Source of the DNA: Halorussus litoreus
GTDB lineage: Archaea; Halobacteriota; Halobacteria; Halobacteriales; Haladaptataceae
Length of the DNA: 64,000 bases
NCBI RefSeq assembly: GCF_003382685.1
Contig: NZ_QLVG01000017.1
Coordinates: 1 to 64,000, forward strand
Reading direction: 5' to 3'
A program made the position numbers and the translations under genes. The notes under the pieces were generated by a model that was given only the letters and a program-made list of their open reading frames with translations, ran no database searches and had not been told where the DNA came from. Below are positions 1 through 64,000 of the stretch, piece by piece (the first letter of the stretch is position 1; each line of letters begins with the position of its first letter).

Positions 1-679
1 CGCCCGAGTCCTCGGGCGCGGCCGACGCCCGCCCGGGGTCGCTCTGGGGTTCGGAGTCATGGGTGTCGGAGCCGGACGACTCCGCGTCGGTCGCGGTGCT
101 CGTCGCGCTCGCTGGGTCCCGCGCGCTCTCGCCGCCCATCACGTCGGCGGCACTCACACCTTTGTCCCCCGCGGCGTCGCCAGAGCTTGGTTCGGAGTCG
201 TCGGTGGTCGGTGCTGCGTCGTCGGTCCCCGAGTAACCGCCGGGGGTCGGCGTCCCGTCGGTGGCGTCCACCGCGCCGACCGAGACGGACTCGCCCTCCG
301 CGAGCACGTCGAGGACCGACTGCTTGTTCGTCTCGATGCGCTCGACCAACTGCTCGAACAGCTCCTGCTCCTCGGTCGTCAGGCCTTCCGAGTCGGCCGC
401 GACGCCCATCGCGGCGAGGCTGGCGCGCTTGACCACCTTGCCGACCCGGCGCTCGTAGATGCCCTCGACTACCTCCTCGGCAGTCTGGATCTCGTCTGTC
501 AGCCGGGTTACCTCCGGGTCGGCGAACGGGTCGTCGGCCTGCTCGGCGCGGGCGTCGCGTCGGTCGCGGAGGTCGGCCACGTAGTCGGCCACGTCTGCGT
601 AGAAGGATTCGCGCAGGTGCTGGAGGCTGTCCTTCGAGCGCTCCTTGCTCTGCACCGTGCGGAGTTCGTCGAGATTCAT
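1..679 (-). CDS. DNA replication complex GINS family protein (partial, C-terminus outside window)
   Basis: The reading frame runs from the ATG at 679 down to base 2 without a stop, giving about 226 residues, so the 3' end lies beyond the window. The N-terminus is the helical start typical of haloarchaeal GINS (MNLDELRTVQ, then SLQHLRESFY and YVADL). From about residue 120 it turns into a Ser/Asp/Glu/Thr-rich acidic linker. GINS binds MCM and Cdc45/RecJ-like protein in the replicative helicase and contacts primase. It lies 43 nt downstream of priS on the same strand, the usual archaeal replisome pair, so it is probably co-transcribed with it. Identification rests on the N-terminal helices and the neighbour; the C-terminal B-domain is not visible. 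Confidence 0.85.
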   Translation of the reverse strand, partial: MNLDELRTVQSKERSKDSLQHLRESFYADVADYVADLRDRRDARAEQADDPFADPEVTRLTDEIQTAEEVVEGIYERRVGKVVKRASLAAMGVAADSEGLTTEEQELFEQLVERIETNKQSVLDVLAEGESVSVGAVDATDGTPTPGGYSGTDDAAPTTDDSEPSSGDAAGDKGVSAADVMGGESARDPASATSTATDAESSGSDTHDSEPQSDPGRASAAPEDSG

Positions 680-722
680 GATGTGGTCGATGTCGTGGTC
701 GGGTCGCTCGCTCGCGGGCCTG

Positions 723-1880
723 TCACTCGCGCCCCTTCTCGGCCCGGCCGCGGGCCATCAGGAACACGCCGACGTATTCCGGAACCGATACGTCACCGTC
801 CGGGAGGGTAAAGCTTTCGTCGTTCAGTGCAATCGTGCCGGGCTCGCTCACCTCGACCGTCACGTCGTGGCCCACGAACGACTCCGGAATCGCGTCCGTG
901 AGCGGGTCGAACGCCTCGATCCCGTCTCTCGGGATGCGAGTGACTTCGAGGCCGCTGCCGCCGTGGAGGCTCCCCGGCAACCGGATGAGCCGCCGGAGGT
1001 CGGTGGTGACCGGCTCGTCGATGGCGGCCGATTGGTCGGCCACGACCCGGGCGGTCGTCACCTTCGCGAGCTGGCGGATGCCCGGCCCGCCGCGTTCGAG
1101 GTTGCCGGCCGCCAGCGTCTCGTAGTCTTCGGACACCGCGCCGAGGATGGTGCCCGCCCGGCTCTCGCCGATGCGGTCGAACTCCTGCAGGCGTTCGAGG
1201 GCCTCCTCCTCGGGTAGTTCGAGCAGCTCGTCGGCAAGCTCCAGCATCGCGCGGTGGACCCGGTGACCCCAGCCGCCCTCGGTCGCGAGCACGCGCCGGG
1301 TCGCGGTGGTCGACATCTCGGTGCGCTGGAGGTCGTCGAGCTCCACGCCCTCGCCCCGAACGTAGTCGACGATCTCCCGGCGGGCGTCCCGGCCGAGGTC
1401 GCGGACGCGCTCGTCGCGCACGTGGACGTGGTACCCCCGACCGCCGGAGAACACGACCGTCAGGTCCTCGAAGCCGAAGTCGCCTTCGAGGAAGTCGAGC
1501 AGGTCGACGAGTTCCGCTTTCCCGCGCGCGAGCATCTCGCCGTACGGGTCGCGCTGAGGGTCGACGCCCGGCAGGTGGTCGGCGTCGATGTCGAACACGA
1601 GGTCCGCGCCGCGCCACCCCTTCGCGTCCATGTCGTCCGCGCCGGGGTCGTCGTAGCGCCCGGCCGAGAAGTAGACGTGGCGCGGGCGCTCGCGCCGGAG
1701 GAAGTCGCCGAGCTCGCCGAGCTCCAGCAGCGACTGGTGGCGGACCATCCGGGTCGACCCCGCGGTCCACGGGATGTACCCCCACTCGCGCGTCTCGGGC
1801 GCGGGCGGCGATGACAGGTCGGTCCGGCGGTAGTGGTCGCGGAACCGACCCCGGAGGTACGCTCGGGTGCGCTCTTCCAT
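723..1880 (-). CDS. priS: DNA primase small subunit PriS
   Basis: This is the catalytic subunit of the archaeo-eukaryotic primase, 385 residues, normal for the family. The metal-binding aspartates sit in VFDIDADH (D97 and D99), and the nucleotide-binding motif SGGRGYHVHVRD follows at about 145-156. The region around 70-100 (YFSAGRYDDP, then WRGADLVFDID) matches the conserved haloarchaeal core. With PriL, which is not in this window, it makes RNA primers for replication. The GINS gene follows on the same strand after 43 nt. The start ATG at 1880 begins MEERTRAYLR, a typical family start. Confidence 0.97.
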   Translation of the reverse strand: MEERTRAYLRGRFRDHYRRTDLSSPPAPETREWGYIPWTAGSTRMVRHQSLLELGELGDFLRRERPRHVYFSAGRYDDPGADDMDAKGWRGADLVFDIDADHLPGVDPQRDPYGEMLARGKAELVDLLDFLEGDFGFEDLTVVFSGGRGYHVHVRDERVRDLGRDARREIVDYVRGEGVELDDLQRTEMSTTATRRVLATEGGWGHRVHRAMLELADELLELPEEEALERLQEFDRIGESRAGTILGAVSEDYETLAAGNLERGGPGIRQLAKVTTARVVADQSAAIDEPVTTDLRRLIRLPGSLHGGSGLEVTRIPRDGIEAFDPLTDAIPESFVGHDVTVEVSEPGTIALNDESFTLPDGDVSVPEYVGVFLMARGRAEKGRE

Positions 1881-2011
1881 CGTCAGGTGTATGTTCGGGC
1901 CGCGGTTTTAACGTTGCCTATCGGGAAGCGTCGCTCCACCGCGCCCGCCGTTCCACCGCGTTCGACGCCCCGTCCCGGAATCCTTTTTCCGGAAGGCCGA
2001 CAGTCGGAAGT

Positions 2012-2767
2012 ATGGCTGGCGGTGAGGCGGAGAGGCGGTCGGACGTGCGACGAGCGCGAGCGATGGCGGTCGCCGTAGCCGGAGCGCTCGGACTGACAGT
2101 CGGCGGGCTCGCCGTCGGCGTGCTTGCCGCGCTCTGTCTCGGCTTTCTGGTCTTCGAACTCGCGGGCCCGGTCCGCTCGGACGCGCTCGTCGTCGTGCAG
2201 GTCCGGTATCTCCAGATCGGCTTTCTCGCGTTCGCGCTCGGCTACGTCGCCGTCCACGGGACTCCGCGGCGGTACGTTAAGCTCCGCCCTCCCACCCGGC
2301 GCGACGCGGGCTGGATCGTCGCGATTCCGCTCGCGCTCGCCCTGCTCAGCGCCGTCTTCGACCCGGTGTTGGCCGCGGTCGGATTCACCCCGTCGGGGGC
2401 CAGCGCGAACGGCTTCCCGGTCGACGTTCTCGCGCGGCCGGCGCTCTGGCCGGTGGTCGCCGTCGCGTGGTTCCTCGTCGCCGCGCCGGGCGAGGAGCTG
2501 CTGTTCCGGGGCGTGATCCAGGGTCGACTCCGGGAGACGTTCGACGCCGCGGGCGCGGTCGCGCTCGCCGCGGCGTGCTTCGCGCTCGCGCATCTCCTTC
2601 TCGGGTTCCTCACCGGAGACGGATCGGGAGCCATCGCCGCAAACGGCGTCGAGACGTTCGCCAGCGGGCTGGTGTTCGGCGCGGCGTACGAGCGAACCGA
2701 CAATCTGGTCGTTCCCGCCGTGGCTCACGCGGGGCTCTGGACGGTGGGCCTCGCGCTGGCGTCGTGA
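2012..2767 (+). CDS. CPBP family intramembrane metalloprotease
   Basis: This is a multi-pass membrane protein of 251 residues with the CPBP (CaaX protease and bacteriocin-processing, Abi) signature: PGEELLFRG with E161, E162 and R166, then His194 in FALAH and His239 in VPAVAHA. These residues form the zinc or glutamate-type active site within the membrane. Hydrophobic segments cover about 19-50, 66-82, 100-125, 145-160 and 181-200. The frame is open upstream, but the ATG at 2012 gives the natural start before the first membrane helix. The substrate is unknown; family members trim prenylated proteins or confer peptide immunity. It converges on the GNAT gene downstream. Confidence 0.88.
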   Translation: MAGGEAERRSDVRRARAMAVAVAGALGLTVGGLAVGVLAALCLGFLVFELAGPVRSDALVVVQVRYLQIGFLAFALGYVAVHGTPRRYVKLRPPTRRDAGWIVAIPLALALLSAVFDPVLAAVGFTPSGASANGFPVDVLARPALWPVVAVAWFLVAAPGEELLFRGVIQGRLRETFDAAGAVALAAACFALAHLLLGFLTGDGSGAIAANGVETFASGLVFGAAYERTDNLVVPAVAHAGLWTVGLALAS

Positions 2768-2823
2768 CTGTACGATCGTTCTTGTCCGTATGGAGCGACT
2801 GCCCACCAATCAGTCGCGCGGGG

Positions 2824-2859
2824 GAGGTGACCGGCAGGACGGGTTCTGCCGGTCGCCTC
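2824..2859. terminator. Hairpin between convergent genes
   Basis: The perfect 9-bp arms GACCGGCAG and CTGCCGGTC flank an 8-nt loop. They are extended outward by GAGG and CCTC with a single mismatch. The hairpin lies exactly between the convergent CPBP and GNAT genes and overlaps the GNAT stop codon. A bidirectional transcription-ending or mRNA-stabilising role is inferred from the position; there is no strong T-run. Confidence 0.5.
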
Positions 2860-3361
2860 ACCCGCGCATGAAATCAGAGAGCTTCTCGGCGAGGCCGCCC
2901 TGCCTGCCGAGCTTGAGGTAGTAGGCGTCGCCGCCGTCCTCGTAGTAGTTGGCGATGTGGCGCTCGACCTCGAATCCGAGATGTTCGTAGAAGCCCAACG
3001 CGTGCTCGTTGCTCGCGCGGGCGTGGCAGGTGACGGTGTCGTGGTTCTCGGCGACGCGGCCGACGAGTCGCTTGCCGACGCCCTCCCCGCGGAACTCCGG
3101 TGAGACGGCGAGAAAGAGGATGTAGCCGTCGCGCCGGACCGCACAGAAACCCATCACGCGCTCGTCGTCCTCGCCCGCGGTACGGCCGTCGCTCGTGACG
3201 AACAGGTGGACCGTCGACCGGCGGTACGCGTCCGTGAAGAAACCCTTTCGCTGTTTCAGCACCCCGTCTTCGCGCTCGATGCGCTCTTTGAGCTGCCACG
3301 CCTCCTCGACGTAGCTCTCGTCGCCGGGGTGGGCGATCTCTACATCGACGTTGACGCTCAC
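2858..3361 (-). CDS. GNAT family N-acetyltransferase
   Basis: This is a single-domain acetyltransferase of 167 residues. The acetyl-CoA pyrophosphate loop is visible as RGEGVGKRLV (about 91-100), preceded by strand 4 LFLAVSPEF. It is followed by NEHALGFYEHLGFEVE (about 118-133), the usual RimI-like C-terminal element. The product is soluble and acts on an unknown amine or protein N-terminus. The ATG at 3361 starts MSVNVDVEIAHP. The gene converges on the CPBP protease and stands alone as a transcription unit. Confidence 0.9.
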   Translation of the reverse strand: MSVNVDVEIAHPGDESYVEEAWQLKERIEREDGVLKQRKGFFTDAYRRSTVHLFVTSDGRTAGEDDERVMGFCAVRRDGYILFLAVSPEFRGEGVGKRLVGRVAENHDTVTCHARASNEHALGFYEHLGFEVERHIANYYEDGGDAYYLKLGRQGGLAEKLSDFMRG

Positions 3362-3502
3362 TACTTCGCCGTAGGCCCGTGGTCAATATAATTCCACCGC
3401 CCCGCCGACGGCTCTCCGGAACCTCGCCCGGCGTCCGAGGGGTCGAATCCTCCCCGGACGCGAATAGCGAAGCCTTTCGGGCTCCGGACCGTTTCGCCGG
3501 GT

Positions 3503-3940
3503 ATGGGCTACGAGCTCCGGGATCACACCGCCGACGTAGCGGTCGAGGCGACCGGCCCCACGCTCGGGGCGACGTTCGCGGCCGCGGCCGACGGGATGGC
3601 CGCCGCGATGTGCGACGTGATCCCCGAGTCGGGCGGCGAGCGCTTCCCGGTCGAGGTCCGGGCCGAGAGCCGGGAGGCGCTGTTGTTCGACTACCTCGAC
3701 GAACTCATCTACCAGCGCGACGTGCGCGGCGTCCTCCCGGTCGACAACGAGGCCGCCGTTCGAGAGTCCGACGTCCGGGAGCCAGCCGGGGACGACGGCG
3801 AGTGGACGCTGACGGGGGCCGCCCGCGGCGTCCCGCTCGCGGGCCTCGGCGCGCGCGACCTCAAGGCGGTCACCTACTCCGAGATGGACCTGCGCGAGAC
3901 CGACGACGGCTGGCGCGCGTACGTCGTCTTCGACGTGTGA
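3503..3940 (+). CDS. Archease (RtcB activator)
   Basis: Archease is a small acidic protein that speeds RtcB turnover by promoting guanylylation of the ligase. The 145-residue product begins MGYELRDHTADVAVEATG, the classic archease start with conserved HTAD. It also holds the LLFDYLDELIYQRD segment (about 69-82) and ends in KAVTYSEMDLRET...YVVFDV, which contains the metal-binding C-terminus. The gene lies 94 nt upstream of rtcB on the same strand, an arrangement repeated in many archaea and bacteria. The ATG at 3503 follows a short leader. Confidence 0.95.
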   Translation: MGYELRDHTADVAVEATGPTLGATFAAAADGMAAAMCDVIPESGGERFPVEVRAESREALLFDYLDELIYQRDVRGVLPVDNEAAVRESDVREPAGDDGEWTLTGAARGVPLAGLGARDLKAVTYSEMDLRETDDGWRAYVVFDV

Positions 3941-4034
3941 GCGGCGGTTCTTTCCGCGAGCGAACCCGTGTCGACGTATCACGCACCGAAGTCGATGGCG
4001 AAACGTATTCCGGTCGGACGCCTTACGACCGGGT

Positions 4035-5570
4035 ATGACCACTGACGACACCAGTTCCGAGGCGGACGGCGGTACCGACCACGGTGACGCCACGGTCGAG
4101 GGTGGAGACGCCACGACCTACGACGCGGGCGAGGTGACGCTCCGCAAGGTCCGCGAGCACGTCTGGGAGATTCCCAAGGAGGGCGACATGCGCGTTCCTG
4201 CGCGAGTGCTCGCCAGCGAGCAGCTACTCGACCAGATCGCCGACGACAAGACGCTCCAGCAGTTGCAGAACTCGACCCATCTGCCTGGCGTCCGGAAGTA
4301 CAACCTCTGCATGCCCGACGGCCATCAGGGGTACGGCTTCCCGGTCGGCGGCGTGGCCGGCATCGACGCCGAAGACGGCTGCATCTCGCCCGGCGCAATC
4401 GGCTACGACATCAACTGCGGCGTTCGGATGGTGAAGACGAACCTCACGTACGAGGACGTGCAGGGTCGCGAGGAGGAGCTCGTGGACGCCCTCTTCGCGA
4501 ACGTCCCGTCGGGGCTCGGCGGCGGCGGCATCGTCGAGGGCGACATCGACGCCATCGAGGCGATTCTGGACCGCGGGATGGAGTGGGCGCTCGAAGAGGG
4601 CTGGGCCGTCGAGGAGGACCTGGCCCACTGCGAGGACGAGGGCGTGCGCCACGACAGCCAGCCCTCGAAGGTGCCCCAGAAGGCCAAAGACAGGGGGAAG
4701 AACCAGATCGGCAGTCTGGGATCGGGCAACCACTTCCTCGAAGTCCAGCGCGTGACCGACACGTACCTCTCGGACGTGGCCGACGCATACGGACTGGAGG
4801 AAGACCAGATCGTCGTGCTCATCCACTGCGGGAGCCGAGGGCTCGGCCATCAGGTCTGCACGGAGTACCTGCGGGACATCGAGAAGGCCCACGCCGGGCT
4901 GCTCGGCCAGCTCCCGGACAAGGAACTCGCGGCCGCGCCCGCGGGCAGCCAGCTCGCCGAGGACTACTACGGCGCGATGTGCGCGGCCATCAACTTCGCG
5001 TGGGTGAACCGCCAGCTCATCATGCACCGCACTCGGCAGGTGTTCGAGAAGGTGTTCGGCACGGACTGGGAGACGCTGGGGATGGACCTGCTGTACGACG
5101 TGGCCCACAACATCGCCAAGAAGGAGACCCACACTGTGGAGAACGGGGAAGAGCGCGAGCTGTACGTCCACCGGAAGGGCGCGACCAGAGCCTTCCCCGC
5201 GGGCCACTCGGAGGTCCCGGGCGCGTACCTCGACGTGGGCCAGCCGATCATCATCCCCGGGAGCATGGGCGCGGGCAGCTACGTCTTGCGAGGCGGCGAA
5301 GAGTCGATGGACCTGTCGTTCGGCTCGACCGCCCACGGCGCGGGCCGGACCATGAGCCGCACGCAGGCCAAGCAGGACTACTGGGGCGGCGACGTGCAGG
5401 ACGAACTGGAGCAAGAGCACATCTACGTCAAGGCCCAGAGCGGGGCCACGGTCGCCGAGGAAGCCCCGGGCGTCTACAAGGACGTCGACGAGGTGGTCCG
5501 GGTGTCGGACGCGCTCGGCATCGGCGACAAGGTCGCGCGGACCTACCCCGTTTGTAATATCAAAGGGTAG
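4035..5570 (+). CDS. rtcB: RNA-splicing ligase RtcB
   Basis: RtcB is the GTP- and Mn-dependent 3'-phosphate/5'-hydroxyl RNA ligase that joins tRNA exon halves. The 511-residue product has all the signature blocks: MPDGHQGYGFPVGG with D95, GYDINCGVRM with C128, GSGNHFLEV, HCGSRGLGHQ, HRKGATRAFPAG, SMGAGSYVL and STAHGAGRTMS. His434 in the last block is the expected guanylylation site. An N-terminal extension of about 32 Thr/Asp/Gly-rich residues precedes the conserved fold and looks like a halophilic tail. The gene follows archease. A 587-nt gap with family A elements separates it from purM. Confidence 0.98.
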   Translation: MTTDDTSSEADGGTDHGDATVEGGDATTYDAGEVTLRKVREHVWEIPKEGDMRVPARVLASEQLLDQIADDKTLQQLQNSTHLPGVRKYNLCMPDGHQGYGFPVGGVAGIDAEDGCISPGAIGYDINCGVRMVKTNLTYEDVQGREEELVDALFANVPSGLGGGGIVEGDIDAIEAILDRGMEWALEEGWAVEEDLAHCEDEGVRHDSQPSKVPQKAKDRGKNQIGSLGSGNHFLEVQRVTDTYLSDVADAYGLEEDQIVVLIHCGSRGLGHQVCTEYLRDIEKAHAGLLGQLPDKELAAAPAGSQLAEDYYGAMCAAINFAWVNRQLIMHRTRQVFEKVFGTDWETLGMDLLYDVAHNIAKKETHTVENGEERELYVHRKGATRAFPAGHSEVPGAYLDVGQPIIIPGSMGAGSYVLRGGEESMDLSFGSTAHGAGRTMSRTQAKQDYWGGDVQDELEQEHIYVKAQSGATVAEEAPGVYKDVDEVVRVSDALGIGDKVARTYPVCNIKG

Positions 5571-5699
5571 TCGAGAAACGGTAGCGGGATCGTTGCTGTG
5601 ACAGATAGCTGTAGCAGATTTCTGTGACAGATTGCTGGGGTAGGACCACTTCGTTCGTCTCTTCTCGATTTTCGGGCTCTAGTAAGCACTCGATTTCGA

Positions 5700-5820
5700 G
5701 ACTCGGCGCGCGCGAGGAACGCGCGCGCGAGGGACGAGTGAGCGACCAGCGGGAGCGAACGAGGAGGCTGGGGAGGACGAGGTTGCGGCGTCTCCTATGT
5801 CGAGGCAGTAGCTAGCTCCG
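5700..5820 (-). repeat. Family A dispersed element, copy A1a
   Basis: Read on the minus strand, it starts with the AGCTAGCT head, has a TGCCTCGACATAGG box in place of the TTGAGCC box, then CTCCCCAGCC and CGTCCCTCGCGCG, and ends in a GC-rich palindromic tail. It faces copy A1b across about 25 nt. Confidence 0.65.
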
Positions 5821-5845
5821 TGATTCTTTGAGTGAAGGACAGATC

Positions 5846-6020
5846 GAAGCTAGCTTCTGCTTGAGCCTAGGCGTGACCGCAACCGCACAGCACCGGCACA
5901 GCACCGCGACCGCGGGCCTCGGACCTCCCCAGCCGCCTGCGCTTCTCGGGCTTCGCCCTGCGATGCTCGTCCCTCGCGCGTTTTGGCGCGCCACGGAGGG
6001 CGCGCCAGCACGCGCCGGGG
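5846..6020 (+). repeat. Family A dispersed element, copy A1b
   Basis: The head is GCTAGCTTCTGCTTGAGCC. It is followed by an ACCGCAACCGC-type stretch, CTCCCCAGCC near 5925, CGTCCCTCGCGCG at 5968-5980 and a terminal hairpin (GGCGCGCC arms, 5985-6006). The end block CAGCACGCGCCG follows. The same order of blocks is seen in the copies near 8.9, 38.5 and 54.1 kb. Confidence 0.75.
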
Positions 6021-6157
6021 TGGAAAACCGAACCGGTCCAATCAAGGTCAGATCGCCACTCACGTCCCAAACCACGACCTCCAATTGACACCACCGACCC
6101 ACCTCCAAACCGAGCGCAAACGGTGGAACTTTACTCGCAGCGCGCTCCAATCCCACC

Positions 6158-7129
6158 ATGACCGAAGACGAGGAACTCACCTACGCCGAGGCCGGGGTGG
6201 ACATCGACGCGAGCGAAGCGGCGACCGCGGCGCTGGTCGGCGCAGTCGGGGACATCGACGACAGCGAGTACGCCGGGCTACTCGACATCGGCGACCGGTA
6301 CCTCGCGCTGGCGACCGACGGCGTCGGCACGAAGCTGCTGGTGGCCGAGGCGCTGGGCGACTACTCGACGGTCGGCATCGACTGCATCGCGATGAACGCC
6401 AACGACCTCGTCGCCGCGGGGGTCGAACCCGTCGCGTTCGTGGACTACCTCGCGGTCGACGAGCCCAGCGAGGCGTTCTCCGAGCAGGTCGGCGAGGGGC
6501 TGGCCGCCGGGGCGGAGGAAGCAAACCTCGCGCTCGTCGGCGGCGAGACGGCGGTGATGCCCGAGGTCGTCAAGGGACTGGACCTCGCTGGTGCCTGCGT
6601 CGGCCTCGCGCCGAAGGACGCGGTGTTCCCCGGCGAGGCCGAGGTCGGCGACGCGCTGGTCGGCTTCCCCTCCAGCGGCATCCACTCGAACGGGCTCACG
6701 CTCGCGCGCGAAGCCGTGACCCGCGACCACGAGTACGAGGATGCCTTCCCTCCCGAGCCCAACCGCTCCATCGGCGAGGTGCTACTCGAACCCACGCGCA
6801 TCTACACCTCCCTGCTCCCGGCGCTCCGCGAGCGCGCGGTCCACGCCGCGGCCCACGTCACCGGCGGCGGCTGGACCAACCTCTCGCGGATGGGCGCGTT
6901 CCGGTACGAGGTTACCGACCCCTTCGACGCCCAGCCGGTGTTCGAGTTCGTCCAGCGCGAGGGCAACGTGGACGACGAGGAGATGCACCGGACGTTCAAC
7001 ATGGGCACCGGGTTCGTGGTCGCGCTGCCCGCGGACGAGGCTGAGGGTCTGGTCGAGGCGACCGATGGCAGGGTCATCGGCGAGGTCCAGGAGGGCGACG
7101 AGGTGGCGATCCGCGGGCTGGAGCTGTAG
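6158..7129 (+). CDS. purM: Phosphoribosylformylglycinamidine cyclo-ligase PurM
   Basis: PurM closes the imidazole ring in step five of purine synthesis, converting FGAM and ATP to AIR. The product has 323 residues. Visible signatures are TYAEAGVDID at the start, LATDGVGTK (ATP/phosphate-binding, about 51-59), IAMNANDL, LVGGETAVMPE and SGIHSNGLTLAR, and the C-terminal TFNMGTGFVV. All are typical of the PurM/AIR synthetase fold. The gene is followed by rnp2 after 76 nt on the same strand. The ATG at 6158 lies about 28 nt after a TATA-like box, consistent with a leaderless transcript. Confidence 0.98.
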   Translation: MTEDEELTYAEAGVDIDASEAATAALVGAVGDIDDSEYAGLLDIGDRYLALATDGVGTKLLVAEALGDYSTVGIDCIAMNANDLVAAGVEPVAFVDYLAVDEPSEAFSEQVGEGLAAGAEEANLALVGGETAVMPEVVKGLDLAGACVGLAPKDAVFPGEAEVGDALVGFPSSGIHSNGLTLAREAVTRDHEYEDAFPPEPNRSIGEVLLEPTRIYTSLLPALRERAVHAAAHVTGGGWTNLSRMGAFRYEVTDPFDAQPVFEFVQREGNVDDEEMHRTFNMGTGFVVALPADEAEGLVEATDGRVIGEVQEGDEVAIRGLEL

Positions 7130-7205
7130 GGCCACGAGTGAGCTACCTCCGAAGAACCCATCTTTCAAGCCACCGCACCGCCAACTACCGCTCGAGTTAC
7201 CAGCG

Positions 7206-7685
7206 ATGAAACACCTCCCCAAGCATCTCCGGCCGCGCTGGCGCTACCTCGCGGTCGCAATCGAGGCGTGGCCCGACGCCGACCTCGACCGCCGGAGCTT
7301 CCAGCGGAGCCTCTGGTTCGCAGCCCAGAACCTGCTCGGCGACGCCGGGAGCGCCGACGCCGACCTGACGGTCCTCCAGTTCGACTTCGGGGACGGCACC
7401 GGCGCGGCCATCGTCCGGGCGCGGCACGGACACGCCGACGAGGCGCGGGCCGCGCTGGCCTGCGTGGACGCAATCGAGGGCGATCCGGTCGGCGTTCGCG
7501 TCAGCGGTATAAGCGGTACGGTCCGTGCCTGTGAAGAAAAGTATTTACGGCGAGGCGGCCAATTTTCGGCCGAGAGAAAAGTCGTGTTCGGGGACGCACA
7601 GCGGTCGGCAGTCGTCCGAGGCAAGCGCCTCGACGTGCGGGCCGACGGCGCGTTCGCGGGCGCGACGGAACTCGATTTCGAGTGA
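7206..7685 (+). CDS. rnp2: RNase P protein component 2 (Rnp2, Pop5 family)
   Basis: Pop5/Rnp2 is an RRM-like protein that binds the RNase P RNA catalytic domain with Rpp30 and supports tRNA 5' maturation. The 159-residue product begins MKHLPKHLRPRWRYLAVAIE, which is the conserved basic start of the family. It contains the SGISGTVRACEEKYL segment (about 99-113) typical of haloarchaeal Pop5. The frame is open well upstream through purM, but the ATG at 7206 matches the family start. The proteasome alpha gene follows after only 4 nt, a conserved haloarchaeal pairing. The Rpp30 gene, often nearby, is not in this window. Confidence 0.9.
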   Translation: MKHLPKHLRPRWRYLAVAIEAWPDADLDRRSFQRSLWFAAQNLLGDAGSADADLTVLQFDFGDGTGAAIVRARHGHADEARAALACVDAIEGDPVGVRVSGISGTVRACEEKYLRRGGQFSAERKVVFGDAQRSAVVRGKRLDVRADGAFAGATELDFE

Positions 7686-7689
7686 TACT

Positions 7690-8454
7690 ATGCAGGGACA
7701 ATCCCAACAGCAGGCTTACGACCGCGGAATCACGATCTTCTCCCCGGACGGACGCCTCTACCAGGTCGAGTACGCCCGCGAGGCCGTCAAGCGAGGGACG
7801 GCGAGCATCGGCGTCCGCACCGAAGGCGGCGTCGTGCTGGCCGTCGACAAGCGCATCCGTTCGGAGCTGATGGAGCGGACCAGCGTCGAGAAGATCCACA
7901 AGGCCGACGACCACGTCGGCATCGCGAGCGCGGGCCACGTCGCCGACGCTCGCCAGCTCATCGACTTCGCGCGCCAGCAGGCGCAGGTCAACCGCCTCCG
8001 CTACGGCGAGCCCATCGGCGTCGAGACGCTGACGAAGGAGGTCACCGACCACATCCAGCAGTACACGCAGGTCGGTGGCGCGCGCCCGTTCGGCGTCGCG
8101 CTCATCATCGGCGGCATCGAGAACGGCGAGCCCCGCCTCTACGAGACCGACCCGTCGGGCACGCCCTACGAGTGGCGCGCGCTCGCGGTCGGCGCGGACC
8201 GCGGTGAACTCCAGGAGTACCTCGAGGACAACTACAACGAGACCGCGGACCTCGAAGGCGGCATCGAACTCGCCCTCAGCGCGCTCGCGTCGGTCAACGA
8301 CGGTTCGCTCACGCCCGAGGGCGTGGGCGTGGCGACCATCGACGTCGAGTCCGAGCAGTTCCTCGAACTCTCGAACGGCGAGACCGAGGAGTACCTCTCG
8401 GAGTTCGGCCTGCTCGGTGACGGCACCGAGGACGAGGAATCCGACGAGGAGTAA
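7690..8454 (+). CDS. psmA: Proteasome alpha subunit PsmA
   Basis: The alpha subunit forms the outer rings of the 20S proteasome and gates substrate entry. The 254-residue product starts MQGQSQQQAYDRGITIFSPD and continues GRLYQVEYAREAVKRG, the universal alpha-type signature. The YDR gate motif is at residues 10-12. The C-terminal tail is acidic (DGTEDEESDEE), a common haloarchaeal feature. The start at 7690 lies 4 nt after the rnp2 stop, implying co-transcription. Family A elements follow in the convergent gap. Confidence 0.98.
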   Translation: MQGQSQQQAYDRGITIFSPDGRLYQVEYAREAVKRGTASIGVRTEGGVVLAVDKRIRSELMERTSVEKIHKADDHVGIASAGHVADARQLIDFARQQAQVNRLRYGEPIGVETLTKEVTDHIQQYTQVGGARPFGVALIIGGIENGEPRLYETDPSGTPYEWRALAVGADRGELQEYLEDNYNETADLEGGIELALSALASVNDGSLTPEGVGVATIDVESEQFLELSNGETEEYLSEFGLLGDGTEDEESDEE

Positions 8455-8573
8455 TCGGCTTCTCCTTCCGCGGTTTTCTATCGGTAGTGAGTGACTGCTT
8501 TGGGGAATTTCTGTTTGTTCGATTACGCTGGATTCGATTAGCTCCTGAGATATGATAAACTTCGAAACCCGGC

Positions 8574-8780
8574 TCGCGCGCGAGCAACGCGCTCGAGGGA
8601 CGAACGACCGAACGGAGTCTGCGCGAGCGACGCGAGCGCAGGCTCGGCAGTCGCAGCCCGCGCAGGAGCAACGCGACGAGCAGGACCGTCTGCCGGTGTG
8701 AGGGAGTGAGGAGGCTGGGGAGGCGTGAGGCTCGCGGTAGCGGTTGCGGTTCTCATATGTCGAGGCAGTAGCTAGCTTCA
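8574..8780 (-). repeat. Family A dispersed element, copy A2a
   Basis: On the minus strand it shows the AGCTAGC head, a TGCCTCGACATATG box, an ACCGCAACCGC stretch, CCTCCCCAGCCTCCT and a GC-rich tail with CGTCCCTCGAGCGCG. It is the mirror partner of A2b. Confidence 0.65.
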
Positions 8781-8820
8781 CCGATCTTCCGATCTTCAGG
8801 TCTGTTGCGGTGAAGCTAGC
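8771..8820. repeat. 13-bp perfect inverted repeat joining two family A heads
   Basis: GCTAGCTTCACCG (8771-8783) is repeated inverted as CGGTGAAGCTAGC (8808-8820) across a 24-nt spacer. It forms the junction of the head-to-head pair and could extrude as a hairpin or serve as a protein-binding site. Confidence 0.7.
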
Positions 8821-9020
8821 TATTGCTTGAGCCTAGGAGTCACCGCAACCGCACCGCGACCGCACCTCGTCCTCCCCAGCCGCTTGCGTTGCTCGCTTCG
8901 TTGTCTCCGAAAATCGGTGATTTTCGGGATGACGAGAGAGCTTCGCTCTCTCGAACCACGCTACTCAGCCCTCGCGCGATTTGGCGCGGTCATAAACGAC
9001 CGCGCCAGCACGGGCCGGGG
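8811..9020 (+). repeat. Family A dispersed element, copy A2b
   Basis: It contains GAAGCTAGCTATTGCTTGAG, the CCTAGG box, ACCGCAACCGC, CTCCCCAGCC, CCCTCGCGCG and a terminal hairpin GGCGCGGTC/GACCGCGCC (8983-8991 with 8998-9006). It ends with CAGCACGGGCCG. The hairpin differs from that of A1b but stays paired. Confidence 0.75.
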
Positions 9021-9115
9021 AGTTGGACAAACCAGCACGCGCCCGGTAGAAGACCAGCAAGCGAAGCAGTGTCAACTTACTACCTCACTTCCGCCAAAAT
9101 CCTCGACTCGGAGTC

Positions 9116-9913
9116 TCACCCGTCCAGAACACCGACGCGCTCGGCGCGGTAGCCGAACACGTCCTCGTAGCCGTACGGCGACATCAGCACCGGGTAGAAC
9201 GCCTCGTCGGCCACGAGTTCGTCGCCGTCGGCCGCGGCGAACGACTCGCCCGCTGCGACCTCCTCGAAATTGTGGGCGAACACCTCGTACTCCTCGGCCA
9301 CCGACTTCGGAACCGACGGTCCGAGCCGGTAGACGACAACCGGGTCGGCGTCCTCCCCGGCGACCGGCTCGTCGTCCGCGAGCGCGCCGGTCGCGGTGAG
9401 AAAGCCTCGGATCAGGTCGACCCCGTTGTCCGCCGCGGCTGCCGACCCCTGTAGTCCGCACTCGACCTCGATCACGTGGGGGTACTCGATGAGCCGGCCC
9501 TCGCTCTGGCCGCCCGTCTCGACCAGCACCGACACCGGCAGGTACGGGCAGACCGAGCGCGCGATCTCGTCGACCGCGTCCACCAGCGCGAACGGTTCGG
9601 CGTACGACTGCGTGGAGTGCAGCGACAGCGTCGTGCAGTCCCGGAGTTCCTCGGCGAGGGCGGCCGCCAGCCGGCCCTCGTGAGTGTCGGCGTCGGGGTC
9701 GCCGGGGAACGCCCGGTTGAGGTCCTCGTCGACGTACCGGACCCCCTTCGCAAGCGCCGTCTCGTTGGCGACGACGAACTTCACCGGCCGGTCGACCGCC
9801 GGCGGGTCGTCGAGCACGCGCTCGACGGCGCGGACGCCGCAGGGCTCGTCGCCGTGGATGGCCGCGACCACGGCCACCTCGGGCGTGCCTTCGCCCAGCT
9901 GTTCGATTCGCAT
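9116..9913 (-). CDS. Succinylglutamate desuccinylase/aspartoacylase-like zinc hydrolase, paralogue 1
   Basis: The family removes acyl groups from N-acyl amino acids with a zinc-carboxypeptidase fold. The 265-residue product has the zinc motif H20-GDE-E23 (AIHGDEPCG), DLNRAFPGDPDA (about 65-76) and the third zinc ligand in LHSTQSY. ATG at 9913 gives MRIEQLGEG; two further codons with a start lie upstream but are less likely. A paralogue of almost the same architecture lies at 12372-13148, and the two bracket the DUF7344 regulator and the glutamine-synthetase-like gene. The substrate is unknown; an N-acyl or gamma-linked amino acid is plausible from context. Confidence 0.85.
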   Translation of the reverse strand: MRIEQLGEGTPEVAVVAAIHGDEPCGVRAVERVLDDPPAVDRPVKFVVANETALAKGVRYVDEDLNRAFPGDPDADTHEGRLAAALAEELRDCTTLSLHSTQSYAEPFALVDAVDEIARSVCPYLPVSVLVETGGQSEGRLIEYPHVIEVECGLQGSAAAADNGVDLIRGFLTATGALADDEPVAGEDADPVVVYRLGPSVPKSVAEEYEVFAHNFEEVAAGESFAAADGDELVADEAFYPVLMSPYGYEDVFGYRAERVGVLDG

Positions 9914-9980
9914 TCGGCAGAACACGCGGAAGGCTCGGCCTTGAGGGTTTCGACTTCACCCGTATGAATTTTCCGTCGGC

Positions 9981-10715
9981 CTACGCGTCGACGGCCTCGT
10001 AGAGTTCCTGAACCACCGACTCCAGTCGGCGTCCTTCGTCGGTCAGCGCCACGAGGTCCAGTTCCTGATCGTACCTCGCGACCCCGATTCCGGTCAGCTT
10101 CGGGACATGGGTGTGGTACAGCGACAGGTACACTTCCAACACGTCGTCGGGATCGATGCGCGAGAGCCGCCGGTTGCGCTCGGCAACCGCCACGTCGTCA
10201 GCGAGGTCGGCCAGCGACGCCTCCTCGTGGGCCAGCAGCGTCCGGAACGCATGCCGACGCCGGGCGTTCGACAGCAGTTCGAACAGCGCGTCGAGTTCGA
10301 CGGGTAGGTCGGCGGCCGCGACGTCCTCGACGGCAGCCCGGAGTTCCCCGGATTCGGCGCTCGGGGTCGAATCGACGACCTCCCGGTCGGCGTCGTAGGC
10401 CACCAGCCCGACGTCGTCGAGCTTCGGCAGATAGGTGTGATGGAGGCGCGCGAGCGTCGCCCGAGCGGGGTCCGTAGAATCGAACTCCTCGTCCTGTCGC
10501 GCCGCGAGCTCGTCCCGGCGCTCGCCGAGTTCGTCCAGTTCTTCCGCGAGGTCGGCCACGTCCAGGGCGTCGTCGGCGGTGGCGAGGCGGGCCAGCACGA
10601 CCCGACACGCGGGGCTGGCGAGCGCGTCGAACACCGCGTCGAGTCGCGACTCGCGCTCGGAGCCCCGTGACGTCGCCTCCGAGTTCGCGTCGAACGTGGA
10701 TTCCGTAGTCGTCAT
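9981..10715 (-). CDS. Two-domain DUF7344 protein, probable DNA-binding regulator
   Basis: The 244-residue product has two copies of the haloarchaeal DUF7344 winged-helix-like module. The first covers about residues 25-120 (LDAVFDALASPACRVVLARL to HHTYLPKLDDVGLVAYD). The second covers about 135-235 (LDALFELLSNARRRHAFRTLL to YHTHVPKLTGIGVARYD). The paired H-T-[YH]-[LV]-PKL motifs make the duplication plain. The ATG at 10715 is preceded by a good ribosome-binding site (GGAGGT) and, 66 nt upstream, by a TATA box at 10781-10790, so this mRNA has a leader. It is transcribed away from the GS-like gene and could regulate it; that is inference. Confidence 0.8.
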   Translation of the reverse strand: MTTTESTFDANSEATSRGSERESRLDAVFDALASPACRVVLARLATADDALDVADLAEELDELGERRDELAARQDEEFDSTDPARATLARLHHTYLPKLDDVGLVAYDADREVVDSTPSAESGELRAAVEDVAAADLPVELDALFELLSNARRRHAFRTLLAHEEASLADLADDVAVAERNRRLSRIDPDDVLEVYLSLYHTHVPKLTGIGVARYDQELDLVALTDEGRRLESVVQELYEAVDA

Positions 10716-10780
10716 GTCGTGACCTCCGTGGTGGCTCGCGCGAAGGGCGGGACCACTCGACTCTGAAATGAACGTGAGAA

Positions 10781-10790
10781 CTATATAAGT
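10781..10790 (-). promoter_or_regulatory. TATA box for the DUF7344 gene
   Basis: ACTTATATAG on the minus strand lies 66 nt before the ATG at 10715. It would give a leader of about 40 nt carrying the GGAGGT ribosome-binding site. Confidence 0.6.
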
Positions 10791-10982
10791 TGTCGATTCG
10801 ACTTGTTTACGTGTAAGCGTGCGGGAATAAACTACGGTGTCGGTCACACGTCGACCGACGACCGCTGCCGATTCGCGACTAGTCACCAATTAATACCTGC
10901 AGGCGTATTCGGGAATTAGCCTACGTTCTCGTCATTATCCGGCTGGAAAAGATTGAATACCCGGTAAGGTGTCGTAGCCGAT

Positions 10983-12332
10983 ATGACGACCACAGACGCG
11001 GTAATCGACCGATGTCGCGAGGACGACGTGGACTTCGTCCGCATCTTCTACGTCGACAGCGGCGGTATCACTCGCGGTCGGATGGTGCCGGCAGGAGACA
11101 TCGAGACCGTCCTGAACGAGGGAATCAACTTCGCGCAGGTCCAGCAGGCGTTCACGTCGCTCGACTTCCCTGTGCCGGGGACGGACATCTCGGGGCCGGT
11201 CGGCGAGGTTCGGCTCGTCCCGGACCCCGAGTCGTTCACCGTGCTCCCCTACGCCGAGCGGACCGCAGCGATGCTGGGTACGTTCGAGACCCTCGACGGC
11301 GAACCGTGGGCGTTCGGCCCGCGAGCCCAGCTCCGGGAGTTCCTCGCGGACAGCGAGTACGCGCCCGCGGCGGCGTTCGAAAGCGAGTTCTACCTCGCGG
11401 ACCGCGACGAGGAGGGCGAATTCACCCCGCTGGACGAGAGCGGCTGTTTCGCCGCCGACGGGATGCAGTCGGCCCACGGCGTCGTGACCGACATGATCGA
11501 CGCGCTCGAAGCGCAGGGGATGGAGTTCGCGGTGTACTACCCCGAGTACGGGCCGGGCCAGCACGAGCTGGTGATCAAGCACGACGACGGCATCGCGCCC
11601 GCCGACAACCACGCGCTGTACAAGCAGACCATCAAGAGCGTCGCGAGCGACCACGGCGCCGAGGCGAGCTTCCTCCCGAAGCCGTTCGCGGGCAAGCCCG
11701 GGAGCGGCTGTCACGTCCACGTCTCGCTGTGGGACGGCGACGAGAACGCCTTCTTCGACCCGGAGACCGACTCCCGGTACGGCCTCTCGGAGACGGCCCG
11801 CCAGTTCGTCGCCGGACTGCTGGAGCACGGCCGTGCGCTGGTCGCGCTGACCGCGCCGACGGTGGTGTCGTACAAGCGGCTCAAACCCCACATGTGGGCG
11901 TCGGCGTTCACCTGCTGGGGCGAGGACAACCGCGAGGCGATGGTCCGGGTGCCGTCCTCGTCAGCCGAGAACCGGTCGGCCTCCACGCGCGTGGAGTTCA
12001 AGGCCATCGACAACACGGCCAACCCCTACCTCGCGATGCTGGGAATCCTCGCGGCCGGGATGGACGGCGTCGAGCGCGAACTCGACCCGGGGGAGCCGGT
12101 CCGCCAGGACCCCGAGTCGCTGTCGGCGGCCGAGCGCAGCGAGCGGGGCATCGAGCGCTACCCCGAGACGCTGTCGGAGGCGCTCGACGCCCTCGAAGCC
12201 GACGAGGTGCTCTGCGACGCACTCGGCGAGCCGCTGTTCGAGTCGTTCGTCGCGATCAAGCGCGCCCAGTGGGAGGACTTCAACGGCTCGGTGACCGATT
12301 GGGAACTGGAGAACCTGCGCGGCCCGTTCTGA
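10983..12332 (+). CDS. Glutamine synthetase-like ligase (GSI-type, likely gamma-glutamyl-amine ligase)
   Basis: The 449-residue protein has the GSI active-site blocks: ESEFYL (metal-binding glutamates, about 133-138), EYGPGQHELV, GSGCHVHVSLW (metal His), and NRSASTRVEF with ANPYLAML. The beta-grasp N-terminus opens with DFVRIFYVDSGGITRGRMVP instead of a true GlnA start. It resembles the PuuA/FluG/GlnA3-type ligases that gamma-glutamylate amines. No adenylylation tyrosine loop is evident. It lies between two aspartoacylase-like genes, with a FluG-type amidohydrolase, an M20 peptidase, a Pot-type importer and an aminotransferase nearby. That context favours a catabolic or detoxifying ligase over the housekeeping enzyme. 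The true acceptor is unknown. Confidence 0.88.
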   Translation: MTTTDAVIDRCREDDVDFVRIFYVDSGGITRGRMVPAGDIETVLNEGINFAQVQQAFTSLDFPVPGTDISGPVGEVRLVPDPESFTVLPYAERTAAMLGTFETLDGEPWAFGPRAQLREFLADSEYAPAAAFESEFYLADRDEEGEFTPLDESGCFAADGMQSAHGVVTDMIDALEAQGMEFAVYYPEYGPGQHELVIKHDDGIAPADNHALYKQTIKSVASDHGAEASFLPKPFAGKPGSGCHVHVSLWDGDENAFFDPETDSRYGLSETARQFVAGLLEHGRALVALTAPTVVSYKRLKPHMWASAFTCWGEDNREAMVRVPSSSAENRSASTRVEFKAIDNTANPYLAMLGILAAGMDGVERELDPGEPVRQDPESLSAAERSERGIERYPETLSEALDALEADEVLCDALGEPLFESFVAIKRAQWEDFNGSVTDWELENLRGPF

Positions 12333-12371
12333 GCTCGCCAGAAGTCGACCCCTCTCTCCGTTATCGATGTC

Positions 12372-13148
12372 TCAAAGTTCGCCGACCAGCCGAGCTCGGT
12401 AGCCCAGAATCGTGTCGTGGCCGTCGGCCGACGCGAGGACGGGCCAGAACGGTTCGTCGGCGACGAGGTCCTCGCCGTCGCGCCGGGCGTACGTCTCGCC
12501 CCCTTCGACCTTCGAGAAGTTTCGCGCGAGGAACTGGTACTCGCCGTCGGGCCGTTTCTCCTCGATCTCGGTGACCTCGTAGTAGTCGGTGGGCGTCGGC
12601 CGTGCGTCGCCGGGAATCGCGCCCACGGCAGCGAGGAACGACCGGACGCAGCGCTCGGCCTGTTCGACGGCTTGCTCGGTCCCCTGCGGGCCGACCTCCA
12701 CGTCGATGAATTCGGGTTGGTCGACACACCGGCCCTGCGAAAGCCCGGTCGTGTCGACGACCCGTTCGACCGCCGTGCGCCGGAACGCCTCGCGCTTGCG
12801 GTCGGTCGGGTTCGCCAGCACGCCGAACGGTTCGTCGAACGATCGCGTCGAGTGGACGCCCAGCGCGAAACAGCCCTCGACCTCCCGGACGAGTCGGGCC
12901 GCCAGTCGCCGCTCGTGCTCCTCCGCGTCGGGGTCGCCGGGAAGCACGCGGTTGAGGTCCACGTCCACGAAGCGGACCCCGCGCTCCAGAGCTTCCTCGT
13001 TGGCGACGACGAACTTCGTCGGCCGCTCGAACTCGACGTCCGACGCGAGCAGTCGCTCGATTGCGCGAGCGCCGCAGGGTTCGTCGCCGTGGACCGCGCC
13101 GACTACCGCCACCTCGGGATCGCCGGTTCCGCGCGTCCTGATCTTCAT
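12372..13148 (-). CDS. Succinylglutamate desuccinylase/aspartoacylase-like zinc hydrolase, paralogue 2
   Basis: The 258-residue product has VHGDEPCG with H20 and E23, the DLNRVLPGDPDA segment, LGVHSTRSF for the third zinc ligand, and a C-terminal beta domain ending in the LGYRARLVGEL block. It aligns along its length with the protein at 9116-9913, so the two come from a duplication. It converges on the GS-like gene, with 39 nt between them. It shares the 86-nt gap after its 5' end with the divergent amidohydrolase gene, suggesting a shared control region. The ATG at 13148 begins MKIRTRGTG. Confidence 0.85.
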   Translation of the reverse strand: MKIRTRGTGDPEVAVVGAVHGDEPCGARAIERLLASDVEFERPTKFVVANEEALERGVRFVDVDLNRVLPGDPDAEEHERRLAARLVREVEGCFALGVHSTRSFDEPFGVLANPTDRKREAFRRTAVERVVDTTGLSQGRCVDQPEFIDVEVGPQGTEQAVEQAERCVRSFLAAVGAIPGDARPTPTDYYEVTEIEEKRPDGEYQFLARNFSKVEGGETYARRDGEDLVADEPFWPVLASADGHDTILGYRARLVGEL

Positions 13149-13234
13149 ACTGTCACCGGGATCCCCGGGTTCATAAACGGTCGTGTCACTGGATAGGATA
13201 AACAGTAAAGGAACGTCGAAATCGATTGGTCGGT

Positions 13235-14347
13235 ATGACCATACGCGAGATGGTGGCGGAGATCGAGCTCGTGGACAACCACGCCCACCCGGTGATGGAG
13301 CTCCCCCGAGAGAAGATAACCGAGGAGTTCCCGACGTTCTTCACGGAGGGCGACCTCCCGGCAGAGGACGCCCGCCACACGGTCCACTACCGGCGGGCGC
13401 TCCGGCTATTGGACGACCGCCTCGACGGCGAGACCGAAGCCGAACTCCTCGCTTCTCGCGCCGACGTGGACCTGGAAGACTACTCGCAGGACCTCATCGG
13501 CGAGACCGGCACCGGTGTCATCCTCGCCGACGACGGGTTCCCCGAGACCACGCCCGAGGAGTTCGAGGCGTACACCGACGCGAGGGTCGAACCGCTGCTC
13601 CGGCTCGAACCCGTCGTCGAGGAGCTCGTCCCCGACCACGAGGACCTCGACTCGCTCGTCGACGCGTTCGAGGAGCGCGTCGAGACGGCGCTCGACGGCG
13701 GCTACGTCGGCCTGAAGTCAATCGCCGCGTACCGGAGCGGCCTCGACGTGGCCCCGCCGGACGAGGCGGCCGCGACCGCTCGCTCGGCGTACGACGACGT
13801 TCGGGCGGCGTTCGACGGCCGACTCGCCGACGCGAGCGTCATCGAGCACTGCCTCCACAGAGCCACCGACGTGGCCGCCGACTACGACGTTCCGGTGCAG
13901 CTCCACACCGGGTTCGGCGACCGCGACGCCCACCCGCGGTACGTCGACCCGACGTATCTCGCCGACTACCTCGACGCCCACCTCGACACCGCCGTGGTCC
14001 TGCTCCACGCCGGCTACCCGTACGTCCGCGCGGCGGGGTACGTCACCTCGACGTTCCCGAACGCCTACCTCGACCTCTCGCTGGCGAACCCGTTCGTCCA
14101 GCACGGCGTCGAGCCGATGTTCCGGCAGGCGATGGAGGCGGTCCCCGTGACCAAGCTGCTGTACGGCAGCGACGCGTTCACGATCCCCGAGCTGTACGTG
14201 TTGGCGGCCGAGCGGGCCCGCGAGGACCTCGCAAGTGTCCTCGAAGAACTCGTCGACGACGGCTACTACACCACCGACTACGCCAAGGACGTGGCGCGGA
14301 TGATCCTCCGGGAGAACGCGATGGAGCTGTACGACCTCGCCGAGTGA
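13235..14347 (+). CDS. Amidohydrolase of the FluG N-terminal / nodulin type
   Basis: This TIM-barrel metal-dependent hydrolase has 370 residues. The metal ligands are the N-terminal HxH (H16 and H18 in VDNHAHPVME), His in VQLHTGFGD, His in LLHAGYP and the Asp of YGSDAF. The Lys in VGLKSIAAYRSG lies at the usual bridging-lysine position. In fungi and plants this domain is fused to a GSI-like domain in FluG and NodGS proteins. Here the two parts are separate genes 0.9 kb apart. The ATG at 13235 follows a TATA-like GGATAAAC. It converges on the M20 peptidase gene. Confidence 0.85.
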   Translation: MTIREMVAEIELVDNHAHPVMELPREKITEEFPTFFTEGDLPAEDARHTVHYRRALRLLDDRLDGETEAELLASRADVDLEDYSQDLIGETGTGVILADDGFPETTPEEFEAYTDARVEPLLRLEPVVEELVPDHEDLDSLVDAFEERVETALDGGYVGLKSIAAYRSGLDVAPPDEAAATARSAYDDVRAAFDGRLADASVIEHCLHRATDVAADYDVPVQLHTGFGDRDAHPRYVDPTYLADYLDAHLDTAVVLLHAGYPYVRAAGYVTSTFPNAYLDLSLANPFVQHGVEPMFRQAMEAVPVTKLLYGSDAFTIPELYVLAAERAREDLASVLEELVDDGYYTTDYAKDVARMILRENAMELYDLAE

Positions 14348-14395
14348 GGTCGCCGCCGCGCGAGCGCGACACCGATTTTGGGCTCGCCGTCCGAC

Positions 14396-15961
14396 TCAGT
14401 CGTCTCCGGACTCCTCGGTCGCTTCGCCCGGCCCGACGCCGACCTGCCGGACCGCGAGTTCGAGCATCGCCTTCGCCCCCTCGACGATCTGGTCGCGCTC
14501 CACGTATTCGAGGGCCTCGTGGGAGAGCCCGCCGGCCGGGCCGTACTCCACGAGCGTCGGCATGCGCGTGCCGTGGTAGAGGAACGCGGCGTCGGTGACG
14601 CCGGGCGCGATCTCGACGCCGGGCTCGTAGCCGAACGTCGAGCGGGTGACCGCCCGCGCGGTCTCGACGAGGGGGTGTTCCCGCGCTTCGTCCAGCCCGT
14701 CCCCGAGCGCCGCGGGCGGGAAGTAGTTCCGCTCGGGCACCCGCGCCTCGAACTCCACCTCCGGAGCCGCGTCGGCGGCCATTGCTTCGACGCGCTCGCA
14801 GACGCGGTCGGTTATCTCCGCAGCACCATCGGGGAACTCCTGCCAGCGCGGGACTCGGAGGTCAAAGGTGGCCTCCGCCCAGTCGGGGATCGAATTGAGG
14901 CCGCTGCGCTCGACCGTCCGGGTCTCCGGGTCGACCGACTCCACCCCGCCGCCGACGACCGTCGTCCCCGGCGCGGTTGTCAGATCGCCGAGGTAGTCGT
15001 CGGTGACGAACAGCTCCCCGAGTTCCTCGGCCGCACCGCCGTCCCCGGCGGCCGCGAGCGCCTCCGAGAGACCCGTCACCGCGTTCCGGCCCAGCTCCGG
15101 CGTCGACGCGTGGGCAGACTCGCCGGTCGCCTCGAGTTCGACCCAGAGCAGCCCCCGGTGGCCGACGACCGGCACGAACCCGTAGGAGCCTTCGAGGACG
15201 ACGCCGGCGAACCCGTCGGGGTCGTACCGGTCGCCGAACCAGTCGTCGCCGCCGTTCCAGCCGACCATGCGCTTCACGCCGGTCTGGTACACCTCCTCGT
15301 CGACGAGGTGACCGTGGACGAGGTGACCGCGGAGGTCGATACTCCGACCGGCCAGCGCGGCGTCGAGCGCCAGCAGCGAGCCGACCAGACACGCGCTCGA
15401 CGCCTTGTTGTCGAACACGCCGCGCCCGACCAGCGCCTCTGTCTCGTCGAACGCCCGCTTGTTCCACACCCGAGCCATCTTGTCGCGTATCTCGCGCTCG
15501 TGGACCTTCCCGCCGACGTCGAGTTCGACGGTGGTTCCGTCGAGGTGCCGAACCCGCCCTTCGGTCACCGAGAACGGGTTGCCGCCCGGCCAGTCGGCGT
15601 GCTCGCCCGCCGGGACGACGTCCGTGTGGCTCGCACAGACGAGGCCTCCCTCGGCATCACCCAGCCCGTCCCTGTGATCGTCCCGGCTCGGTCCGAGGGT
15701 CGCGTACACGTTCTCGCGTGGCGCGTCGACGTAGTCGTCTGCTATCGGCTGCACGTCCACCTCGATGGCGTCGCCGCGCTCGTCGAGGAACTCCCAGAGG
15801 TAGCCCGTCGGCGAGTCCGGGTCGGTGTGAACGCCCTCCTCGCCGGAGAGCGCCGAGCGGGCGACCAGCTCGTCGAGGAGGTCGAACAGTTCGTCGGCGT
15901 GCGCGTCGATCCAGTCGGAGCCGTCGGCGACGACGGCGCGTTCTCGTTCGGTGAGCGTCAT
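14396..15961 (-). CDS. M20 family metallopeptidase/deacylase (ArgE/DapE type)
   Basis: The family hydrolyses N-acyl amino acids or dipeptides with two zinc ions. Visible ligands are H-x-D in CASHTDVVPAG, the bridging Asp in GRGVFDNKASSA, and the last His in GGLSHEALEYVERD near the C-terminus. The 521-residue length is about 100 above a typical member. An insertion between the first two motifs (GNPFSVTEGR to RDKMARVWNKRAF) accounts for much of it. It lies downstream of the C39-like gene on the same strand, 76 nt away, and likely belongs to the same transcription unit. It may release amino acids from a conjugate made by the GS-like ligase. Confidence 0.85.
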   Translation of the reverse strand: MTLTERERAVVADGSDWIDAHADELFDLLDELVARSALSGEEGVHTDPDSPTGYLWEFLDERGDAIEVDVQPIADDYVDAPRENVYATLGPSRDDHRDGLGDAEGGLVCASHTDVVPAGEHADWPGGNPFSVTEGRVRHLDGTTVELDVGGKVHEREIRDKMARVWNKRAFDETEALVGRGVFDNKASSACLVGSLLALDAALAGRSIDLRGHLVHGHLVDEEVYQTGVKRMVGWNGGDDWFGDRYDPDGFAGVVLEGSYGFVPVVGHRGLLWVELEATGESAHASTPELGRNAVTGLSEALAAAGDGGAAEELGELFVTDDYLGDLTTAPGTTVVGGGVESVDPETRTVERSGLNSIPDWAEATFDLRVPRWQEFPDGAAEITDRVCERVEAMAADAAPEVEFEARVPERNYFPPAALGDGLDEAREHPLVETARAVTRSTFGYEPGVEIAPGVTDAAFLYHGTRMPTLVEYGPAGGLSHEALEYVERDQIVEGAKAMLELAVRQVGVGPGEATEESGDD

Positions 15962-16037
15962 TCGTCGGAGAGGGTCAGTCGTCGGTGAGCATCGTTCGTC
16001 GCGGAGCCTCGCATCTCGGCGAACGGAGCGGTCTCGG

Positions 16038-17009
16038 TCAGTCCTCGAACGGCGTCGACTGGGGCAGGTACGGGCTGCCGTTGTCCCACGTCCCCGTCTG
16101 GAGGTCGGCCGCGGACAGCAGTTGTTCGACCGCGTCGCGGTCGCTCGTCGGGACCACGAGCAGGACGCCGCCGTCCCTGTCGTCGTCGGCCCGGACGAGG
16201 CCCCGCCGGATGAACGACTCGGGCTGGAGGTGGTAGCCCCCCCAGCCGAACGTCTTGTACGAGTCGCGGACGAGCAGGTACCGGACGTCGCTGTCGCGTC
16301 TCGACGCGCGGGCGGCGACCGTGGTGAAGTGGCCGACGTCCCAGTCGAGCGTCCGGAAGTAGTCGGGGGCGTCCCACCTCGCGAGCAGCGCGGGAAGCCC
16401 GTACTTGTGGCCCAACAGGCTCGCGGGGGCCAGCGTGTGGGTCAGGTTGTAGTTGCAGATCAACTGAGCGTCGAACTCGCCGTCGAGCGCGACCGACAGC
16501 ACCGTGTCGAAGCCAGCGTCTGTCAACTGGACCTCGCCGTCGACCGTCGACGGAATCGGGATCGCGCTCAGTTCGCCGTCGGAGATTGCCTCGCACGCGC
16601 GGACGAGGCCCTCGGTGCTGGTGCCGCCGACCTCGGACTCGGCCAGATCGTAGTCGTAGTGGTCGTGCGGGAACCAGTCGGCCGCCCGCTCGGGCGAGAC
16701 CTCGCCGTCGGCGACCGCCTCGCGGACCGCGGCGAGCCACTCGGCGTTGTGCGATTCGAGCGCTGTCCCGGCGACCGCGGCGACGCTGTCGACGGTCACG
16801 TCCACGCCGTCGCGTTCGGTGAAGCCGTACGCCCGCAGCAGGTACGCCAGCGCGTACGCGCCGCAGACCATGTCCTTCTGGTCGGTCAGCCGCCGGTACT
16901 GTCGGTGGACCGCCGGGAACCCCGGGGCGACGTCGAGCGAGAACTGTTCGGCCGGGAAGAACGGGTACGGCGGGTCGCCCCCATCGTCTCCGCCGACGAG
17001 GTCGGTCAC
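16038..17009 (-). CDS. Papain/C39-like cysteine hydrolase family protein (unassigned)
   Basis: I do not recognise a named family with certainty. The 323-residue protein has a Cys at 49 followed by GAYALAYLLRAYG, a His at 227 in WDVGHFTTVAAR, and an Asp at 249 in VRDSYKTFGWGGYH. This Cys-His-Asp order and spacing is that of papain-like or C39-like peptidases. There is no signal peptide or membrane helix, so it should be cytoplasmic. It lies between potD and the M20 peptidase on the same strand. A role in cleaving or transferring an amide in the same pathway is inference from the neighbourhood. Confidence 0.6.
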   Translation of the reverse strand: MTDLVGGDDGGDPPYPFFPAEQFSLDVAPGFPAVHRQYRRLTDQKDMVCGAYALAYLLRAYGFTERDGVDVTVDSVAAVAGTALESHNAEWLAAVREAVADGEVSPERAADWFPHDHYDYDLAESEVGGTSTEGLVRACEAISDGELSAIPIPSTVDGEVQLTDAGFDTVLSVALDGEFDAQLICNYNLTHTLAPASLLGHKYGLPALLARWDAPDYFRTLDWDVGHFTTVAARASRRDSDVRYLLVRDSYKTFGWGGYHLQPESFIRRGLVRADDDRDGGVLLVVPTSDRDAVEQLLSAADLQTGTWDNGSPYLPQSTPFED

Positions 17010-17048
17010 GATTCGACCCCCGTCCCGTTTTTGCGGCGGTCGGCAGAC

Positions 17049-17086
17049 GGCTGGCGGTCGCGCCGCGCGCGGCGCGGCCGCCAGCC
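17049..17086. terminator. Strong GC hairpin downstream of potD
   Basis: The arms GGCTGGCGG (17049-17057) and CCGCCAGCC (17078-17086) enclose a second palindrome of alternating GC. It lies between the potD stop (17193) and the start of the C39-like gene (17009). An attenuating or terminating role is inferred from position. Confidence 0.45.
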
Positions 17087-17192
17087 CTCGCGACGACGTG
17101 GCGACTGTCGGGCAGCGTCGAGGGAATCGCTGGTATTCGGTAGCATGTCAAAGTGGTTCGGTCGAACGTCGAAAAGTGGTCGGGTTACGGCG

Positions 17193-18464
17193 TCAGTTGC
17201 CGGCCTGCTGTCTGGCGGCCTCCCACATCTCCGTCCACTTCTCCTCCTCGCTGGGGTAGTAGTCGATGGAGTTGTCGGCGATCTTGTCGAGGTCGTCGAG
17301 GTGCAGGATCTCCTGCTGGTTCTCCGAGAGTAGCTCTCGGGCGGCATAGTTCGCCGGGGGCGACTTGCGGAGTTCCGTCCACGCGATGTTGGCCTGTCCC
17401 TCCTTCGACAGCGACCACTTCATGAACGCCTCGGTGGTGTTCTGCTGGGCGTCGGTCTCGGCCTGCGTGGTCATCGTCATGCCCTCGACCCAGAACAGCC
17501 CGCCGAGCCCGGGGTTGGGCATGAACCGGAACTTGTCGGTACCGAGGTCCTGCTCGACGGTCTTGAGCTGCGCGTAGTTGAACAGGAAGCCGTCGAACAT
17601 GTACACCGTCTCGTTGATGAGTGGCCGGTTCGCCTCGTTCGCGGAGCCCGCCAGCAGCTGGGCGTTCGAGAACAGGTCCGCAGCCGCGTCCTGGACCTTC
17701 TGCATGTCCTCCTCCGGGAGCCCGTACACCTTCTCGGCGGTCACCTCGCCGTCGATGGAGATCTCGCCCTCCTCGATGAGGTACAGCGCGACCTTCGGGC
17801 CGCCCCACAGCGGCAGGTTGAAGATCTCGTAGCGGTCCTGATACTGGTCGTCCCAGAGGACGCTCCACGACTGGACCTCCTCCTCGGAGACGTAGTCGGA
17901 GTTATAGATGAGACCGTTGATGCCCCACCGCGGCGGAATCCCGTACCGCTCGTCCTCGTAGAACATCGCGCGGTGGTTCCGGACCCGCTCGGGTATCGCT
18001 TCGAGCTCGTCGGCGAACAGCTCTTCGTCGATCGGTTGGGCGAGCCCGGCCTCCGCGAGGCGCTGGACCCACACGGTGTCGGGGACGATGAACTGGTAGT
18101 CCGAGCCAGACTGGATCTGCTGGAACCCCTGCAGGTCCGAGCCGATGAACTCCGTCGAGACTGACAGGCCGGTCTGGTTCTGGAACCGGCCGGTGACCGA
18201 CGGGACGTCCCAGCCGCTCCACGTCAACCCCTGGATGCTGTCGGCGAACGGGCCGTTCACGCCGAAGTGCTGCGGGCCCGCTTCGGTCGTCGTGTCGCCA
18301 CCGGCGGCCGTCGTCTCGTCGCCGGCCTCGGTCGTGTCCTCCTCCGTAGTCGTTTCGTCGTCCTGTCCACCACCCGTACAGCCGGCCAGTCCCGCCATGC
18401 CGGCCGCGCCGAGTCCCTTCAGTAGTCTGCGCCGTTCGATCCGTGAGAGTTCTTCCCTTGTCAC
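17193..18464 (-). CDS. ABC transporter substrate-binding lipoprotein, PotD/PotF-like
   Basis: This is the extracytoplasmic binding protein of a spermidine/putrescine-type importer, 423 residues. The N-terminus is a Tat lipoprotein signal: RRRLLKGLG, then AGMAGLAGC with the lipobox cysteine, then a long Asp/Glu/Thr linker. The mature part carries PotD-like blocks such as VTGRFQNQTG, FIVPDTVWVQ, RYGIPPRWGINGLIYN and WSVLWDDQYQDRYE. The GTG at 18464 is chosen because it follows a TATA box by 28 nt and starts VTREELSRIERRR; a TTG two codons upstream is less likely. It has its own AT-rich promoter, separate from potABC. Confidence 0.9.
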   Translation of the reverse strand: MTREELSRIERRRLLKGLGAAGMAGLAGCTGGGQDDETTTEEDTTEAGDETTAAGGDTTTEAGPQHFGVNGPFADSIQGLTWSGWDVPSVTGRFQNQTGLSVSTEFIGSDLQGFQQIQSGSDYQFIVPDTVWVQRLAEAGLAQPIDEELFADELEAIPERVRNHRAMFYEDERYGIPPRWGINGLIYNSDYVSEEEVQSWSVLWDDQYQDRYEIFNLPLWGGPKVALYLIEEGEISIDGEVTAEKVYGLPEEDMQKVQDAAADLFSNAQLLAGSANEANRPLINETVYMFDGFLFNYAQLKTVEQDLGTDKFRFMPNPGLGGLFWVEGMTMTTQAETDAQQNTTEAFMKWSLSKEGQANIAWTELRKSPPANYAARELLSENQQEILHLDDLDKIADNSIDYYPSEEEKWTEMWEAARQQAGN

Positions 18465-18486
18465 ACCCAAACATTACTCAGATTAC

Positions 18487-18498
18487 GATATAATAATC
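18487..18498 (-). promoter_or_regulatory. TATA-box promoter of the substrate-binding protein gene
   Basis: GATTATTATATC on the minus strand is centred 28 nt before the GTG at 18464, the spacing expected for a leaderless haloarchaeal transcript. The 18475-18600 stretch around it is strikingly AT-rich against the local background. Confidence 0.65.
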
Positions 18499-18674
18499 AC
18501 GGAATTGTTCGGCCTACAGTTGATTACTATTTATCGGTCATTATTGTAAATCCGCATAAATTGATGGAATTCTATTAAAATGTGGTCGCTCGCGAACGGC
18601 GCGAGGGCAGTCGCCGTCGCAGAGAGGGATCGACGGCGAGCGCCCGCCGCCAGACGGGGACGGGGTCGGGTCCG

Positions 18675-19475
18675 TTACTCCCCGAAGTACTGGCGGACCA
18701 GTTCGGCGACCGTGAACAGCCCGAAGGTGATGACGACCACGATGGTCGAAATCGCGTTGTAGCGGGGGCTGATACCGGCCCGGAACCGCTGCTGGAGCGC
18801 GACGGGCAGTAGCGTGTCGCCGCCCGACAGGATGAAAACCATCGCGGACTCGCCGAACGAGATGGTGAACGTGAGCAGCAGGCTGGCGACCAGTGCGGGG
18901 CCGAGCACCGGAACGGTCACCTCGCGGATGACCTGAACGTAGCTGGCCCCGAGGTCGCGGGCGGCCCGTTCGAGCTCCTCCTCCGGGCCGAGTTTCCCGG
19001 CCACGATGAACGCCGCGAACGGCATCGTGAGTGCGACGTGACCGAACACGACGGTGAACTTCGACATTTCGAGCCCGAGCGTCTGCTGGAAGAACGCCAG
19101 CATCCCGAATCCGGAGATGAGCGGCGGGATCATCGCGGGCGTCGCCAGCACGAACGGGTACACCGAACTCCCGGTGAACTCGTACCGGGAGATGGCGAAC
19201 CCGCCCATCCCGCCCAGGGCGGTGGCGACGACGCTCGTGATCAGCGCGACCTGGAGCGAGTTCAACAGCGGGTCGATGTAGTCGCCGTAGTACGGGCCGA
19301 ACAGTTGCGTGTACCAATCGGTCGTGAGGTTGTCCAGCGGGTAGATCGGGATGGGGCTCCCGTCGAACGAGAACAGCACCATCACCACGATGGGCGTGAA
19401 CAGCACCACGTACACCGCGAGCACCCACGCCCTGAGACCGTAGCCGAGCAGCCGGCGAGTGACGTTTCCAGTCAT
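18675..19475 (-). CDS. ABC transporter permease, PotC-like
   Basis: This is the inner-membrane permease of the importer, 266 residues with six predicted membrane helices. The first helix is near 10-30 (WVLAVYVVLFTPIVVMVLF). The binding-protein-dependent permease EAA loop is visible as ERAARDLGASYVQVIREVTVPV (about 172-193). The ATG at 19475 overlaps the upstream permease stop as TGATG, so the two are translationally coupled. The last gene of the potABC run, it is followed by 210 nt of gap before potD. Confidence 0.92.
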   Translation of the reverse strand: MTGNVTRRLLGYGLRAWVLAVYVVLFTPIVVMVLFSFDGSPIPIYPLDNLTTDWYTQLFGPYYGDYIDPLLNSLQVALITSVVATALGGMGGFAISRYEFTGSSVYPFVLATPAMIPPLISGFGMLAFFQQTLGLEMSKFTVVFGHVALTMPFAAFIVAGKLGPEEELERAARDLGASYVQVIREVTVPVLGPALVASLLLTFTISFGESAMVFILSGGDTLLPVALQQRFRAGISPRYNAISTIVVVITFGLFTVAELVRQYFGE

Positions 19476-20383
19476 CAGAACAACTCCTCCATGTCGAAGA
19501 CGTAGAACACGCCCACCAGCACGAGCACGACGAACGCCATCATCACGCCCGACGCGGCGGCTGCGGTGCCCCACGCCACCGACCCTTCGAGTTGTAGCAG
19601 TATCGACTCGGAGTAGGTGGTGTTCTTCGCACCCCCGAGGATGCGCGGGACGGCTTGATTACCGAGCGACAGCAGGAAGACGAACAGCCCACCGAGGATC
19701 ATCCCGGGGAGCGCCGCCGACAGCGTCACCTCGCGGTGGACCCGGAGCGGTCCCGCGCCGAGGTCCTGTGCGGCTTCGAGCCACGCCTCGTCGAGCTGTC
19801 GCAGCATCGCGTACAGCGGCAGCACCATCAGCGGGAGGTAGAGGCTCGCGAGCCCGAAGATGACTGCGGGCTGGCTGTAGACCAGCCACCGGAGCGGTTC
19901 CCCGATCACGCCGAGGGACAGCAGGAACCCGTTGATGAACCCCTGCGGGCTCCCGAGTTGGATCATGGCGTACGAGCGCACGAAGAAGTTGATCCACAGC
20001 GGCGCGATGACGAGGAACAGCAGCATGTTCCGGAACCGGTCGTCGGCCTTCAGCGCGAGGTAGTAGCTCACGGGGAGTCCCACCACGAGCGCGATGGCGG
20101 TCGTGATGACCGCGACCCGAACGCTGTAGAACAGCGCCCCGCGGAACGTCTCGCTGGTCAGAACGGTCGCGTAGTGGTCGAGCGTGAGCTCGTTGGTCAT
20201 CTGCAGGTTCTGCTGGACGCGCACACTGAAGCTGAGGATGGTCAGGATCGGTATCGCGAAGAACAGCGTGAGGTACGCGACCGGCGGAAGCGCGACGAGC
20301 GCGCCCCTCGTCCGCTTGGAGACCGAGCGCAGACGCTGGGAGAACCCGGTCGCTTCGCCGCCGGTTTCTGTGTTGACGCCCAT
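19475..20383 (-). CDS. ABC transporter permease, PotB-like
   Basis: The 302-residue permease starts MGVNTETGGEATG and has a first membrane helix at about 29-50 (ALVALPPVAYLTLFFAIP). The family EAA loop is EAAQDLGAGPLRVHREVTLS (about 203-222). The motif APLWINFFVRSYAM is typical of spermidine/putrescine permeases. The ATG at 20383 lies 4 nt after the ATPase stop, and the stop overlaps the PotC start. A longer upstream frame overlapping potA is rejected because the ATG at 20383 fits both spacing and family length. Confidence 0.92.
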   Translation of the reverse strand: MGVNTETGGEATGFSQRLRSVSKRTRGALVALPPVAYLTLFFAIPILTILSFSVRVQQNLQMTNELTLDHYATVLTSETFRGALFYSVRVAVITTAIALVVGLPVSYYLALKADDRFRNMLLFLVIAPLWINFFVRSYAMIQLGSPQGFINGFLLSLGVIGEPLRWLVYSQPAVIFGLASLYLPLMVLPLYAMLRQLDEAWLEAAQDLGAGPLRVHREVTLSAALPGMILGGLFVFLLSLGNQAVPRILGGAKNTTYSESILLQLEGSVAWGTAAAASGVMMAFVVLVLVGVFYVFDMEELF

Positions 20384-20387
20384 CGAA

Positions 20388-21500
20388 TCACTCCGTGATG
20401 ACGTACGCGCTCTCGCGGTCGAACCCGACGCCGACCGTGTCGCCGCGGGCGAGCAGGTCGTCGCCGTCCGCGGCGGGCTGTTCGGCCTGCAACCGCACAT
20501 CCCCGACGGTCACCTCGTAGGTGATGTCGTCGCCCTGGTAGATCCGGTCGGCGACCGTCCCCTCGAAGCTGTTGTCGGCGTCGACGGACGACTCCGAGAC
20601 GGTGATGCGCTCGGGACGCACCGAGACGAATCCCCTGCCGGAGTCGGGGATATCGTCCCTGTCAGCGGCGACGATCTCGAGTCCGCTGTCGGTCTCGACG
20701 GTCGTTCCGTCCGCCTCGTCGATCTCTCCCTCGAACAGGTTCGTGTCGCCGATGAACTCCGCGACGAACGGCGTTGCGGGCTCCTCGTACACCTCGCGTG
20801 GCGTCCCCACCTGGACGAGCTTGCCGTCGTTCATCACGCCGATGCGGTCGCTGGCGGTCAGCGCGACCTCCTGGTCGTGGGTCACGTAGAAGAACGTCGA
20901 CTCGAGGTCGTCGTGGATGCGCCGCAGTTCGAGCTGCATCTCCTTGCGGAGCTTCACGTCCAGCGAGGACAGCGGCTCGTCCAGCAGCAGGAGGTCGGGC
21001 TCGGTCAGCAACGACCGACCGAGCGCGATCCGCTGCTGCTCGCCGCCCGACAGCTCCTCGATCTCGTTGTCGGCGTACCCCTGGAGGTCCAGCACGTCGA
21101 GCATCTCCTCGGCGCGCTCGCGGCGGACGGACTTGGATTCGCCCTGCATCTTCAGCCCGAAGGTCAGGTTCTCGAAGACGTTCTTGAACGGGAACAGCGC
21201 CAGATCCTGGAACACCATGCTTGTCGGGCGCTTCTCGGCGGGGACCGCGGTCATGTCTGCCCCGTCGATGCTGATCGAGCCATCGGTCTCGTCCTCCAGT
21301 CCCGCGAGCATCCGGAGGAGCGTCGTCTTCCCGCAGCCTGACGGGCCGACGAGCGTGAAGAACTCGCCGTCCCTGATGGTGAACGAGACGCCGTCGACCG
21401 CGGTCAGTTGGCCGAACTCCTTCCGAAGGCCGTCCACCGCTACGGCGACGTCCGACGCCGTCTCGGTCGCGGGTTCGCTCCGCGTGCTTGAGGTTGTCAT
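20388..21500 (-). CDS. ABC transporter ATP-binding protein, PotA-like
   Basis: This is the cytoplasmic ATPase of the importer, 370 residues. Walker A is GPSGCGKTT, the ABC signature is LSGGEQQRIALGRSL, Walker B is LLLLDEPLSSLD and the switch His is in FYVTHDQEVAL. A C-terminal TOBE-type domain follows (about 270-370), ending in SAYVITE. The ATG at 21500 (MTTSSTRSEP) is preferred over an upstream frame. It is the first gene of the potABC run and is divergent from the aminotransferase gene across a 217-nt AT-rich control region. Confidence 0.93.
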   Translation of the reverse strand: MTTSSTRSEPATETASDVAVAVDGLRKEFGQLTAVDGVSFTIRDGEFFTLVGPSGCGKTTLLRMLAGLEDETDGSISIDGADMTAVPAEKRPTSMVFQDLALFPFKNVFENLTFGLKMQGESKSVRRERAEEMLDVLDLQGYADNEIEELSGGEQQRIALGRSLLTEPDLLLLDEPLSSLDVKLRKEMQLELRRIHDDLESTFFYVTHDQEVALTASDRIGVMNDGKLVQVGTPREVYEEPATPFVAEFIGDTNLFEGEIDEADGTTVETDSGLEIVAADRDDIPDSGRGFVSVRPERITVSESSVDADNSFEGTVADRIYQGDDITYEVTVGDVRLQAEQPAADGDDLLARGDTVGVGFDRESAYVITE

Positions 21501-21601
21501 CCTATGGAACCCATTTCGACAACAGACACATAAGTGTCTTCGCTTTATTCCAATTTCCAGTAGATGGGACAAATATCCATACTTTAATCCGGTCTATGCA
21601 C

Positions 21602-21622
21602 ACTAATCGTCGGAAAATTAGT
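21602..21622. promoter_or_regulatory. Candidate operator between importer and aminotransferase genes
   Basis: ACTAAT (21602-21607) and ATTAGT (21617-21622) form an inverted repeat with a 9-nt spacer in the divergent AT-rich gap. The placement suggests a regulator site controlling both directions; no binding evidence exists. Confidence 0.35.
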
Positions 21623-21717
21623 TTCATTTTCGAATTTCAATGCTACTTACATTTACGGGCTCGACGGTGATCGGCGACCCCGTTCGTTTTATCGTGGTAC
21701 CGTTGTATGCGACACGT

Positions 21718-23028
21718 ATGACCTCGGAATCGGAGCTACTGGAGCGCGACGACGCGGTCATCTCCGACGCGATGAAGATCCGGTTCTTCCCGTTCGGGAT
21801 GGCCTCGCAGGACGGAAGTACGCTGACGGGCGTCGACGGCGAGGAACTCATCGACTTCAACGCGTCGTGGGCGGTCGCGAACACCGGGTACCGCCATCCC
21901 GTCGTCCGCGAGCGCGTCGAAAACCAGCTTCGGGAGGCGACGGCGAACTCGCCGCTCTCGATCCCACAGGAGCCGGTGGTCCGACTGGCCGAACGGTTGC
22001 GGGACCTGACGCCGATGGAGTTCCCGACGAAGGTGTGGTTCGGCCACTCGGGGTCGGAGGCCGGCGACCTGCTCTCGAAGGCGATCCCCGCGAAAGGCGA
22101 CGGCGACACCGTCGTCACGTTCGAGGGATCGTACCACGGCATCACGGCAGGCGCGGCGTCGATATCCGGCCACGGGGCCCTCGACGGATTCGCGTCCGAG
22201 GACGTCGTCACCCTCCCGTTCCCGAACCGGTTCCGGGCGGACTGCTCGCCGGGGGAGCTGACCGAGAGAGCGCTCGACCGCGTCTCCGAGGCGTTCGAGG
22301 CGAACGACGTCGCGGGGCTCATCACCGAACCGCTCCAGAGCGACGGCGGCGTCCTCGTCCCGCCGCCGGGGTTCCTCGACGGGCTGGCCGACCTCTGTGC
22401 GGACCACGACGCCTACTTCGTCGTCGACGAGGTGAAGGCGGGGCTCGGCCGGACCGGCGAACTGTTCGCGTTCGAGCACGCCGACGTCGTGCCGGACGCG
22501 ATCATGCTGGGCAAACCGCTCGGGAGCGGGCTCCCCATCAGCGCGGTCGTCGGCCGCGCGGAACTGGTCGACTTCGAGCCCGCGGGCCACATGATGACGA
22601 CCGCGGCGAGCCCGCTGCCGGTCGCGGCCGCGCTGGGGACCCTCGACGTGATCGAGCGGGAGGAGCTTCCGCGTCGCGCTGCACGCCTCGGGGACAGGCT
22701 CGCCGAGCGCCTCCGCGACGTCGCGGCGGACTCACCGGTAGTCGGCGACGTCCGCGGTCGCGGCCTGATGCACGGCCTCGAAATCGTGACCGAGGACGGA
22801 CTCGACCCCGCGCCGACCCTCACCGCCACGATCTCGCTCTGGGCGCGCGAACACGGGCTGGTACAGTTCTACGTCGGCACGGAGTCGAACGTTCTGGAGA
22901 TCACCCCGCCGCTGACCATCTCGAAGTCGACGCTCGACGAGGGGTGTGCCCGGCTCGCGGCCGCCATCGAGGACAGCAGGTCAGGACCACCGGCCGAGGC
23001 GCTACTCGAACAGTACGCCGGTTGGTAG
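21718..23028 (+). CDS. Class III aminotransferase (glutamate-1-semialdehyde aminomutase-like)
   Basis: This PLP enzyme of 436 residues has the class III pattern: the Asp in VVDEVKAGLGRTGELF that contacts the pyridine nitrogen, then Lys266 in MLGKPLGSGLP as the Schiff-base lysine. FEGSYHGITAGA is the phosphate-binding stretch with the stacking Tyr-His. The N-terminus (MTSESELLERDDAVI) lacks the GSAM signature that would mark haem synthesis, so an omega-amino or polyamine-type transaminase is more likely. It is divergent from potABC, sharing their control region. In the proposed pathway it would remove the terminal amine of the imported compound. The ATG at 21718 fits the family start. Confidence 0.87.
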   Translation: MTSESELLERDDAVISDAMKIRFFPFGMASQDGSTLTGVDGEELIDFNASWAVANTGYRHPVVRERVENQLREATANSPLSIPQEPVVRLAERLRDLTPMEFPTKVWFGHSGSEAGDLLSKAIPAKGDGDTVVTFEGSYHGITAGAASISGHGALDGFASEDVVTLPFPNRFRADCSPGELTERALDRVSEAFEANDVAGLITEPLQSDGGVLVPPPGFLDGLADLCADHDAYFVVDEVKAGLGRTGELFAFEHADVVPDAIMLGKPLGSGLPISAVVGRAELVDFEPAGHMMTTAASPLPVAAALGTLDVIEREELPRRAARLGDRLAERLRDVAADSPVVGDVRGRGLMHGLEIVTEDGLDPAPTLTATISLWAREHGLVQFYVGTESNVLEITPPLTISKSTLDEGCARLAAAIEDSRSGPPAEALLEQYAGW

Positions 23029-23124
23029 CACGTCGACGGCGCGACCACGCAATCACGTCGCCCGGAATTACGTCACCCCGAAAATCAGCGCCCGCTCGCC
23101 CGCAGTCACTCCGCTCGCAGCCGA

Positions 23125-23541
23125 TTACACCGCTCGCAGGACAAGCACGCGCTCGCCCGCGGTGTCGGTCTTACCCACGTCGGCGGTGACCTCGGTCCCG
23201 CCCTCGACAGTTTCGGGGTCGACGCCTCGGACGACGCCGGTCAACCGCACGCCGCCGAAGTCAGCGACCGCGGTGACGTACGGCGCGTCGTCGGCGAACG
23301 AGGGCGCGGCGACGTGGACCGTCGTGAACGTCTCGACTTCGCCGCGCGCTGGCAGGGGGACCTCCGTCAGTTCGGTCGCGCCGCAGTGCGGACAGACCCG
23401 CCGTGGCGGGAGCGAGCCGTGGCCCTCGGGGCATTCGAGGTAGAACCCCTCGTCCGCCGCGATGGCGTCGAGGAAGTCGTCGTACCCCTCGTCACGGACG
23501 CGCTCGGATCCGCCGCTCGCACCGCCGGCGTCGCCGCTCAT
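23125..23541 (-). CDS. Zn-ribbon/OB-fold DUF35 protein, thiolase partner
   Basis: The 138-residue product has a rubredoxin-like zinc site (C37, then C50-PH-C53) followed by an OB fold from about residue 58 (PLPARGEVETFTTVHVAAPSF). DUF35 proteins bind thiolase-fold enzymes and channel acyl-CoA intermediates. The start codon overlaps the thiolase stop (ATGA), so the two are translationally coupled and probably form one complex. A second DUF35 domain occurs fused to an HMG-CoA-synthase-like protein at 60164-61660. Confidence 0.92.
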   Translation of the reverse strand: MSGDAGGASGGSERVRDEGYDDFLDAIAADEGFYLECPEGHGSLPPRRVCPHCGATELTEVPLPARGEVETFTTVHVAAPSFADDAPYVTAVADFGGVRLTGVVRGVDPETVEGGTEVTADVGKTDTAGERVLVLRAV

Positions 23542-24701
23542 ACGTCCACCTCCAGCACGTGGACCGTGGTACTCGCGACCGTGCCGCCCGCGTTGTGGGT
23601 CACGCCGACTTTCCCGCCGACCGCGTCGCTGTTGGGGTGGTCGCCCCGGAGCAGTCGGGTCATCTCCACGACCTGACTCGTGCCGGTCGCGCCGACAGGG
23701 TGGCCCTTCGCCTTCAGGCCGCCCGAGAGGTTGATGGGCCGGTCGCCGTCGCGGGTGGTCTCGCCGCGGGCCGCCGCGCCGATGGCCTCGCCGGGCGCGT
23801 AGAAGTCGAGCGCTTCGAGCGCGAGTACTTCCGCGATAGTGAAACAATCGTGGACCTCCGCGACCGCGACGTCATTCGTATCGATGCCGGCGTCGGCGTA
23901 GGCCTCCTCGGCGGCGCGCTCGGCGGCGGGCGTGCGTGCGAGGAACTCGCGGTCCTGGAGCGCCATCTTGTCGCCGCCCTGTCCGGTGCCGGTCACCGCG
24001 ACCGGCGCGTCGAGTTCGTTCGCCTCGGCGTACTCCTCGCTGACGAGGACGGCCGCGCTCGCGCCGTCAGTGATGGGGCAGGCGTCGAACAGCCCCAGCG
24101 GTTCGGCGATGGTCGGCGCGTCGAGCGCGTCCTCGACGGTGATGGCTGACTGGTACTGGGCGTACTCGTTGCCGAGCGCGTTGTCGTGGTTCTTGACCGC
24201 GATCTCGGCGAGGTCCTCCTGCGTCCCGCCGTACTGGTCGAAGTACGCTCTTGCCATCAGCGCGTACGCTGCGGGGAACGTCATGCCAGCGCGGACCTCG
24301 TAGAGGTCGTCGGCCGCGATGGCGAGCCCTTCGGTCGACCCCGCGGTGCCGAGGTTGTTCATGCGCTCGGCCCCGCCGACGAGCACCGCGTCGGCTTCGC
24401 CGTTTCGAAGGTCCTTGACGGCCTCGCGGACGGCCACGCCCGAGGACGCACATGCGCTCTCGTAGCGCGTGGCCGGTGCATTCAGCCCGGCGGCCTCGGC
24501 CATCAGCGGGCCCTGATGGCCCTGATGCTCGCTCAGCGCGCCCATGAAGTTGCCGTAGTTCAACTGCTCGATGTCCTCGCGAGGCACGCCCGCGTCGGCG
24601 AACGCGCGCTCGCTCGCCTCCGCGAAGAGGTCTCGGCCCGTCCGCTCGGGATGCTCGCCGAAGTGCGTGAGGCCGACCCCCGCGACTCGTACGCCTGTCA
24701 T
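23538..24701 (-). CDS. Thiolase family protein (SCP-x type)
   Basis: The 387-residue protein carries the nucleophilic Cys84 in ESACASSG, then VHDCFTIAE and GHPVGATGTSQV with the active-site His, and ends with the THNAGGTVAS segment. The last block lacks the second Cys of biosynthetic thiolases, as in SCP-x-type members that need a DUF35 partner. It makes or cleaves a C-C bond in a CoA ester; the substrate is unknown. The frame extends 12 codons upstream, but the ATG at 24701 (MTGVRVAGVGLT) matches the family start. The DUF35 gene follows with a 4-nt overlap. Confidence 0.93.
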   Translation of the reverse strand: MTGVRVAGVGLTHFGEHPERTGRDLFAEASERAFADAGVPREDIEQLNYGNFMGALSEHQGHQGPLMAEAAGLNAPATRYESACASSGVAVREAVKDLRNGEADAVLVGGAERMNNLGTAGSTEGLAIAADDLYEVRAGMTFPAAYALMARAYFDQYGGTQEDLAEIAVKNHDNALGNEYAQYQSAITVEDALDAPTIAEPLGLFDACPITDGASAAVLVSEEYAEANELDAPVAVTGTGQGGDKMALQDREFLARTPAAERAAEEAYADAGIDTNDVAVAEVHDCFTIAEVLALEALDFYAPGEAIGAAARGETTRDGDRPINLSGGLKAKGHPVGATGTSQVVEMTRLLRGDHPNSDAVGGKVGVTHNAGGTVASTTVHVLEVDV

Positions 24702-24772
24702 GCCCGTACCTACGGTATGGACAGTTAAGAAAGGCATCGTTCTCCCCGTCGGGCGTCGGTTTCCGGCGGCGC

Positions 24773-24961
24773 GTCACTGGCTGAAACCACCACCGGAATG
24801 CGCTCGGCTCGACAGACCACGGGATCGCGCTCGGTGGATCATCCGCCGAGGATGCGCTCGGTGCAACAGTCCACCAGAAAGCGCCCGGTGGGACAACCCA
24901 CGTGGCCGCACCCGGCAAAACATTCCACGAAGTCGCGCTCGGTGACGCAGACTCTCGGGTG
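24773..24961. repeat. Seven degenerate 27-bp tandem units
   Basis: Units begin at 24773 (weak), 24800, 24827, 24854, 24881, 24908 and 24935, each exactly 27 nt. The shared core is GCGCTCGGTG, followed by an ACA near unit position 13 and CCAC near 18-21. The array ends at the left arm of family B copy B1. The unit keeps a 9-codon frame in both directions, but no start and stop give a credible gene. A shorter version precedes copy B2 at about 45053-45130. Confidence 0.75.
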
Positions 24962-25091
24962 GGACTGAAAGGGGCCGCCCGCTCGCGGGCCGAAGGCCCG
25001 TGGTCGTCTCCGGCGGCCCTATTCGGAGCGCCGAGCGAAACGAGGCGCGAGAATATCCGCCGGAGCGACCGCGAGCGGGCGGGGGCTTTCT
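24961..25091 (+). repeat. Family B structured element, copy B1
   Basis: Left end GGGACTGAAAGGGG (from 24961) and right end GGGGGCTTTC (to 25090). The outer stem pairs CCGCCCGCTCGCG with CGCGAGCGGGCGG. A second stem pairs CTCCGGCGG with CCGCCGGAG, and an inner one pairs TATTC with GAATA. Between the outer and second stems, GTCGT and GCGACC are conserved among the copies. Confidence 0.75.
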
Positions 25092-25217
25092 AACCGGTCG
25101 CCCCTGGAACTACCCTCGTCTCAATCATCAATCCGACAAAATCGAATTCTCCATCACTATCTCTCCTTGGAAATCCGAGGAGTGAGTTTTTCATTCGGGG
25201 AGTGAGTATCCCACTGC

Positions 25218-25547
25218 ATGGGCGTGAGGCCACCACCTACGAACGACGACGACGGACCGGAGGTCATCGAGTTCGGCATCGCAGTGGTGGCGGCCGAACT
25301 CGACGGCGCAACGGTCTCCTTTCCGGCGACCGGCGAGGAGGTTGTCGACCGGCTCTCGGACCCGCGCATCAAGTACGACGTGAAGGGCCACGCGGTGGCG
25401 CTCTCGGAAGCGGTCTCGGAGCTCGACCGCGACCGGTTCGAGAACGAACAGGAGTTCCTGAACGCGCTCCATCCGGTGTTCGAGCGCTACCGCAACTCCC
25501 GGACGCCAGGTGTCATCGAACGGGTCAGGGCCGCGCTACCGCTGTGA
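25218..25547 (+). CDS. Small haloarchaeal protein of unknown function
   Basis: The 109-residue soluble acidic protein begins MGVRPPPTNDDDGPEV. It has an alternating alpha/beta pattern with AVVAAELDGATVSFPATGEE, then FENEQEFLNALHPVFERYR. There is no signal peptide, membrane helix or metal motif. It resembles small DUF5789-type haloarchaeal proteins, but I cannot confirm that. It lies alone between two family B elements. Codon use looks native. Confidence 0.6.
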   Translation: MGVRPPPTNDDDGPEVIEFGIAVVAAELDGATVSFPATGEEVVDRLSDPRIKYDVKGHAVALSEAVSELDRDRFENEQEFLNALHPVFERYRNSRTPGVIERVRAALPL

Positions 25548-25884
25548 ACTGAATATTTTCTGATGTTTTTTGGACCGTGTTCGAAGTGCTACGCGAAGAG
25601 AGAATGGGATATCGAACGCCCTCGGCGCGCTCGACTACTGAGAAATCGAAGATATAGCCTCGAAAGCCCTCGGCGGGCTCGCGGTCGCTGGCCGACATAG
25701 CCTCGCTCGCTGTCGCTCGCTCGGATAGGGGTCGGCCAGACGACCAAGCGGTGCGCGAGCCCGCCTCGCCCTTTCAGTCCACCAGGACGTTGCTCGACTG
25801 GCCGGTCGAAGTCGGCACTCAATTGAGTGTCTCTACACGTTCGATGGTTCACGTTCGTTGCAAACTGAGTAGCACCTAGCGCGT
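25548..25884. other. Intergenic gap holding a minus-strand family B element
   Basis: No gene is supported. The gap contains copy B4 (25660-25781). The rest, up to the 3' end of the VOC gene, shows nothing I can assign. Confidence 0.6.
25660..25781 (-). repeat. Family B structured element, copy B4
   Basis: Read on the minus strand it starts GGACTGAAAGGGCGAGGC and ends GAGGGCTTTCGA. The outer stem is GCGGGCTCGCG with CGCGAGCCCGC, different bases from B1 and B2 but still paired. The second stem is TGGCCGAC with GTCGGCCA. GTCGTC, CCCCTATCCGAG and GCGACCGCGAGC are shared with B2. Confidence 0.75.
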
Positions 25885-26514
25885 TCAGATCCCCGCTCCG
25901 GTCGGCGCGTCCGGGAGTTCGTACTTGTCGGCGTCGATTCCCAGCTCCTCCAGCGCGGCGTCGACGTGTCGCTCCTCGGCGAAGTCGACGCCCTCCTCCT
26001 CGCGGAGTCGCTGGGCGGTCGCCAGCACCTCGCCGCGGCGGTCGTCCGGGATCGCCCACTTGTCGGTCGAGAGTTCGATGGTCAGCCCGTTGTGGTCGCG
26101 GGTGTACAGCGAGTGGAAGATGCCGCGGTCGAACTCGTTGTAGCCGTGACCGATGGCGTCAAGCGACTCCTTGATCTCCACGAATCGCTCGGGGTCGATG
26201 CTGAAGGAGATGTGGTGGACCGCGCCGATGCCCGTGCGCTGGGGACGCGGGTCCGAGTCGCGGTCCTCGTTCACGAAGAACGTGACGATGCCGCCGTCGC
26301 CCGAGTCGAAGAAGAGATGGGTCTGAGAGGGGTCGTCGAGGTTCGGCTGGCGCAGGACGAGGGGCATTCCGAGCACGTCGCGGTAGAACTCGATGGTGTC
26401 CTCGGCGTTGCTCCCGATGAGGGTGATGTGGTCGGTGCCCGTGGTGTGGAGCGCGCTGTCGGGCAGGTCAGGCGTGATCTCGTAGTCGTCGGCCGACCGT
26501 CGTCCGTTGGACAT
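25885..26514 (-). CDS. VOC family (glyoxalase/dioxygenase fold) protein
   Basis: The 209-residue product has paired beta-alpha-beta modules. The first begins TGTDHITLIGSNAEDTIEFY with its metal His, and the second has GAVHHISFSID, then NGLTIELSTD with the closing Glu. This is the pattern of catechol extradiol dioxygenase/glyoxalase-like proteins in haloarchaea. The C-terminal 60 residues are an acidic helical tail (LREEEGVDFAEERHVDAALEE shows the pattern over a longer stretch). The substrate is unknown. It is transcribed alone. Confidence 0.85.
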   Translation of the reverse strand: MSNGRRSADDYEITPDLPDSALHTTGTDHITLIGSNAEDTIEFYRDVLGMPLVLRQPNLDDPSQTHLFFDSGDGGIVTFFVNEDRDSDPRPQRTGIGAVHHISFSIDPERFVEIKESLDAIGHGYNEFDRGIFHSLYTRDHNGLTIELSTDKWAIPDDRRGEVLATAQRLREEEGVDFAEERHVDAALEELGIDADKYELPDAPTGAGI

Positions 26515-26617
26515 GTGAGTCCGTAGTCGCCCGGCAGTAATAGGCTTCAGGTAACACTCACGTCACCGGTATCGCGGCTCCTCGACCATATTATTTACAC
26601 AAAATTCCATAGAATAA

Positions 26618-26944
26618 TTTAATACCGGACACAAAATTGCGGGCGCGCTCGTGGTCGAGAACGACCACTCGCTCCCGCACGTGCTCGACCTCGCCGTCGT
26701 CGACGGTCCCGACACGTCTCACGCGGTCGAGCAGGGCCTCAGCGGAACGTTCTCGGTCGAGTCCGACGGTCGGAAGGTGTACGAGGAGTTCCTCGTCGAC
26801 ACCGGAACGTACGTGGTCGAGGTGACCGTTGACGGCGAGACCGAACAGATCGAGTACCAGCCGATGGCGCAGTCGGGTCGCGTTCTCACCGTCTCGGTCT
26901 CCGGGAGCGGGGAGTTGGACTGGACGATCTCGTCGGTCGAGTGA
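26618..26944 (+). pseudogene. Fragment of a haloarchaeal exported lipoprotein-type beta domain (5'-truncated)
   Basis: The frame is open from 26618 but has no ATG; the only start is a GTG at 26651, giving 97 residues. The peptide (VENDHSLPHVLDLAVVD, then GTYVVEVTVDGETEQ) resembles the all-beta domain of haloarchaeal Tat lipoproteins, which normally follows a signal peptide and lipobox Cys. Both are missing here; an AT-rich stretch stands in their place. It may be a remnant, or a short GTG-started protein. It converges on the cystathionine gamma-synthase family gene with 26 nt between them. Confidence 0.5.
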
Positions 26945-26970
26945 GCCTCAGTCCAGGAGCGGAGTAATCG

Positions 26971-28167
26971 TCAGTTCAGCCCCGCCTCGAACGCCTGCTG
27001 GAGGTCTGCCTGCAGGTCCTCGACGTGCTCGATGCCGACGCTCGCCCGGATGAGGCCGTCCCGCAGGCCCGCGGCCTCGCGCTCCTCGGCCGGAATCGCG
27101 GCGTGGGTCATCGTCGCGGGCTGTTCGATGAGGCTCTCGACGCCGCCCAGACTCTCCGCGAGGGTGAAGACGTCCGTCTCGCTGACTACCTCGGCCGTCT
27201 CTTCGAGGCTGGCGTCCAGTTCGAAGCTGACCATCCCGCCGAAGTCGTCCATCTGCTCGCTCGCGAGGTCGTGATCGGGGTGCGAGTCGAGGCCCGGGTA
27301 GTACACCCGGTTGACCGCGTCGTGGCTCTGGAGCCAGTCGGCGAGCGTGCGGGCGTTCTCGCAGTGGCGGTCCATCCGAACGGGCAAGGTCTTCGTCCCG
27401 CGGAGCACGAGGAAGCACTCGTGCGGGCCGGGGGTCGCGCCGACGCTGTTCTGGTAGAAGCCGAAGCGCTCGTCGAGGTCCTCGTCGTTCGTCACCAAGG
27501 CCCCGCCGACCACGTCGGAGTGGCCGCCCATGTACTTCGTCAGGGAGTGACAGACGGCGTCGGCACCCAGTTCGAGCGGGCGCTGGAGGTACGGCGTCGC
27601 GAAGGTGTTGTCCACGACCGAGAGCGCGCCGTACTCGTCGGCGAGGTCGGCGGTCGCTTCGATGTCGACCACGTTGAGCAGCGGGTTGGTCGGCGTCTCG
27701 ACCCAGACGAGTTCGGTCGCCTCGCGCATGGCGGCCTCGGTTTCGGCCACGTCGGTCATGTCCACGAAGTCGAACTCGAGGTCGTACTGCTCGTACACCT
27801 GCGTGAAGATGCGGTGAGTGCCGCCGTACACGTCCTCGCTGGCGACCACGTGATCGCCCGATTCGAGCAGGTTCAGGACGGTGTTGATGGCTCCCATCCC
27901 GCTGGAGAACGCCCGGCCGTACTCGCCGCCTTCGAGGTCGGCGACGTTGGCTTCGAGGTCGGTCCGGGTCGGGTTGCCGGTCCGGGAGTACTCGTAGCCG
28001 CGGTGGTCGCCCGGCGCGTCCTGCTCGTAGGTCGAGTTGGCGTGGATCGGAGTCATCAGCGCGCCCGTCTCCTCGTCGGGCTCCTGCCCGGCGTGGATCG
28101 AGCGCGTCTCGAAGCGGAACTGGTCGCTCTCGTTATCCCCATGTGACTCGTTCGTCTGGTCGCTCAT
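26971..28167 (-). CDS. Cystathionine gamma-synthase/lyase family PLP enzyme
   Basis: This trans-sulfuration enzyme of 398 residues shows RSIHAGQEPDEETGA, YSRTGNPTR (about 60-68), SGMGAI and Lys211 in HSLTKYMGGHSD as the PLP lysine, plus SLGGVESLIEQPA near the end. Family members make or break cystathionine or sulfhydrylate O-acylhomoserine. The exact reaction cannot be read off the sequence. MetE-type methionine synthases in the window (51580-53654) fit a methionine route, but they lie 23 kb away. The ATG at 28167 begins MSDQTNESHGDN; the longer upstream frame is rejected. Confidence 0.92.
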   Translation of the reverse strand: MSDQTNESHGDNESDQFRFETRSIHAGQEPDEETGALMTPIHANSTYEQDAPGDHRGYEYSRTGNPTRTDLEANVADLEGGEYGRAFSSGMGAINTVLNLLESGDHVVASEDVYGGTHRIFTQVYEQYDLEFDFVDMTDVAETEAAMREATELVWVETPTNPLLNVVDIEATADLADEYGALSVVDNTFATPYLQRPLELGADAVCHSLTKYMGGHSDVVGGALVTNDEDLDERFGFYQNSVGATPGPHECFLVLRGTKTLPVRMDRHCENARTLADWLQSHDAVNRVYYPGLDSHPDHDLASEQMDDFGGMVSFELDASLEETAEVVSETDVFTLAESLGGVESLIEQPATMTHAAIPAEEREAAGLRDGLIRASVGIEHVEDLQADLQQAFEAGLN

Positions 28168-28274
28168 GGGAGATGCGTCGCGCGGACGGCAGGTTACTCT
28201 TGTCCTTTCGGCGCGTTCGGCCGTCACTCCGAAACGACGGCTGTCCTGGTACTCCGGAACGACTGCCGACTGCG

Positions 28275-28835
28275 TCATTCCGAGGCGACGACCGACCCGC
28301 GCGACTCCTGACTCTCGCGCTTCCAGAACCACGCGCCGACGTTGGCCGCGACGCCGAGGATGAACAGCCCCCACGTCGCCCACCACGACTGAAACCAGAG
28401 CACGTCCATGTACACGATGGGGCCCTTCACGAGCGGCCAGAGCGGTTCGATGCGCGTCGAGACGTCGGGTGCCGACAGCATGTCCGCGAACAGGTGTGCG
28501 AGCCCGGTGACCCAGACCGCGATGACGCCCATCTCGTATGCGTTTCGGGCACCGCGGTCCGAGAACCAGTCGGTCCGGTCGTCGATCTTCGTGAACGCCC
28601 AGCCGAGCAGCGGCCCGAAAACCATCGCCATCACGGTGACTGCCAGCACCGTGTGGAAGACACCGTGGTGGTGGATGCCCTGGAGATTCGAGAGGTACAG
28701 ATCCACGTCCGGCAACATCCCGAACCAGAAACTCGAAACGACGTACACTGCCGCGGTGTCCCGGCGGTCGATGAAGTACCACGCGGGCGCGAGCCAGAGC
28801 AGCGCCATGCCGAGGTGACCCAGTACGTCGACCAT
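28275..28835 (-). CDS. YdjM-family membrane-bound metal-dependent hydrolase
   Basis: The 186-residue polytopic protein begins MVDVLGHLGMALLWLAP and has His-Asp clusters at membrane edges: FWFGMLPDVDLYL, GIHHHGVFHTVL and GLAHLFADML. These are the metal-binding signature of the YdjM/DUF457 family. About four to five membrane segments are visible. A GTG start 15 codons upstream would add MDSHQSLPTGDG, but the ATG at 28835 matches related proteins better. It is divergent from the L21e operon. Confidence 0.85.
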   Translation of the reverse strand: MVDVLGHLGMALLWLAPAWYFIDRRDTAAVYVVSSFWFGMLPDVDLYLSNLQGIHHHGVFHTVLAVTVMAMVFGPLLGWAFTKIDDRTDWFSDRGARNAYEMGVIAVWVTGLAHLFADMLSAPDVSTRIEPLWPLVKGPIVYMDVLWFQSWWATWGLFILGVAANVGAWFWKRESQESRGSVVASE

Positions 28836-28940
28836 AGCCGGGTTACCGTCGCCGGTCGGAAGGGACTGATGGCTGTCCACGCCGCGCCGACAGCGACCGT
28901 CGCTCGACCCGTCGTGACGCAGACAGGCGAGGAACGCACC

Positions 28941-28949
28941 ATTTATAAC
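28941..28949 (+). promoter_or_regulatory. TATA box of the L21e operon
   Basis: ATTTATAAC is centred about 33 nt before the ATG at 28978, fitting a nearly leaderless transcript for the ribosomal protein gene. Confidence 0.65.
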
Positions 28950-28977
28950 GCCGACAGGCTAACAGGGTCATACGACT

Positions 28978-29268
28978 ATGCCGAGCTCGAATGGACCCTA
29001 CCACAGCACTCGCGACAAACTCTCGAACAGCCCCCGCGAGAGCGGTACCTCCCCGCCCCAGCGCGCCGTCCAGCAGTTCGAGGAGGGCCAGAAGGTCCAC
29101 CTCAAGATCGACCCGAGCGTCGAGAAAGGTCGGTTCCACCCGCGATTCGGCGGTCAGACCGGCGAGATCGTCGGCGAGCAGGGCCGGGCGTACAAGATCC
29201 GCGTCACCGACGGCGGCAAGGAAAAGACCCTCATCGTCACCCCGGCGCACCTGACGGCTCAGGAGTAG
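28978..29268 (+). CDS. rpl21e: 50S ribosomal protein L21e
   Basis: This 96-residue large-subunit protein begins MPSSNGPYHSTRDKLSNSPR and has an SH3-like barrel with FEEGQKVHLKIDPSVEKG and GRFHPRFGGQTGEIV. Both stretches are diagnostic. It is encoded just before the RNA polymerase Rpb4 gene, with one nucleotide between stop and start. This conserved archaeal order usually runs on to DUF655 and ksgA; here ksgA lies 20 kb away. Confidence 0.98.
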   Translation: MPSSNGPYHSTRDKLSNSPRESGTSPPQRAVQQFEEGQKVHLKIDPSVEKGRFHPRFGGQTGEIVGEQGRAYKIRVTDGGKEKTLIVTPAHLTAQE

Positions 29269-29269
29269 C

Positions 29270-29626
29270 ATGACGATATTCAAGGAGAAGGTCGAGGAGG
29301 AGTACCTTACGACCGCGGAGGCCAAGGATCTCCTCGCCGACGTCGAGCAGGATCGGGCCCTCGACGAGGACCGCGAGCTCCCCTACGAGGTCGCGCGGGC
29401 CATCGACCACGTCAACCGGTTCGCCGTGCTCGAACCCGAGGAGTCGCGCGAACTGGTCGCCGAGCTGGTCGAACTCGACAAGGTCGACGAGCCGACCGCG
29501 TACAAGATCACGGACGTTCTCCCGCAGGACCGCGACGAGCTCCGCTCGCTGTACGCTCAGGAGCGCTACACGCTTTCGGGCGAGGAGCTCGACGACATCC
29601 TGAACGTCGTGGCGAAGTACAGCTGA
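29270..29626 (+). CDS. rpoF: RNA polymerase subunit Rpb4/RpoF
   Basis: The 118-residue product is the archaeal Rpb4 homologue, which pairs with Rpb7/RpoE in the polymerase stalk and helps open promoters and bind nascent RNA. It begins MTIFKEKVEEEYLTTAEAKD and is all helical with the C-terminal HRDC-like end LYAQERYTLSGEELDDILNV broken over two helices. The start is one nucleotide after the L21e stop. DUF655 follows after 58 nt with its own TATA-like box. Confidence 0.96.
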   Translation: MTIFKEKVEEEYLTTAEAKDLLADVEQDRALDEDRELPYEVARAIDHVNRFAVLEPEESRELVAELVELDKVDEPTAYKITDVLPQDRDELRSLYAQERYTLSGEELDDILNVVAKYS

Positions 29627-29653
29627 ACAGTTCCCCGCTCCGTCCACCAACGC

Positions 29654-29661
29654 TTTAAGTA
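29654..29661 (+). promoter_or_regulatory. TATA-like box before the DUF655 gene
   Basis: TTTAAGTA lies about 27 nt before the ATG at 29685. This suggests that the DUF655 gene can be transcribed separately from rpoF. Confidence 0.5.
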
Positions 29662-29684
29662 TCTCGTCGGCGTACCCAGTGACA

Positions 29685-30266
29685 ATGAGCGAACAGCATC
29701 AGGCGGAGGAAGGGGTTCCCGCGGTCGTCCTCGACTACCTCCCTCGCGGTCGGGCGGACGACGACAGACCACAGCATCGCAAACAGCCGATAGCGTACGC
29801 GCTCGGCGTCGAGGAGTTCCGGCTGTTCGAGGTCACGCTCGAGGAGGACGTGAGCCTCACCATCACCGACCGGTTCGACGCAGACCGGTCGAGCGACGTC
29901 GTGGCAAGCGTCCGCGAGGTCGATTTCGAGGACCTGTCGGGCGCGGCCCAGTCGGAACTCGAACACGCCATCCGGGCGGTGGTCGAGTCCGACGAGGAGC
30001 GGTTCGTGAACTTCTACAACGACGCCCAGCCCATCACGCTCCGGCTCCACCAGCTCAACCTCCTGCCGGGCATCGGCAAGAAGCTCCGGAACAACATCCT
30101 CGAACAGCGCAAGCGCAAGCCGTACGAGAGCTTCGAGGACCTCGAAGAGCGGGTGTCGGGGCTCCACAAGCCCAAGGAGGTGCTCGTCGAGCGCGTGCAG
30201 GAGGAGCTCCGCGAGGACGACCTGAAGTACCGGACGTTCGTGCGGGTCGAGGAACAACAGCAGTAG
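29685..30266 (+). CDS. DUF655 RNA/DNA-binding protein
   Basis: The 193-residue protein is of the archaeal DUF655 family. An OB-like N-terminal part (VVLDYLPRGRADDD) is followed by a helix-hairpin-helix region, LHQLNLLPGIGKKLRNNILE (about 125-144), that contacts nucleic acid backbones. The C-terminus is helical. In archaea it is encoded with L21e, Rpb4 and KsgA, suggesting a link to ribosome or tRNA biogenesis. The ATG at 29685 is preferred over a GTG two codons earlier because of the TATA spacing. Confidence 0.92.
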   Translation: MSEQHQAEEGVPAVVLDYLPRGRADDDRPQHRKQPIAYALGVEEFRLFEVTLEEDVSLTITDRFDADRSSDVVASVREVDFEDLSGAAQSELEHAIRAVVESDEERFVNFYNDAQPITLRLHQLNLLPGIGKKLRNNILEQRKRKPYESFEDLEERVSGLHKPKEVLVERVQEELREDDLKYRTFVRVEEQQQ

Positions 30267-30380
30267 GACTTCCGCTTCGGTCGCGTTTCGTCGTTCGGAC
30301 GGTCTCGAAGCAAGTAGAGCAGACAGATACGTCTCGACGTCGTCACACGCCCGAAATCGACTCGAAGAAAATCCCGGTCG

Positions 30381-30602
30381 CTACTCCTCGGCGTCTTCGT
30401 CCTCGGCGTCTTCGTCCTCGTCGCCCTCGGCCGCCTTCAGCGAGTCCTCGGGGATGCCCGTCTCCTGCCCGTCCTCGAAGCTGACGGTGTAGGTGCTGTC
30501 GCCGAACATCGTCTCCATCACCTGCGTGACCTGTCCCTCCTCGCCGTCGTAGTCGCTGTGCTCGTCGTGCAGGACGACGCGGTCGTCTTCCTCGAAGCTC
30601 AT
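30381..30602 (-). CDS. Small SH3/KOW-like acidic protein
   Basis: The 73-residue product begins MSFEEDDRVVLHDEHSDYDG and has a five-strand SH3-like core (GQVTQVMETMFGD, TYTVSFEDGQE), as in haloarchaeal DUF1918-like proteins. The C-terminal tail is a short DNA-level tandem repeat encoding DEDAEDEDAEE. Its function is unknown; the fold suggests nucleic acid or protein contacts. It stands alone on the minus strand between the DUF655 and NUDIX genes. Confidence 0.75.
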   Translation of the reverse strand: MSFEEDDRVVLHDEHSDYDGEEGQVTQVMETMFGDSTYTVSFEDGQETGIPEDSLKAAEGDEDEDAEDEDAEE

Positions 30603-30849
30603 GCCACGAGATAGCCCCGCGGCCGATAAAAGCGACCCGGTTCGGCGCGGCTCGGGACGATTGGCCGCGGAGAGACGCCGACGGTTGTCCGAACGCCCGC
30701 AACTGTCCCCCGACAGTCGGCGCGGCTTTCCGGCGACCGAAGACTTATTCGGACCGCCTCACGAACTGTCACGTTATGACCGCTCGCCGCACGCGCTCCG
30801 TTCCGCCGTCGCGACCGTTTCGAGCCGTCCGTACGCATTCGCCGTCGCG

Positions 30850-31413
30850 ATGACGACCGTCGACGACCTCTGGTATCTCGCCACGCGGGCCGAACAGCGC
30901 GCCGAGCAGGCCCACCACCGACTGGTCGACGACCACGAAGGGTTCCTCGAACACTGTCACTCCCGGCGGGTGTCCCGCTCGCGATTCCGCACGCTGGCCG
31001 ACCGCATCGCCGACTGCGGCGGGCCCTTCGGCGCGCACTCGGTGGCGTACCGTCCATCGGGCGAGCTCCTGCTCGTCTGGCACGAGGGCGTCGACATGTG
31101 GGTCGTCCCCGGCGGCGAGCCCGAGCCCAGCGAGTCGTTCCGGGAGGCCGCCGAGCGCGAACTCGCCGAGGAGGCTGGCGTGACGGCGAGCTACGACGGA
31201 CTGGCGATGAACGTCCGGGTCGACGTGCGCTGTGACGACTACTCGACGTGGGGCGTGCTCCCGCTGTTCGCAGCCCGGGTCGAGGACGACGCGACTCCGG
31301 AGCCCGCGGACCCGGACGGCGAGATCACCGATGCGCAGTGGTTCGACGATCTGCCGGAGAACACCCGCGACCGGGACGACCTGCTGACGTGGCGCGAGTA
31401 CGCGCTGGAGTAA
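30850..31413 (+). CDS. NUDIX hydrolase
   Basis: The 187-residue enzyme hydrolyses a nucleoside diphosphate linked to another moiety. The NUDIX box is complete: GGEPEPSESFREAAEREL running into AEEAGV (about 94-117), fitting GX5EX7REUXEEXGU. The N-terminal 60 residues are a helical region (DDLWYLATRAEQRAEQAHHR) common in haloarchaeal members. The frame is open upstream, but ATG 30850 is the first in-frame ATG with a family-like start. Family A copy A3 and a homopolymer block follow. Confidence 0.9.
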   Translation: MTTVDDLWYLATRAEQRAEQAHHRLVDDHEGFLEHCHSRRVSRSRFRTLADRIADCGGPFGAHSVAYRPSGELLLVWHEGVDMWVVPGGEPEPSESFREAAERELAEEAGVTASYDGLAMNVRVDVRCDDYSTWGVLPLFAARVEDDATPEPADPDGEITDAQWFDDLPENTRDRDDLLTWREYALE

Positions 31414-31489
31414 AGTAGGGAGGGATCTCCAGATCGTATCGGTCGGCGTGTCGAGAAGCCCCCGGCAAGTACTGATAGTTCGAATGGAG

Positions 31490-31578
31490 AGAAGCTAGCT
31501 ATTGCCGAGACATCGGAGAGACCGCATCGCGACTGCCACCGCACCGCGACGGCAGGCCTCACACCCTCCAGCCGCGGC
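31490..31578 (+). repeat. Family A dispersed element, copy A3 (cut by homopolymer block)
   Basis: It has the GAAGCTAGCTATTGC head, the ACCGCACCGCGAC stretch and CCCTCCAGCCGCGG. It then runs straight into poly-G, where other copies continue with their hairpin-rich second half. Confidence 0.65.
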
Positions 31579-31728
<150 letters not shown>

Positions 31729-31789
31729 CCGCCCTCGTGCTGACCGCCCTTGTGCCCGCCACCCTCGTGCCCGCCACCGCGACCGCAAC

Positions 31790-31867
31790 GTGGACCGCTC
31801 CCGTCCGATCTGGACGTGGACCGCTCCGGTCCTATCTGGACGCGGACCGCTCCGGTCCTATCCGTGC
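31790..31867. repeat. Three 26-bp tandem units
   Basis: Units start at 31790, 31816 and 31842 and share the core GGACCGCTCC, then GTCC and ATC. The last unit reaches the 3' end of the next minus-strand gene, covering its final codons. Confidence 0.7.
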
Positions 31868-32679
31868 GAAACCCCGTCCTGCGACTCGGCTTTCATCCGG
31901 CGGAGCGCGGCCCGGGCGTTGCTCGCGTCGTAGCCGAACAGCACGTTCTCGCCGTACGCCTCGGCGACCTCCGCGGCGTGGATGAGGTTGTCCACGTCCA
32001 CGTCGACAGCGTACAGCTCCACGCTGAACGGCCGGTCCAGCGCGTCAGCGAACCCGCTGGCGATGGTCTCCAGCCAGTAGGTCGTGGTGTAGGCCATGTC
32101 GTACAGCGGGACCACGAACTCGTCGACGTACTCGGCGAGCGCGTCGAGGTCGAGGCCGGCGCGCTCGTAGAGGTGGCCGGGGTACGGGTCGGGGTACAGC
32201 GTGAAGTAGGTCTTGCCCGGAATCCGGTCGGCGGCCTCCGCCACGAACTCCGTGATGACGTCCGCGCGCCACGCAAACCGGTCGTCGAACTCGCTCGATT
32301 CGAACTGCTCGTCGCACCGCTCGCAGTGGCAGTACTCCGCTCGGGGGAACCCAACGTCGTCGAGGCGCACGTCGGGATTCACCTCGGCGCAGTCGGAGAT
32401 GATCTCCAGCACGCCCTCGCGGTAGTCCTCGCGGGTCGGGCAGACGTACGCCCAGTCGAAGTACGGTCGCTCGCGGGTCGCGCGCTCGCCCGCGTCGCTC
32501 ACGGCCGCGAGATCCGGCTCGGCCTCGACCGCGGCGTTGTCGCCGAAACACGACACCATGTTCACCCCGTCGGCCAGCGGTTCTGCCGACCGGCCGGTCA
32601 CGTCCTTGACCTCGTAAAAGCCCACATCGAACTCCGCCCACTCCAACTCCTCCTCGTTTCGCGTGACGACGCCGAACAT
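31858..32679 (-). CDS. Hypothetical TIM-barrel-like protein with CxxC motif
   Basis: I do not recognise a named family. The 273-residue soluble protein starts MFGVVTRNEEELEWAEFDVG and shows alternating strands and helices. It has a Cys/His cluster, FPRAEYCHCERCDEQFE (about 111-127), like the metal or Cys motif seen in some glycoside-hydrolase-like barrels. Acidic residues end several strands (RPYFDWAYVCP, VVPLYDMAYTT, FSVELYAVDVD). A sugar- or metal-related barrel enzyme is possible. Its last codons lie in the tandem repeat at 31842-31867, so the C-terminus may have been altered by repeat expansion. Confidence 0.6.
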   Translation of the reverse strand: MFGVVTRNEEELEWAEFDVGFYEVKDVTGRSAEPLADGVNMVSCFGDNAAVEAEPDLAAVSDAGERATRERPYFDWAYVCPTREDYREGVLEIISDCAEVNPDVRLDDVGFPRAEYCHCERCDEQFESSEFDDRFAWRADVITEFVAEAADRIPGKTYFTLYPDPYPGHLYERAGLDLDALAEYVDEFVVPLYDMAYTTTYWLETIASGFADALDRPFSVELYAVDVDVDNLIHAAEVAEAYGENVLFGYDASNARAALRRMKAESQDGVSHG

Positions 32680-32743
32680 ACGAGTCGGTTGGCGACCGCG
32701 CGGGGTAAGTCGTTCGCTCCGAGGAGCCAGACCTACCGCCTAT

Positions 32744-33478
32744 CTACCCGCGGTTGCACGCCTGCGGGAGCGAGGCGTTCGTGGCCGACGGTTCGTCCAC
32801 CGACTCGACCGACCAGTTCGCGGCCTGCCCGCGCATGATGAGCGCCTCCTCGGCCGAGCCGTTCTGCACGGTGATCGCCGGCGGCTGGTCGTCGGCCGTC
32901 GGATCGAACGCCGATGGGTCGTCGGCCTGCTGGCCGAGCGAGGCGTTCTCGCAGAGGACGGCCGCATCGACGGCTATCCGGTCGATGACCACGCCAGCGA
33001 CGGTGGTGTTGCGGGTCCACTGGCGGTCGAGCGTCCGGTTCTGGACGTTCGGGTCGAACAGGTCACCGCCCGGCACGTCGAGCACCGACCGATTTCGGAC
33101 GATCAACCGCGTCGCGGTCACGTTGAGCAGGCGGCCCCGCTCGACGTCGAACCGGCCGAGGGTCGCGTTCGTGATGGTGACGTTCTCCCGGCCCCCGTCG
33201 GGCGTCGACACGTTCTCGACGACCACCTCCTCGACCGTCGCGTTCAGGACGGTGGCGTTGCGCAGCAGCCACGTCCGGACCGTCACGTTGTCGAGCGACA
33301 CCTTGTACTGAGTCGCGTTCGCGTTCGGTATGGCGTTCGCGTTCGCAACGTCCGCGGCGGCTTGCGGTGCGTCCACGGTCGCTCGCGGCGCGTCCGGGCT
33401 CACACCGGCGACGGGGACGACGCCGGCCAACAGCATCGCCAGGGAGAGTCCGACTGCGAGGACTCCTCGTGTACTCAT
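32744..33478 (-). CDS. Secreted protein rich in N-glycosylation sequons, beta-helix-like
   Basis: The 244-residue product has a Sec-type signal peptide (MSTRGVLAVGLSLAMLLAGV, cleavage near AGVSP). The mature part carries about fifteen N-x-S/T sequons in some 215 residues. Short alternating motifs such as NVTVRTWLL, RNATVLNATVEEVVVENVS and NVTITNATLGRF recur every 8-12 residues, suggesting a beta-helix or stacked-strand surface protein. The family is unknown. It is transcribed alone between the TIM-barrel-like gene and pyrI. Confidence 0.7.
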   Translation of the reverse strand: MSTRGVLAVGLSLAMLLAGVVPVAGVSPDAPRATVDAPQAAADVANANAIPNANATQYKVSLDNVTVRTWLLRNATVLNATVEEVVVENVSTPDGGRENVTITNATLGRFDVERGRLLNVTATRLIVRNRSVLDVPGGDLFDPNVQNRTLDRQWTRNTTVAGVVIDRIAVDAAVLCENASLGQQADDPSAFDPTADDQPPAITVQNGSAEEALIMRGQAANWSVESVDEPSATNASLPQACNRG

Positions 33479-33600
33479 GTCTCCGACGGTACTCCGAGAC
33501 GAAGGATAAACGAGCGCGACCGTTCTGACCGTTTTCCGGCGTAACGGCGCGTTTCGGCCGGGGTAGCGGTCGCTTATCTGACTGGAAGTTCAGCCCGTCG

Positions 33601-34062
33601 CTACTCCGCGGCGATGTGGGAAGCGAGGTCCTCCCGCAGGATGGTCTCGCAGTAGGCACACCGCACCCCGTCGTCGAGTACCTCGAATTCGGTGGCGACT
33701 GGCTCGTCGGCGTTGGTGATGCACTCGTGGTTCGGACACGATAGCACGCCGATCACGCGCTCCGGTCGGTCGAGATACTGCTTCTCGACCACTTCGTACT
33801 CCCGGACGATGTTGATGGTCGCTTCTGGCGCGATGAGCGACAGCACGTCGACCTCGTCCTGACTCAGCTCGCGGTCCTCGACCTTCACGATGTCCTTCTT
33901 GCCCATCCGGTCGCTCGGGATGTTCATGCCGACGCTGACCGTCTCGCCGCCCGCGCCGTCGATGCCGAGGATGGCGAGGACGTTGAGCGCTTGCCCGCCA
34001 CGGATGTGGTCGATGACGGTGCCTCTGGCGATCTTGCTGACGCGGAGTTCGTGGTCGCTCAT
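33601..34062 (-). CDS. pyrI: Aspartate carbamoyltransferase regulatory chain PyrI
   Basis: PyrI binds CTP/ATP and tunes aspartate carbamoyltransferase. The 153-residue chain has the ferredoxin-like allosteric domain ([19 protein letters not shown]) and the zinc domain with C109, C114, C135 and C138. The ATG overlaps the pyrB stop by 4 nt (ATGA), giving translational coupling of the two chains. Length and motifs are standard. Confidence 0.98.
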
Positions 34063-34973
34063 CTGTCTCCCTCCAGCATGAGATCGAGCAGCGCCATCCT
34101 GACCGGCACGCCGTTGTGGGCCTGCTCGAAGTAGCTCGCGTAGTCGGAGTCGTCGACCTCGGGCGCGATCTCGTCGACCCGCGGCAGGGGGTGCATCACG
34201 GTCAGGTCGTCTTTGGCCGACTCCAGTGTTTCGAGGTCGATGCCGTACTCGCCCGCGACCTGCTGGTACTCGTTCTCGTCTGGGAAGCGCTCGCGCTGGA
34301 TGCGCGTGACGTACAGCACGTCGAGTTCGGGCAGCACCGCGTCGAGTTCGGTGTGCTCGCGGACGTTCGCGCCCGACTCGTGGAGGTCGTAGCGGACACT
34401 CCGCGGAAGCTTCAGGCTCTCGGGACTCACGAAGTGCTGGTCCGCGTCGAAGTTCGTGAGCGCGTGGGCCAGCGAGTGGACCGTCCGGCCGTACTTCAGG
34501 TCGCCCATGATCCCGACCGTGAGGTCGTCGAGCCCGGCGTTCTCCCGGATGGTGTACAGGTCGAGCAGGGTCTGGGTCGGATGGTGGCCCGCGCCGTCAC
34601 CGGCGTTGAGCAGTGGCACGTCTACGAACTCGCTCACCATCCGGGCCGCGCCCTGACTCGGATGGCGGAGCACGAGCGCGTCGGCGTACCCCTCGACGAC
34701 CCGCGCGGTGTCGGCGAGGCTCTCGCCTTTCTTCACCGACGACGAATCGACGCTGCCCATGTCGACCGCGTCGCCGCCGAGGCGCTTGATTGCGGTCTCG
34801 AAGCTCATCTTGGTCCGGGTGCTCGGCTCGAAGAACAGCAGCCCCAGCACCGCGTCGCCGTGGCAGTCACCGAACGAGGCCGGGTCGGCGTCCATCTCGG
34901 CCGCCCGTTCGAGGACCGTCTCGATGTCCTCGCGGGAGAGTTGTTTCGTCGTCAGGAGCTGGTCGTGCCGCAT
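34059..34973 (-). CDS. pyrB: Aspartate carbamoyltransferase catalytic chain PyrB
   Basis: This enzyme catalyses the first committed step of pyrimidine synthesis. The 304-residue protein shows the carbamoyl-phosphate loop [43 protein letters not shown], and [12 protein letters not shown] with [10 protein letters not shown] at the aspartate site. It is followed by pyrI with a 4-nt overlap. The ATG at 34973 gives [13 protein letters not shown]. Its upstream region contains the 24-bp tandem repeats. Confidence 0.98.
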
Positions 34974-35041
34974 TGGTTGGTATGGGCGGCGGCGTGTTCT
35001 TGAATCTCTCGGTACCGGGTCGCGGTCAGGGTGAGGAGTGC

Positions 35042-35168
35042 GGATGCTGTAGCGGTCGCCGGTGTGGATGCTGTAGCGGTCGGCGGTGTGGATGCTGTAG
35101 CGGTCGGCGGTTCGGATGCTGTGGCGGTCGGCGGTGTGGATGCTGTAGCGGTCGGCGGTTCGGATGCG
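35042..35168. repeat. 24-bp tandem array, five full units
   Basis: Units start at 35042, 35066, 35090, 35114 and 35138, with a partial sixth at 35162. The core is GGATGCTGTAGCGGTCGGCG with small differences in the last bases. Both strands are open for a repeated 8-residue peptide, but no gene start or stop makes it credible. Confidence 0.85.
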
Positions 35169-35189
35169 GATTTCACATGCTCAAGGGTA

Positions 35190-35241
35190 GTAGTGGTCGC
35201 GGTGGCGGTTGCGGTCGCGGTGGCGGTTGCGGTCGCCGTTG
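35190..35241. repeat. 18-bp G-rich tandem array
   Basis: The unit GGTGGCGGTTGCGGTCGC repeats about two and a half times. It is related to the ACCGCAACCGC stretches of family A elements and to the run near 62.97-63.05 kb. Confidence 0.7.
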
Positions 35242-35329
35242 GGGCAGTCTCGACGTATTCGTCGAAGCCACGAGAGGCGATCTATCGCTCGCCCCCCGAG
35301 TACCGCATAGCACCGTCGGAGCTTGCCCC

Positions 35330-35383
35330 GACGAGCGTTCGGTCACGTTCGTTCCCGATGAGCGTTCGGTCACGTTCGTACCC
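35330..35383. repeat. 27-bp tandem duplication
   Basis: Two copies (35330-35356 and 35357-35383) share GAGCGTTCGGTCACGTTCGT and differ at two positions. They lie about 115 nt before the tmcA start. Confidence 0.75.
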
Positions 35384-35496
35384 GACGACCTCGCGCGAGT
35401 TGCTCGTCCACGCAGACGATTGGACGGAAACGGGGCGGATGTGAAGACCCGCACAGATGCACAACACCCAAACCTACCTCCCGCCAACCCACGGAC

Positions 35497-37969
<2,473 letters not shown>

Positions 37970-38039
37970 GTCACGGGGTGGTCAGTGAGCAGGTCTCGGA
38001 GCGGTACACCGATTAGGCGTGAGTGAGTAGGGAGAATCG

Positions 38040-38201
38040 ATGCCGGAGTGCTCCGAGGAGGACTGTTCGGCCCCCGCGACCGTGCGGTTGCACATCCCGT
38101 GGGACGAGAACCGCGAGGTCTGTGCGGCCCATGCGCGAGTGCTCGGCCGACAGGACGGCGTCGTCGCGGACCCAATCGGCGACGGCGAGGAGTGGCCCTG
38201 A
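38040..38201 (+). CDS. 53-residue putative zinc-binding protein
   Basis: A short gene follows tmcA by 70 nt. The product begins MPECSEEDCSAPATVRLHIP and contains C4 and C9, then VCAAH, a C-x4-C...C-x2-H arrangement able to bind one zinc. It ends GDGEEWP before TGA. The Cys pattern and native codon use argue for a real gene despite its length. Its function is unknown. It could be transcribed with tmcA. Confidence 0.65.
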   Translation: MPECSEEDCSAPATVRLHIPWDENREVCAAHARVLGRQDGVVADPIGDGEEWP

Positions 38202-38219
38202 AACGTATCTTGTCGAGAG

Positions 38220-38310
38220 TGAGACGTGGAAGCGGTTGCGGTGCTGTGTTGTGCCGTGCTGTTGCGAGCTTTGCGGTTGTGGTGCTGTTTCTCCTAGGCT
38301 CAAGCGATGG
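38220..38310 (-). repeat. Family A element, copy A4a (partial)
   Basis: On the minus strand it reads GCTTGAGCCTAGGAG, then repeated CAGCAC and ACCGCAACCGC stretches. The hairpin-bearing second half is not seen. Confidence 0.55.
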
Positions 38311-38352
38311 TCAACTTCGCAGTGTGGTTCTCTGCTGTTTCGAGAGCAGTCG

Positions 38353-38588
38353 AGCTAGCTTCTGCTTGAGCCTCGGCGTGACCGCGACCGCACAGCATCG
38401 CAACCGCACCGCGACAGCACGGGCCGCAGACCCCCCCAGCCTCCTGCGTTGTCTGCGAACGCAGTTCGCAGAGCAGCGAGACGCCGCAGGGATCTCGCAA
38501 GCCTCGGTCTCCGTTCCACTCCGACCTGCGCTACTCGTCCCTCGCGCGTTAGGGCGCGGCACGAGGCCGCGCCAGCACGCGCCGATGG
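38353..38588 (+). repeat. Family A element, copy A4b
   Basis: The head is AGCTAGCTTCTGCTTGAGCC. It is followed by the ACCGCGACCGC stretch, CCCCCCAGCCTCCTGCG, CGTCCCTCGCGCGTT and a hairpin GGCGCGGC/GCCGCGCC (38553-38560 with 38566-38573), then CAGCACGCGCCG. An extra inverted repeat, CTGCGAACGCAGTTCGCAG, lies inside. Confidence 0.75.
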
Positions 38589-38652
38589 AGAACGGACGAG
38601 TAAGCGCGTGAGTAGAACGCCAGGGCGCACTTCGAACCACCGTCTCCTGTTG

Positions 38653-40218
38653 CTAAAACGCCACCTCGTCGTTGAGCGTCGCGAGCCCGCAGTCGATGCA
38701 GAAGACGACCTCGCCGCCGTCCTTGGCAGTTCGACCGTCAGGATCGGCGTGCGACGCGCGAATGTGCCGGTCCGCGTCGTCGAGCGACGTTCCGCAGTCC
38801 GCGCAGGTCGTTGGCTCGCCCTCCGCGTCCGCCTCGATTCGGATCGAGTCGGTCTCCTCCACGTCGTACCCGTGGGCGTGGAACGAGCCGAGGCAGTTGT
38901 ACAGCCCGCGCTCGTAGATGTCGGGCTCCTTGCTGATGCCGACGTGCGAGCCGATCTTCGCGTCGGCCCAGTACGCCTCGTGGGGGCCCTCGAACAGCCG
39001 ACGGAGCAGGCGCGGGTCGACCTCCAGTCTGACCCAATCGTCGTAGTGGTCGGTGTCGGCGTCCGCGACGAAGCGGTAGCCGCTCCCGTCCATCGACAGT
39101 TCGAGGGTGACCCTGCCGACGAGGTCGAGCAGGACGGTGGTGTCGGTGCTGTAGCCGATCTGGTCGCGCTTGCCCTCCAGATTCTCGTAGGCGTACGGGA
39201 CGTACGACTGGAGTTCGCCGAGGGTGGGCATCGGGTCGGCCTCGTAGGTGAACTCGCGCTCGGCCAGCACGTTCTCGACGTACTCGCGCTTCTCGTCCTG
39301 ATCGACCGGCTGGAACGGTGCCGACCGCTCGCCGGTCGCGACGTCGACGTGCTCCCCGGAGTTGAGGAACACGCACTCGCTGTCGTCGGGCGCGTACTTT
39401 TCGAAGAACTCCTTCGCGCGCTCGCGCGGCGGGTTCGCGGTGTACTGGTTGAGGTGCGCCAGATCGCCGGCTAGGACGTACTCGCCAGCGAACGGCATGT
39501 AGTAGTCGGGCTCGAACAGGTCGAGGAAGTTGAGCGCGAGTTCGTGTTTCTCCTGGATCACCCGGTCGCGCTCGGCCAGTTTCTCCTCGTGGTCGTAGTT
39601 GGTCACCGCCTGCGGGTAGAACTGGGCCGCGCTGTACTGGTGGCAGAGCAAGTCGACGTCGCCGTACTCGTCGGCGATCTTCCGACAGCTCGACTCGGCG
39701 ATGGGGTACGGACAGTCGTTGGTGTTGACCACGGTGTGGGTGCCGTCGTCGATGACCGCCATGGAGTCGACCTGCGTGGAGCCGGTCTCGTCGGCCTGCT
39801 CGTCGTACCACGAGCAGCCGAAGAAGTTGCCACAGAGTTCCGGGTCGCAGCCGTCGGCCGCGAGGACATTGATGTGCGTGTCGCCGCCGAGGTGGGTGCG
39901 CTCGCCGTGGGGGAGTTCGACCGCTTCGAATCCCAGGTCTTCGACCGCCTCCGTCAGGTAGTCCCACCGGTAGTCGTGGACGAGCACCGGGATGTCGTCG
40001 TCCAGCCGCTTCAACGTGGCCGGGTCGAAGTGGTCGGGGTGGATGTGCGAGACGTAGATGTAATCGACGTGATCGAAATCCTCCGGCTCGAAGTCGGGCT
40101 CGGGGTAGTGACACCACGAGCCGTAGTACGCCCCGTCGACCAGCCACGGGTCGCAGAGCACGCTCGTCTCCTCGGTCTCGACGAGGACCGCCGCAGATTC
40201 GAGATACGTGACCTCCAT
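38653..40218 (-). CDS. MBL-fold metallo-hydrolase, CMAH/UlaG-like, with C-terminal Zn finger
   Basis: The 521-residue protein has a metallo-beta-lactamase domain with H58-x-H60-x-D62-H63 (VSHIHPDHFD), NTNDCPYP and a long central region. MPFAGEYVLAGDLAHLNQYT within it recalls the MBL half of CMP-sialate hydroxylase-like proteins. About 100 C-terminal residues end with a zinc finger: CADCG, then H-x3-H, then CIDCG. There is no signal peptide. The substrate is unknown; a sugar-nucleotide or phosphoester is possible. Its upstream region has a TATA-like box near 40245 and a perfect 20-bp palindrome. Confidence 0.85.
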   Translation of the reverse strand: MEVTYLESAAVLVETEETSVLCDPWLVDGAYYGSWCHYPEPDFEPEDFDHVDYIYVSHIHPDHFDPATLKRLDDDIPVLVHDYRWDYLTEAVEDLGFEAVELPHGERTHLGGDTHINVLAADGCDPELCGNFFGCSWYDEQADETGSTQVDSMAVIDDGTHTVVNTNDCPYPIAESSCRKIADEYGDVDLLCHQYSAAQFYPQAVTNYDHEEKLAERDRVIQEKHELALNFLDLFEPDYYMPFAGEYVLAGDLAHLNQYTANPPRERAKEFFEKYAPDDSECVFLNSGEHVDVATGERSAPFQPVDQDEKREYVENVLAEREFTYEADPMPTLGELQSYVPYAYENLEGKRDQIGYSTDTTVLLDLVGRVTLELSMDGSGYRFVADADTDHYDDWVRLEVDPRLLRRLFEGPHEAYWADAKIGSHVGISKEPDIYERGLYNCLGSFHAHGYDVEETDSIRIEADAEGEPTTCADCGTSLDDADRHIRASHADPDGRTAKDGGEVVFCIDCGLATLNDEVAF

Positions 40219-40298
40219 GTGGACTCGGGTCCACGCATTCGACCTTTACTATACGCGACCTACGCGGCGTTCGATGGCGTTTACGCGCCGTTAGATGG

Positions 40299-40318
40299 CC
40301 CTGTAGTCGACTACAGGG
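40299..40318. promoter_or_regulatory. Perfect 20-bp palindrome upstream of the MBL gene
   Basis: The half-site CCCTGTAGTC is followed at once by its exact inverse. A further TCCTGTAGTTGG lies just right of it. It is about 55 bp beyond the TATA-like box of the MBL gene, a position suited to a dimeric regulator. Confidence 0.45.
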
Positions 40319-40493
40319 CGTTCCTGTAGTTGGATAAGCACGACCACGTCTCCCAAGTTGGGTGCGCGCGTGCCGGCGGGATAGTGAGTGCGCAAGCGAG
40401 GTGAATGCGAAAGCAGGAGAGCGCGTGCGCCAGCGGGGGATTCGGCCTCGATGTGCCGACCGACCGAGCGGTCGCTGGGGCTCCTCGGCGGGA

Positions 40494-40895
40494 TTACTCG
40501 TCCGGGCGTTCCTTGTAGTGGGTGTGTTCGAGATACTCCTCTAGCGTGGGTTGGTGCCAGTAGCGGACGACGTCGCTCCGGGCGTCGTACTCCACGACAT
40601 CGGCGTCGGCCAGACGCGGAAGGTGGACGTTCCGGAGTTCTTCGGCGACCGTCGTGCGGAGGGAGTCGGTGACCGTCGCGTCGTTCGCACGGGCTTCCCA
40701 CATCGCCACCTCGTCCGCCAGCGTCTCCACGTCGGCGAGCCCGTCGTCGGTGCCGACGAGGACGTACAGCGCGTAGCGGCGGCGGCGCTCTGAGAGGAGG
40801 TCGAACAGCGAGTCGAACGAGGGCGTCCTGACTGCGCGACCGTTCCGGAGGGCGTGGTCGCCCTCGCCGTTCGACCGTACTGAATCGTTGTCCAT
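40494..40895 (-). CDS. Single-domain DUF7344 protein, probable regulator
   Basis: The 133-residue product begins MDNDSVRSNGEGDHALRN and carries one DUF7344 module from about residue 27. FDSLFDLLSERRRRYALYVL leads to EELRNVHLPRLADADVVEYD, matching each half of the protein at 9981-10715. The ATG at 40895 follows a clear GGAGGT ribosome-binding site 8-9 nt away. It lies downstream of the Bat-like gene on the same strand, 148 nt away, and may work in the same regulatory circuit. Confidence 0.8.
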   Translation of the reverse strand: MDNDSVRSNGEGDHALRNGRAVRTPSFDSLFDLLSERRRRYALYVLVGTDDGLADVETLADEVAMWEARANDATVTDSLRTTVAEELRNVHLPRLADADVVEYDARSDVVRYWHQPTLEEYLEHTHYKERPDE

Positions 40896-41043
40896 CGCGG
40901 GTGACCTCCACCCATAGGTTCCACCACAGGGGACAACAAACCCATGCCTCAATAGTTAGGCCCTCCGCGAGAGCGTGTCAAACGGCGAATATCACGCGTT
41001 TGAGGGGTCGGGCGCGTCGAATCTGCTCACGCTCGCCGCCGAC

Positions 41044-43125
41044 TCACTGGTCGAGATACGTTCGGACGAGCTTGCGCTGGGCCGCCCGGAGATGCTGGTG
41101 GAGGGTGGGTGAGGACACCCCCAGCGAGTCGGCGACCTCCTCGCCGGTGCTCGTGCGGGGATACTCGTAGTAGCCCCCGAAGTAGGCGGTCTGTAACGCG
41201 GTCCGCTGTTTGTCGGTCAGGTCGGCGTCGAGGGTACGACGGAACTCCGTGGCGGTGTGGACCGGCCGGTCGACCTCCTGCTTGCCGACGAGTTCCGAGT
41301 CGGGGAACGCCGTCCGGAAGGTGTCGACGATCGACCGGACGTTCGCGTCGGCCGACGCCTCAGCGACGTAGCGCACCACGCCGTCCGTCGCCTCGGCGGA
41401 CTTGACGACCGCGCCGGCCTTGAGGAGTTTGTTGACGGCCGAACTGGCGAGTTCGATCTCGAGCAGGCTCACGTCGTCCTCGGTCACGATCCGGTGGTTT
41501 GCGCCTTCGATAGCTTCCTCGGCTTCGACCGCGTTCCCTTTCGCGGCTTCGCTATGGCCTCCGTCGCCGAGTCTGTCTGCCACCGTCTCGGCAGACGCCC
41601 CTTCGACCGTGACGTACTCGAGCAGCCGGTCGTCGGAGACGGGAACTACGCCTTCCAGTTGGAACCGCGCGTCGAGTTCGGCCGAGAGCCGGGCGAATCG
41701 CGAGCGACCGCTGGCGACCCGGAACTCTAGTTCGACCGCGGTGTCCGACAGGAGCAGATTCCGATTCTTGACCGCGTCGATGGCGAACGAGACGAGTCCG
41801 CCGAGCGTCTCCAGGGCGGTCAGCTCCCGCTCGCTGAACGTTCCGGGATGCTCTCCGCTGATGCCGAGGACCCCGTAGTTCGTCGTACCGTAGGATAGCG
41901 GGACGAGCACCGCCGAACACATCCCGATGTCGAGCATGATGTCGCGCTCGCGGTCCGAGAGGATCTCGTCGTCGTCGGCCACGTCACGGACGACCACCGA
42001 CTCGTCCTCGGCGACGACCCGCGCGAACGAGTTCTCGGTGCCGCACCGTGTGCTCGTGGCCTGGACGAGCCGCTCGACCGCCGCCCGGTCGACGCCCTCG
42101 ACCACGCTGGGGTTCGTGCGCTCGTCGCTGACCCACGACCCGCCGATCCACGCGAACTGGTAGAACTCCGAGTTCGCCAGCCCTTCGCAGACGGTGCGTT
42201 CGATCTCCTCGCGGCTGGCCGACCCCACCAGCGACCCGACGATGGTGTAGATGAGCCCGTTGATGCGGGTCAGCCGGGTGAGTTCGTCGCGGCTCTCGGC
42301 GAGTTCGCGCCGGTCGCGCCTGCGCTCGGTGACGTCGCGGGCGACCCAGACCACCGCCTCGCGGCCGCCGATGCTGTCGCCCAGCGGCGCGGTCCGGCCC
42401 TCGTACCACCGCCCACCGTCGGTGGTCTCGACCCGGTACTCTATCGTCTCGACCGCGCCGGTCTCCAGGGTCGTCCGGACGTGGTCGAGGAACCGGTCGG
42501 CCTTCTCGTCGGGGAACGCGTCGTGGAACCGCTTGCCGACGAGTCGCTCCTGCTCGACCGTTTCGAGGTCCCCGGCATCCGGGCCGGACAGCACCTCCAG
42601 ATACCGGCCGGTCGCGTCTACCAGGAACGCCACGTCCGGGAAGGCGGTGGTCAGCTCCCGTAGTCGCTCGCCGGTGACGCCCGACTCGGCCTCGACGCTG
42701 GTCGCCGCGACCGCGCGGTCGACCCGCTCGCGGAGCCGCTCTCCCCCGAATTCCTTCGGCAGGTAGTCGGTGACCCCCTTGCCGACGGCCTCGCTTGCGA
42801 CGGCCTCGTTCCCCGAGCCGGTATAGAGCACGAACGGGAGGTTCGGGTGGTCGTCGCGGACGGCTTCGAGCAGCGCGATTCCGTCGGACTCGGGCAGGTC
42901 GTACTCGCTGACGACGCAGTCGATGGGTCCCGGAGTCGCGAGGCGTTCGCGCGCTGCCGCGGCCGTGGGAACCATCGAGACCGACACGCCGTCGGCCGCC
43001 GACAGCGCCGGTGGCGGGTCGGCCCCGTCGACGTAGAGGACACGGAGGGCGGTCGGCTCCACAGCCGAGCCGTCCGTTTCCGAGGCTCCCGACCCGATCT
43101 TCTGTTCCGAAGTCACGCTCTGCAA
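41044..43125 (-). CDS. Bat-like multidomain sensor/transcription regulator (receiver-PAS-GAF-HTH_10)
   Basis: The 693-residue protein has a receiver domain (about 26-140), a PAS domain (about 155-280, with WVARDVTERR), a GAF domain (about 290-460), a bacterio-opsin-activator domain (about 470-630) and a C-terminal HTH_10 (LTDKQRTALQTAYFGGYYEY and the helix after it). It should bind DNA in response to a cytoplasmic signal. The receiver position that normally holds the phosphorylated Asp reads VVSEYDLPE, so Glu74 replaces it. The conserved Thr102 and Lys124 remain. It is divergent from gltX. Confidence 0.9.
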   Translation of the reverse strand: MQSVTSEQKIGSGASETDGSAVEPTALRVLYVDGADPPPALSAADGVSVSMVPTAAAARERLATPGPIDCVVSEYDLPESDGIALLEAVRDDHPNLPFVLYTGSGNEAVASEAVGKGVTDYLPKEFGGERLRERVDRAVAATSVEAESGVTGERLRELTTAFPDVAFLVDATGRYLEVLSGPDAGDLETVEQERLVGKRFHDAFPDEKADRFLDHVRTTLETGAVETIEYRVETTDGGRWYEGRTAPLGDSIGGREAVVWVARDVTERRRDRRELAESRDELTRLTRINGLIYTIVGSLVGSASREEIERTVCEGLANSEFYQFAWIGGSWVSDERTNPSVVEGVDRAAVERLVQATSTRCGTENSFARVVAEDESVVVRDVADDDEILSDRERDIMLDIGMCSAVLVPLSYGTTNYGVLGISGEHPGTFSERELTALETLGGLVSFAIDAVKNRNLLLSDTAVELEFRVASGRSRFARLSAELDARFQLEGVVPVSDDRLLEYVTVEGASAETVADRLGDGGHSEAAKGNAVEAEEAIEGANHRIVTEDDVSLLEIELASSAVNKLLKAGAVVKSAEATDGVVRYVAEASADANVRSIVDTFRTAFPDSELVGKQEVDRPVHTATEFRRTLDADLTDKQRTALQTAYFGGYYEYPRTSTGEEVADSLGVSSPTLHQHLRAAQRKLVRTYLDQ

Positions 43126-43261
43126 CGATGTACGTGCCCACGCACGTAAGCGTCCCGGTCACTTGGACGAGACGTTCCCCCGTCAGTCGGCGGAGCTGTT
43201 CAGCCCGACCGCCGCTTCGAATCCGGACCAGTTTTCCCCGGGACGCTCCAATCGGTCACTA

Positions 43262-44986
43262 ATGAACGACGAACTCCGTGAACGGGTCGAGACGGAGGCC
43301 GAGAAGCACGCCCTCGTCAACGCGGTCAAGCACGGCAGCGACGCCGACGTGGGCGCGATCATGGGGCCACTGATGGGTGAGAACCCCGACTTTCGCGAGC
43401 ACGGCGACGAGATCCCGGGCGTGGTCGGCGGCGTGGTCTCGCGGGTGAACGGGCTCGACGAGAGCGAGCGCCGCGACCGCCTCGCCGAACTCGCGCCCGA
43501 CCGCCTCGAAGAGTTGGAGAGCGAGGACGAGGAAGACGACACCGTCCTGCCAGACCTCCCGAACGCCGAGGATACCGACGATGTTCGGATGCGCCTCGCC
43601 CCGAACCCCAACGGCCCGTGGCACATCGGCCACGCCCGGATGCCCGCGGTCATCGGCACCTACGCCGAGGAGTACGACGGCGAGTTCATCGTCCGGTTCG
43701 ACGACACAGACCCCGAGACGAAGCGACCGCTGCTGTGGGCCTACGACGAGATCCTCGACGAGGTCGAGTACCTCGGGTTCGAGCCTGCGGAGGTGTACAA
43801 GGCCAGCGACCGACTCGAAACCTACTACGACCACGCGCGCGACCTCATCGAGAAGGGCGGGGCGTACACCTGCTCGTGTTCGGGCGAGACGTTCTCGGAG
43901 CTGAAGAACGACGCCGAGCCGTGCCCGCACCGAGACAAGGACCCCGAGACGACGCTCTCGGAGTTCGAAGCGATGGTCGACGGCGAGTACGAGTCCGGTG
44001 AGAAGGTCCTGCGCGTGAAGACCGACATCGAGCACAAGAACCCCGCGCTCCGGGACTGGGTCGCGTTCCGCATCATCGACACGCCCCATCCGCGTGAGGC
44101 GGCCGATCAGTACCGGTGCTGGCCCATGCTCGACTTCCAGTCGGGCGTCGACGACCACCTCACCGGCGTCACCCACATCATCCGGGGCATCGACCTCCAG
44201 GACTCGGCCAAGCGCCAGCAGTTCGTCTACGACTACTTCGACTGGGAGTACCCCGAAGTGGTCCACTGGGGCCACGTACAGGTCGACGAGTACGACGTGA
44301 AGATGTCGACCTCGACCATCCGGGAACTCATCGAAGCGGGCGAACTCGACGGCTGGGACGACCCGCGCGCGCCGACGATTCCGAGCGTCCGCCGGCGAGG
44401 AATCCGCGGCGAAGCGCTCGTCGACGCGATGGTCCAGCTCGGCACCTCCACGAGCAACGTCGACCTCGCGATGAGTTCGGTGTACGCCAACAACCGCGAA
44501 CTGATCGACGACGGGGCCGACCGCTACTTCTTCGTGCGCGAGCCCCACGAGGACTTCACCGTGACGGGTAACGCGCCGGACGCCGCCCATCCGCCGGTCC
44601 ACCCCGACCACGAGGAGCGCGGGACGCGGGACATCGACCCCGGCAGCCGCGTCCGCATCGAGGAGGCCGACGTGCCCGAGGACGGCGAGCGCATCTGGCT
44701 CAAGGGCTTCGGCTGCTTCCGCAGAGACGGCACCAAACTCGACTACGCGGGCGACGACATCACCGCGGTCCGCGAGGAGGGCGTGGACGTGATCCACTGG
44801 GTGCCCGCCGACTCGGCCACGCTGACCCAGATGCGGAAGAAGGAGGGTGACGTGGTGGGTTACGCCGAACCGGGCTTCCGCGAGGCCGAGCCGGACGAGA
44901 TGGTGCAGTTCGAGCGCGTCGGCTTCGCGCGGGTCGACCGTCAGGAGGCCGACGACGAGACGGTGGTGTACTTCGCGCACAAGTAG
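43262..44986 (+). CDS. gltX: Glutamyl-tRNA synthetase (archaeal type)
   Basis: The 574-residue enzyme charges tRNA(Glu), and in haloarchaea also tRNA(Gln) for later amidation. After an archaeal helical N-terminal extension (about 1-100) come PNGPWHIGHARM with the HIGH motif, then VKMSTSTIREL as the KMSKS-type loop, and an all-beta anticodon domain ending VVYFAHK. The archaeal/eukaryal layout rules out a bacterial origin. The ATG at 43262 starts MNDELRERVETEAEKHALV. Family B copy B2 follows the stop. Confidence 0.97.
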   Translation: MNDELRERVETEAEKHALVNAVKHGSDADVGAIMGPLMGENPDFREHGDEIPGVVGGVVSRVNGLDESERRDRLAELAPDRLEELESEDEEDDTVLPDLPNAEDTDDVRMRLAPNPNGPWHIGHARMPAVIGTYAEEYDGEFIVRFDDTDPETKRPLLWAYDEILDEVEYLGFEPAEVYKASDRLETYYDHARDLIEKGGAYTCSCSGETFSELKNDAEPCPHRDKDPETTLSEFEAMVDGEYESGEKVLRVKTDIEHKNPALRDWVAFRIIDTPHPREAADQYRCWPMLDFQSGVDDHLTGVTHIIRGIDLQDSAKRQQFVYDYFDWEYPEVVHWGHVQVDEYDVKMSTSTIRELIEAGELDGWDDPRAPTIPSVRRRGIRGEALVDAMVQLGTSTSNVDLAMSSVYANNRELIDDGADRYFFVREPHEDFTVTGNAPDAAHPPVHPDHEERGTRDIDPGSRVRIEEADVPEDGERIWLKGFGCFRRDGTKLDYAGDDITAVREEGVDVIHWVPADSATLTQMRKKEGDVVGYAEPGFREAEPDEMVQFERVGFARVDRQEADDETVVYFAHK

Positions 44987-45422
44987 TCCGCGTTTCTCGT
45001 TGGCCGGTGCTTCCTCCGCGTTTCGGTGTTCCCTCGCTGGTGGTGCAGATCGCGCTCGGTGGACCATCCACCACAACGCGCTCGGTGCCACTTTCACCGA
45101 GATTTCACTTGGTGACACCAGCCACCGGGTGGGACTGAAAGGGGCCGCCCGCTCGCGTTCACTGTAGTCGTCTCAGCGGCCCCTATCCGAGGGGAACGCA
45201 GTGAGCCGAGGATATGTCGCTGAGCGACCGCGAGCGGGCGGGGGCTTTCGGAAACGAACACGCCTCGGAACCTCGGCCCTCGTACCCACGAACCCAGAAC
45301 TCGACCTCCCACGGTGCTCACTGGGCTGAATCCGAAAATCGGAGTCCTCCCCTCAATTACTCCCCGAAGCCGAGAAACGACGAACCGACAAGGGTTTCTC
45401 CGGGACGACCGACCACGTGAAC
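44987..45422. other. Intergenic gap gltX-IMPase with repeat units and a family B element
   Basis: No gene is supported. Two to three 27-bp-type units (about 45053-45130, one of them 26 nt long) precede family B copy B2. The remainder up to the IMPase start shows nothing I can assign. Confidence 0.6.
45131..45249 (+). repeat. Family B structured element, copy B2
   Basis: Ends are GGGACTGAAAGGGG and GGGGGCTTTC. The outer stem equals B1 (CCGCCCGCTCGCG with its inverse). The second stem CTCAGCG/CGCTGAG differs from B1 yet pairs, and the inner pair is TATCC/GGATA. GTCGTCT, CCCCTATCCGAG and ATGTCG are shared with B4. Confidence 0.75.
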
Positions 45423-46226
45423 ATGACAGGCGAAGTCGAAGATCGGCTCGCGGTGGCCGAGCGCGCCGCGCGGGCGGGCGGTGAGGTCGCGGCTCGGAAC
45501 TTCCGGCAGGGGATCGAAGTCGAGACCAAGTCCGAGAAGACCGACGTCGTGACCGAGGCCGACCGGGCGGCCCAGCGGCGAGTCATCGAGGTCGTCCGCG
45601 AGGAGTACCTCGAAGACGCCATCGTCGGGGAGGAGGAGGACGAACTCAAGGAGGTTCCCGACCGCGGCGACGCGTGGGTGATCGACCCTATCGACGGGAC
45701 GAATAACTACGTCCGATCGATCCCCGTCTGGACGACCAGCGTGGCCGCGGTGCGGGACGGCGAACCCGTCGCGGCAGTCAACCACTGCCCCGCGCTCGGG
45801 GACACCTACGTCGCGGCACAGGACGGAGCCGACCACATTCACCGAAACGGCGAACCGGTGTCGGTCAGTGACCGCACCGACCCCGAGCGATTCGCGGTCA
45901 CGCCCACCATCTGGTGGGGGTTCGACCGGCGCGACGAGTACGGCGCGATCTGCACGGAGCTGGTCGAGCGATTCGCCGACATCCGGCGGTTCGGGTCCGC
46001 GCAGGTCACGCTCGGCATGGTCGCGGCGGGCTCGCTGGAGGGGACGATGACGAACGTCGACCCGAACCCGTGGGACACCGTGGCTGGCGTCCACATGGTC
46101 CGGCAGGCCGGCGGAACCGTGACCGACCGCCACGGCGACCGCTGGCGTCACGACAGCGAGAGCCTCGTGGCCTCGAACGGCGAGGCCCACGACGAACTGC
46201 TGGCGGCGCTGGAGAACGTCGACTGA
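45423..46226 (+). CDS. Inositol monophosphatase family protein
   Basis: The 267-residue Mg-dependent phosphatase shows VGEEEDE (first metal Glu), DPIDGTNNYVRSIP (about 83-96, the family signature) and NVDPNPWDTVAG (C-terminal metal Asp). Archaeal members often act on fructose 1,6-bisphosphate, myo-inositol 1-phosphate or NADP. The substrate cannot be told from motifs. The ATG at 45423 is preferred over a GTG two codons earlier. An Lrp/AsnC gene follows with its own promoter. Confidence 0.92.
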   Translation: MTGEVEDRLAVAERAARAGGEVAARNFRQGIEVETKSEKTDVVTEADRAAQRRVIEVVREEYLEDAIVGEEEDELKEVPDRGDAWVIDPIDGTNNYVRSIPVWTTSVAAVRDGEPVAAVNHCPALGDTYVAAQDGADHIHRNGEPVSVSDRTDPERFAVTPTIWWGFDRRDEYGAICTELVERFADIRRFGSAQVTLGMVAAGSLEGTMTNVDPNPWDTVAGVHMVRQAGGTVTDRHGDRWRHDSESLVASNGEAHDELLAALENVD

Positions 46227-46287
46227 AAAATGATACGTTGCCGAGAGGAGAACAGAATAACTCCGTTCCGTCGAGTGGAATTGTAAG

Positions 46288-46297
46288 GATATATAGT
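46288..46297 (+). promoter_or_regulatory. TATA box of the Lrp/AsnC gene
   Basis: GGATATATAG lies 23-32 nt before the ATG at 46320 in an AT-rich gap, matching a leaderless haloarchaeal promoter. Confidence 0.7.
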
Positions 46298-46319
46298 ATG
46301 AAAGAATCTGGTGTAAGGC

Positions 46320-46784
46320 ATGGAACTCGATGATACCGACCGAGCGATCCTCGAAGCGCTGCAGCAGGACGCGAGAACGCCGTTCAGCGAGATCGCGCGC
46401 CGCATCGACATGTCGAGCGCGACGGTCCACGACCGCGTGAACCGGATGGAGGAAGCTGGCGTCATCGAAGGCTATCACGCGAAGGTCGACCCCAAAGCGC
46501 TCGACTACGGCATCTCGGCCGTCGTGGGTCTACAGGTCGAGCAGGGCCAGGAGCAGGACACCCTCGACCGACTCGAGAGCATCCCGGGCGTCCAGCAGGT
46601 CCACCTCACGACCGGCTCGTGGGACGTGCTGATGCGCGTGTACGCCGAGGACGCCGACCGACTCCGCGAGCTCATGTTCGAGAACATCGCCCAGATGGAG
46701 GGCTTCGCCCGCTCGCAGACCATGGTCGTTCTCGGCACGCCGTACGAGAGCGAGGAGCTGCCCATCGACGCGACCGAGAAGTGA
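46320..46784 (+). CDS. Lrp/AsnC family transcriptional regulator
   Basis: The 154-residue regulator has an N-terminal winged helix (LDDTDRAILEALQQDARTPF and SSATVHDRVNRMEEAG) and a C-terminal RAM ligand domain (VVGLQVEQGQEQ, VHLTTGSWDVLMRVY). Such proteins form octamers and sense amino acids. The target is unknown; the adjacent genes do not form a clear amino-acid operon. The start is set by the TATA spacing and the family N-terminus MELDDTDRAIL. Confidence 0.95.
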   Translation: MELDDTDRAILEALQQDARTPFSEIARRIDMSSATVHDRVNRMEEAGVIEGYHAKVDPKALDYGISAVVGLQVEQGQEQDTLDRLESIPGVQQVHLTTGSWDVLMRVYAEDADRLRELMFENIAQMEGFARSQTMVVLGTPYESEELPIDATEK

Positions 46785-46965
46785 CCTGTCTCGCGCGACG
46801 ACCTTCGGGTACCGACTTCCGTGACGACGGCCGTCAGTCACGCGGAGCGCTTGCTGTCTCGAACGCCAGTACCGGTGTGCTACCCCACCGGGACGCGCCA
46901 ACCAACCGCGACGCGACCGTCGCGAGACCGGAACCGTAAAACCGTCAGCTTTCCCCTTGGCAAAC

Positions 46966-48093
46966 ATGAGCACCGCAACGGAGGACATCGACACGGAACG
47001 CCTGTGGGGCGGCACGGTTACGGCCCTCCTCGCCGCGCTCGTGGGCGGCGCACTCGCGTTCCCCGAGCGAGTGTACTACGGCTTCATCTGGCACTACTTC
47101 TGGGGGCCGGTGGAGGCCGACGCCAAGAGCGCGGTGTGTGCCGCGTACGACGGCGGCTCCGTCTCGTACCTCTACGACAGCGGGGCCTGCGCCGCGGCGG
47201 CCGAACCGGTCGCCTATCCCGGGTACACGCTGGTCTCGGAGGTCGGCTACGCGCTCACGATGCTGCTCGCGCTCATCGGGGTCGTCTTCCTGCTCAAGCG
47301 ACTCGACATCGGGCGCGACCGGACCCTGTTCTACGCGCTGTTCCCGTACATGCTGCTCGGCGGGGCGCTCCGCGTGGTCGAGGACGCGTTCGACGGGCTC
47401 TCGGCCGCGGAGGCCGCCATCTCGTTCCCGTGGAACACCCTCATCATCAGCCCGGTCATCTACTTCACGATGTTCGGGATCACCCTCGTCGCGCTGGTGG
47501 GGAGCGTCGGACTCGCCGATCGCGAGTTCATGCCCGACTACCAGTACGCCGTCGCGGGCGTCGGTTCCGCTCTACTCGCGATTTCGGTCGGCTACCTCGG
47601 GTTCCTCGCGGCCACCACCGAGTACGTCGAGTTCTACCCCCAGATCACCGCGGTCGTCCTCGGCGGAGCTACCCTCGTGACGTGGCTCGCCTGGATCGGT
47701 ATCGGCCGCTACGCCCCCGAGATCAACGCGGGGACTCGCCGGATGGGGATCGTCGTGCTCTGGGCCCACTCGGTCGACGGCGTCGCGAACGTCGTCGGCA
47801 TCGACTGGGCGAAGGAGCTCGGTCTCCCGCAGGACCTCGTTCCCAAGCATCCGGTCAACGCCGCGCTCATCGAAGTCGGCGAGCTGTTCCCCGAGACGAT
47901 ACAGCACTTCCTCGGCACCGCGTGGCCGTTCCTCGTCGTGAAGGTCGCGGCCGCGACGTTCGTCATCTGGGTGTTCGACGAGCAGATCTTCGACGAGAGC
48001 CCGCGCTACGCCATCCTGTTGCTCGTCGCCATCGTCGCGGTCGGTCTCGGCCCCGGTACACGGGACATGCTCCGGGCGACGTTCGGCGTGTAG
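46966..48093 (+). CDS. DUF63 family membrane protein
   Basis: The 375-residue protein has about eight membrane segments, beginning at residue 17-40 ([18 protein letters not shown]). It shows typical DUF63 stretches: [33 protein letters not shown], and [18 protein letters not shown]. The conserved polar residues His-x-Asp and Arg-x-x-Glu-Asp lie within membranes, hinting at an enzyme or transporter. Its function is unknown. The ATG at 46966 is preferred over a TTG three codons earlier. Confidence 0.92.
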
Positions 48094-48193
48094 AATCGAC
48101 CGCCGAAGTTCAGGCTTTTTCTGCGGCGTTCAGGGGTATCCGCCGGCCGAAGTGCACCGCCCCCGACCGAAATTCACAGCCGACAGCCGAAGT

Positions 48194-48388
48194 TCACGTC
48201 TGCCGGCCGAATCCGTCCCCACCGACTCGCTCCAGCGTAGCTTCCGGCACGTACCGACCGCCGCAGTTCGGGCACTCCGCGACCTCGACCGATTCACTCA
48301 CCGGGAACGCCAGCGCCTCCGGCGGAACTTCGCGCCGCGCGAGCGACCCGCCGCAGTTCGCACAGCCGAGGTCGTACTCGGAAGTCAC
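48194..48388 (-). CDS. Small double-CxxC zinc-ribbon protein
   Basis: The product of about 64 residues contains CANCG near its start and CPNCGGRYVPE near the end, a complete zinc ribbon. The GTG at 48388 (VTSEYDLGCANC) is taken as the start; another GTG lies two codons upstream. The function is unknown. The C-terminal codons overlap a short direct repeat, CCGAAGTTCAC, that recurs across the gap to the DUF63 gene. Confidence 0.6.
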   Translation of the reverse strand: MTSEYDLGCANCGGSLARREVPPEALAFPVSESVEVAECPNCGGRYVPEATLERVGGDGFGRQT

Positions 48389-48722
48389 GCACACACCCCA
48401 CAGTACTGCCTAATAGACCGTGACATACGGTAGCAAGTAGGTCGGGGTTCGGCATAAAACCTCGCTCGGTCGACGGAGAGAAGACTGAAATGAACGCGAC
48501 CCCGCCTCGCCCGTTCAGTCCGCCGGCGGACAACCAGCGTCCGCCGGGCCTGTGCTCGCATCCGCTCGCACAGATGCCAGGGGTGGCCGACTGGTTCACC
48601 AGTCGAACCTGAGAGGATGAGCAGCAGTCTCTGAACAACACTGACGGGCGAGGGAGCGATGTTCGGACACCGCAAACCGACTCGGTGGCTTTAGGCACCT
48701 CCGGTGGCTACCCCGAGTCAAG
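48389..48722. other. Intergenic gap before ksgA with a decayed family B remnant
   Basis: About 48487-48530 reads GACTGAAATGAACGCGACCC and, inverted, GGCGGACTGAACGGGCG. These are both ends of a family B element brought close together with the inner stems missing. A hairpin CCGGCGGAC/GTCCGCCGG follows. Nothing else is recognised. Confidence 0.5.
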
Positions 48723-49676
48723 ATGACCGACTCGCGCCGTTCCGGGGATGCCGACAGGGACTCCCACGCGCCGAAGAGGGACCCCGACGCGCTGCTCCGA
48801 CGGGCTGGCGTCCGCGGGAACCCCGACAGGGACCAGCACTTCCTCGTGGACGACCGGGTGCTCGACAGGCTGCCGGGGTACGCGAAAAGCGAGGCCCAAC
48901 GGGCCTCGGATAGTCGAGCGGCAGCGCCGCGAGACGACGCCGACCTCTCGCACGTCCTCGAAATCGGGCCCGGAACCGGCGCGCTGACCGACCGCCTGCT
49001 CGCGGTCGGCGACCACGTGACCGCGATCGAGCGCGACCCGGACCTCGCGGCGTTCCTCCGCGAGGAGTTCGCCGACGAGATCGCCGCGGACCGCCTGACC
49101 GTCGTCGAGGGTGACGCGCTCGACGTCGACCTCCCCGACTTTACGGCCTCCATCTCGAACCTGCCGTACGGCGTCTCAAGCGAGATCGCGTTCCGGCTGC
49201 TCCCCCGGAAGCGCCCGACCGTGCTCATGTTCCAACGGGAGTTCGCCGAGCGGATGGCCGCCGAGCCGGGGACCGACGACTACGGCCGGCTCTCGGTGAG
49301 CGCCCAGCACTACGCCGACGTGGAGGTGGTCGAACCGGTGCCGAAGGAGGCGTTCTCGCCGCCGCCCGCGGTCGAGAGCGCGGTGGTCCGGACCGTCCCG
49401 CGCGACCCCGACTACGAGGTCGACGACGAGGAGTTCTTCCTCGGGTTCGTGAAAGCCGTGTTCACCCAGCGGCGCAAGACCATTCGGAACGCCATCCGGA
49501 ACACCGCCCACATCTCCGGGCTGGCGGACGCCGACGCCGCGGTCGACGCCATCGCGGCGGGAGAGACGCCCCTCGACCCGGACGTGCTAGGCAAACGCGC
49601 TGGCAACGTCGCCCCCGAGACGTTCGCGGCGCTGGCGAGCGCGGCGGCAGAGTACGGCGGAGGTGTGAATCGGTGA
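48723..49676 (+). CDS. ksgA: 16S rRNA dimethyladenosine transferase KsgA/Dim1
   Basis: KsgA dimethylates two adjacent adenines near the 3' end of 16S rRNA in late small-subunit assembly. The 317-residue protein has DQHFLVDDRVLDR, motif I LEIGPGTGALTDRLL, the acidic loop VEGDALDVDLPD and motif IV SNLPYGVSSE. The MscS gene starts within its stop (GTGA overlap) and a HemK-like gene follows likewise, so the three are one operon. In other archaea ksgA often follows L21e-Rpb4-DUF655, which here lies 20 kb upstream. Confidence 0.96.
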   Translation: MTDSRRSGDADRDSHAPKRDPDALLRRAGVRGNPDRDQHFLVDDRVLDRLPGYAKSEAQRASDSRAAAPRDDADLSHVLEIGPGTGALTDRLLAVGDHVTAIERDPDLAAFLREEFADEIAADRLTVVEGDALDVDLPDFTASISNLPYGVSSEIAFRLLPRKRPTVLMFQREFAERMAAEPGTDDYGRLSVSAQHYADVEVVEPVPKEAFSPPPAVESAVVRTVPRDPDYEVDDEEFFLGFVKAVFTQRRKTIRNAIRNTAHISGLADADAAVDAIAAGETPLDPDVLGKRAGNVAPETFAALASAAAEYGGGVNR

Positions 49677-50875
49677 TCGGCGAGATCCTCGCCGTGCTCG
49701 CCTCCATCGTGGACCGGCTCGCGGGGTTCACCGAGACCGACCTACGGCTCGCCGTGACGGCGTTCGTCGTCCTCCTCGGGGCGGGAAGCGTCGTCGTCGC
49801 TCGCCGAGTGCGACTTCGCCTTCGCGAGCGGTTCCACGACAACGTCGCGGACGTGGCGTACACCGCTACGGTCGGCCTCGTTCTGACGGCCGGGGTGCTC
49901 GCGCTTCTCGTCCTCTGGGGCGTCGGTGACGACGTGTCGCAGGTGCTGGCTGAGTTCAGCGGCCCGATTAGCAAGGGGGTCACGGTCGCGCTCGCGCTGA
50001 GCGTCCTCGGAATCGCGTACGTCGCGAACGGGGTCGTCAAGCGCGCCATCGACAGGTTCGCCGACGACCACGACACCATCACGGAACACCAGAGCGAGAT
50101 CGTCTACCGGGTCTGCCAGCTGACGGTGTACGTCGCGGCCGTCGCGGTCATCCTCGGGATGTGGGACGTCGACCTCAGCGGCCTGCTCGTCGGCGCGGGG
50201 TTCCTCGGCATCGTGGTCGGGATGGCCGCCCGCCAGACGCTCGGGTCGCTGCTCGCGGGGTTCGTGTTGATGTTCTCCCGGCCGTTCGAGATCGGCGACT
50301 GGGTGCAGATCGACGACGAGGAGGGAATCGTGACCGACATCTCCATCGTCAACACCCGCATCCAGACGTTCGACGGCGAGTACGTGATGATCCCCAACGA
50401 CATCGTGAGCGGGCGCAAGATCGTCAACAAGAGCCGGAAGGGGCGTCTCCGCCTCGAAATAGAGGTGGGCGTCGACTACGAGTCGGACGTCGAGCGCGCC
50501 GCCGAGGTCGCCAAGGCCGCGACCAAGGACCTCGACGAGATCATGAAGGTGCCGACCCCGAAGGTCGTGCTCAAGGAGTTCGGCGACTCCGCGGTGACGC
50601 TGGGCCTCCGGGTGTGGATCGACAAGCCGAGCGCCCGTCGACAGTGGCGGGCCCGCACCGCGGTCATCGGATCGGTCAAGGCCGCATTCGACAGCGAAGG
50701 CATCAAGATCCCCTTCCCGCAGCGCGAACTCACCGGCCGCGAGGAGTCGGGCGGTTTCCACCTCACCGAGGAGTCGGCCGCGCCCGCGCCGACGGGTGAC
50801 GGGCCGCGCTCGAAGAGCGAGGGGGTTGGCGAAGGTGGTAGCGACGGGATTAGCGAGGAGGTCGTCGAAGAGTGA
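49673..50875 (+). CDS. MscS-type mechanosensitive channel
   Basis: The 400-residue membrane protein has about four N-terminal helices (from AVTAFVVLLGAGSVV). The pore helix GLLVGAGFLGIVVGMAARQT (about 172-191) follows, then the beta domain with PFEIGDWVQIDDEEGIV and VMIPNDIVSGR, then an alpha/beta C-terminus and a charged tail. It relieves osmotic pressure. It starts at a GTG inside the ksgA stop codon and its own stop overlaps the next start, so translation is coupled on both sides. Confidence 0.94.
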   Translation: MIGEILAVLASIVDRLAGFTETDLRLAVTAFVVLLGAGSVVVARRVRLRLRERFHDNVADVAYTATVGLVLTAGVLALLVLWGVGDDVSQVLAEFSGPISKGVTVALALSVLGIAYVANGVVKRAIDRFADDHDTITEHQSEIVYRVCQLTVYVAAVAVILGMWDVDLSGLLVGAGFLGIVVGMAARQTLGSLLAGFVLMFSRPFEIGDWVQIDDEEGIVTDISIVNTRIQTFDGEYVMIPNDIVSGRKIVNKSRKGRLRLEIEVGVDYESDVERAAEVAKAATKDLDEIMKVPTPKVVLKEFGDSAVTLGLRVWIDKPSARRQWRARTAVIGSVKAAFDSEGIKIPFPQRELTGREESGGFHLTEESAAPAPTGDGPRSKSEGVGEGGSDGISEEVVEE

Positions 50876-51453
50876 CCGATCTCGCAGACCGCCGGGACGC
50901 CGAAACGGCGGTGTACCAGCCCGCGGAGGACTCCGGCCTGCTCGCCGACGCCGCGATAGCGGACATGAAACGGGACTCCGTCGAACTCGCGCTGGAGGTC
51001 GGCACCGGGTCGGGCTACGTCGCCGACCGCGTCGCCGAGGAGACCGGCGCGCGCGTGCTTGGGTCGGACGTGAACCCCCACGCCTGCGCGCAGGCCCGCG
51101 AGCGCGGCGTCGAAGCCGTCAGGGCCGACCTCGTCACGCCGTTCCGCGATGGGGTCTTCGACGCGGTGCTGTTCAACCCGCCCTATCTGCCGACCGACCC
51201 CGAAGTCGAGCGCGACGACTGGATGGAGGTCGCGCTCTCGGGCGGCGAGGACGGACTCGCGGTCGTGGAGCCGTTCCTCGACGCGGTCGGTCGGGTGCTG
51301 ACGCCCGAGGGGGTCGTCTACCTGCTGGTCAGCAGCCTCGCGGATGTCGACGAAGTAGTCGAGCGCGCGGCCGCTCGGGGATTCTCGGCGGTCGCGCTCC
51401 GCGACGAGTCGTTCCCGTTCGAGACGCTGACCGTGCTGAAACTCGTCCGCTAG
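50872..51453 (+). CDS. HemK2/PrmC-like methyltransferase
   Basis: This 193-residue Rossmann-fold enzyme has the SAM loop LEVGTGSGYVADRV and the NPPY motif (FNPPYLPTDPEVE, about 102-114) that marks N5-glutamine or adenine-N6 methyltransferases. Archaeal members methylate the GGQ glutamine of release factor aRF1 with a Trm112 partner. The GTG start overlaps the mscS stop (GTGA). Length matches the short archaeal form without the extra N-terminal domain. Confidence 0.92.
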   Translation: MTDLADRRDAETAVYQPAEDSGLLADAAIADMKRDSVELALEVGTGSGYVADRVAEETGARVLGSDVNPHACAQARERGVEAVRADLVTPFRDGVFDAVLFNPPYLPTDPEVERDDWMEVALSGGEDGLAVVEPFLDAVGRVLTPEGVVYLLVSSLADVDEVVERAAARGFSAVALRDESFPFETLTVLKLVR

Positions 51454-51542
51454 CGGCCTGTCGCTACATCTCGGGGTTCCATCACTCGATTTCGTGGGGT
51501 GTGACACCACACCGCCATGAATGCGAGTAATTTCCTAAGAAG

Positions 51543-51553
51543 AAAATATTAAG
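51543..51553 (+). promoter_or_regulatory. TATA box of the metE-type operon
   Basis: AAAATATTAAG is centred about 32 nt before the ATG at 51580, in the AT-richest part of the 126-nt gap. Confidence 0.65.
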
Positions 51554-51579
51554 CCTCAGCATTCCGTAGGTCGTGACAC

Positions 51580-52590
51580 ATGACCGAGCGCATCGCGACG
51601 ACGCCGGGGGTCTACCCGCTCCCGGACTGGGCGAAGGGGGACCTCGCCGACCTGAAAGGCCATCAGAAGCACGACCTCGTCGACGGCGACGAGGGCGAGG
51701 AGACCACGGCCGTGTACGAGGAGGCTCGTGCCGAGGTACTCGACCGCCAGCAGAACGCGGGTCTCGACCGCGTCGTGGAGGGCCAGCTCCGTTGGGACGA
51801 CATGCTGGCCCACCCGCTGGCGGTCCACGATTCGGTCGAGACGCGGGGCATCGTCCGGTACTACGACAACAACAACTTCTACCGTGAGCCCGTCGTGACC
51901 GGCGACCTCGCGTTCGACGGCGACGTGGCGACCGAACTCGACGCCGCGAGCGAACTGGTGGACGACGCCGACGAGCTTCAGGCGGTCGTCCCCGGGCCGT
52001 ACTCGCTCGCGGACCTCGCCACCGACGAGTACTACGGCGACGACGACGCGTTCCTCGACGCCATCGCGGAGTTCCTCGCGGGCGAAGTCGAGGCGTTCCC
52101 CGAGGTCGAGACGCTGTTCGTCCTCGAACCCTCGCTAGTGGAGAACCCGCCCGCGGACGGCGAGGACGAGCGCGCCAGCGAAGCCATCGACACCGTTGCG
52201 AGCGCTGCTGTCGCGGAGACTGACGTCGTCGTCCACACCTACTGGGGCGCGCTGGACGAGAAGGTCCACGCTCACCTGCTCGACGCCGACTTCGATGCGC
52301 TGGGGTACGACTTCGTGGCGAACCACGAGGACAACCTCTACAACATCAACGAGTACGGCACCAAGGAGTCCATCGCGGCCGGGGTCGTCGACGGGCAGAA
52401 CACGCTGGTCGAGGACGCCGGGCAGATCGCCGAGCGCGCCGACTGGCTGGAGGAGAACACGCCCGCGGCCGACTTCGAGTCGATCTACCTGACGACGAAC
52501 ACCGAGCTGTTCTACCTACCGTACTCGACGTTCGAGCAGAAGCTCGCCGCGCTGGGTGAGGCCACCGAGATCGCGGAGGTGAAAGCGTGA
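51580..52590 (+). CDS. MetE/UroD-like methyltransferase, first of a pair
   Basis: The 336-residue protein belongs to the cobalamin-independent methionine synthase superfamily (beta/alpha barrel). It opens TERIATTPGVYPLPDWAKGDL and shows AVVPGPYSLADLATDEYY, ETLFVLEPSLVENPP and VVHTYWGALDEK, counterparts of barrel strands. The canonical zinc Cys of MetE is not obvious, suggesting a role different from its neighbour or a partner role. The next gene starts inside its stop (GTGA overlap). The pair is typical of haloarchaea. Confidence 0.85.
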   Translation: MTERIATTPGVYPLPDWAKGDLADLKGHQKHDLVDGDEGEETTAVYEEARAEVLDRQQNAGLDRVVEGQLRWDDMLAHPLAVHDSVETRGIVRYYDNNNFYREPVVTGDLAFDGDVATELDAASELVDDADELQAVVPGPYSLADLATDEYYGDDDAFLDAIAEFLAGEVEAFPEVETLFVLEPSLVENPPADGEDERASEAIDTVASAAVAETDVVVHTYWGALDEKVHAHLLDADFDALGYDFVANHEDNLYNINEYGTKESIAAGVVDGQNTLVEDAGQIAERADWLEENTPAADFESIYLTTNTELFYLPYSTFEQKLAALGEATEIAEVKA

Positions 52591-53654
52591 GTCGGAATCG
52601 CGAGCAGTTCCGACCCGAAGGACACCCGAACGACCACTTCCTGCTGACGACGGTAGTCGGCTCGTATCCGAAGCCGAAGTGGGTCGACCGGGCTCGGGAT
52701 CTGTACGAGGACGACGAGGCAGATTTCGACGACGCGGCGTGGCAGGAGGCCAAGGACGACGCCGCGCGGCTCATCACCGGGGAGCACGAGCGAGCCGGCC
52801 TCGACGTGGTGGTCGACGGCGAGATGCGACGCAACGAGATGGTCGAGTACTTCGCCCACCGCATCGACGGCTACGAGTTCAACGGGCCAGTGAAGGTGTG
52901 GGGTCACAACACCTTCGACAAGCCGTCGGTCGTCTCGGACGTCGAATACGACGAGACGTGGCTGGTCGACGAGTACGAGTTCACCGCGAGTGTGACGGAC
53001 CGACCGGTCAAGGTACCCATCACGGGGCCGTACACGCTGGCGAACTGGAGCTTCAACGAGGCGTACGACGACACCGAGTCGCTGTCCCACGACCTCGCGG
53101 ATCTGGTCAACACCGAGGTCGAGAAGCTGGTCGAGGCCGGCGCGCGCTACGTCCAGATCGACGAGCCCGCGCTGGCGACCACACCCGACGACCACGCTAT
53201 CGTGGGCGACTGTCTGGAGCGCATCGCGGACGGGATTCCCGAGGACGTTCGCATCGGGCTCCACGTCTGCTACGGCGACTACTCGCGCATCTACCCGGAG
53301 ATCCTGGAATTCCCGGTCGACGAGTTCGACCTCGAACTCGCGAACGGCGACTACGACCAGCTCGACGTGTTCACGGAGCCGGAGTTCACCGCGGACCTCG
53401 CGCTCGGCGTGGTCGACGCCCACGACGCCGACGTGGAGTCGGTCGAGCAAATCAAGACGAACATTCGGAAGGGCCTCGAAGTCGTGCCGCCCGAGCAGTT
53501 GACGGTCAGCCCGGACTGCGGCGTGAAGCTCCTCCCGCGCGAGGTGGCCTACGAGAAGATGGCGAACCTCGTGCGCGCCGCCCGCGAGGTCGAGCAGGAA
53601 CTGGACGCAGGCGAGATCGAGGTCGACCGGTCGGCCGCGACCGCCGACGACTGA
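52587..53654 (+). CDS. Methionine synthase, archaeal core MetE type
   Basis: The 355-residue enzyme corresponds to the catalytic C-terminal barrel of MetE. Visible blocks are TVVGSYPKPKWVDR, VDGEMRRNEMVEYF, ITGPYTLANW, RYVQIDEPAL, LHVCYGDYSRIYPE with the zinc His and Cys, and SPDCGVKLLPR with the second Cys. Archaeal MetE of this length takes methyl groups from a corrinoid protein or folate. The GTG start overlaps the preceding stop. With the trans-sulfuration enzyme at 27 kb it supports methionine synthesis. Confidence 0.93.
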   Translation: MSRNREQFRPEGHPNDHFLLTTVVGSYPKPKWVDRARDLYEDDEADFDDAAWQEAKDDAARLITGEHERAGLDVVVDGEMRRNEMVEYFAHRIDGYEFNGPVKVWGHNTFDKPSVVSDVEYDETWLVDEYEFTASVTDRPVKVPITGPYTLANWSFNEAYDDTESLSHDLADLVNTEVEKLVEAGARYVQIDEPALATTPDDHAIVGDCLERIADGIPEDVRIGLHVCYGDYSRIYPEILEFPVDEFDLELANGDYDQLDVFTEPEFTADLALGVVDAHDADVESVEQIKTNIRKGLEVVPPEQLTVSPDCGVKLLPREVAYEKMANLVRAAREVEQELDAGEIEVDRSAATADD

Positions 53655-53884
53655 CCGGACGAAATCCCAGTACTGGCGCTCGTCGGAAGGGCTGACAGGC
53701 GGCGCGCTAACTCGCAACCGAAACGCTGCGCGCCGCACAACCGCGGACGCGTTCCGGCCCTGCTCACGTCACGGGCCGGTTTCGTCCCGCTCTCGTATTT
53801 GAATCTTTGCGTGAAGTTCCGGTAGAGTTCAAATAAGTGCAACTAACTCCCCGTTTCGAGCAGTGAATCGATCCACAATCCTGG

Positions 53885-54000
53885 CGGACTGAAAGGGCGA
53901 GGGCGGTTCGGCGAACCCCGACGACACAAGCACTGCAGCGACCGCAGGGAGCGGAGTGCGCAGCGAGTCGCGGGAGCCGAACCGCCCGAGGGCTTTCGAG
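53885..54000 (+). repeat. Family B structured element, copy B3
   Basis: It starts GCGGACTGAAAGGGCGAGG and ends GAGGGCTTTCGAGG. The outer stem GGGCGGTTCGGC/GCCGAACCGCCC has different bases from B1, B2 and B4 but pairs perfectly. The interior differs more and includes GCACT/AGTGC. Confidence 0.7.
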
Positions 54001-54033
54001 GATTTCTCGAAGTTCGACTGGCTTATCTAAACG

Positions 54034-54190
54034 CGACCTACTGCTTGAGCCTCGGAGATACCGCACAGCAACTGCACCGCGACCGCGAGAGCCTCTCAGC
54101 CCTCCCCAGCCTCGCCGACCGCATGAAAGCGGTCGGCTCCCTCGCGCGCTAGGGCGCGGCGCGCGAACGCGCCGCGCCCAAACGCGCGCC
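54034..54190 (+). repeat. Family A element, copy A5
   Basis: It lacks the AGCTAGCT head but has TACTGCTTGAGCCTCGG, the ACCGC stretch, CCTCCCCAGCCTC, CCCTCGCGCG and a long hairpin GGCGCGGCGCG/CGCGCCGCGCC (54153-54163 with 54168-54178). The hairpin is longer than in other copies yet still perfectly paired. Confidence 0.7.
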
Positions 54191-54398
54191 GGGCAGAAGG
54201 GTAAATCATCGCGCGCCCGCTGAAGGACGACCCGCGCGCAGAGGGAGAACGACGAGACAGCGATACGGGGATGGTCAGTCACTGTCGAAAGATCGGAAAA
54301 CCCGCCAGTCCGAGAATCCCGCTGTTCGTCTCGATTCGTAATTACTCGCCCGGTCCGAACGAAACGGGTTTTCCGTTCCCGGCCCGTACTCCCGGCAA

Positions 54399-54824
54399 AT
54401 GGCCGAGGTTCCGTTCCATTACATCGACCTGCGGGCGTTCTGCTACGCGACCGAGGACGACAAGCGCGTCGAGGACGCGCTCCGCACGTTCCTCCCCGAG
54501 GAGTTCGAGATCGAGCGCGCCGAGAGCGAGGGCCACTTCGGCAATCGCATTTTGGTGCTGTCCGCCCGAGTCGAGAACGCCGACGAGATGCGCCACGTGC
54601 TCTCGCAGGTGGCCGAACTCCCGGACGTCGACCGGTTGGTAGACGAACTCGACGAGCGCGTCGACGACAACTGCTCGCTGTTCCTCCGGTTCGACAAGCA
54701 GGCGGCCACCCGCGGCGAAGTCGCGCTCGGCGACGGCATCACCTTCCGCGCGAAGGTCGAGGCCTACCCCTCGAAGAAGCCGAAGGCGGTCGAGAACGCC
54801 CGCGAGGCGCTGTCGGGACTCTGA
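54399..54824 (+). CDS. Archaeal RNA-binding protein (COG1325 type)
   Basis: The 141-residue protein starts MAEVPFHYIDLRAFCYATED. It has EGHFGNRILVLSARVENADE and a C-terminal half with NCSLFLRFDKQAATRGEVAL. These are typical of the small archaeal family annotated as RNA-binding and linked to exosome genes. No catalytic residues are evident. It stands alone here after a repeat-filled gap. The ATG at 54399 is the family start. Confidence 0.82.
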   Translation: MAEVPFHYIDLRAFCYATEDDKRVEDALRTFLPEEFEIERAESEGHFGNRILVLSARVENADEMRHVLSQVAELPDVDRLVDELDERVDDNCSLFLRFDKQAATRGEVALGDGITFRAKVEAYPSKKPKAVENAREALSGL

Positions 54825-54914
54825 GCGTCGCACGGCTCTGAAACTGCTTCGTCGCCGACGAAAACGAGACAGGTCAATTCCGAAGCCGGATCGGTTCTGG
54901 AGGACTTGGGCCGG

Positions 54915-55070
54915 TCAGTGGGCGGTGAAGCCGTCGATTACCTCGTCGCAGTCCGGACACGCGACCATCTCCGAGCCGGTGGACTTGCCGCCGAGCGGGT
55001 CGCCGTTGCGCTGCACCTGAGAACTCGTTCGTCGATCCAGATCTGAACCGCAATGTGGACATTCTATCAT
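54915..55070 (-). CDS. 51-residue double-CxxC zinc-ribbon protein
   Basis: The short protein begins MIECPHCGSDL and ends VACPDCDEVIDGFTAH, two CxxC pairs forming one zinc ribbon. The ATG at 55070 directly precedes the first CxxC as in related haloarchaeal mini-proteins; the open frame continues 18 codons upstream to another ATG. Its role is unknown; such ribbons often bind nucleic acid or partner proteins. Confidence 0.65.
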   Translation of the reverse strand: MIECPHCGSDLDRRTSSQVQRNGDPLGGKSTGSEMVACPDCDEVIDGFTAH

Positions 55071-55209
55071 AGCTCTCACCGGACGTTCCGTGACAACAGC
55101 TATCATTACCCGCACTACACGCATATACTTTGTGCTCTAAAATATTATTTCCTACACGATTGCCCCGAGTAGAGTTCTGGGGCGTCTCGAAATCGTTGCC
55201 GCTGGCCCC

Positions 55210-55805
55210 TCACGACCCTGGAAGGATGTCCCCGAGAGCGGCTCCGAGCGACATCGCCGCGAACGTCACCGATATCTGGCAGAGCGCCAGCCACGGGTCG
55301 GCCCAGTCGACGCGGCCCCAGACCGTCATCAGGACCCCGGCGGTCGCGAACGAGATGGTCAGTACGCCCGCGAGCCTGCGGGGGATCACGCCGAACAGCG
55401 GCTCGTGGATCTCGACCTGCTGGATCTCGGCGACGTACAGCACGCCGATGACGATTCCGACCGCGCCGAGAATCGTCGCGACGAACGCCAGCGGATGCGC
55501 GGCGAGGAACTCCCCGATTTCGAGGGTGCCGCCCTCCACGAGCATCGGCACGCCAAACACCACGCTGCCCACCAGCGCCTCCGCGGCGTCGTGGCGGTCG
55601 AATCCCCGGATGACCCGCCCGAACGCGCCGGGGGTCTGGACCCGGCGCGCCACCCGGATGGTCTCGCGGACCTGCTCGCGCTCCTCGGGGTCGTCGACGG
55701 TCTCCTCGAGTTCTTCGAGTTCGTCGAGCAGGTCGTCCATCTCGTGGTCGGGGTTCGAGGAGCCGCCCGACCGCTCGGCCCTCGACCCGCGTCCGCGCTC
55801 GCTCA
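55210..55805 (-). CDS. DUF2391 family membrane protein
   Basis: The 198-residue product has an acidic helical N-terminus (MDDLLDELEELEETVDDPEE, coiled-coil-like) followed by four membrane helices. They begin at about residue 80 (LVGSVVFGVPMLVEGGTL) and 103 (FVATILGAVGIVIGVLYVA). FDRHDAAEALVGSVVFG is a family stretch. Its function is unknown. The ATG at 55805 is preferred; the longer upstream frame overlaps the divergent SDR control region. Confidence 0.8.
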
Positions 55806-55927
55806 TGCGTGGCGACTCACGCCCACCGGACAAAAATTGCAAGGTCGCGAACACCGACGTCCTAATCGATACGGCCCCAATCGCCGAGGTCGCAAACCCC
55901 AAGGCCGCCGGGTGTGGTACTCGAAGT

Positions 55928-56671
55928 ATGCCGGGAGCAATCGTCACCGGATCGTCGCGGGGTATCGGCCGGGCAATCGCCGAGCGGTTCGCGCGCGACG
56001 GCTACGACGTCGCGGTCAACTACGTCGAGAGCGCACAGCGGGCGCGCGCGGTCGCCGACGCCATCGAGCGCGAGACCGACGCCGAGGCGCTCGCGGTCCG
56101 CGCGGACGTTGGCGACCCCGACGACGCGGCCGACCTCGTCGACGCCGCGGTCGAGTCGTTCGGGAGCCTCGCCCACGTGGTGAACAACGCTGGGATCGAC
56201 CAGCACGTGTACACCGAGGACCTCTCGCCCGCGGACTTCGACCGGGTGATGGACACCAACGTCAACGGCGCGTTCAACGTGACCAAGGCAGCCCTCTCCC
56301 ACCTCGAAGAATCCGAGGGGGGTGACGCGCCGACGCCCTCGGTCACGAACGTCTCCTCTATCCTCGCGTACACCGGTGCGCCCGTCGAGTGCCACTACGC
56401 GGCCTCGAAGGCGGGACTGCTCGGGCTGACCAAGAGCCACGCGGGCGACTTCGCGCCCGATATCAGGGTCAACGCGGTCGCGCCGGGTCACGTCGAGACG
56501 GACATGACCGCCGACAGGTCCGAGGCGGAGAAGCGCGAGGAGTTGGCCGACATTCCGGTCAGCCGGTACGGCCAGCCCGCCGACATCGCGGAAGCGGTCG
56601 CGTACCTCCGCGACGCTGGGTTCGTCACCGGCGAGACGCTGAACGTCAACGGCGGCGAACTGATGCGGTGA
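55928..56671 (+). CDS. SDR family oxidoreductase (FabG-like)
   Basis: The 247-residue short-chain dehydrogenase has the cofactor loop TGSSRGIGRAIAERF (about 7-21), NNAGI, the catalytic Ser in NVSSILAY and Tyr-x3-Lys in CHYAASKAG. The arrangement favours NADPH. It reduces a 3-oxoacyl or similar carbonyl. Its neighbours to the right are beta-oxidation enzymes on the other strand, so a lipid or CoA-ester role is plausible. The ATG at 55928 starts MPGAIVTG. Confidence 0.93.
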   Translation: MPGAIVTGSSRGIGRAIAERFARDGYDVAVNYVESAQRARAVADAIERETDAEALAVRADVGDPDDAADLVDAAVESFGSLAHVVNNAGIDQHVYTEDLSPADFDRVMDTNVNGAFNVTKAALSHLEESEGGDAPTPSVTNVSSILAYTGAPVECHYAASKAGLLGLTKSHAGDFAPDIRVNAVAPGHVETDMTADRSEAEKREELADIPVSRYGQPADIAEAVAYLRDAGFVTGETLNVNGGELMR

Positions 56672-56720
56672 ACTGATACCGAGAATCGGCGACTCACAGA
56701 CTGGAGTTACAGGCCGGGCC

Positions 56721-57815
56721 TCACAGACCGAGGTCGTCGGGTCGCACGCCGAGTTCGACTTCGACCGTCTGGCGAGAGCCATCGCGGAGGATGTCGAACT
56801 CGACCACGTCGCCCGGCCGGGTCTGGAGCGCGAGGTAGCTCCCGAGGTCCTCGGTCGTCGGCAGCCGCGTGCCGTCGATGGCCAGCAGCACGTCGCCGCC
56901 CACGGGCATTCGCGTGCCGTCGACCAACTCCGTCTCGCTCGGCCTGAGTACGTCCGCGGCGGGGCCGTCGGACGCGACGCTCGTCACCAGCAGGCCGCGC
57001 GCCTCGGTCATGTCGTTTGCGTCCGCGAGTGCGAGCGTGACGTTGGCGAAGGCGACGCCGACGAAGGCGTGGCGGAACTCGCCGTCCTCGATGAGGTCGG
57101 GCACGACGCGCTGGGTGAGCGCGGCCGAGATACCGAACCCGATGTTGTCGCCGCCGCCCGAATTAATGACGGCGGCGACCCGCCCGTCGAGCGTCATCAG
57201 GGGACCGCCGCTGTTGCCGGGATTGACCGCGGCGTCGGTCTGGATGGCGTCCGGGATGCGGTAGCCGGTGAGCGCCGGAATCGAGCGGTCGACCCCCGAG
57301 ACGATTCCGGTCGTGGCCGACCCGTCGAGGTCGTAGGGGTTGCCGATGGCGACGACCTCCTGTCCCACCACGGGGTCGGACTCGACGAACGGCAGGGGCG
57401 TGGCCGACGACGGGACCTCCTCTACCGCGACTGCCGCGAGGTCGCTGTGGGGGTCCGAGCCGACAACCTCGCCCGAACTCCACTGGCCCTCGCTGAACCG
57501 CACGTCGGTCGCGGTCGCCTCGCCGACGACGTGGGCGTTCGTGACTACGTGGCCGTCGTCGAACACAAAACCCGTTCCCTGCCCGCCGTCGGTCCGGACC
57601 AACACGACGGAGTCGATGGTCTCGCGGTACACCTGCGTGTAGACGCTCTCGGAGCCGGACGCTTGGCCCTCGGAACCGGTGCTCTCGGCCGCGAGTCCGG
57701 CCTCGTCCGGTCCCTCGTCGGTCGGCACCTGCGCGCCACAGCCTGCGAGGCCAGCCGCGAGGGCGGTCCCGCCGAGTTGGAGGAAGCGCCGCCTGCTCGG
57801 CGTCGAATCGGTCAT
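56721..57815 (-). CDS. HtrA/DegP-like serine protease, Tat lipoprotein
   Basis: The 364-residue protein begins with a Tat lipoprotein signal (SRRRFLQLGG, lipobox LAGC at about 23-26). After an acidic linker comes a trypsin-like domain with H95 (VTNAHVV), D125 (DPHSDLAAV) and S202 (NPGNSGGPLM). A C-terminal PDZ domain (about 265-360, with GGDVLLAIDGTRLPTTEDL) follows. It degrades or guards exported proteins on the outer face of the membrane. The ATG at 57815 gives MTDSTPSRRR. Confidence 0.95.
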   Translation of the reverse strand: MTDSTPSRRRFLQLGGTALAAGLAGCGAQVPTDEGPDEAGLAAESTGSEGQASGSESVYTQVYRETIDSVVLVRTDGGQGTGFVFDDGHVVTNAHVVGEATATDVRFSEGQWSSGEVVGSDPHSDLAAVAVEEVPSSATPLPFVESDPVVGQEVVAIGNPYDLDGSATTGIVSGVDRSIPALTGYRIPDAIQTDAAVNPGNSGGPLMTLDGRVAAVINSGGGDNIGFGISAALTQRVVPDLIEDGEFRHAFVGVAFANVTLALADANDMTEARGLLVTSVASDGPAADVLRPSETELVDGTRMPVGGDVLLAIDGTRLPTTEDLGSYLALQTRPGDVVEFDILRDGSRQTVEVELGVRPDDLGL

Positions 57816-57899
57816 GTTTCCGGAGTAGGACCGACCGCCCAAGAACCTTTACCTGCGCTGTTGATCGAATCGCCTATCTCCCCGCCCGCTCCGAGTCGG

Positions 57900-58760
57900 T
57901 CACTTCCCCTGCCACTCGGGTTCGCGATCTTCGAGGAACGCGTCGATACCCTCGTTCTTGTCCTCGGCGGCGAACAGTTGGGCGAACAGCTCGGCCTCGT
58001 ACTCGATGCCCGCGTCGAGGTCCATCCGGCTGGACGCCTTCACGGCCTTCTTGGCGTACTCCAGCGCGAGCGGGCTCTTCTCGGCCATGGATTCGGCGAG
58101 GTCGTAGACGCGATCCTCGAACTCCTCGTCCGGGTGGACCTCGTCCACGAGGCCGATGTCACAGGCTTCGGTCGCGTCGACGAGTTCCCCCGAGAGGATC
58201 ATCTTCATCGCCTGCCCCTCGCCGACGAGTCGGGGGAGGCGCTGGGTGCCGCCGCCGCCAGGCACGATTCCGAGATTGATCTCGGGCTGGCCGAGCTTCG
58301 CGCCCTCGCGGGCGATGCGCGTGTCGCAGGCCTGCGCGAGCTCGCACCCGCCGCCGAGCGCGTGACCGTTGATGGCCGCGATGACCGGCTGGCGGAGGTC
58401 GTCGACGTACTCGTACACCCGGGGGCGCTCGCTCGCCTCGCGCTGCTCGAACGGGCCGCGCTCGCGGAGTTCGGTCACGTCCGCGCCCGCGACGAACGCG
58501 CCCGACTCCGCCGAGCCGGTGAGCACGACCACGCGGGCGTCGCTGGCCTCTATCGCGTCGAGCACGTCCTTGAGTTCGGCCCGAAGCTGGGCGTTCAGCG
58601 CGTTCCTGGCGTCGGGTCGCGACAGCGTGACGGTGACGACGCCCTCGACGCGGTCGCCGATCCCGACGTCGACCGTCTCGCACTCGGCCGCGACCGCCTC
58701 GGGGCTTCCGACGGACCGCCCGTCGTTTCCGACCGAGACTTCCTCGTCGTCGCCCGTCAT
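57900..58760 (-). CDS. Enoyl-CoA hydratase/isomerase family protein
   Basis: The 286-residue crotonase-fold protein has an N-terminal extension of about 35 residues. The core shows SGAFVAGADVTEL (oxyanion hole), GHALGGGCELAQACDTRIA and GIVPGGGGTQRLPRLVG. It hydrates trans-2-enoyl-CoA in beta-oxidation. The ATG overlaps the stop of the upstream dehydrogenase gene by 4 nt, so the two are coupled and carry out consecutive steps. Confidence 0.95.
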   Translation of the reverse strand: MTGDDEEVSVGNDGRSVGSPEAVAAECETVDVGIGDRVEGVVTVTLSRPDARNALNAQLRAELKDVLDAIEASDARVVVLTGSAESGAFVAGADVTELRERGPFEQREASERPRVYEYVDDLRQPVIAAINGHALGGGCELAQACDTRIAREGAKLGQPEINLGIVPGGGGTQRLPRLVGEGQAMKMILSGELVDATEACDIGLVDEVHPDEEFEDRVYDLAESMAEKSPLALEYAKKAVKASSRMDLDAGIEYEAELFAQLFAAEDKNEGIDAFLEDREPEWQGK

Positions 58761-59653
58761 CGCTCGTCACCCCAGTTGCCGCTCGTACCCACGATCTCGC
58801 CGTCCTCCCAGACGTAGAACCCCTCCCCGGTCTTCTTGCCGAGCTTCCCGGCCCGAACTTTCCGGCGGAGGATCTGGGGTGGTCGGAAGCGCTCGCCGAG
58901 TTCCTCGCGGAGGTGTTCGAGGATGTCGAGGCGCACGTCGAGCCCGACCACGTCGCCGAGTTCGATGGGACCCATCGGGTGGTTGTAGCCGAGTTCCATC
59001 GACCGGTCGACGTCCCGCGGGCTGGCGACCCCCGTCTCGACCATCCGCATCGCCTCGACGCCGAGCGCGACGCCGAGCCGCGAGGACGCAAACCCCGCGG
59101 TGTCCCGGATCTCGATGGCGGTCTTGCCCACGTCCGCCACGAAGTCGGTGGCGAAGGCCACGGTCTCCTCGCTGGTCTGTTCGGCCACTACGACCTCCAC
59201 GAGTTCCATGATGTGGACCGGATTGAAGAAGTGCAGGCCGATGCCCCGGCCGGGGTCGTCGAGCGCCGAGACGATCTCGGTCACGGGCAGCGACGAGGTG
59301 TTCGACGCGATGACGGCCTCGCTCGGAGCGGCCGCCGCCACGTCCTCGAACGTCTGCTTCTTGAGGGCCACGTCCTCGGGCACCGCCTCGACCACGAGGT
59401 CGGCGTCGGCGACCGCCTCGGCGAAGTCGGTCGTGCCCGAGATGCGGTCGAGCGCGGCTGCCATCTCCTCGGCAGTGACCTTGTCGCGGTCGACGCCGCC
59501 CTGTAGGTTCCCCTCGATGGCGTCGATGCCGTCCGCGACGATCTCCCCGTCGATGTCGCGGATAGTGACCTCGTGGCCGGCCATCGCCGACACCTGCGCG
59601 ATGCCGTGGCCCATCGTTCCGGCTCCGAGCACTGCGACTCGCAAGTCGTTCAT
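58757..59653 (-). CDS. 3-hydroxyacyl-CoA (3-hydroxybutyryl-CoA) dehydrogenase
   Basis: The 298-residue NAD-dependent enzyme opens MNDLRVAVLGAGTMGHGIAQ with the GxGxMG loop. It has NTSSLPVTEI, the catalytic His in LHFFNPVHIMELVEVV, and a helical C-terminal domain ending WGDER. It oxidises the 3-hydroxyacyl-CoA made by the hydratase. The downstream hydratase start overlaps its stop. It is separated from the HMGS-like/thiolase genes upstream by a 510-nt gap with family A elements. Confidence 0.96.
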   Translation of the reverse strand: MNDLRVAVLGAGTMGHGIAQVSAMAGHEVTIRDIDGEIVADGIDAIEGNLQGGVDRDKVTAEEMAAALDRISGTTDFAEAVADADLVVEAVPEDVALKKQTFEDVAAAAPSEAVIASNTSSLPVTEIVSALDDPGRGIGLHFFNPVHIMELVEVVVAEQTSEETVAFATDFVADVGKTAIEIRDTAGFASSRLGVALGVEAMRMVETGVASPRDVDRSMELGYNHPMGPIELGDVVGLDVRLDILEHLREELGERFRPPQILRRKVRAGKLGKKTGEGFYVWEDGEIVGTSGNWGDER

Positions 59654-60163
59654 AACAGGTAGAACGGCGTCGGGCGCGCGGTTAAGCGTTTATCTCTCGC
59701 GGAAGCGGAACGAATTCGGCTCGGGCGCTTACCAATCGTACCTCCGTGCGCTTCTTTCGATTCCGAACCCGGTGCGCGCTCATCTGACCTTCCGGCCCGG
59801 CGCGCGCTGCGCGGCGTCTCGGCGAGTGCCGCGAGCCGAGGCTCGTGGGAGCTGTGCTCCCACGGCGCTCTCGTGCGCCGCGCAAAGCGTGCGAGGGACG
59901 AGGACCGCAAGCCGGAGCGAAGCGGAGGCTGAGGACCGCAGGAGGTTGGGGAGGTTCGAGGCCCGCGGTCGCTGTGCGGTCGCGGTGCGGTGTCTCCGAT
60001 GCCTCGGCAGTAGCTAGCTTTGACCTACTTCTAGGCTCGATCAGTAGCTACCCTGAACAAACTTCAGTGAACAGCAGTCGAACTCCTGAAGCAAGCTGCG
60101 AATTAAATACAGGAATCACCGCGACAGCGAAACACGGCACAGCAGCTCCGAAGTCACCCTCCG
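59654..60163. other. 510-nt gap with family A elements
   Basis: No gene is supported. A minus-strand family A copy (about 59795-60020) is followed by a decayed plus-strand partner (about 60030-60145). Confidence 0.6.
59795..60020 (-). repeat. Family A element, copy A6a
   Basis: On the minus strand it has AGCTAGCTACTGCCGAGG, the ACCGCACCGCGACCGC stretch, CCTCCCCAACCTCCTGCGG, CGTCCCTCGCACG, and a GC-rich tail with GGGAGCACAGCTCCC inverted repeats. A decayed partner with CTAGGCTCGATCAGTAGCTA follows. Confidence 0.65.
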
Positions 60164-61660
60164 TCACTCCGTCCCCTGCGGTCGAACCTTGAACCCGTAC
60201 CGCGTCACGCCCTCCTGCGTGTAGATGCGCCGCATCGTCGCCGCCACGCGGTCGCCGATTTCGACCGACTGGGGGTCCGCCGAGACGACCTGCGCGGGGA
60301 CGCTTGCAGACTCACCATCAGGACCATCTAGCGCCACAACCACGACCGCAAAATCCCCGGATTGAGCCTGCTGTTCGGCGAACTCCGGGGGCGCGCCGCC
60401 CTGTGAGATGACCGTGGCGGCCTCCACGGTCCCGGTCCCCGGTAGCTGCACCTCCTCGTACGACTCGACCAGCGACTTGCAGGCGTTGCACGCGCCCTCC
60501 GGCGGGAAGTTGAGGTCGCCGCATTCGGGACATCTCCCGGCGAGCAGCCGGTGGCGCTGGTCGAGGGTGCGCTTCCACGACGGGACGCTGACGTACGCGC
60601 CGCCGCCCTCGGGCGGTCCCGAGGTGAGTTCCCCGCGCTTGCGGAGGTACTCGGCGTAGCCGACCCGCTCGGCGTCTTCGCCACCGAGCGCGAGCGCGGC
60701 GGCGACGGCGTCGCCGCCGCGCTCGCGCTCGTTCTCCACGACGAAGGCGTCCGCGCCCCCGCCGCTGCCGAACGACGCTGCGAGGATTCGTTCGTCGTCC
60801 TGTTCTAACGCCTTCGCCAGACTCAACGGAACGCTGGCCGCACCAGTGTCGCCCAACTCGTGGACCGTCGCACAGCGCTGGATGGTCTCGGCGTCGACGC
60901 CGAGCGCACCCGCCGCGCGGTAGTGGAGTTTGCCGTCCGGGGCCTGCACCGCGGCTGCGTCGACCTCGGAAACGTCTGCGTCCAACTGCTCGACCGCGCC
61001 GGCCAGCGTCTCCGTGAACGCCTGTCGCTCGTAACCAGTCGCGCCCAGTCCCTCGACCGTCTCCTCTCCAGTCCGGCGGAAGCGCGTGCCGGGGAACGCC
61101 TCGGCGTACTCGGCCCGGGCCGCGACCTCGGCTGCGCCCGACCCCGAGAGGACGAACGCTGCCGCGCCCGCTCCGGCGGCGTGGTCCTCGGAGCTGTCGG
61201 GGTCGCCTCGCGGGCAGTCGGCAGCGACGACGAGGCCGACTCGGTCGACCTCGTCGTCGCCGCCGTCCGACCCATCCGCCCACGGTCCGGCTGCGAGCGC
61301 GGCGTCGATGGCTCGCGTTCCGGCGCGCGTGCTCCCGGTGAAGACGTGGCGAGTCGCGTCCGCCGGGACGGCCAACATGCCGCCGAGACGGGCGGTCAGG
61401 TCCTCCTCGGCGAGCGGCGGGGTCGTCGAGGCGAACGCCAGAAACGACACGTCCGCGCCTGCGCGCCCGGCCGCGTCGAGTGCGCGCACGGCGGCCTCGT
61501 ACCCCATCGTCAGCGCGTCCTCGTCGGCGTCCGGCACCGCCTTGGCGTTCACCCCGGCGGCGTGGAATCGACCCCACGCACGCTCGAACTCTTCGGCGGA
61601 GACGCGGAATCGCGGCGCGTACGCGCCGACGGCCTCGATTTTTGGTTTTTCTGCGCTCAT
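60164..61660 (-). CDS. HMG-CoA-synthase-like protein fused to a DUF35 Zn-ribbon/OB domain
   Basis: Residues about 1-330 have the thiolase-like fold of archaeal HMG-CoA synthase (IEAVGAYAPRFRV; STRAGTRAIDAAL; GDTGAASVPLSLAKAL). Residues about 360-498 are a DUF35 domain with zinc Cys at 377, 380, 391 and 394. The nucleophilic Cys expected before KAGT is Thr111 here, the expected His is probably Gln239, and the catalytic Glu also seems lost. It is therefore unlikely to be a working HMG-CoA synthase. The ATG overlaps the thiolase stop by 4 nt. It may act as a scaffold or as a C-C lyase partner of the thiolase. Confidence 0.85.
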   Translation of the reverse strand: MSAEKPKIEAVGAYAPRFRVSAEEFERAWGRFHAAGVNAKAVPDADEDALTMGYEAAVRALDAAGRAGADVSFLAFASTTPPLAEEDLTARLGGMLAVPADATRHVFTGSTRAGTRAIDAALAAGPWADGSDGGDDEVDRVGLVVAADCPRGDPDSSEDHAAGAGAAAFVLSGSGAAEVAARAEYAEAFPGTRFRRTGEETVEGLGATGYERQAFTETLAGAVEQLDADVSEVDAAAVQAPDGKLHYRAAGALGVDAETIQRCATVHELGDTGAASVPLSLAKALEQDDERILAASFGSGGGADAFVVENERERGGDAVAAALALGGEDAERVGYAEYLRKRGELTSGPPEGGGAYVSVPSWKRTLDQRHRLLAGRCPECGDLNFPPEGACNACKSLVESYEEVQLPGTGTVEAATVISQGGAPPEFAEQQAQSGDFAVVVVALDGPDGESASVPAQVVSADPQSVEIGDRVAATMRRIYTQEGVTRYGFKVRPQGTE

Positions 61661-62835
61661 GCATCCACCTCCTGTTCCCTTTCGAGAACATGAACCACGG
61701 CCGCACCCCCGCTCCCGCCGACGTTGTGGGTCAGCCCCCGGGTCGCGCCCTCGACCTGTCGGTCGCCCGCATCGCCTGAAAGCTGTTTGAACGCCTCGAC
61801 GACCTGTCCGGCACCGGTCGCGCCGATTGGGTGGCCCTTCGACTTGAGGCCGCCGGAGGTGTTGACCGGCAGGTCGCCGTCGAGCGCCGTGTGGCCCGAT
61901 TCCGCGAGTTCGCCACCCTCTCCGGGTTCGCAGAAGCCCAGATCCTCGTAGGCCAGGATCTCCGCGATGGAGAAACAGTCGTGGACCTCCGCGAAGTCGA
62001 GATCGTCGGGTGCGACTCCGGCTCGCTGGTAGGCCGTTTCGGCCGCGCGCTGGGAGGCCTCGATGCCGGTGTAGCTGTCGCGCTGGAACAGTCCCACCGC
62101 GTCGCTGGCCGCGCCGACCCCCGCGATGCGAATGGGGTCGTCGGTGTACTCGCCGACCACGTCCTCGCTCGCGACGACGGCGACCGCGGCCCCGTCGCTG
62201 GTCGGACAGCAGTGGTAGAGCGTGAGCGGGTCGGCGACGGTCTGTGCCGACTCGGCGTCGTCCAGCGAGCACTCGAACCCCAACTGGGCGTGGGGATTGT
62301 TCGCGCCGTTCCGGTGGTTCTTCACCGCGACGTGCGAGAGCTGCTCGCTCGTGGTACCGTACTCGGCCATGTGTGCGTCGGCCATCTGGGCGTACACGCC
62401 CGCGAACGTGGTGCCGGACAGTCGCTCCCACTCGGTCTCGCCGGAGACGCCGAGCCAGTACTTCGTCGCGTCGCCGGACATGTCGGTCATGATCTCGACG
62501 CCGCCCGCCAGCACCACGTCGGCCATCCCGGAGCGGACGGCCTGCACGGCCTGCCGGACGGCGTACCCCGACGCTGCGCAGGCGTTCTCGACCCGAGTCG
62601 TGGGGATGCCGTGGAGGCCGACGTGCTCGGTGGCGGCGGGGCCGGACAGGCCCAACTGGCGACCGCCGACGCCGAGGGTGCCGACGACCGCCTCCTCGAC
62701 GTCGTCGGGGTCGAGGCCCGCGGGCACGGACTCGCGGGCCCGCTCGAACGCGGTGCGGAACAGCGACCGGTAGCTCTCGTCGGGGAACGACCCGAAGTCG
62801 GTCTGGGCCGCGCCCACGAGGTAAGCGTCGCGCAT
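61657..62835 (-). CDS. Thiolase family protein (SCP-x type), second copy
   Basis: The 392-residue protein has Cys86 in ENACAASG, HDCFSIAE, GHPIGATGAGQV with the catalytic His, and LTHNVGGSGGAAVV near the end. It resembles the thiolase at 23538-24701 along its length. The HMGS-like/DUF35 gene starts inside its stop (ATGA), so the two products probably form a complex. The ATG at 62835 (MRDAYLVGAAQTDF) is the family start; the frame upstream is a low-complexity run and is rejected. Confidence 0.93.
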   Translation of the reverse strand: MRDAYLVGAAQTDFGSFPDESYRSLFRTAFERARESVPAGLDPDDVEEAVVGTLGVGGRQLGLSGPAATEHVGLHGIPTTRVENACAASGYAVRQAVQAVRSGMADVVLAGGVEIMTDMSGDATKYWLGVSGETEWERLSGTTFAGVYAQMADAHMAEYGTTSEQLSHVAVKNHRNGANNPHAQLGFECSLDDAESAQTVADPLTLYHCCPTSDGAAVAVVASEDVVGEYTDDPIRIAGVGAASDAVGLFQRDSYTGIEASQRAAETAYQRAGVAPDDLDFAEVHDCFSIAEILAYEDLGFCEPGEGGELAESGHTALDGDLPVNTSGGLKSKGHPIGATGAGQVVEAFKQLSGDAGDRQVEGATRGLTHNVGGSGGAAVVHVLEREQEVDA

Positions 62836-62939
62836 GGACGACGGTTGCTCGCCTGCCGGGAAATAATTGCCGCGTCCGGTCGGGAGCGCGTCGGGAGGTC
62901 GGTGGGGGAACGTTCTCGGCGTGTCGTCGTTGGTTGCTA

Positions 62940-63055
62940 CTGCGACCGAGGCTGGAATCGCAATCGCCTCAACCACCGCAACCGCACCGGCAACTGCGAC
63001 CGCGACCGTACCAGCAACCGCAACCCCGACCACACCAACAACCCCAACTGCTTCC
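62940..63055. repeat. Degenerate ACCGCAACCGC-type low-complexity run
   Basis: Six-base steps of the form CAACCGC/CGACCGC/CAACCCC recur between the thiolase and ligase starts. The same vocabulary occurs in family A elements and in the array near 35.2 kb. Confidence 0.55.
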
Positions 63056-63120
63056 GATTCAGTACCGTATCCTTCGGTGGCCAAACAGTTTAGGCGCACT
63101 CGTCCGAACTACCAGTCGAC

Positions 63121-64000
63121 ATGGCCTACAGCGACATCGAAACGGCCAGCCGCGAGGACCTCCGCGAGTTACAGGACGACCGACTCGCCGAGACCGTCGA
63201 GTACGCCTACGAGAACGTGGATTTCTACCGCGAGGCGCTCGACGAGGCCGGCGTCTCGCCGGACGACGTCGACTCGGTCGACGACCTCGCCGAACTCCCG
63301 TTCACGACCAAGGAGGACTTCCGCGACGAGTACCCCGACGGCCTGTTCGCGGTCGACCACGAGGACGTGCGGCGAATCCACGCCTCCTCGGGCACCACCG
63401 GAAAGCCCAAGATCGTCGCCTACACCGAGGACGACCTGGGCGTCTGGAAGGAGGTGATGGCCCGGTCGCTCCACGCCGCTGGCGTCCGGCCGGGCGACAC
63501 GGTCCAGAACGCGTACGGCTACGGGCTGTTCACCGGCGGGCTGGGCTTCCACGACGGCGTCGAGGAACTCGGCGCGACCGTCATCCCGACCGGCGGCGGC
63601 AACACCGCACGCCAGCTCGACATGCTCCGAGATCTGGACAGCGACGCGCTGGCCTGCACGCCCTCCTACTGCCTCTACCTCGCGGAGGCCGCCGACGAGC
63701 GGATGATGGACGTGCGCGAACTCCCGCTCTCGCGAGTCGTCATCGGCGCGGAGCCGTTCACCGACCCGATGCGCGAGGAGATCGAGCGCGCGCTCGGGGT
63801 CACCGCGGTCGACGTGTACGGCCTCTCGGAGATCATCGGCCCCGGCGTCTCCATCGAGTGCGAGGAGGCCCAGGACGGGCTCCACGTCTGGGAGGACCAC
63901 TTCTACCCGGAGGTCGTCGACCCGCAGACCGGCGAGCCCCTGCCGGAGGGCGAGGAGGGCGAACTCGTCCTCACCTCGCTCACGAAGGAGGCGCTCCCGG
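63121..64000 (+). CDS. Phenylacetate-CoA ligase-type acyl-CoA ligase (partial, 3' end outside window)
   Basis: This is an adenylate-forming enzyme activating a carboxylic acid with ATP and CoA. The visible 293 residues start MAYSDIETASREDLRELQDD and include the P-loop SSGTTGKPK (89-97), the substrate segment NAYGYGLFTGGLGFHDG and the AMP-binding VYGLSEIIGPG. These fit the PaaK family. The C-terminal lid lies beyond the window. It is divergent from the thiolase/HMGS-like operon, so it probably feeds that CoA-ester pathway. An aromatic or other carboxylic acid may be the substrate. Confidence 0.93.
   Translation, partial: MAYSDIETASREDLRELQDDRLAETVEYAYENVDFYREALDEAGVSPDDVDSVDDLAELPFTTKEDFRDEYPDGLFAVDHEDVRRIHASSGTTGKPKIVAYTEDDLGVWKEVMARSLHAAGVRPGDTVQNAYGYGLFTGGLGFHDGVEELGATVIPTGGGNTARQLDMLRDLDSDALACTPSYCLYLAEAADERMMDVRELPLSRVVIGAEPFTDPMREEIERALGVTAVDVYGLSEIIGPGVSIECEEAQDGLHVWEDHFYPEVVDPQTGEPLPEGEEGELVLTSLTKEALP

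Follow-up and report, generated by a model that had tools for sequence, protein, structure and literature searches.

A 27-nt dyad array in Halorussus litoreus as the candidate amplified end-site of a dispersed, REPIN-like hairpin element

A tandem array of 27-nt units in Halorussus litoreus runs in phase into a hairpin element of a dispersed family, here called B. On balance we favor, with a confidence somewhat better than even, the explanation that the array is the locally amplified dyad end-site of this REPIN-like and probably mobile element. The array lies in the window, i.e., the whole stretch of DNA that was analyzed (64,000 nucleotides; contig C10 of the 3.84 Mb H. litoreus genome). The relevant features of the window are:

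24773..24961, + strand: 27-nt array B1, seven units starting at 24773, 24800, 24827, 24854, 24881, 24908 and 24935
24962..25090, + strand: B1 hairpin element, GGACTGAAAGGGGC ... GGGGGCTTTC, with a GAAAG/CTTTC foot, a GGG/GGG mismatch and a long stem, based on fold and covariation
25659..25783, - strand: related element of the GGACTGAAAGGGCGAGG type, no upstream array seen
45052..45131, + strand: array B2, three units of 26, 27 and 27 nt, 3' of gltX
45132..45249, + strand: B2 hairpin element, directly after array B2
53886..53997, + strand: related element of the GGACTGAAAGGGCGAGG type, no upstream array seen

Array B1 comprises exactly 7 x 27 nt, with unit starts located 24, 51, 78, 105, 132 and 159 nt upstream of GTGGGACTG and with CGGGTG closing the last unit. 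Its self-match at a lag of 27 nt was 0.57, and 0 of 2,000 dinucleotide shuffles equaled this value at any lag from 15 to 59 nt (best 0.44). The seven exact units running into B1, which a preliminary description of the window had proposed, were thus borne out, as was the shorter set of units of 26-27 nt placed before B2 and after gltX. Compared in register over their last 69 nt, the two arrays showed 54% identity excluding the common CGGGTG, while 0 of 2,000 shuffles scored as high; the two arrays therefore align better than chance.

The connection of array and element was observed throughout the genome. Using a cutoff of at most 1 mismatch, the left end of B, GTGGGACTGAAAGGGGC, yielded 22 matches in H. 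litoreus and none for the reversed control. The units of this genome have their exact end at GTG|GGACTG and recur every 27 nt in the upstream direction. Using a position matrix built from them, units were found within 300 nt upstream of 20 of the 22 copies, downstream of 0/22 and never on the reverse strand, so that B copies other than those of the window do carry the array. The same matrix was used unchanged on three further Halorussus genomes, which form the independent part of this result, and found units upstream of 34 of 54 B copies (G005 11/20, G010 14/20, G017 9/14). Outside Halorussus 1 of 51 copies had upstream units. Controls over all groups gave 0 or 1 downstream match per group and no reverse-strand match. 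The restriction of the array to the genus was also visible with a sequence-only two-unit array model, which matched in 17 of 18 Halorussus genomes versus 2 of 41 others, both of the latter weakly; its weaker matches in H. litoreus include relics (L108, L117) and the array at L458 described below. Finally, 40 array loci were picked blind to B, by array score alone, in four other Halorussus genomes (G015, G002, G006, G004), with the end patterns relaxed to accept the variants of these genomes. B or a B end was found at 37 of the 40 loci (full B 26, right end only 10, left end only 1, no recognized end 3). The search for other array-plus-element loci, which had been suggested before, was therefore successful.

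Comparison of orthologous sites showed that array and B come and go together. In the B1 intergenic region both were present in H. litoreus and in G001, and neither was present between the same two flanking genes in G003, G006, G008, G012, G015 and G017. In the B2 region, array and B were found in H. litoreus (3 units) and in G001 (7 units of 27-29 nt), and neither at the remaining gltX loci examined. This joint presence and absence argues that the array at both sites is neither an old shared sequence that B entered nor a gene end. Together with the genome-wide co-occurrence and the phase, it supports the earlier suggestion that array and element form one composite unit. Speaking against a mobile B, no insertion between near-identical strains was caught and no target duplication was visible, with exact boundaries blurred by the divergence of the empty sites.

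The different unit numbers at B2 in H. litoreus and G001 point to a fast change of array copy number. Adjacent units were identical in two loci (L017 and L019), and unit identity at variable positions was 0.52 within a locus versus 0.40 between loci. B cores from different H. litoreus loci that were 88-90% alike had dissimilar left 51 nt (0.29-0.39), with the exception of L158/L161 of G010 (core 0.97, left 51 nt 0.71). Similar cores with dissimilar left flanks indicate that the core is exchangeable without the array, or that the array turns over fast. The right side of B was tandemly repeated as well, by 54-57 nt units with right-arm copies, in G005 (8/18; among them L123, L127, L129, L131 and L132), G010 (4/20; among them L145 and L151) and H. 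litoreus (1/18). The arrays therefore probably grow by slippage at the foot of the hairpin.

A consensus of GCGCTCGGTGACACAATCCACCGGGAA, the same as for array B1, was derived from 128 units of 54 loci and forms the dyad CGGTG...CACCG. The arms of these units showed no covariation, their pairing being equal to the column expectation, and the array folded no better than shuffles (z -0.85); RNA hairpins were ruled out on these grounds. A dyad-symmetric consensus without covariation is what one expects of a protein site rather than of a hairpin. The most economical reading is that a protein dimer acts on the dyad, and such binding is predicted from this pattern. Of the earlier proposal of a regulator-binding array, the protein site thus remains in agreement with the data, while a gene-specific regulator site is unlikely, because intergenic regions of all three kinds (divergent, tandem and convergent) contain copies.

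Element B has a length of ~121 nt (mode 121-125 in Halorussus, 105-130 elsewhere); copies with an internal gene were absent among the measured lengths. Its left tag, GGGTGGGACT, is invariant. As single-stranded DNA, B1 (24959-25092) folded with -51.2 kcal/mol (z -5.3). The foot GAAAG/CTTTC was constant over 165 distinct arm pairs, and the three positions next to it had G opposite G with one exception, at the third position. Both B ends are fixed by the search pattern, so that this constancy is partly built in and the G015 variants represent what the pattern misses. In G015, 15 dispersed copies carried GAAG/CTTC and 2 carried GAAAG/CTTTC with 0 discordant copies, i.e., both sides had changed together. 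Stem positions 10-21 (12 bp), which are free in the pattern, were ~70-95% paired versus ~35-60% expected from shuffling in 110 arm pairs from outside Halorussus, and most of these positions showed all four pair types. Compensatory stem changes could also arise without selection by template-switch correction of quasi-palindromes; however, this process would erase the mismatch too, and the persistence of GGG/GGG therefore argues for selection.

Of 79 relatives searched, 32 contained family B, and it was also found in many named genera, including Haloarcula, Natrinema, Natronococcus, Haladaptatus and Halobaculum. A virus-borne element was ruled out, since viral contigs and phage records gave no B match. 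Outside Halorussus array-less B occurred singly, after an A element (see below), or as a head-to-head pair around one ~28-nt dyad. Such pairs were found in 22 of 293 genomes, distributed over 14 of 87 genera, while the reversed control gave none. The spacers of 33 distinct pairs had a median of 28 nt, and 31/33 fell within 24-30 nt (p about 3e-18). Their half-site consensus was roughly CCAGCCGACACG|GGTGGGACTG; the halves of one spacer and the halves of different spacers were equally alike (0.39 vs 0.40), and, as a point against the preferred explanation, the left half-site was only weakly conserved outside Halorussus. In G035, which belongs to another genus, a different array of 26-27 nt units (GGTGGCCGGCACATCCGG...) occupied the same place before B (L192, L197, L205). 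Given singles, dyad-centered pairs and arrays of other sequence outside the genus, the Halorussus array is best interpreted as the end-site of B itself, multiplied in this lineage.

All 22 B copies of H. litoreus were intergenic. Between tandem genes, Halorussus copies were co-oriented with the genes in 30 versus 11 cases (p 0.004, uncorrected, loci not independent). Outside the genus no orientation bias was found (25 vs 17, p 0.28), with 21 copies in divergent and 26 in convergent regions. A regulatory element with fixed gene orientation was excluded by the occurrence of every gene orientation outside the genus. Intergenic copies in all orientations, variable presence and lineage-specific forms at dispersed copies fit a genome-wide spread or homogenization of B.

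Further repeats were observed. The A element (AGGCTGGGGAGGNNTGAGGC) had 155 matches in H. litoreus (at most 2 mismatches; reversed control 1) and carries a GCGGTN-type tail; it is found at 5740-6010 of the window and at L378-L407, sometimes paired and sometimes adjoining a B array. Six tandem copies of an A motif, AGGCTGGGGAGGTTTG, occur at 16-nt steps at G000:C3:123164-123263. At L458 (G000:C20:42222-43744), strongly palindromic units of ~26 nt (CGCGCGACCGGTGGACGATTCACCAG) form an array with no B adjoining. The window also contains a 24-nt tandem repeat of 5.4 copies (GTGCGGATGCTGTAGCGGTCGGCG; 35038-35167), and a 134-nt C-rich stretch (31594-31734) and a run of 29 G (35956-35984), both possibly due to assembly or sequencing trouble.

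From these data we propose that family B would be an intergenic element dispersed in Halobacteria, non-autonomous and conserved in structure, comparable to an outsized REPIN. A short half-site would lie to the left of the B tag, and two head-to-head B elements would combine two half-sites to one ~28-nt dyad. In Halorussus the dyad may have been amplified to tandem 27-nt units, with B usually on one side only, and slippage or unequal recombination could let the arrays grow, shrink and homogenize locally. The putative dimeric protein bound to the dyad would recognize or move B, and array length would determine the number of its sites.

A different relation of both parts would be given if B were a short mobile repeat that inserts beside dyad or palindromic units, as SMR-A of Haloquadratum does, and the array served as its landing pad. 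This is rather unlikely in our judgment, although B resembles SMR-A (about 110 bp) in size and in its prominent terminal inverted repeats and, as far as the diverged empty sites can tell, likewise shows no target duplication. Moreover, dyads adjoin B on a single side or on both, some loci have the abundant A element at a unit boundary as well, and core identity is decoupled from array identity; alike cores with unlike arrays keep this explanation alive. It is contradicted by the near absence of arrays without B or a B end in the blind sample and by two examined inverted pairs, which sit between ordinary genes and not in transposons. In addition, the four TnpB or IS605-type loci of H. litoreus contain no B, B ends or units, which rules out IS605/PATE palindromes as the source of the units, and Haloquadratum plasmid PL100 has no B end within 1 mismatch. 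Improbable as well is a neutral satellite, a functionless array whose neighboring 27 nt are copied by slippage when replication stalls at the foot of the hairpin. The right-side tandem repeats, the local homogeneity of the units and the array fold, which does not exceed that of shuffles, are in agreement with it. However, unit and dyad consensus are common to unrelated loci throughout the genus, while pure slippage would produce locus-specific flanks; a neutral satellite accounts for the growth of the array, but not for the common starting unit.

The two remaining explanations concern host functions. A DNA-topology or chromatin element of the host (a BIME-like site for gyrase or a nucleoid protein) or a transcribed regulatory RNA is very improbable. 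The intergenic location of all H. litoreus copies, their co-orientation with genes in Halorussus and the strong structural constraint on the stem would be expected for it, whereas the missing orientation bias outside the genus, the differing presence in close relatives and the lack of a match to any of 4227 Rfam models, even at E 1, are not. The chance that the array is what erosion has left of a gene ending in 9-residue repeats, as also considered in the preliminary description, is close to negligible. It is true that 27 nt equal 9 codons and that some frames are open at B1. Nevertheless, units elsewhere measure 25-29 nt, several frames are equally open, and related genomes contain no intact gene ending in the repeat, nor an array, between the same flanking genes. 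Empty orthologous sites and variable unit length thus rule out a coding remnant.

With the amplified end-site as the preferred explanation, B and its array were compared to known systems. A search of papers outside the subscription literature, with the end sequence on both strands, returned only unrelated work, and an earlier description is possible. A text search for haloarchaeal REP elements gave no match. The array resembles CRISPR as a short periodic repeat array, and GTGGGACTGAAAG is similar to the 3' end of haloarchaeal CRISPR repeats. CRISPR was rejected, since the H. litoreus genome has no Cas1 (PF01867) match and the 27-nt units are degenerate and adjacent, unlike constant repeats with unique spacers. 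PATEs and other IS605-derived haloarchaeal elements are, like B, short, palindromic, non-coding and present in many copies, but PATEs are without the inverted termini of B. SMR-A of Haloquadratum walsbyi is about 110 bp long, has prominent inverted termini and tens of copies, and inserts without target duplication, its targets being palindromes close to the termini of PATEs and IS605-type transposons (PMC3119063). B is similar in size, inverted paired termini, copy number in the tens and adjoining palindromic DNA. B was not found here in the PATE/IS605 elements that SMR-A targets, and it shows tandem arrays and head-to-head pairs, which are unreported for SMR-A in the accessible part of the paper.

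The closest resemblance is to the REP/REPIN/BIME sequences of bacteria, which are mobilized by RAYT. REPs are defined as imperfect palindromes of 20-40 nt with a GTAG or CGTC tag (PMC3733652). Like them, B is intergenic, dispersed and non-coding, carries an invariant 5' tag beside an imperfect hairpin with conserved mismatches, and forms clusters, arrays and head-to-head pairs with a fixed short spacer. It differs in its hairpin of about 121 nt, its tag and the tandem dyad arrays at one end. No Y1/RAYT-type transposase (PF01797) was found in H. litoreus or in G010, which has 28 exact B copies; this speaks against the preferred explanation and rules out a RAYT-driven REPIN. A tentative possibility is that B represents an order-wide archaeal class of REPIN-like, structure-recognized mobile DNA without RAYT, in which a predicted protein would read out a long mismatched hairpin from the dyad site, with the dyad multiplied to satellite arrays in one genus. 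As RAYT transposases are tied to REPINs in bacteria, one would have to ask by what means such a widespread haloarchaeal counterpart spreads or is maintained. In the hunt for this protein, a sharp recognition signature is provided by the constant GGG/GGG mismatch in a stem that otherwise covaries freely, and the arrays offer natural copy-number variation of the presumed binding site.
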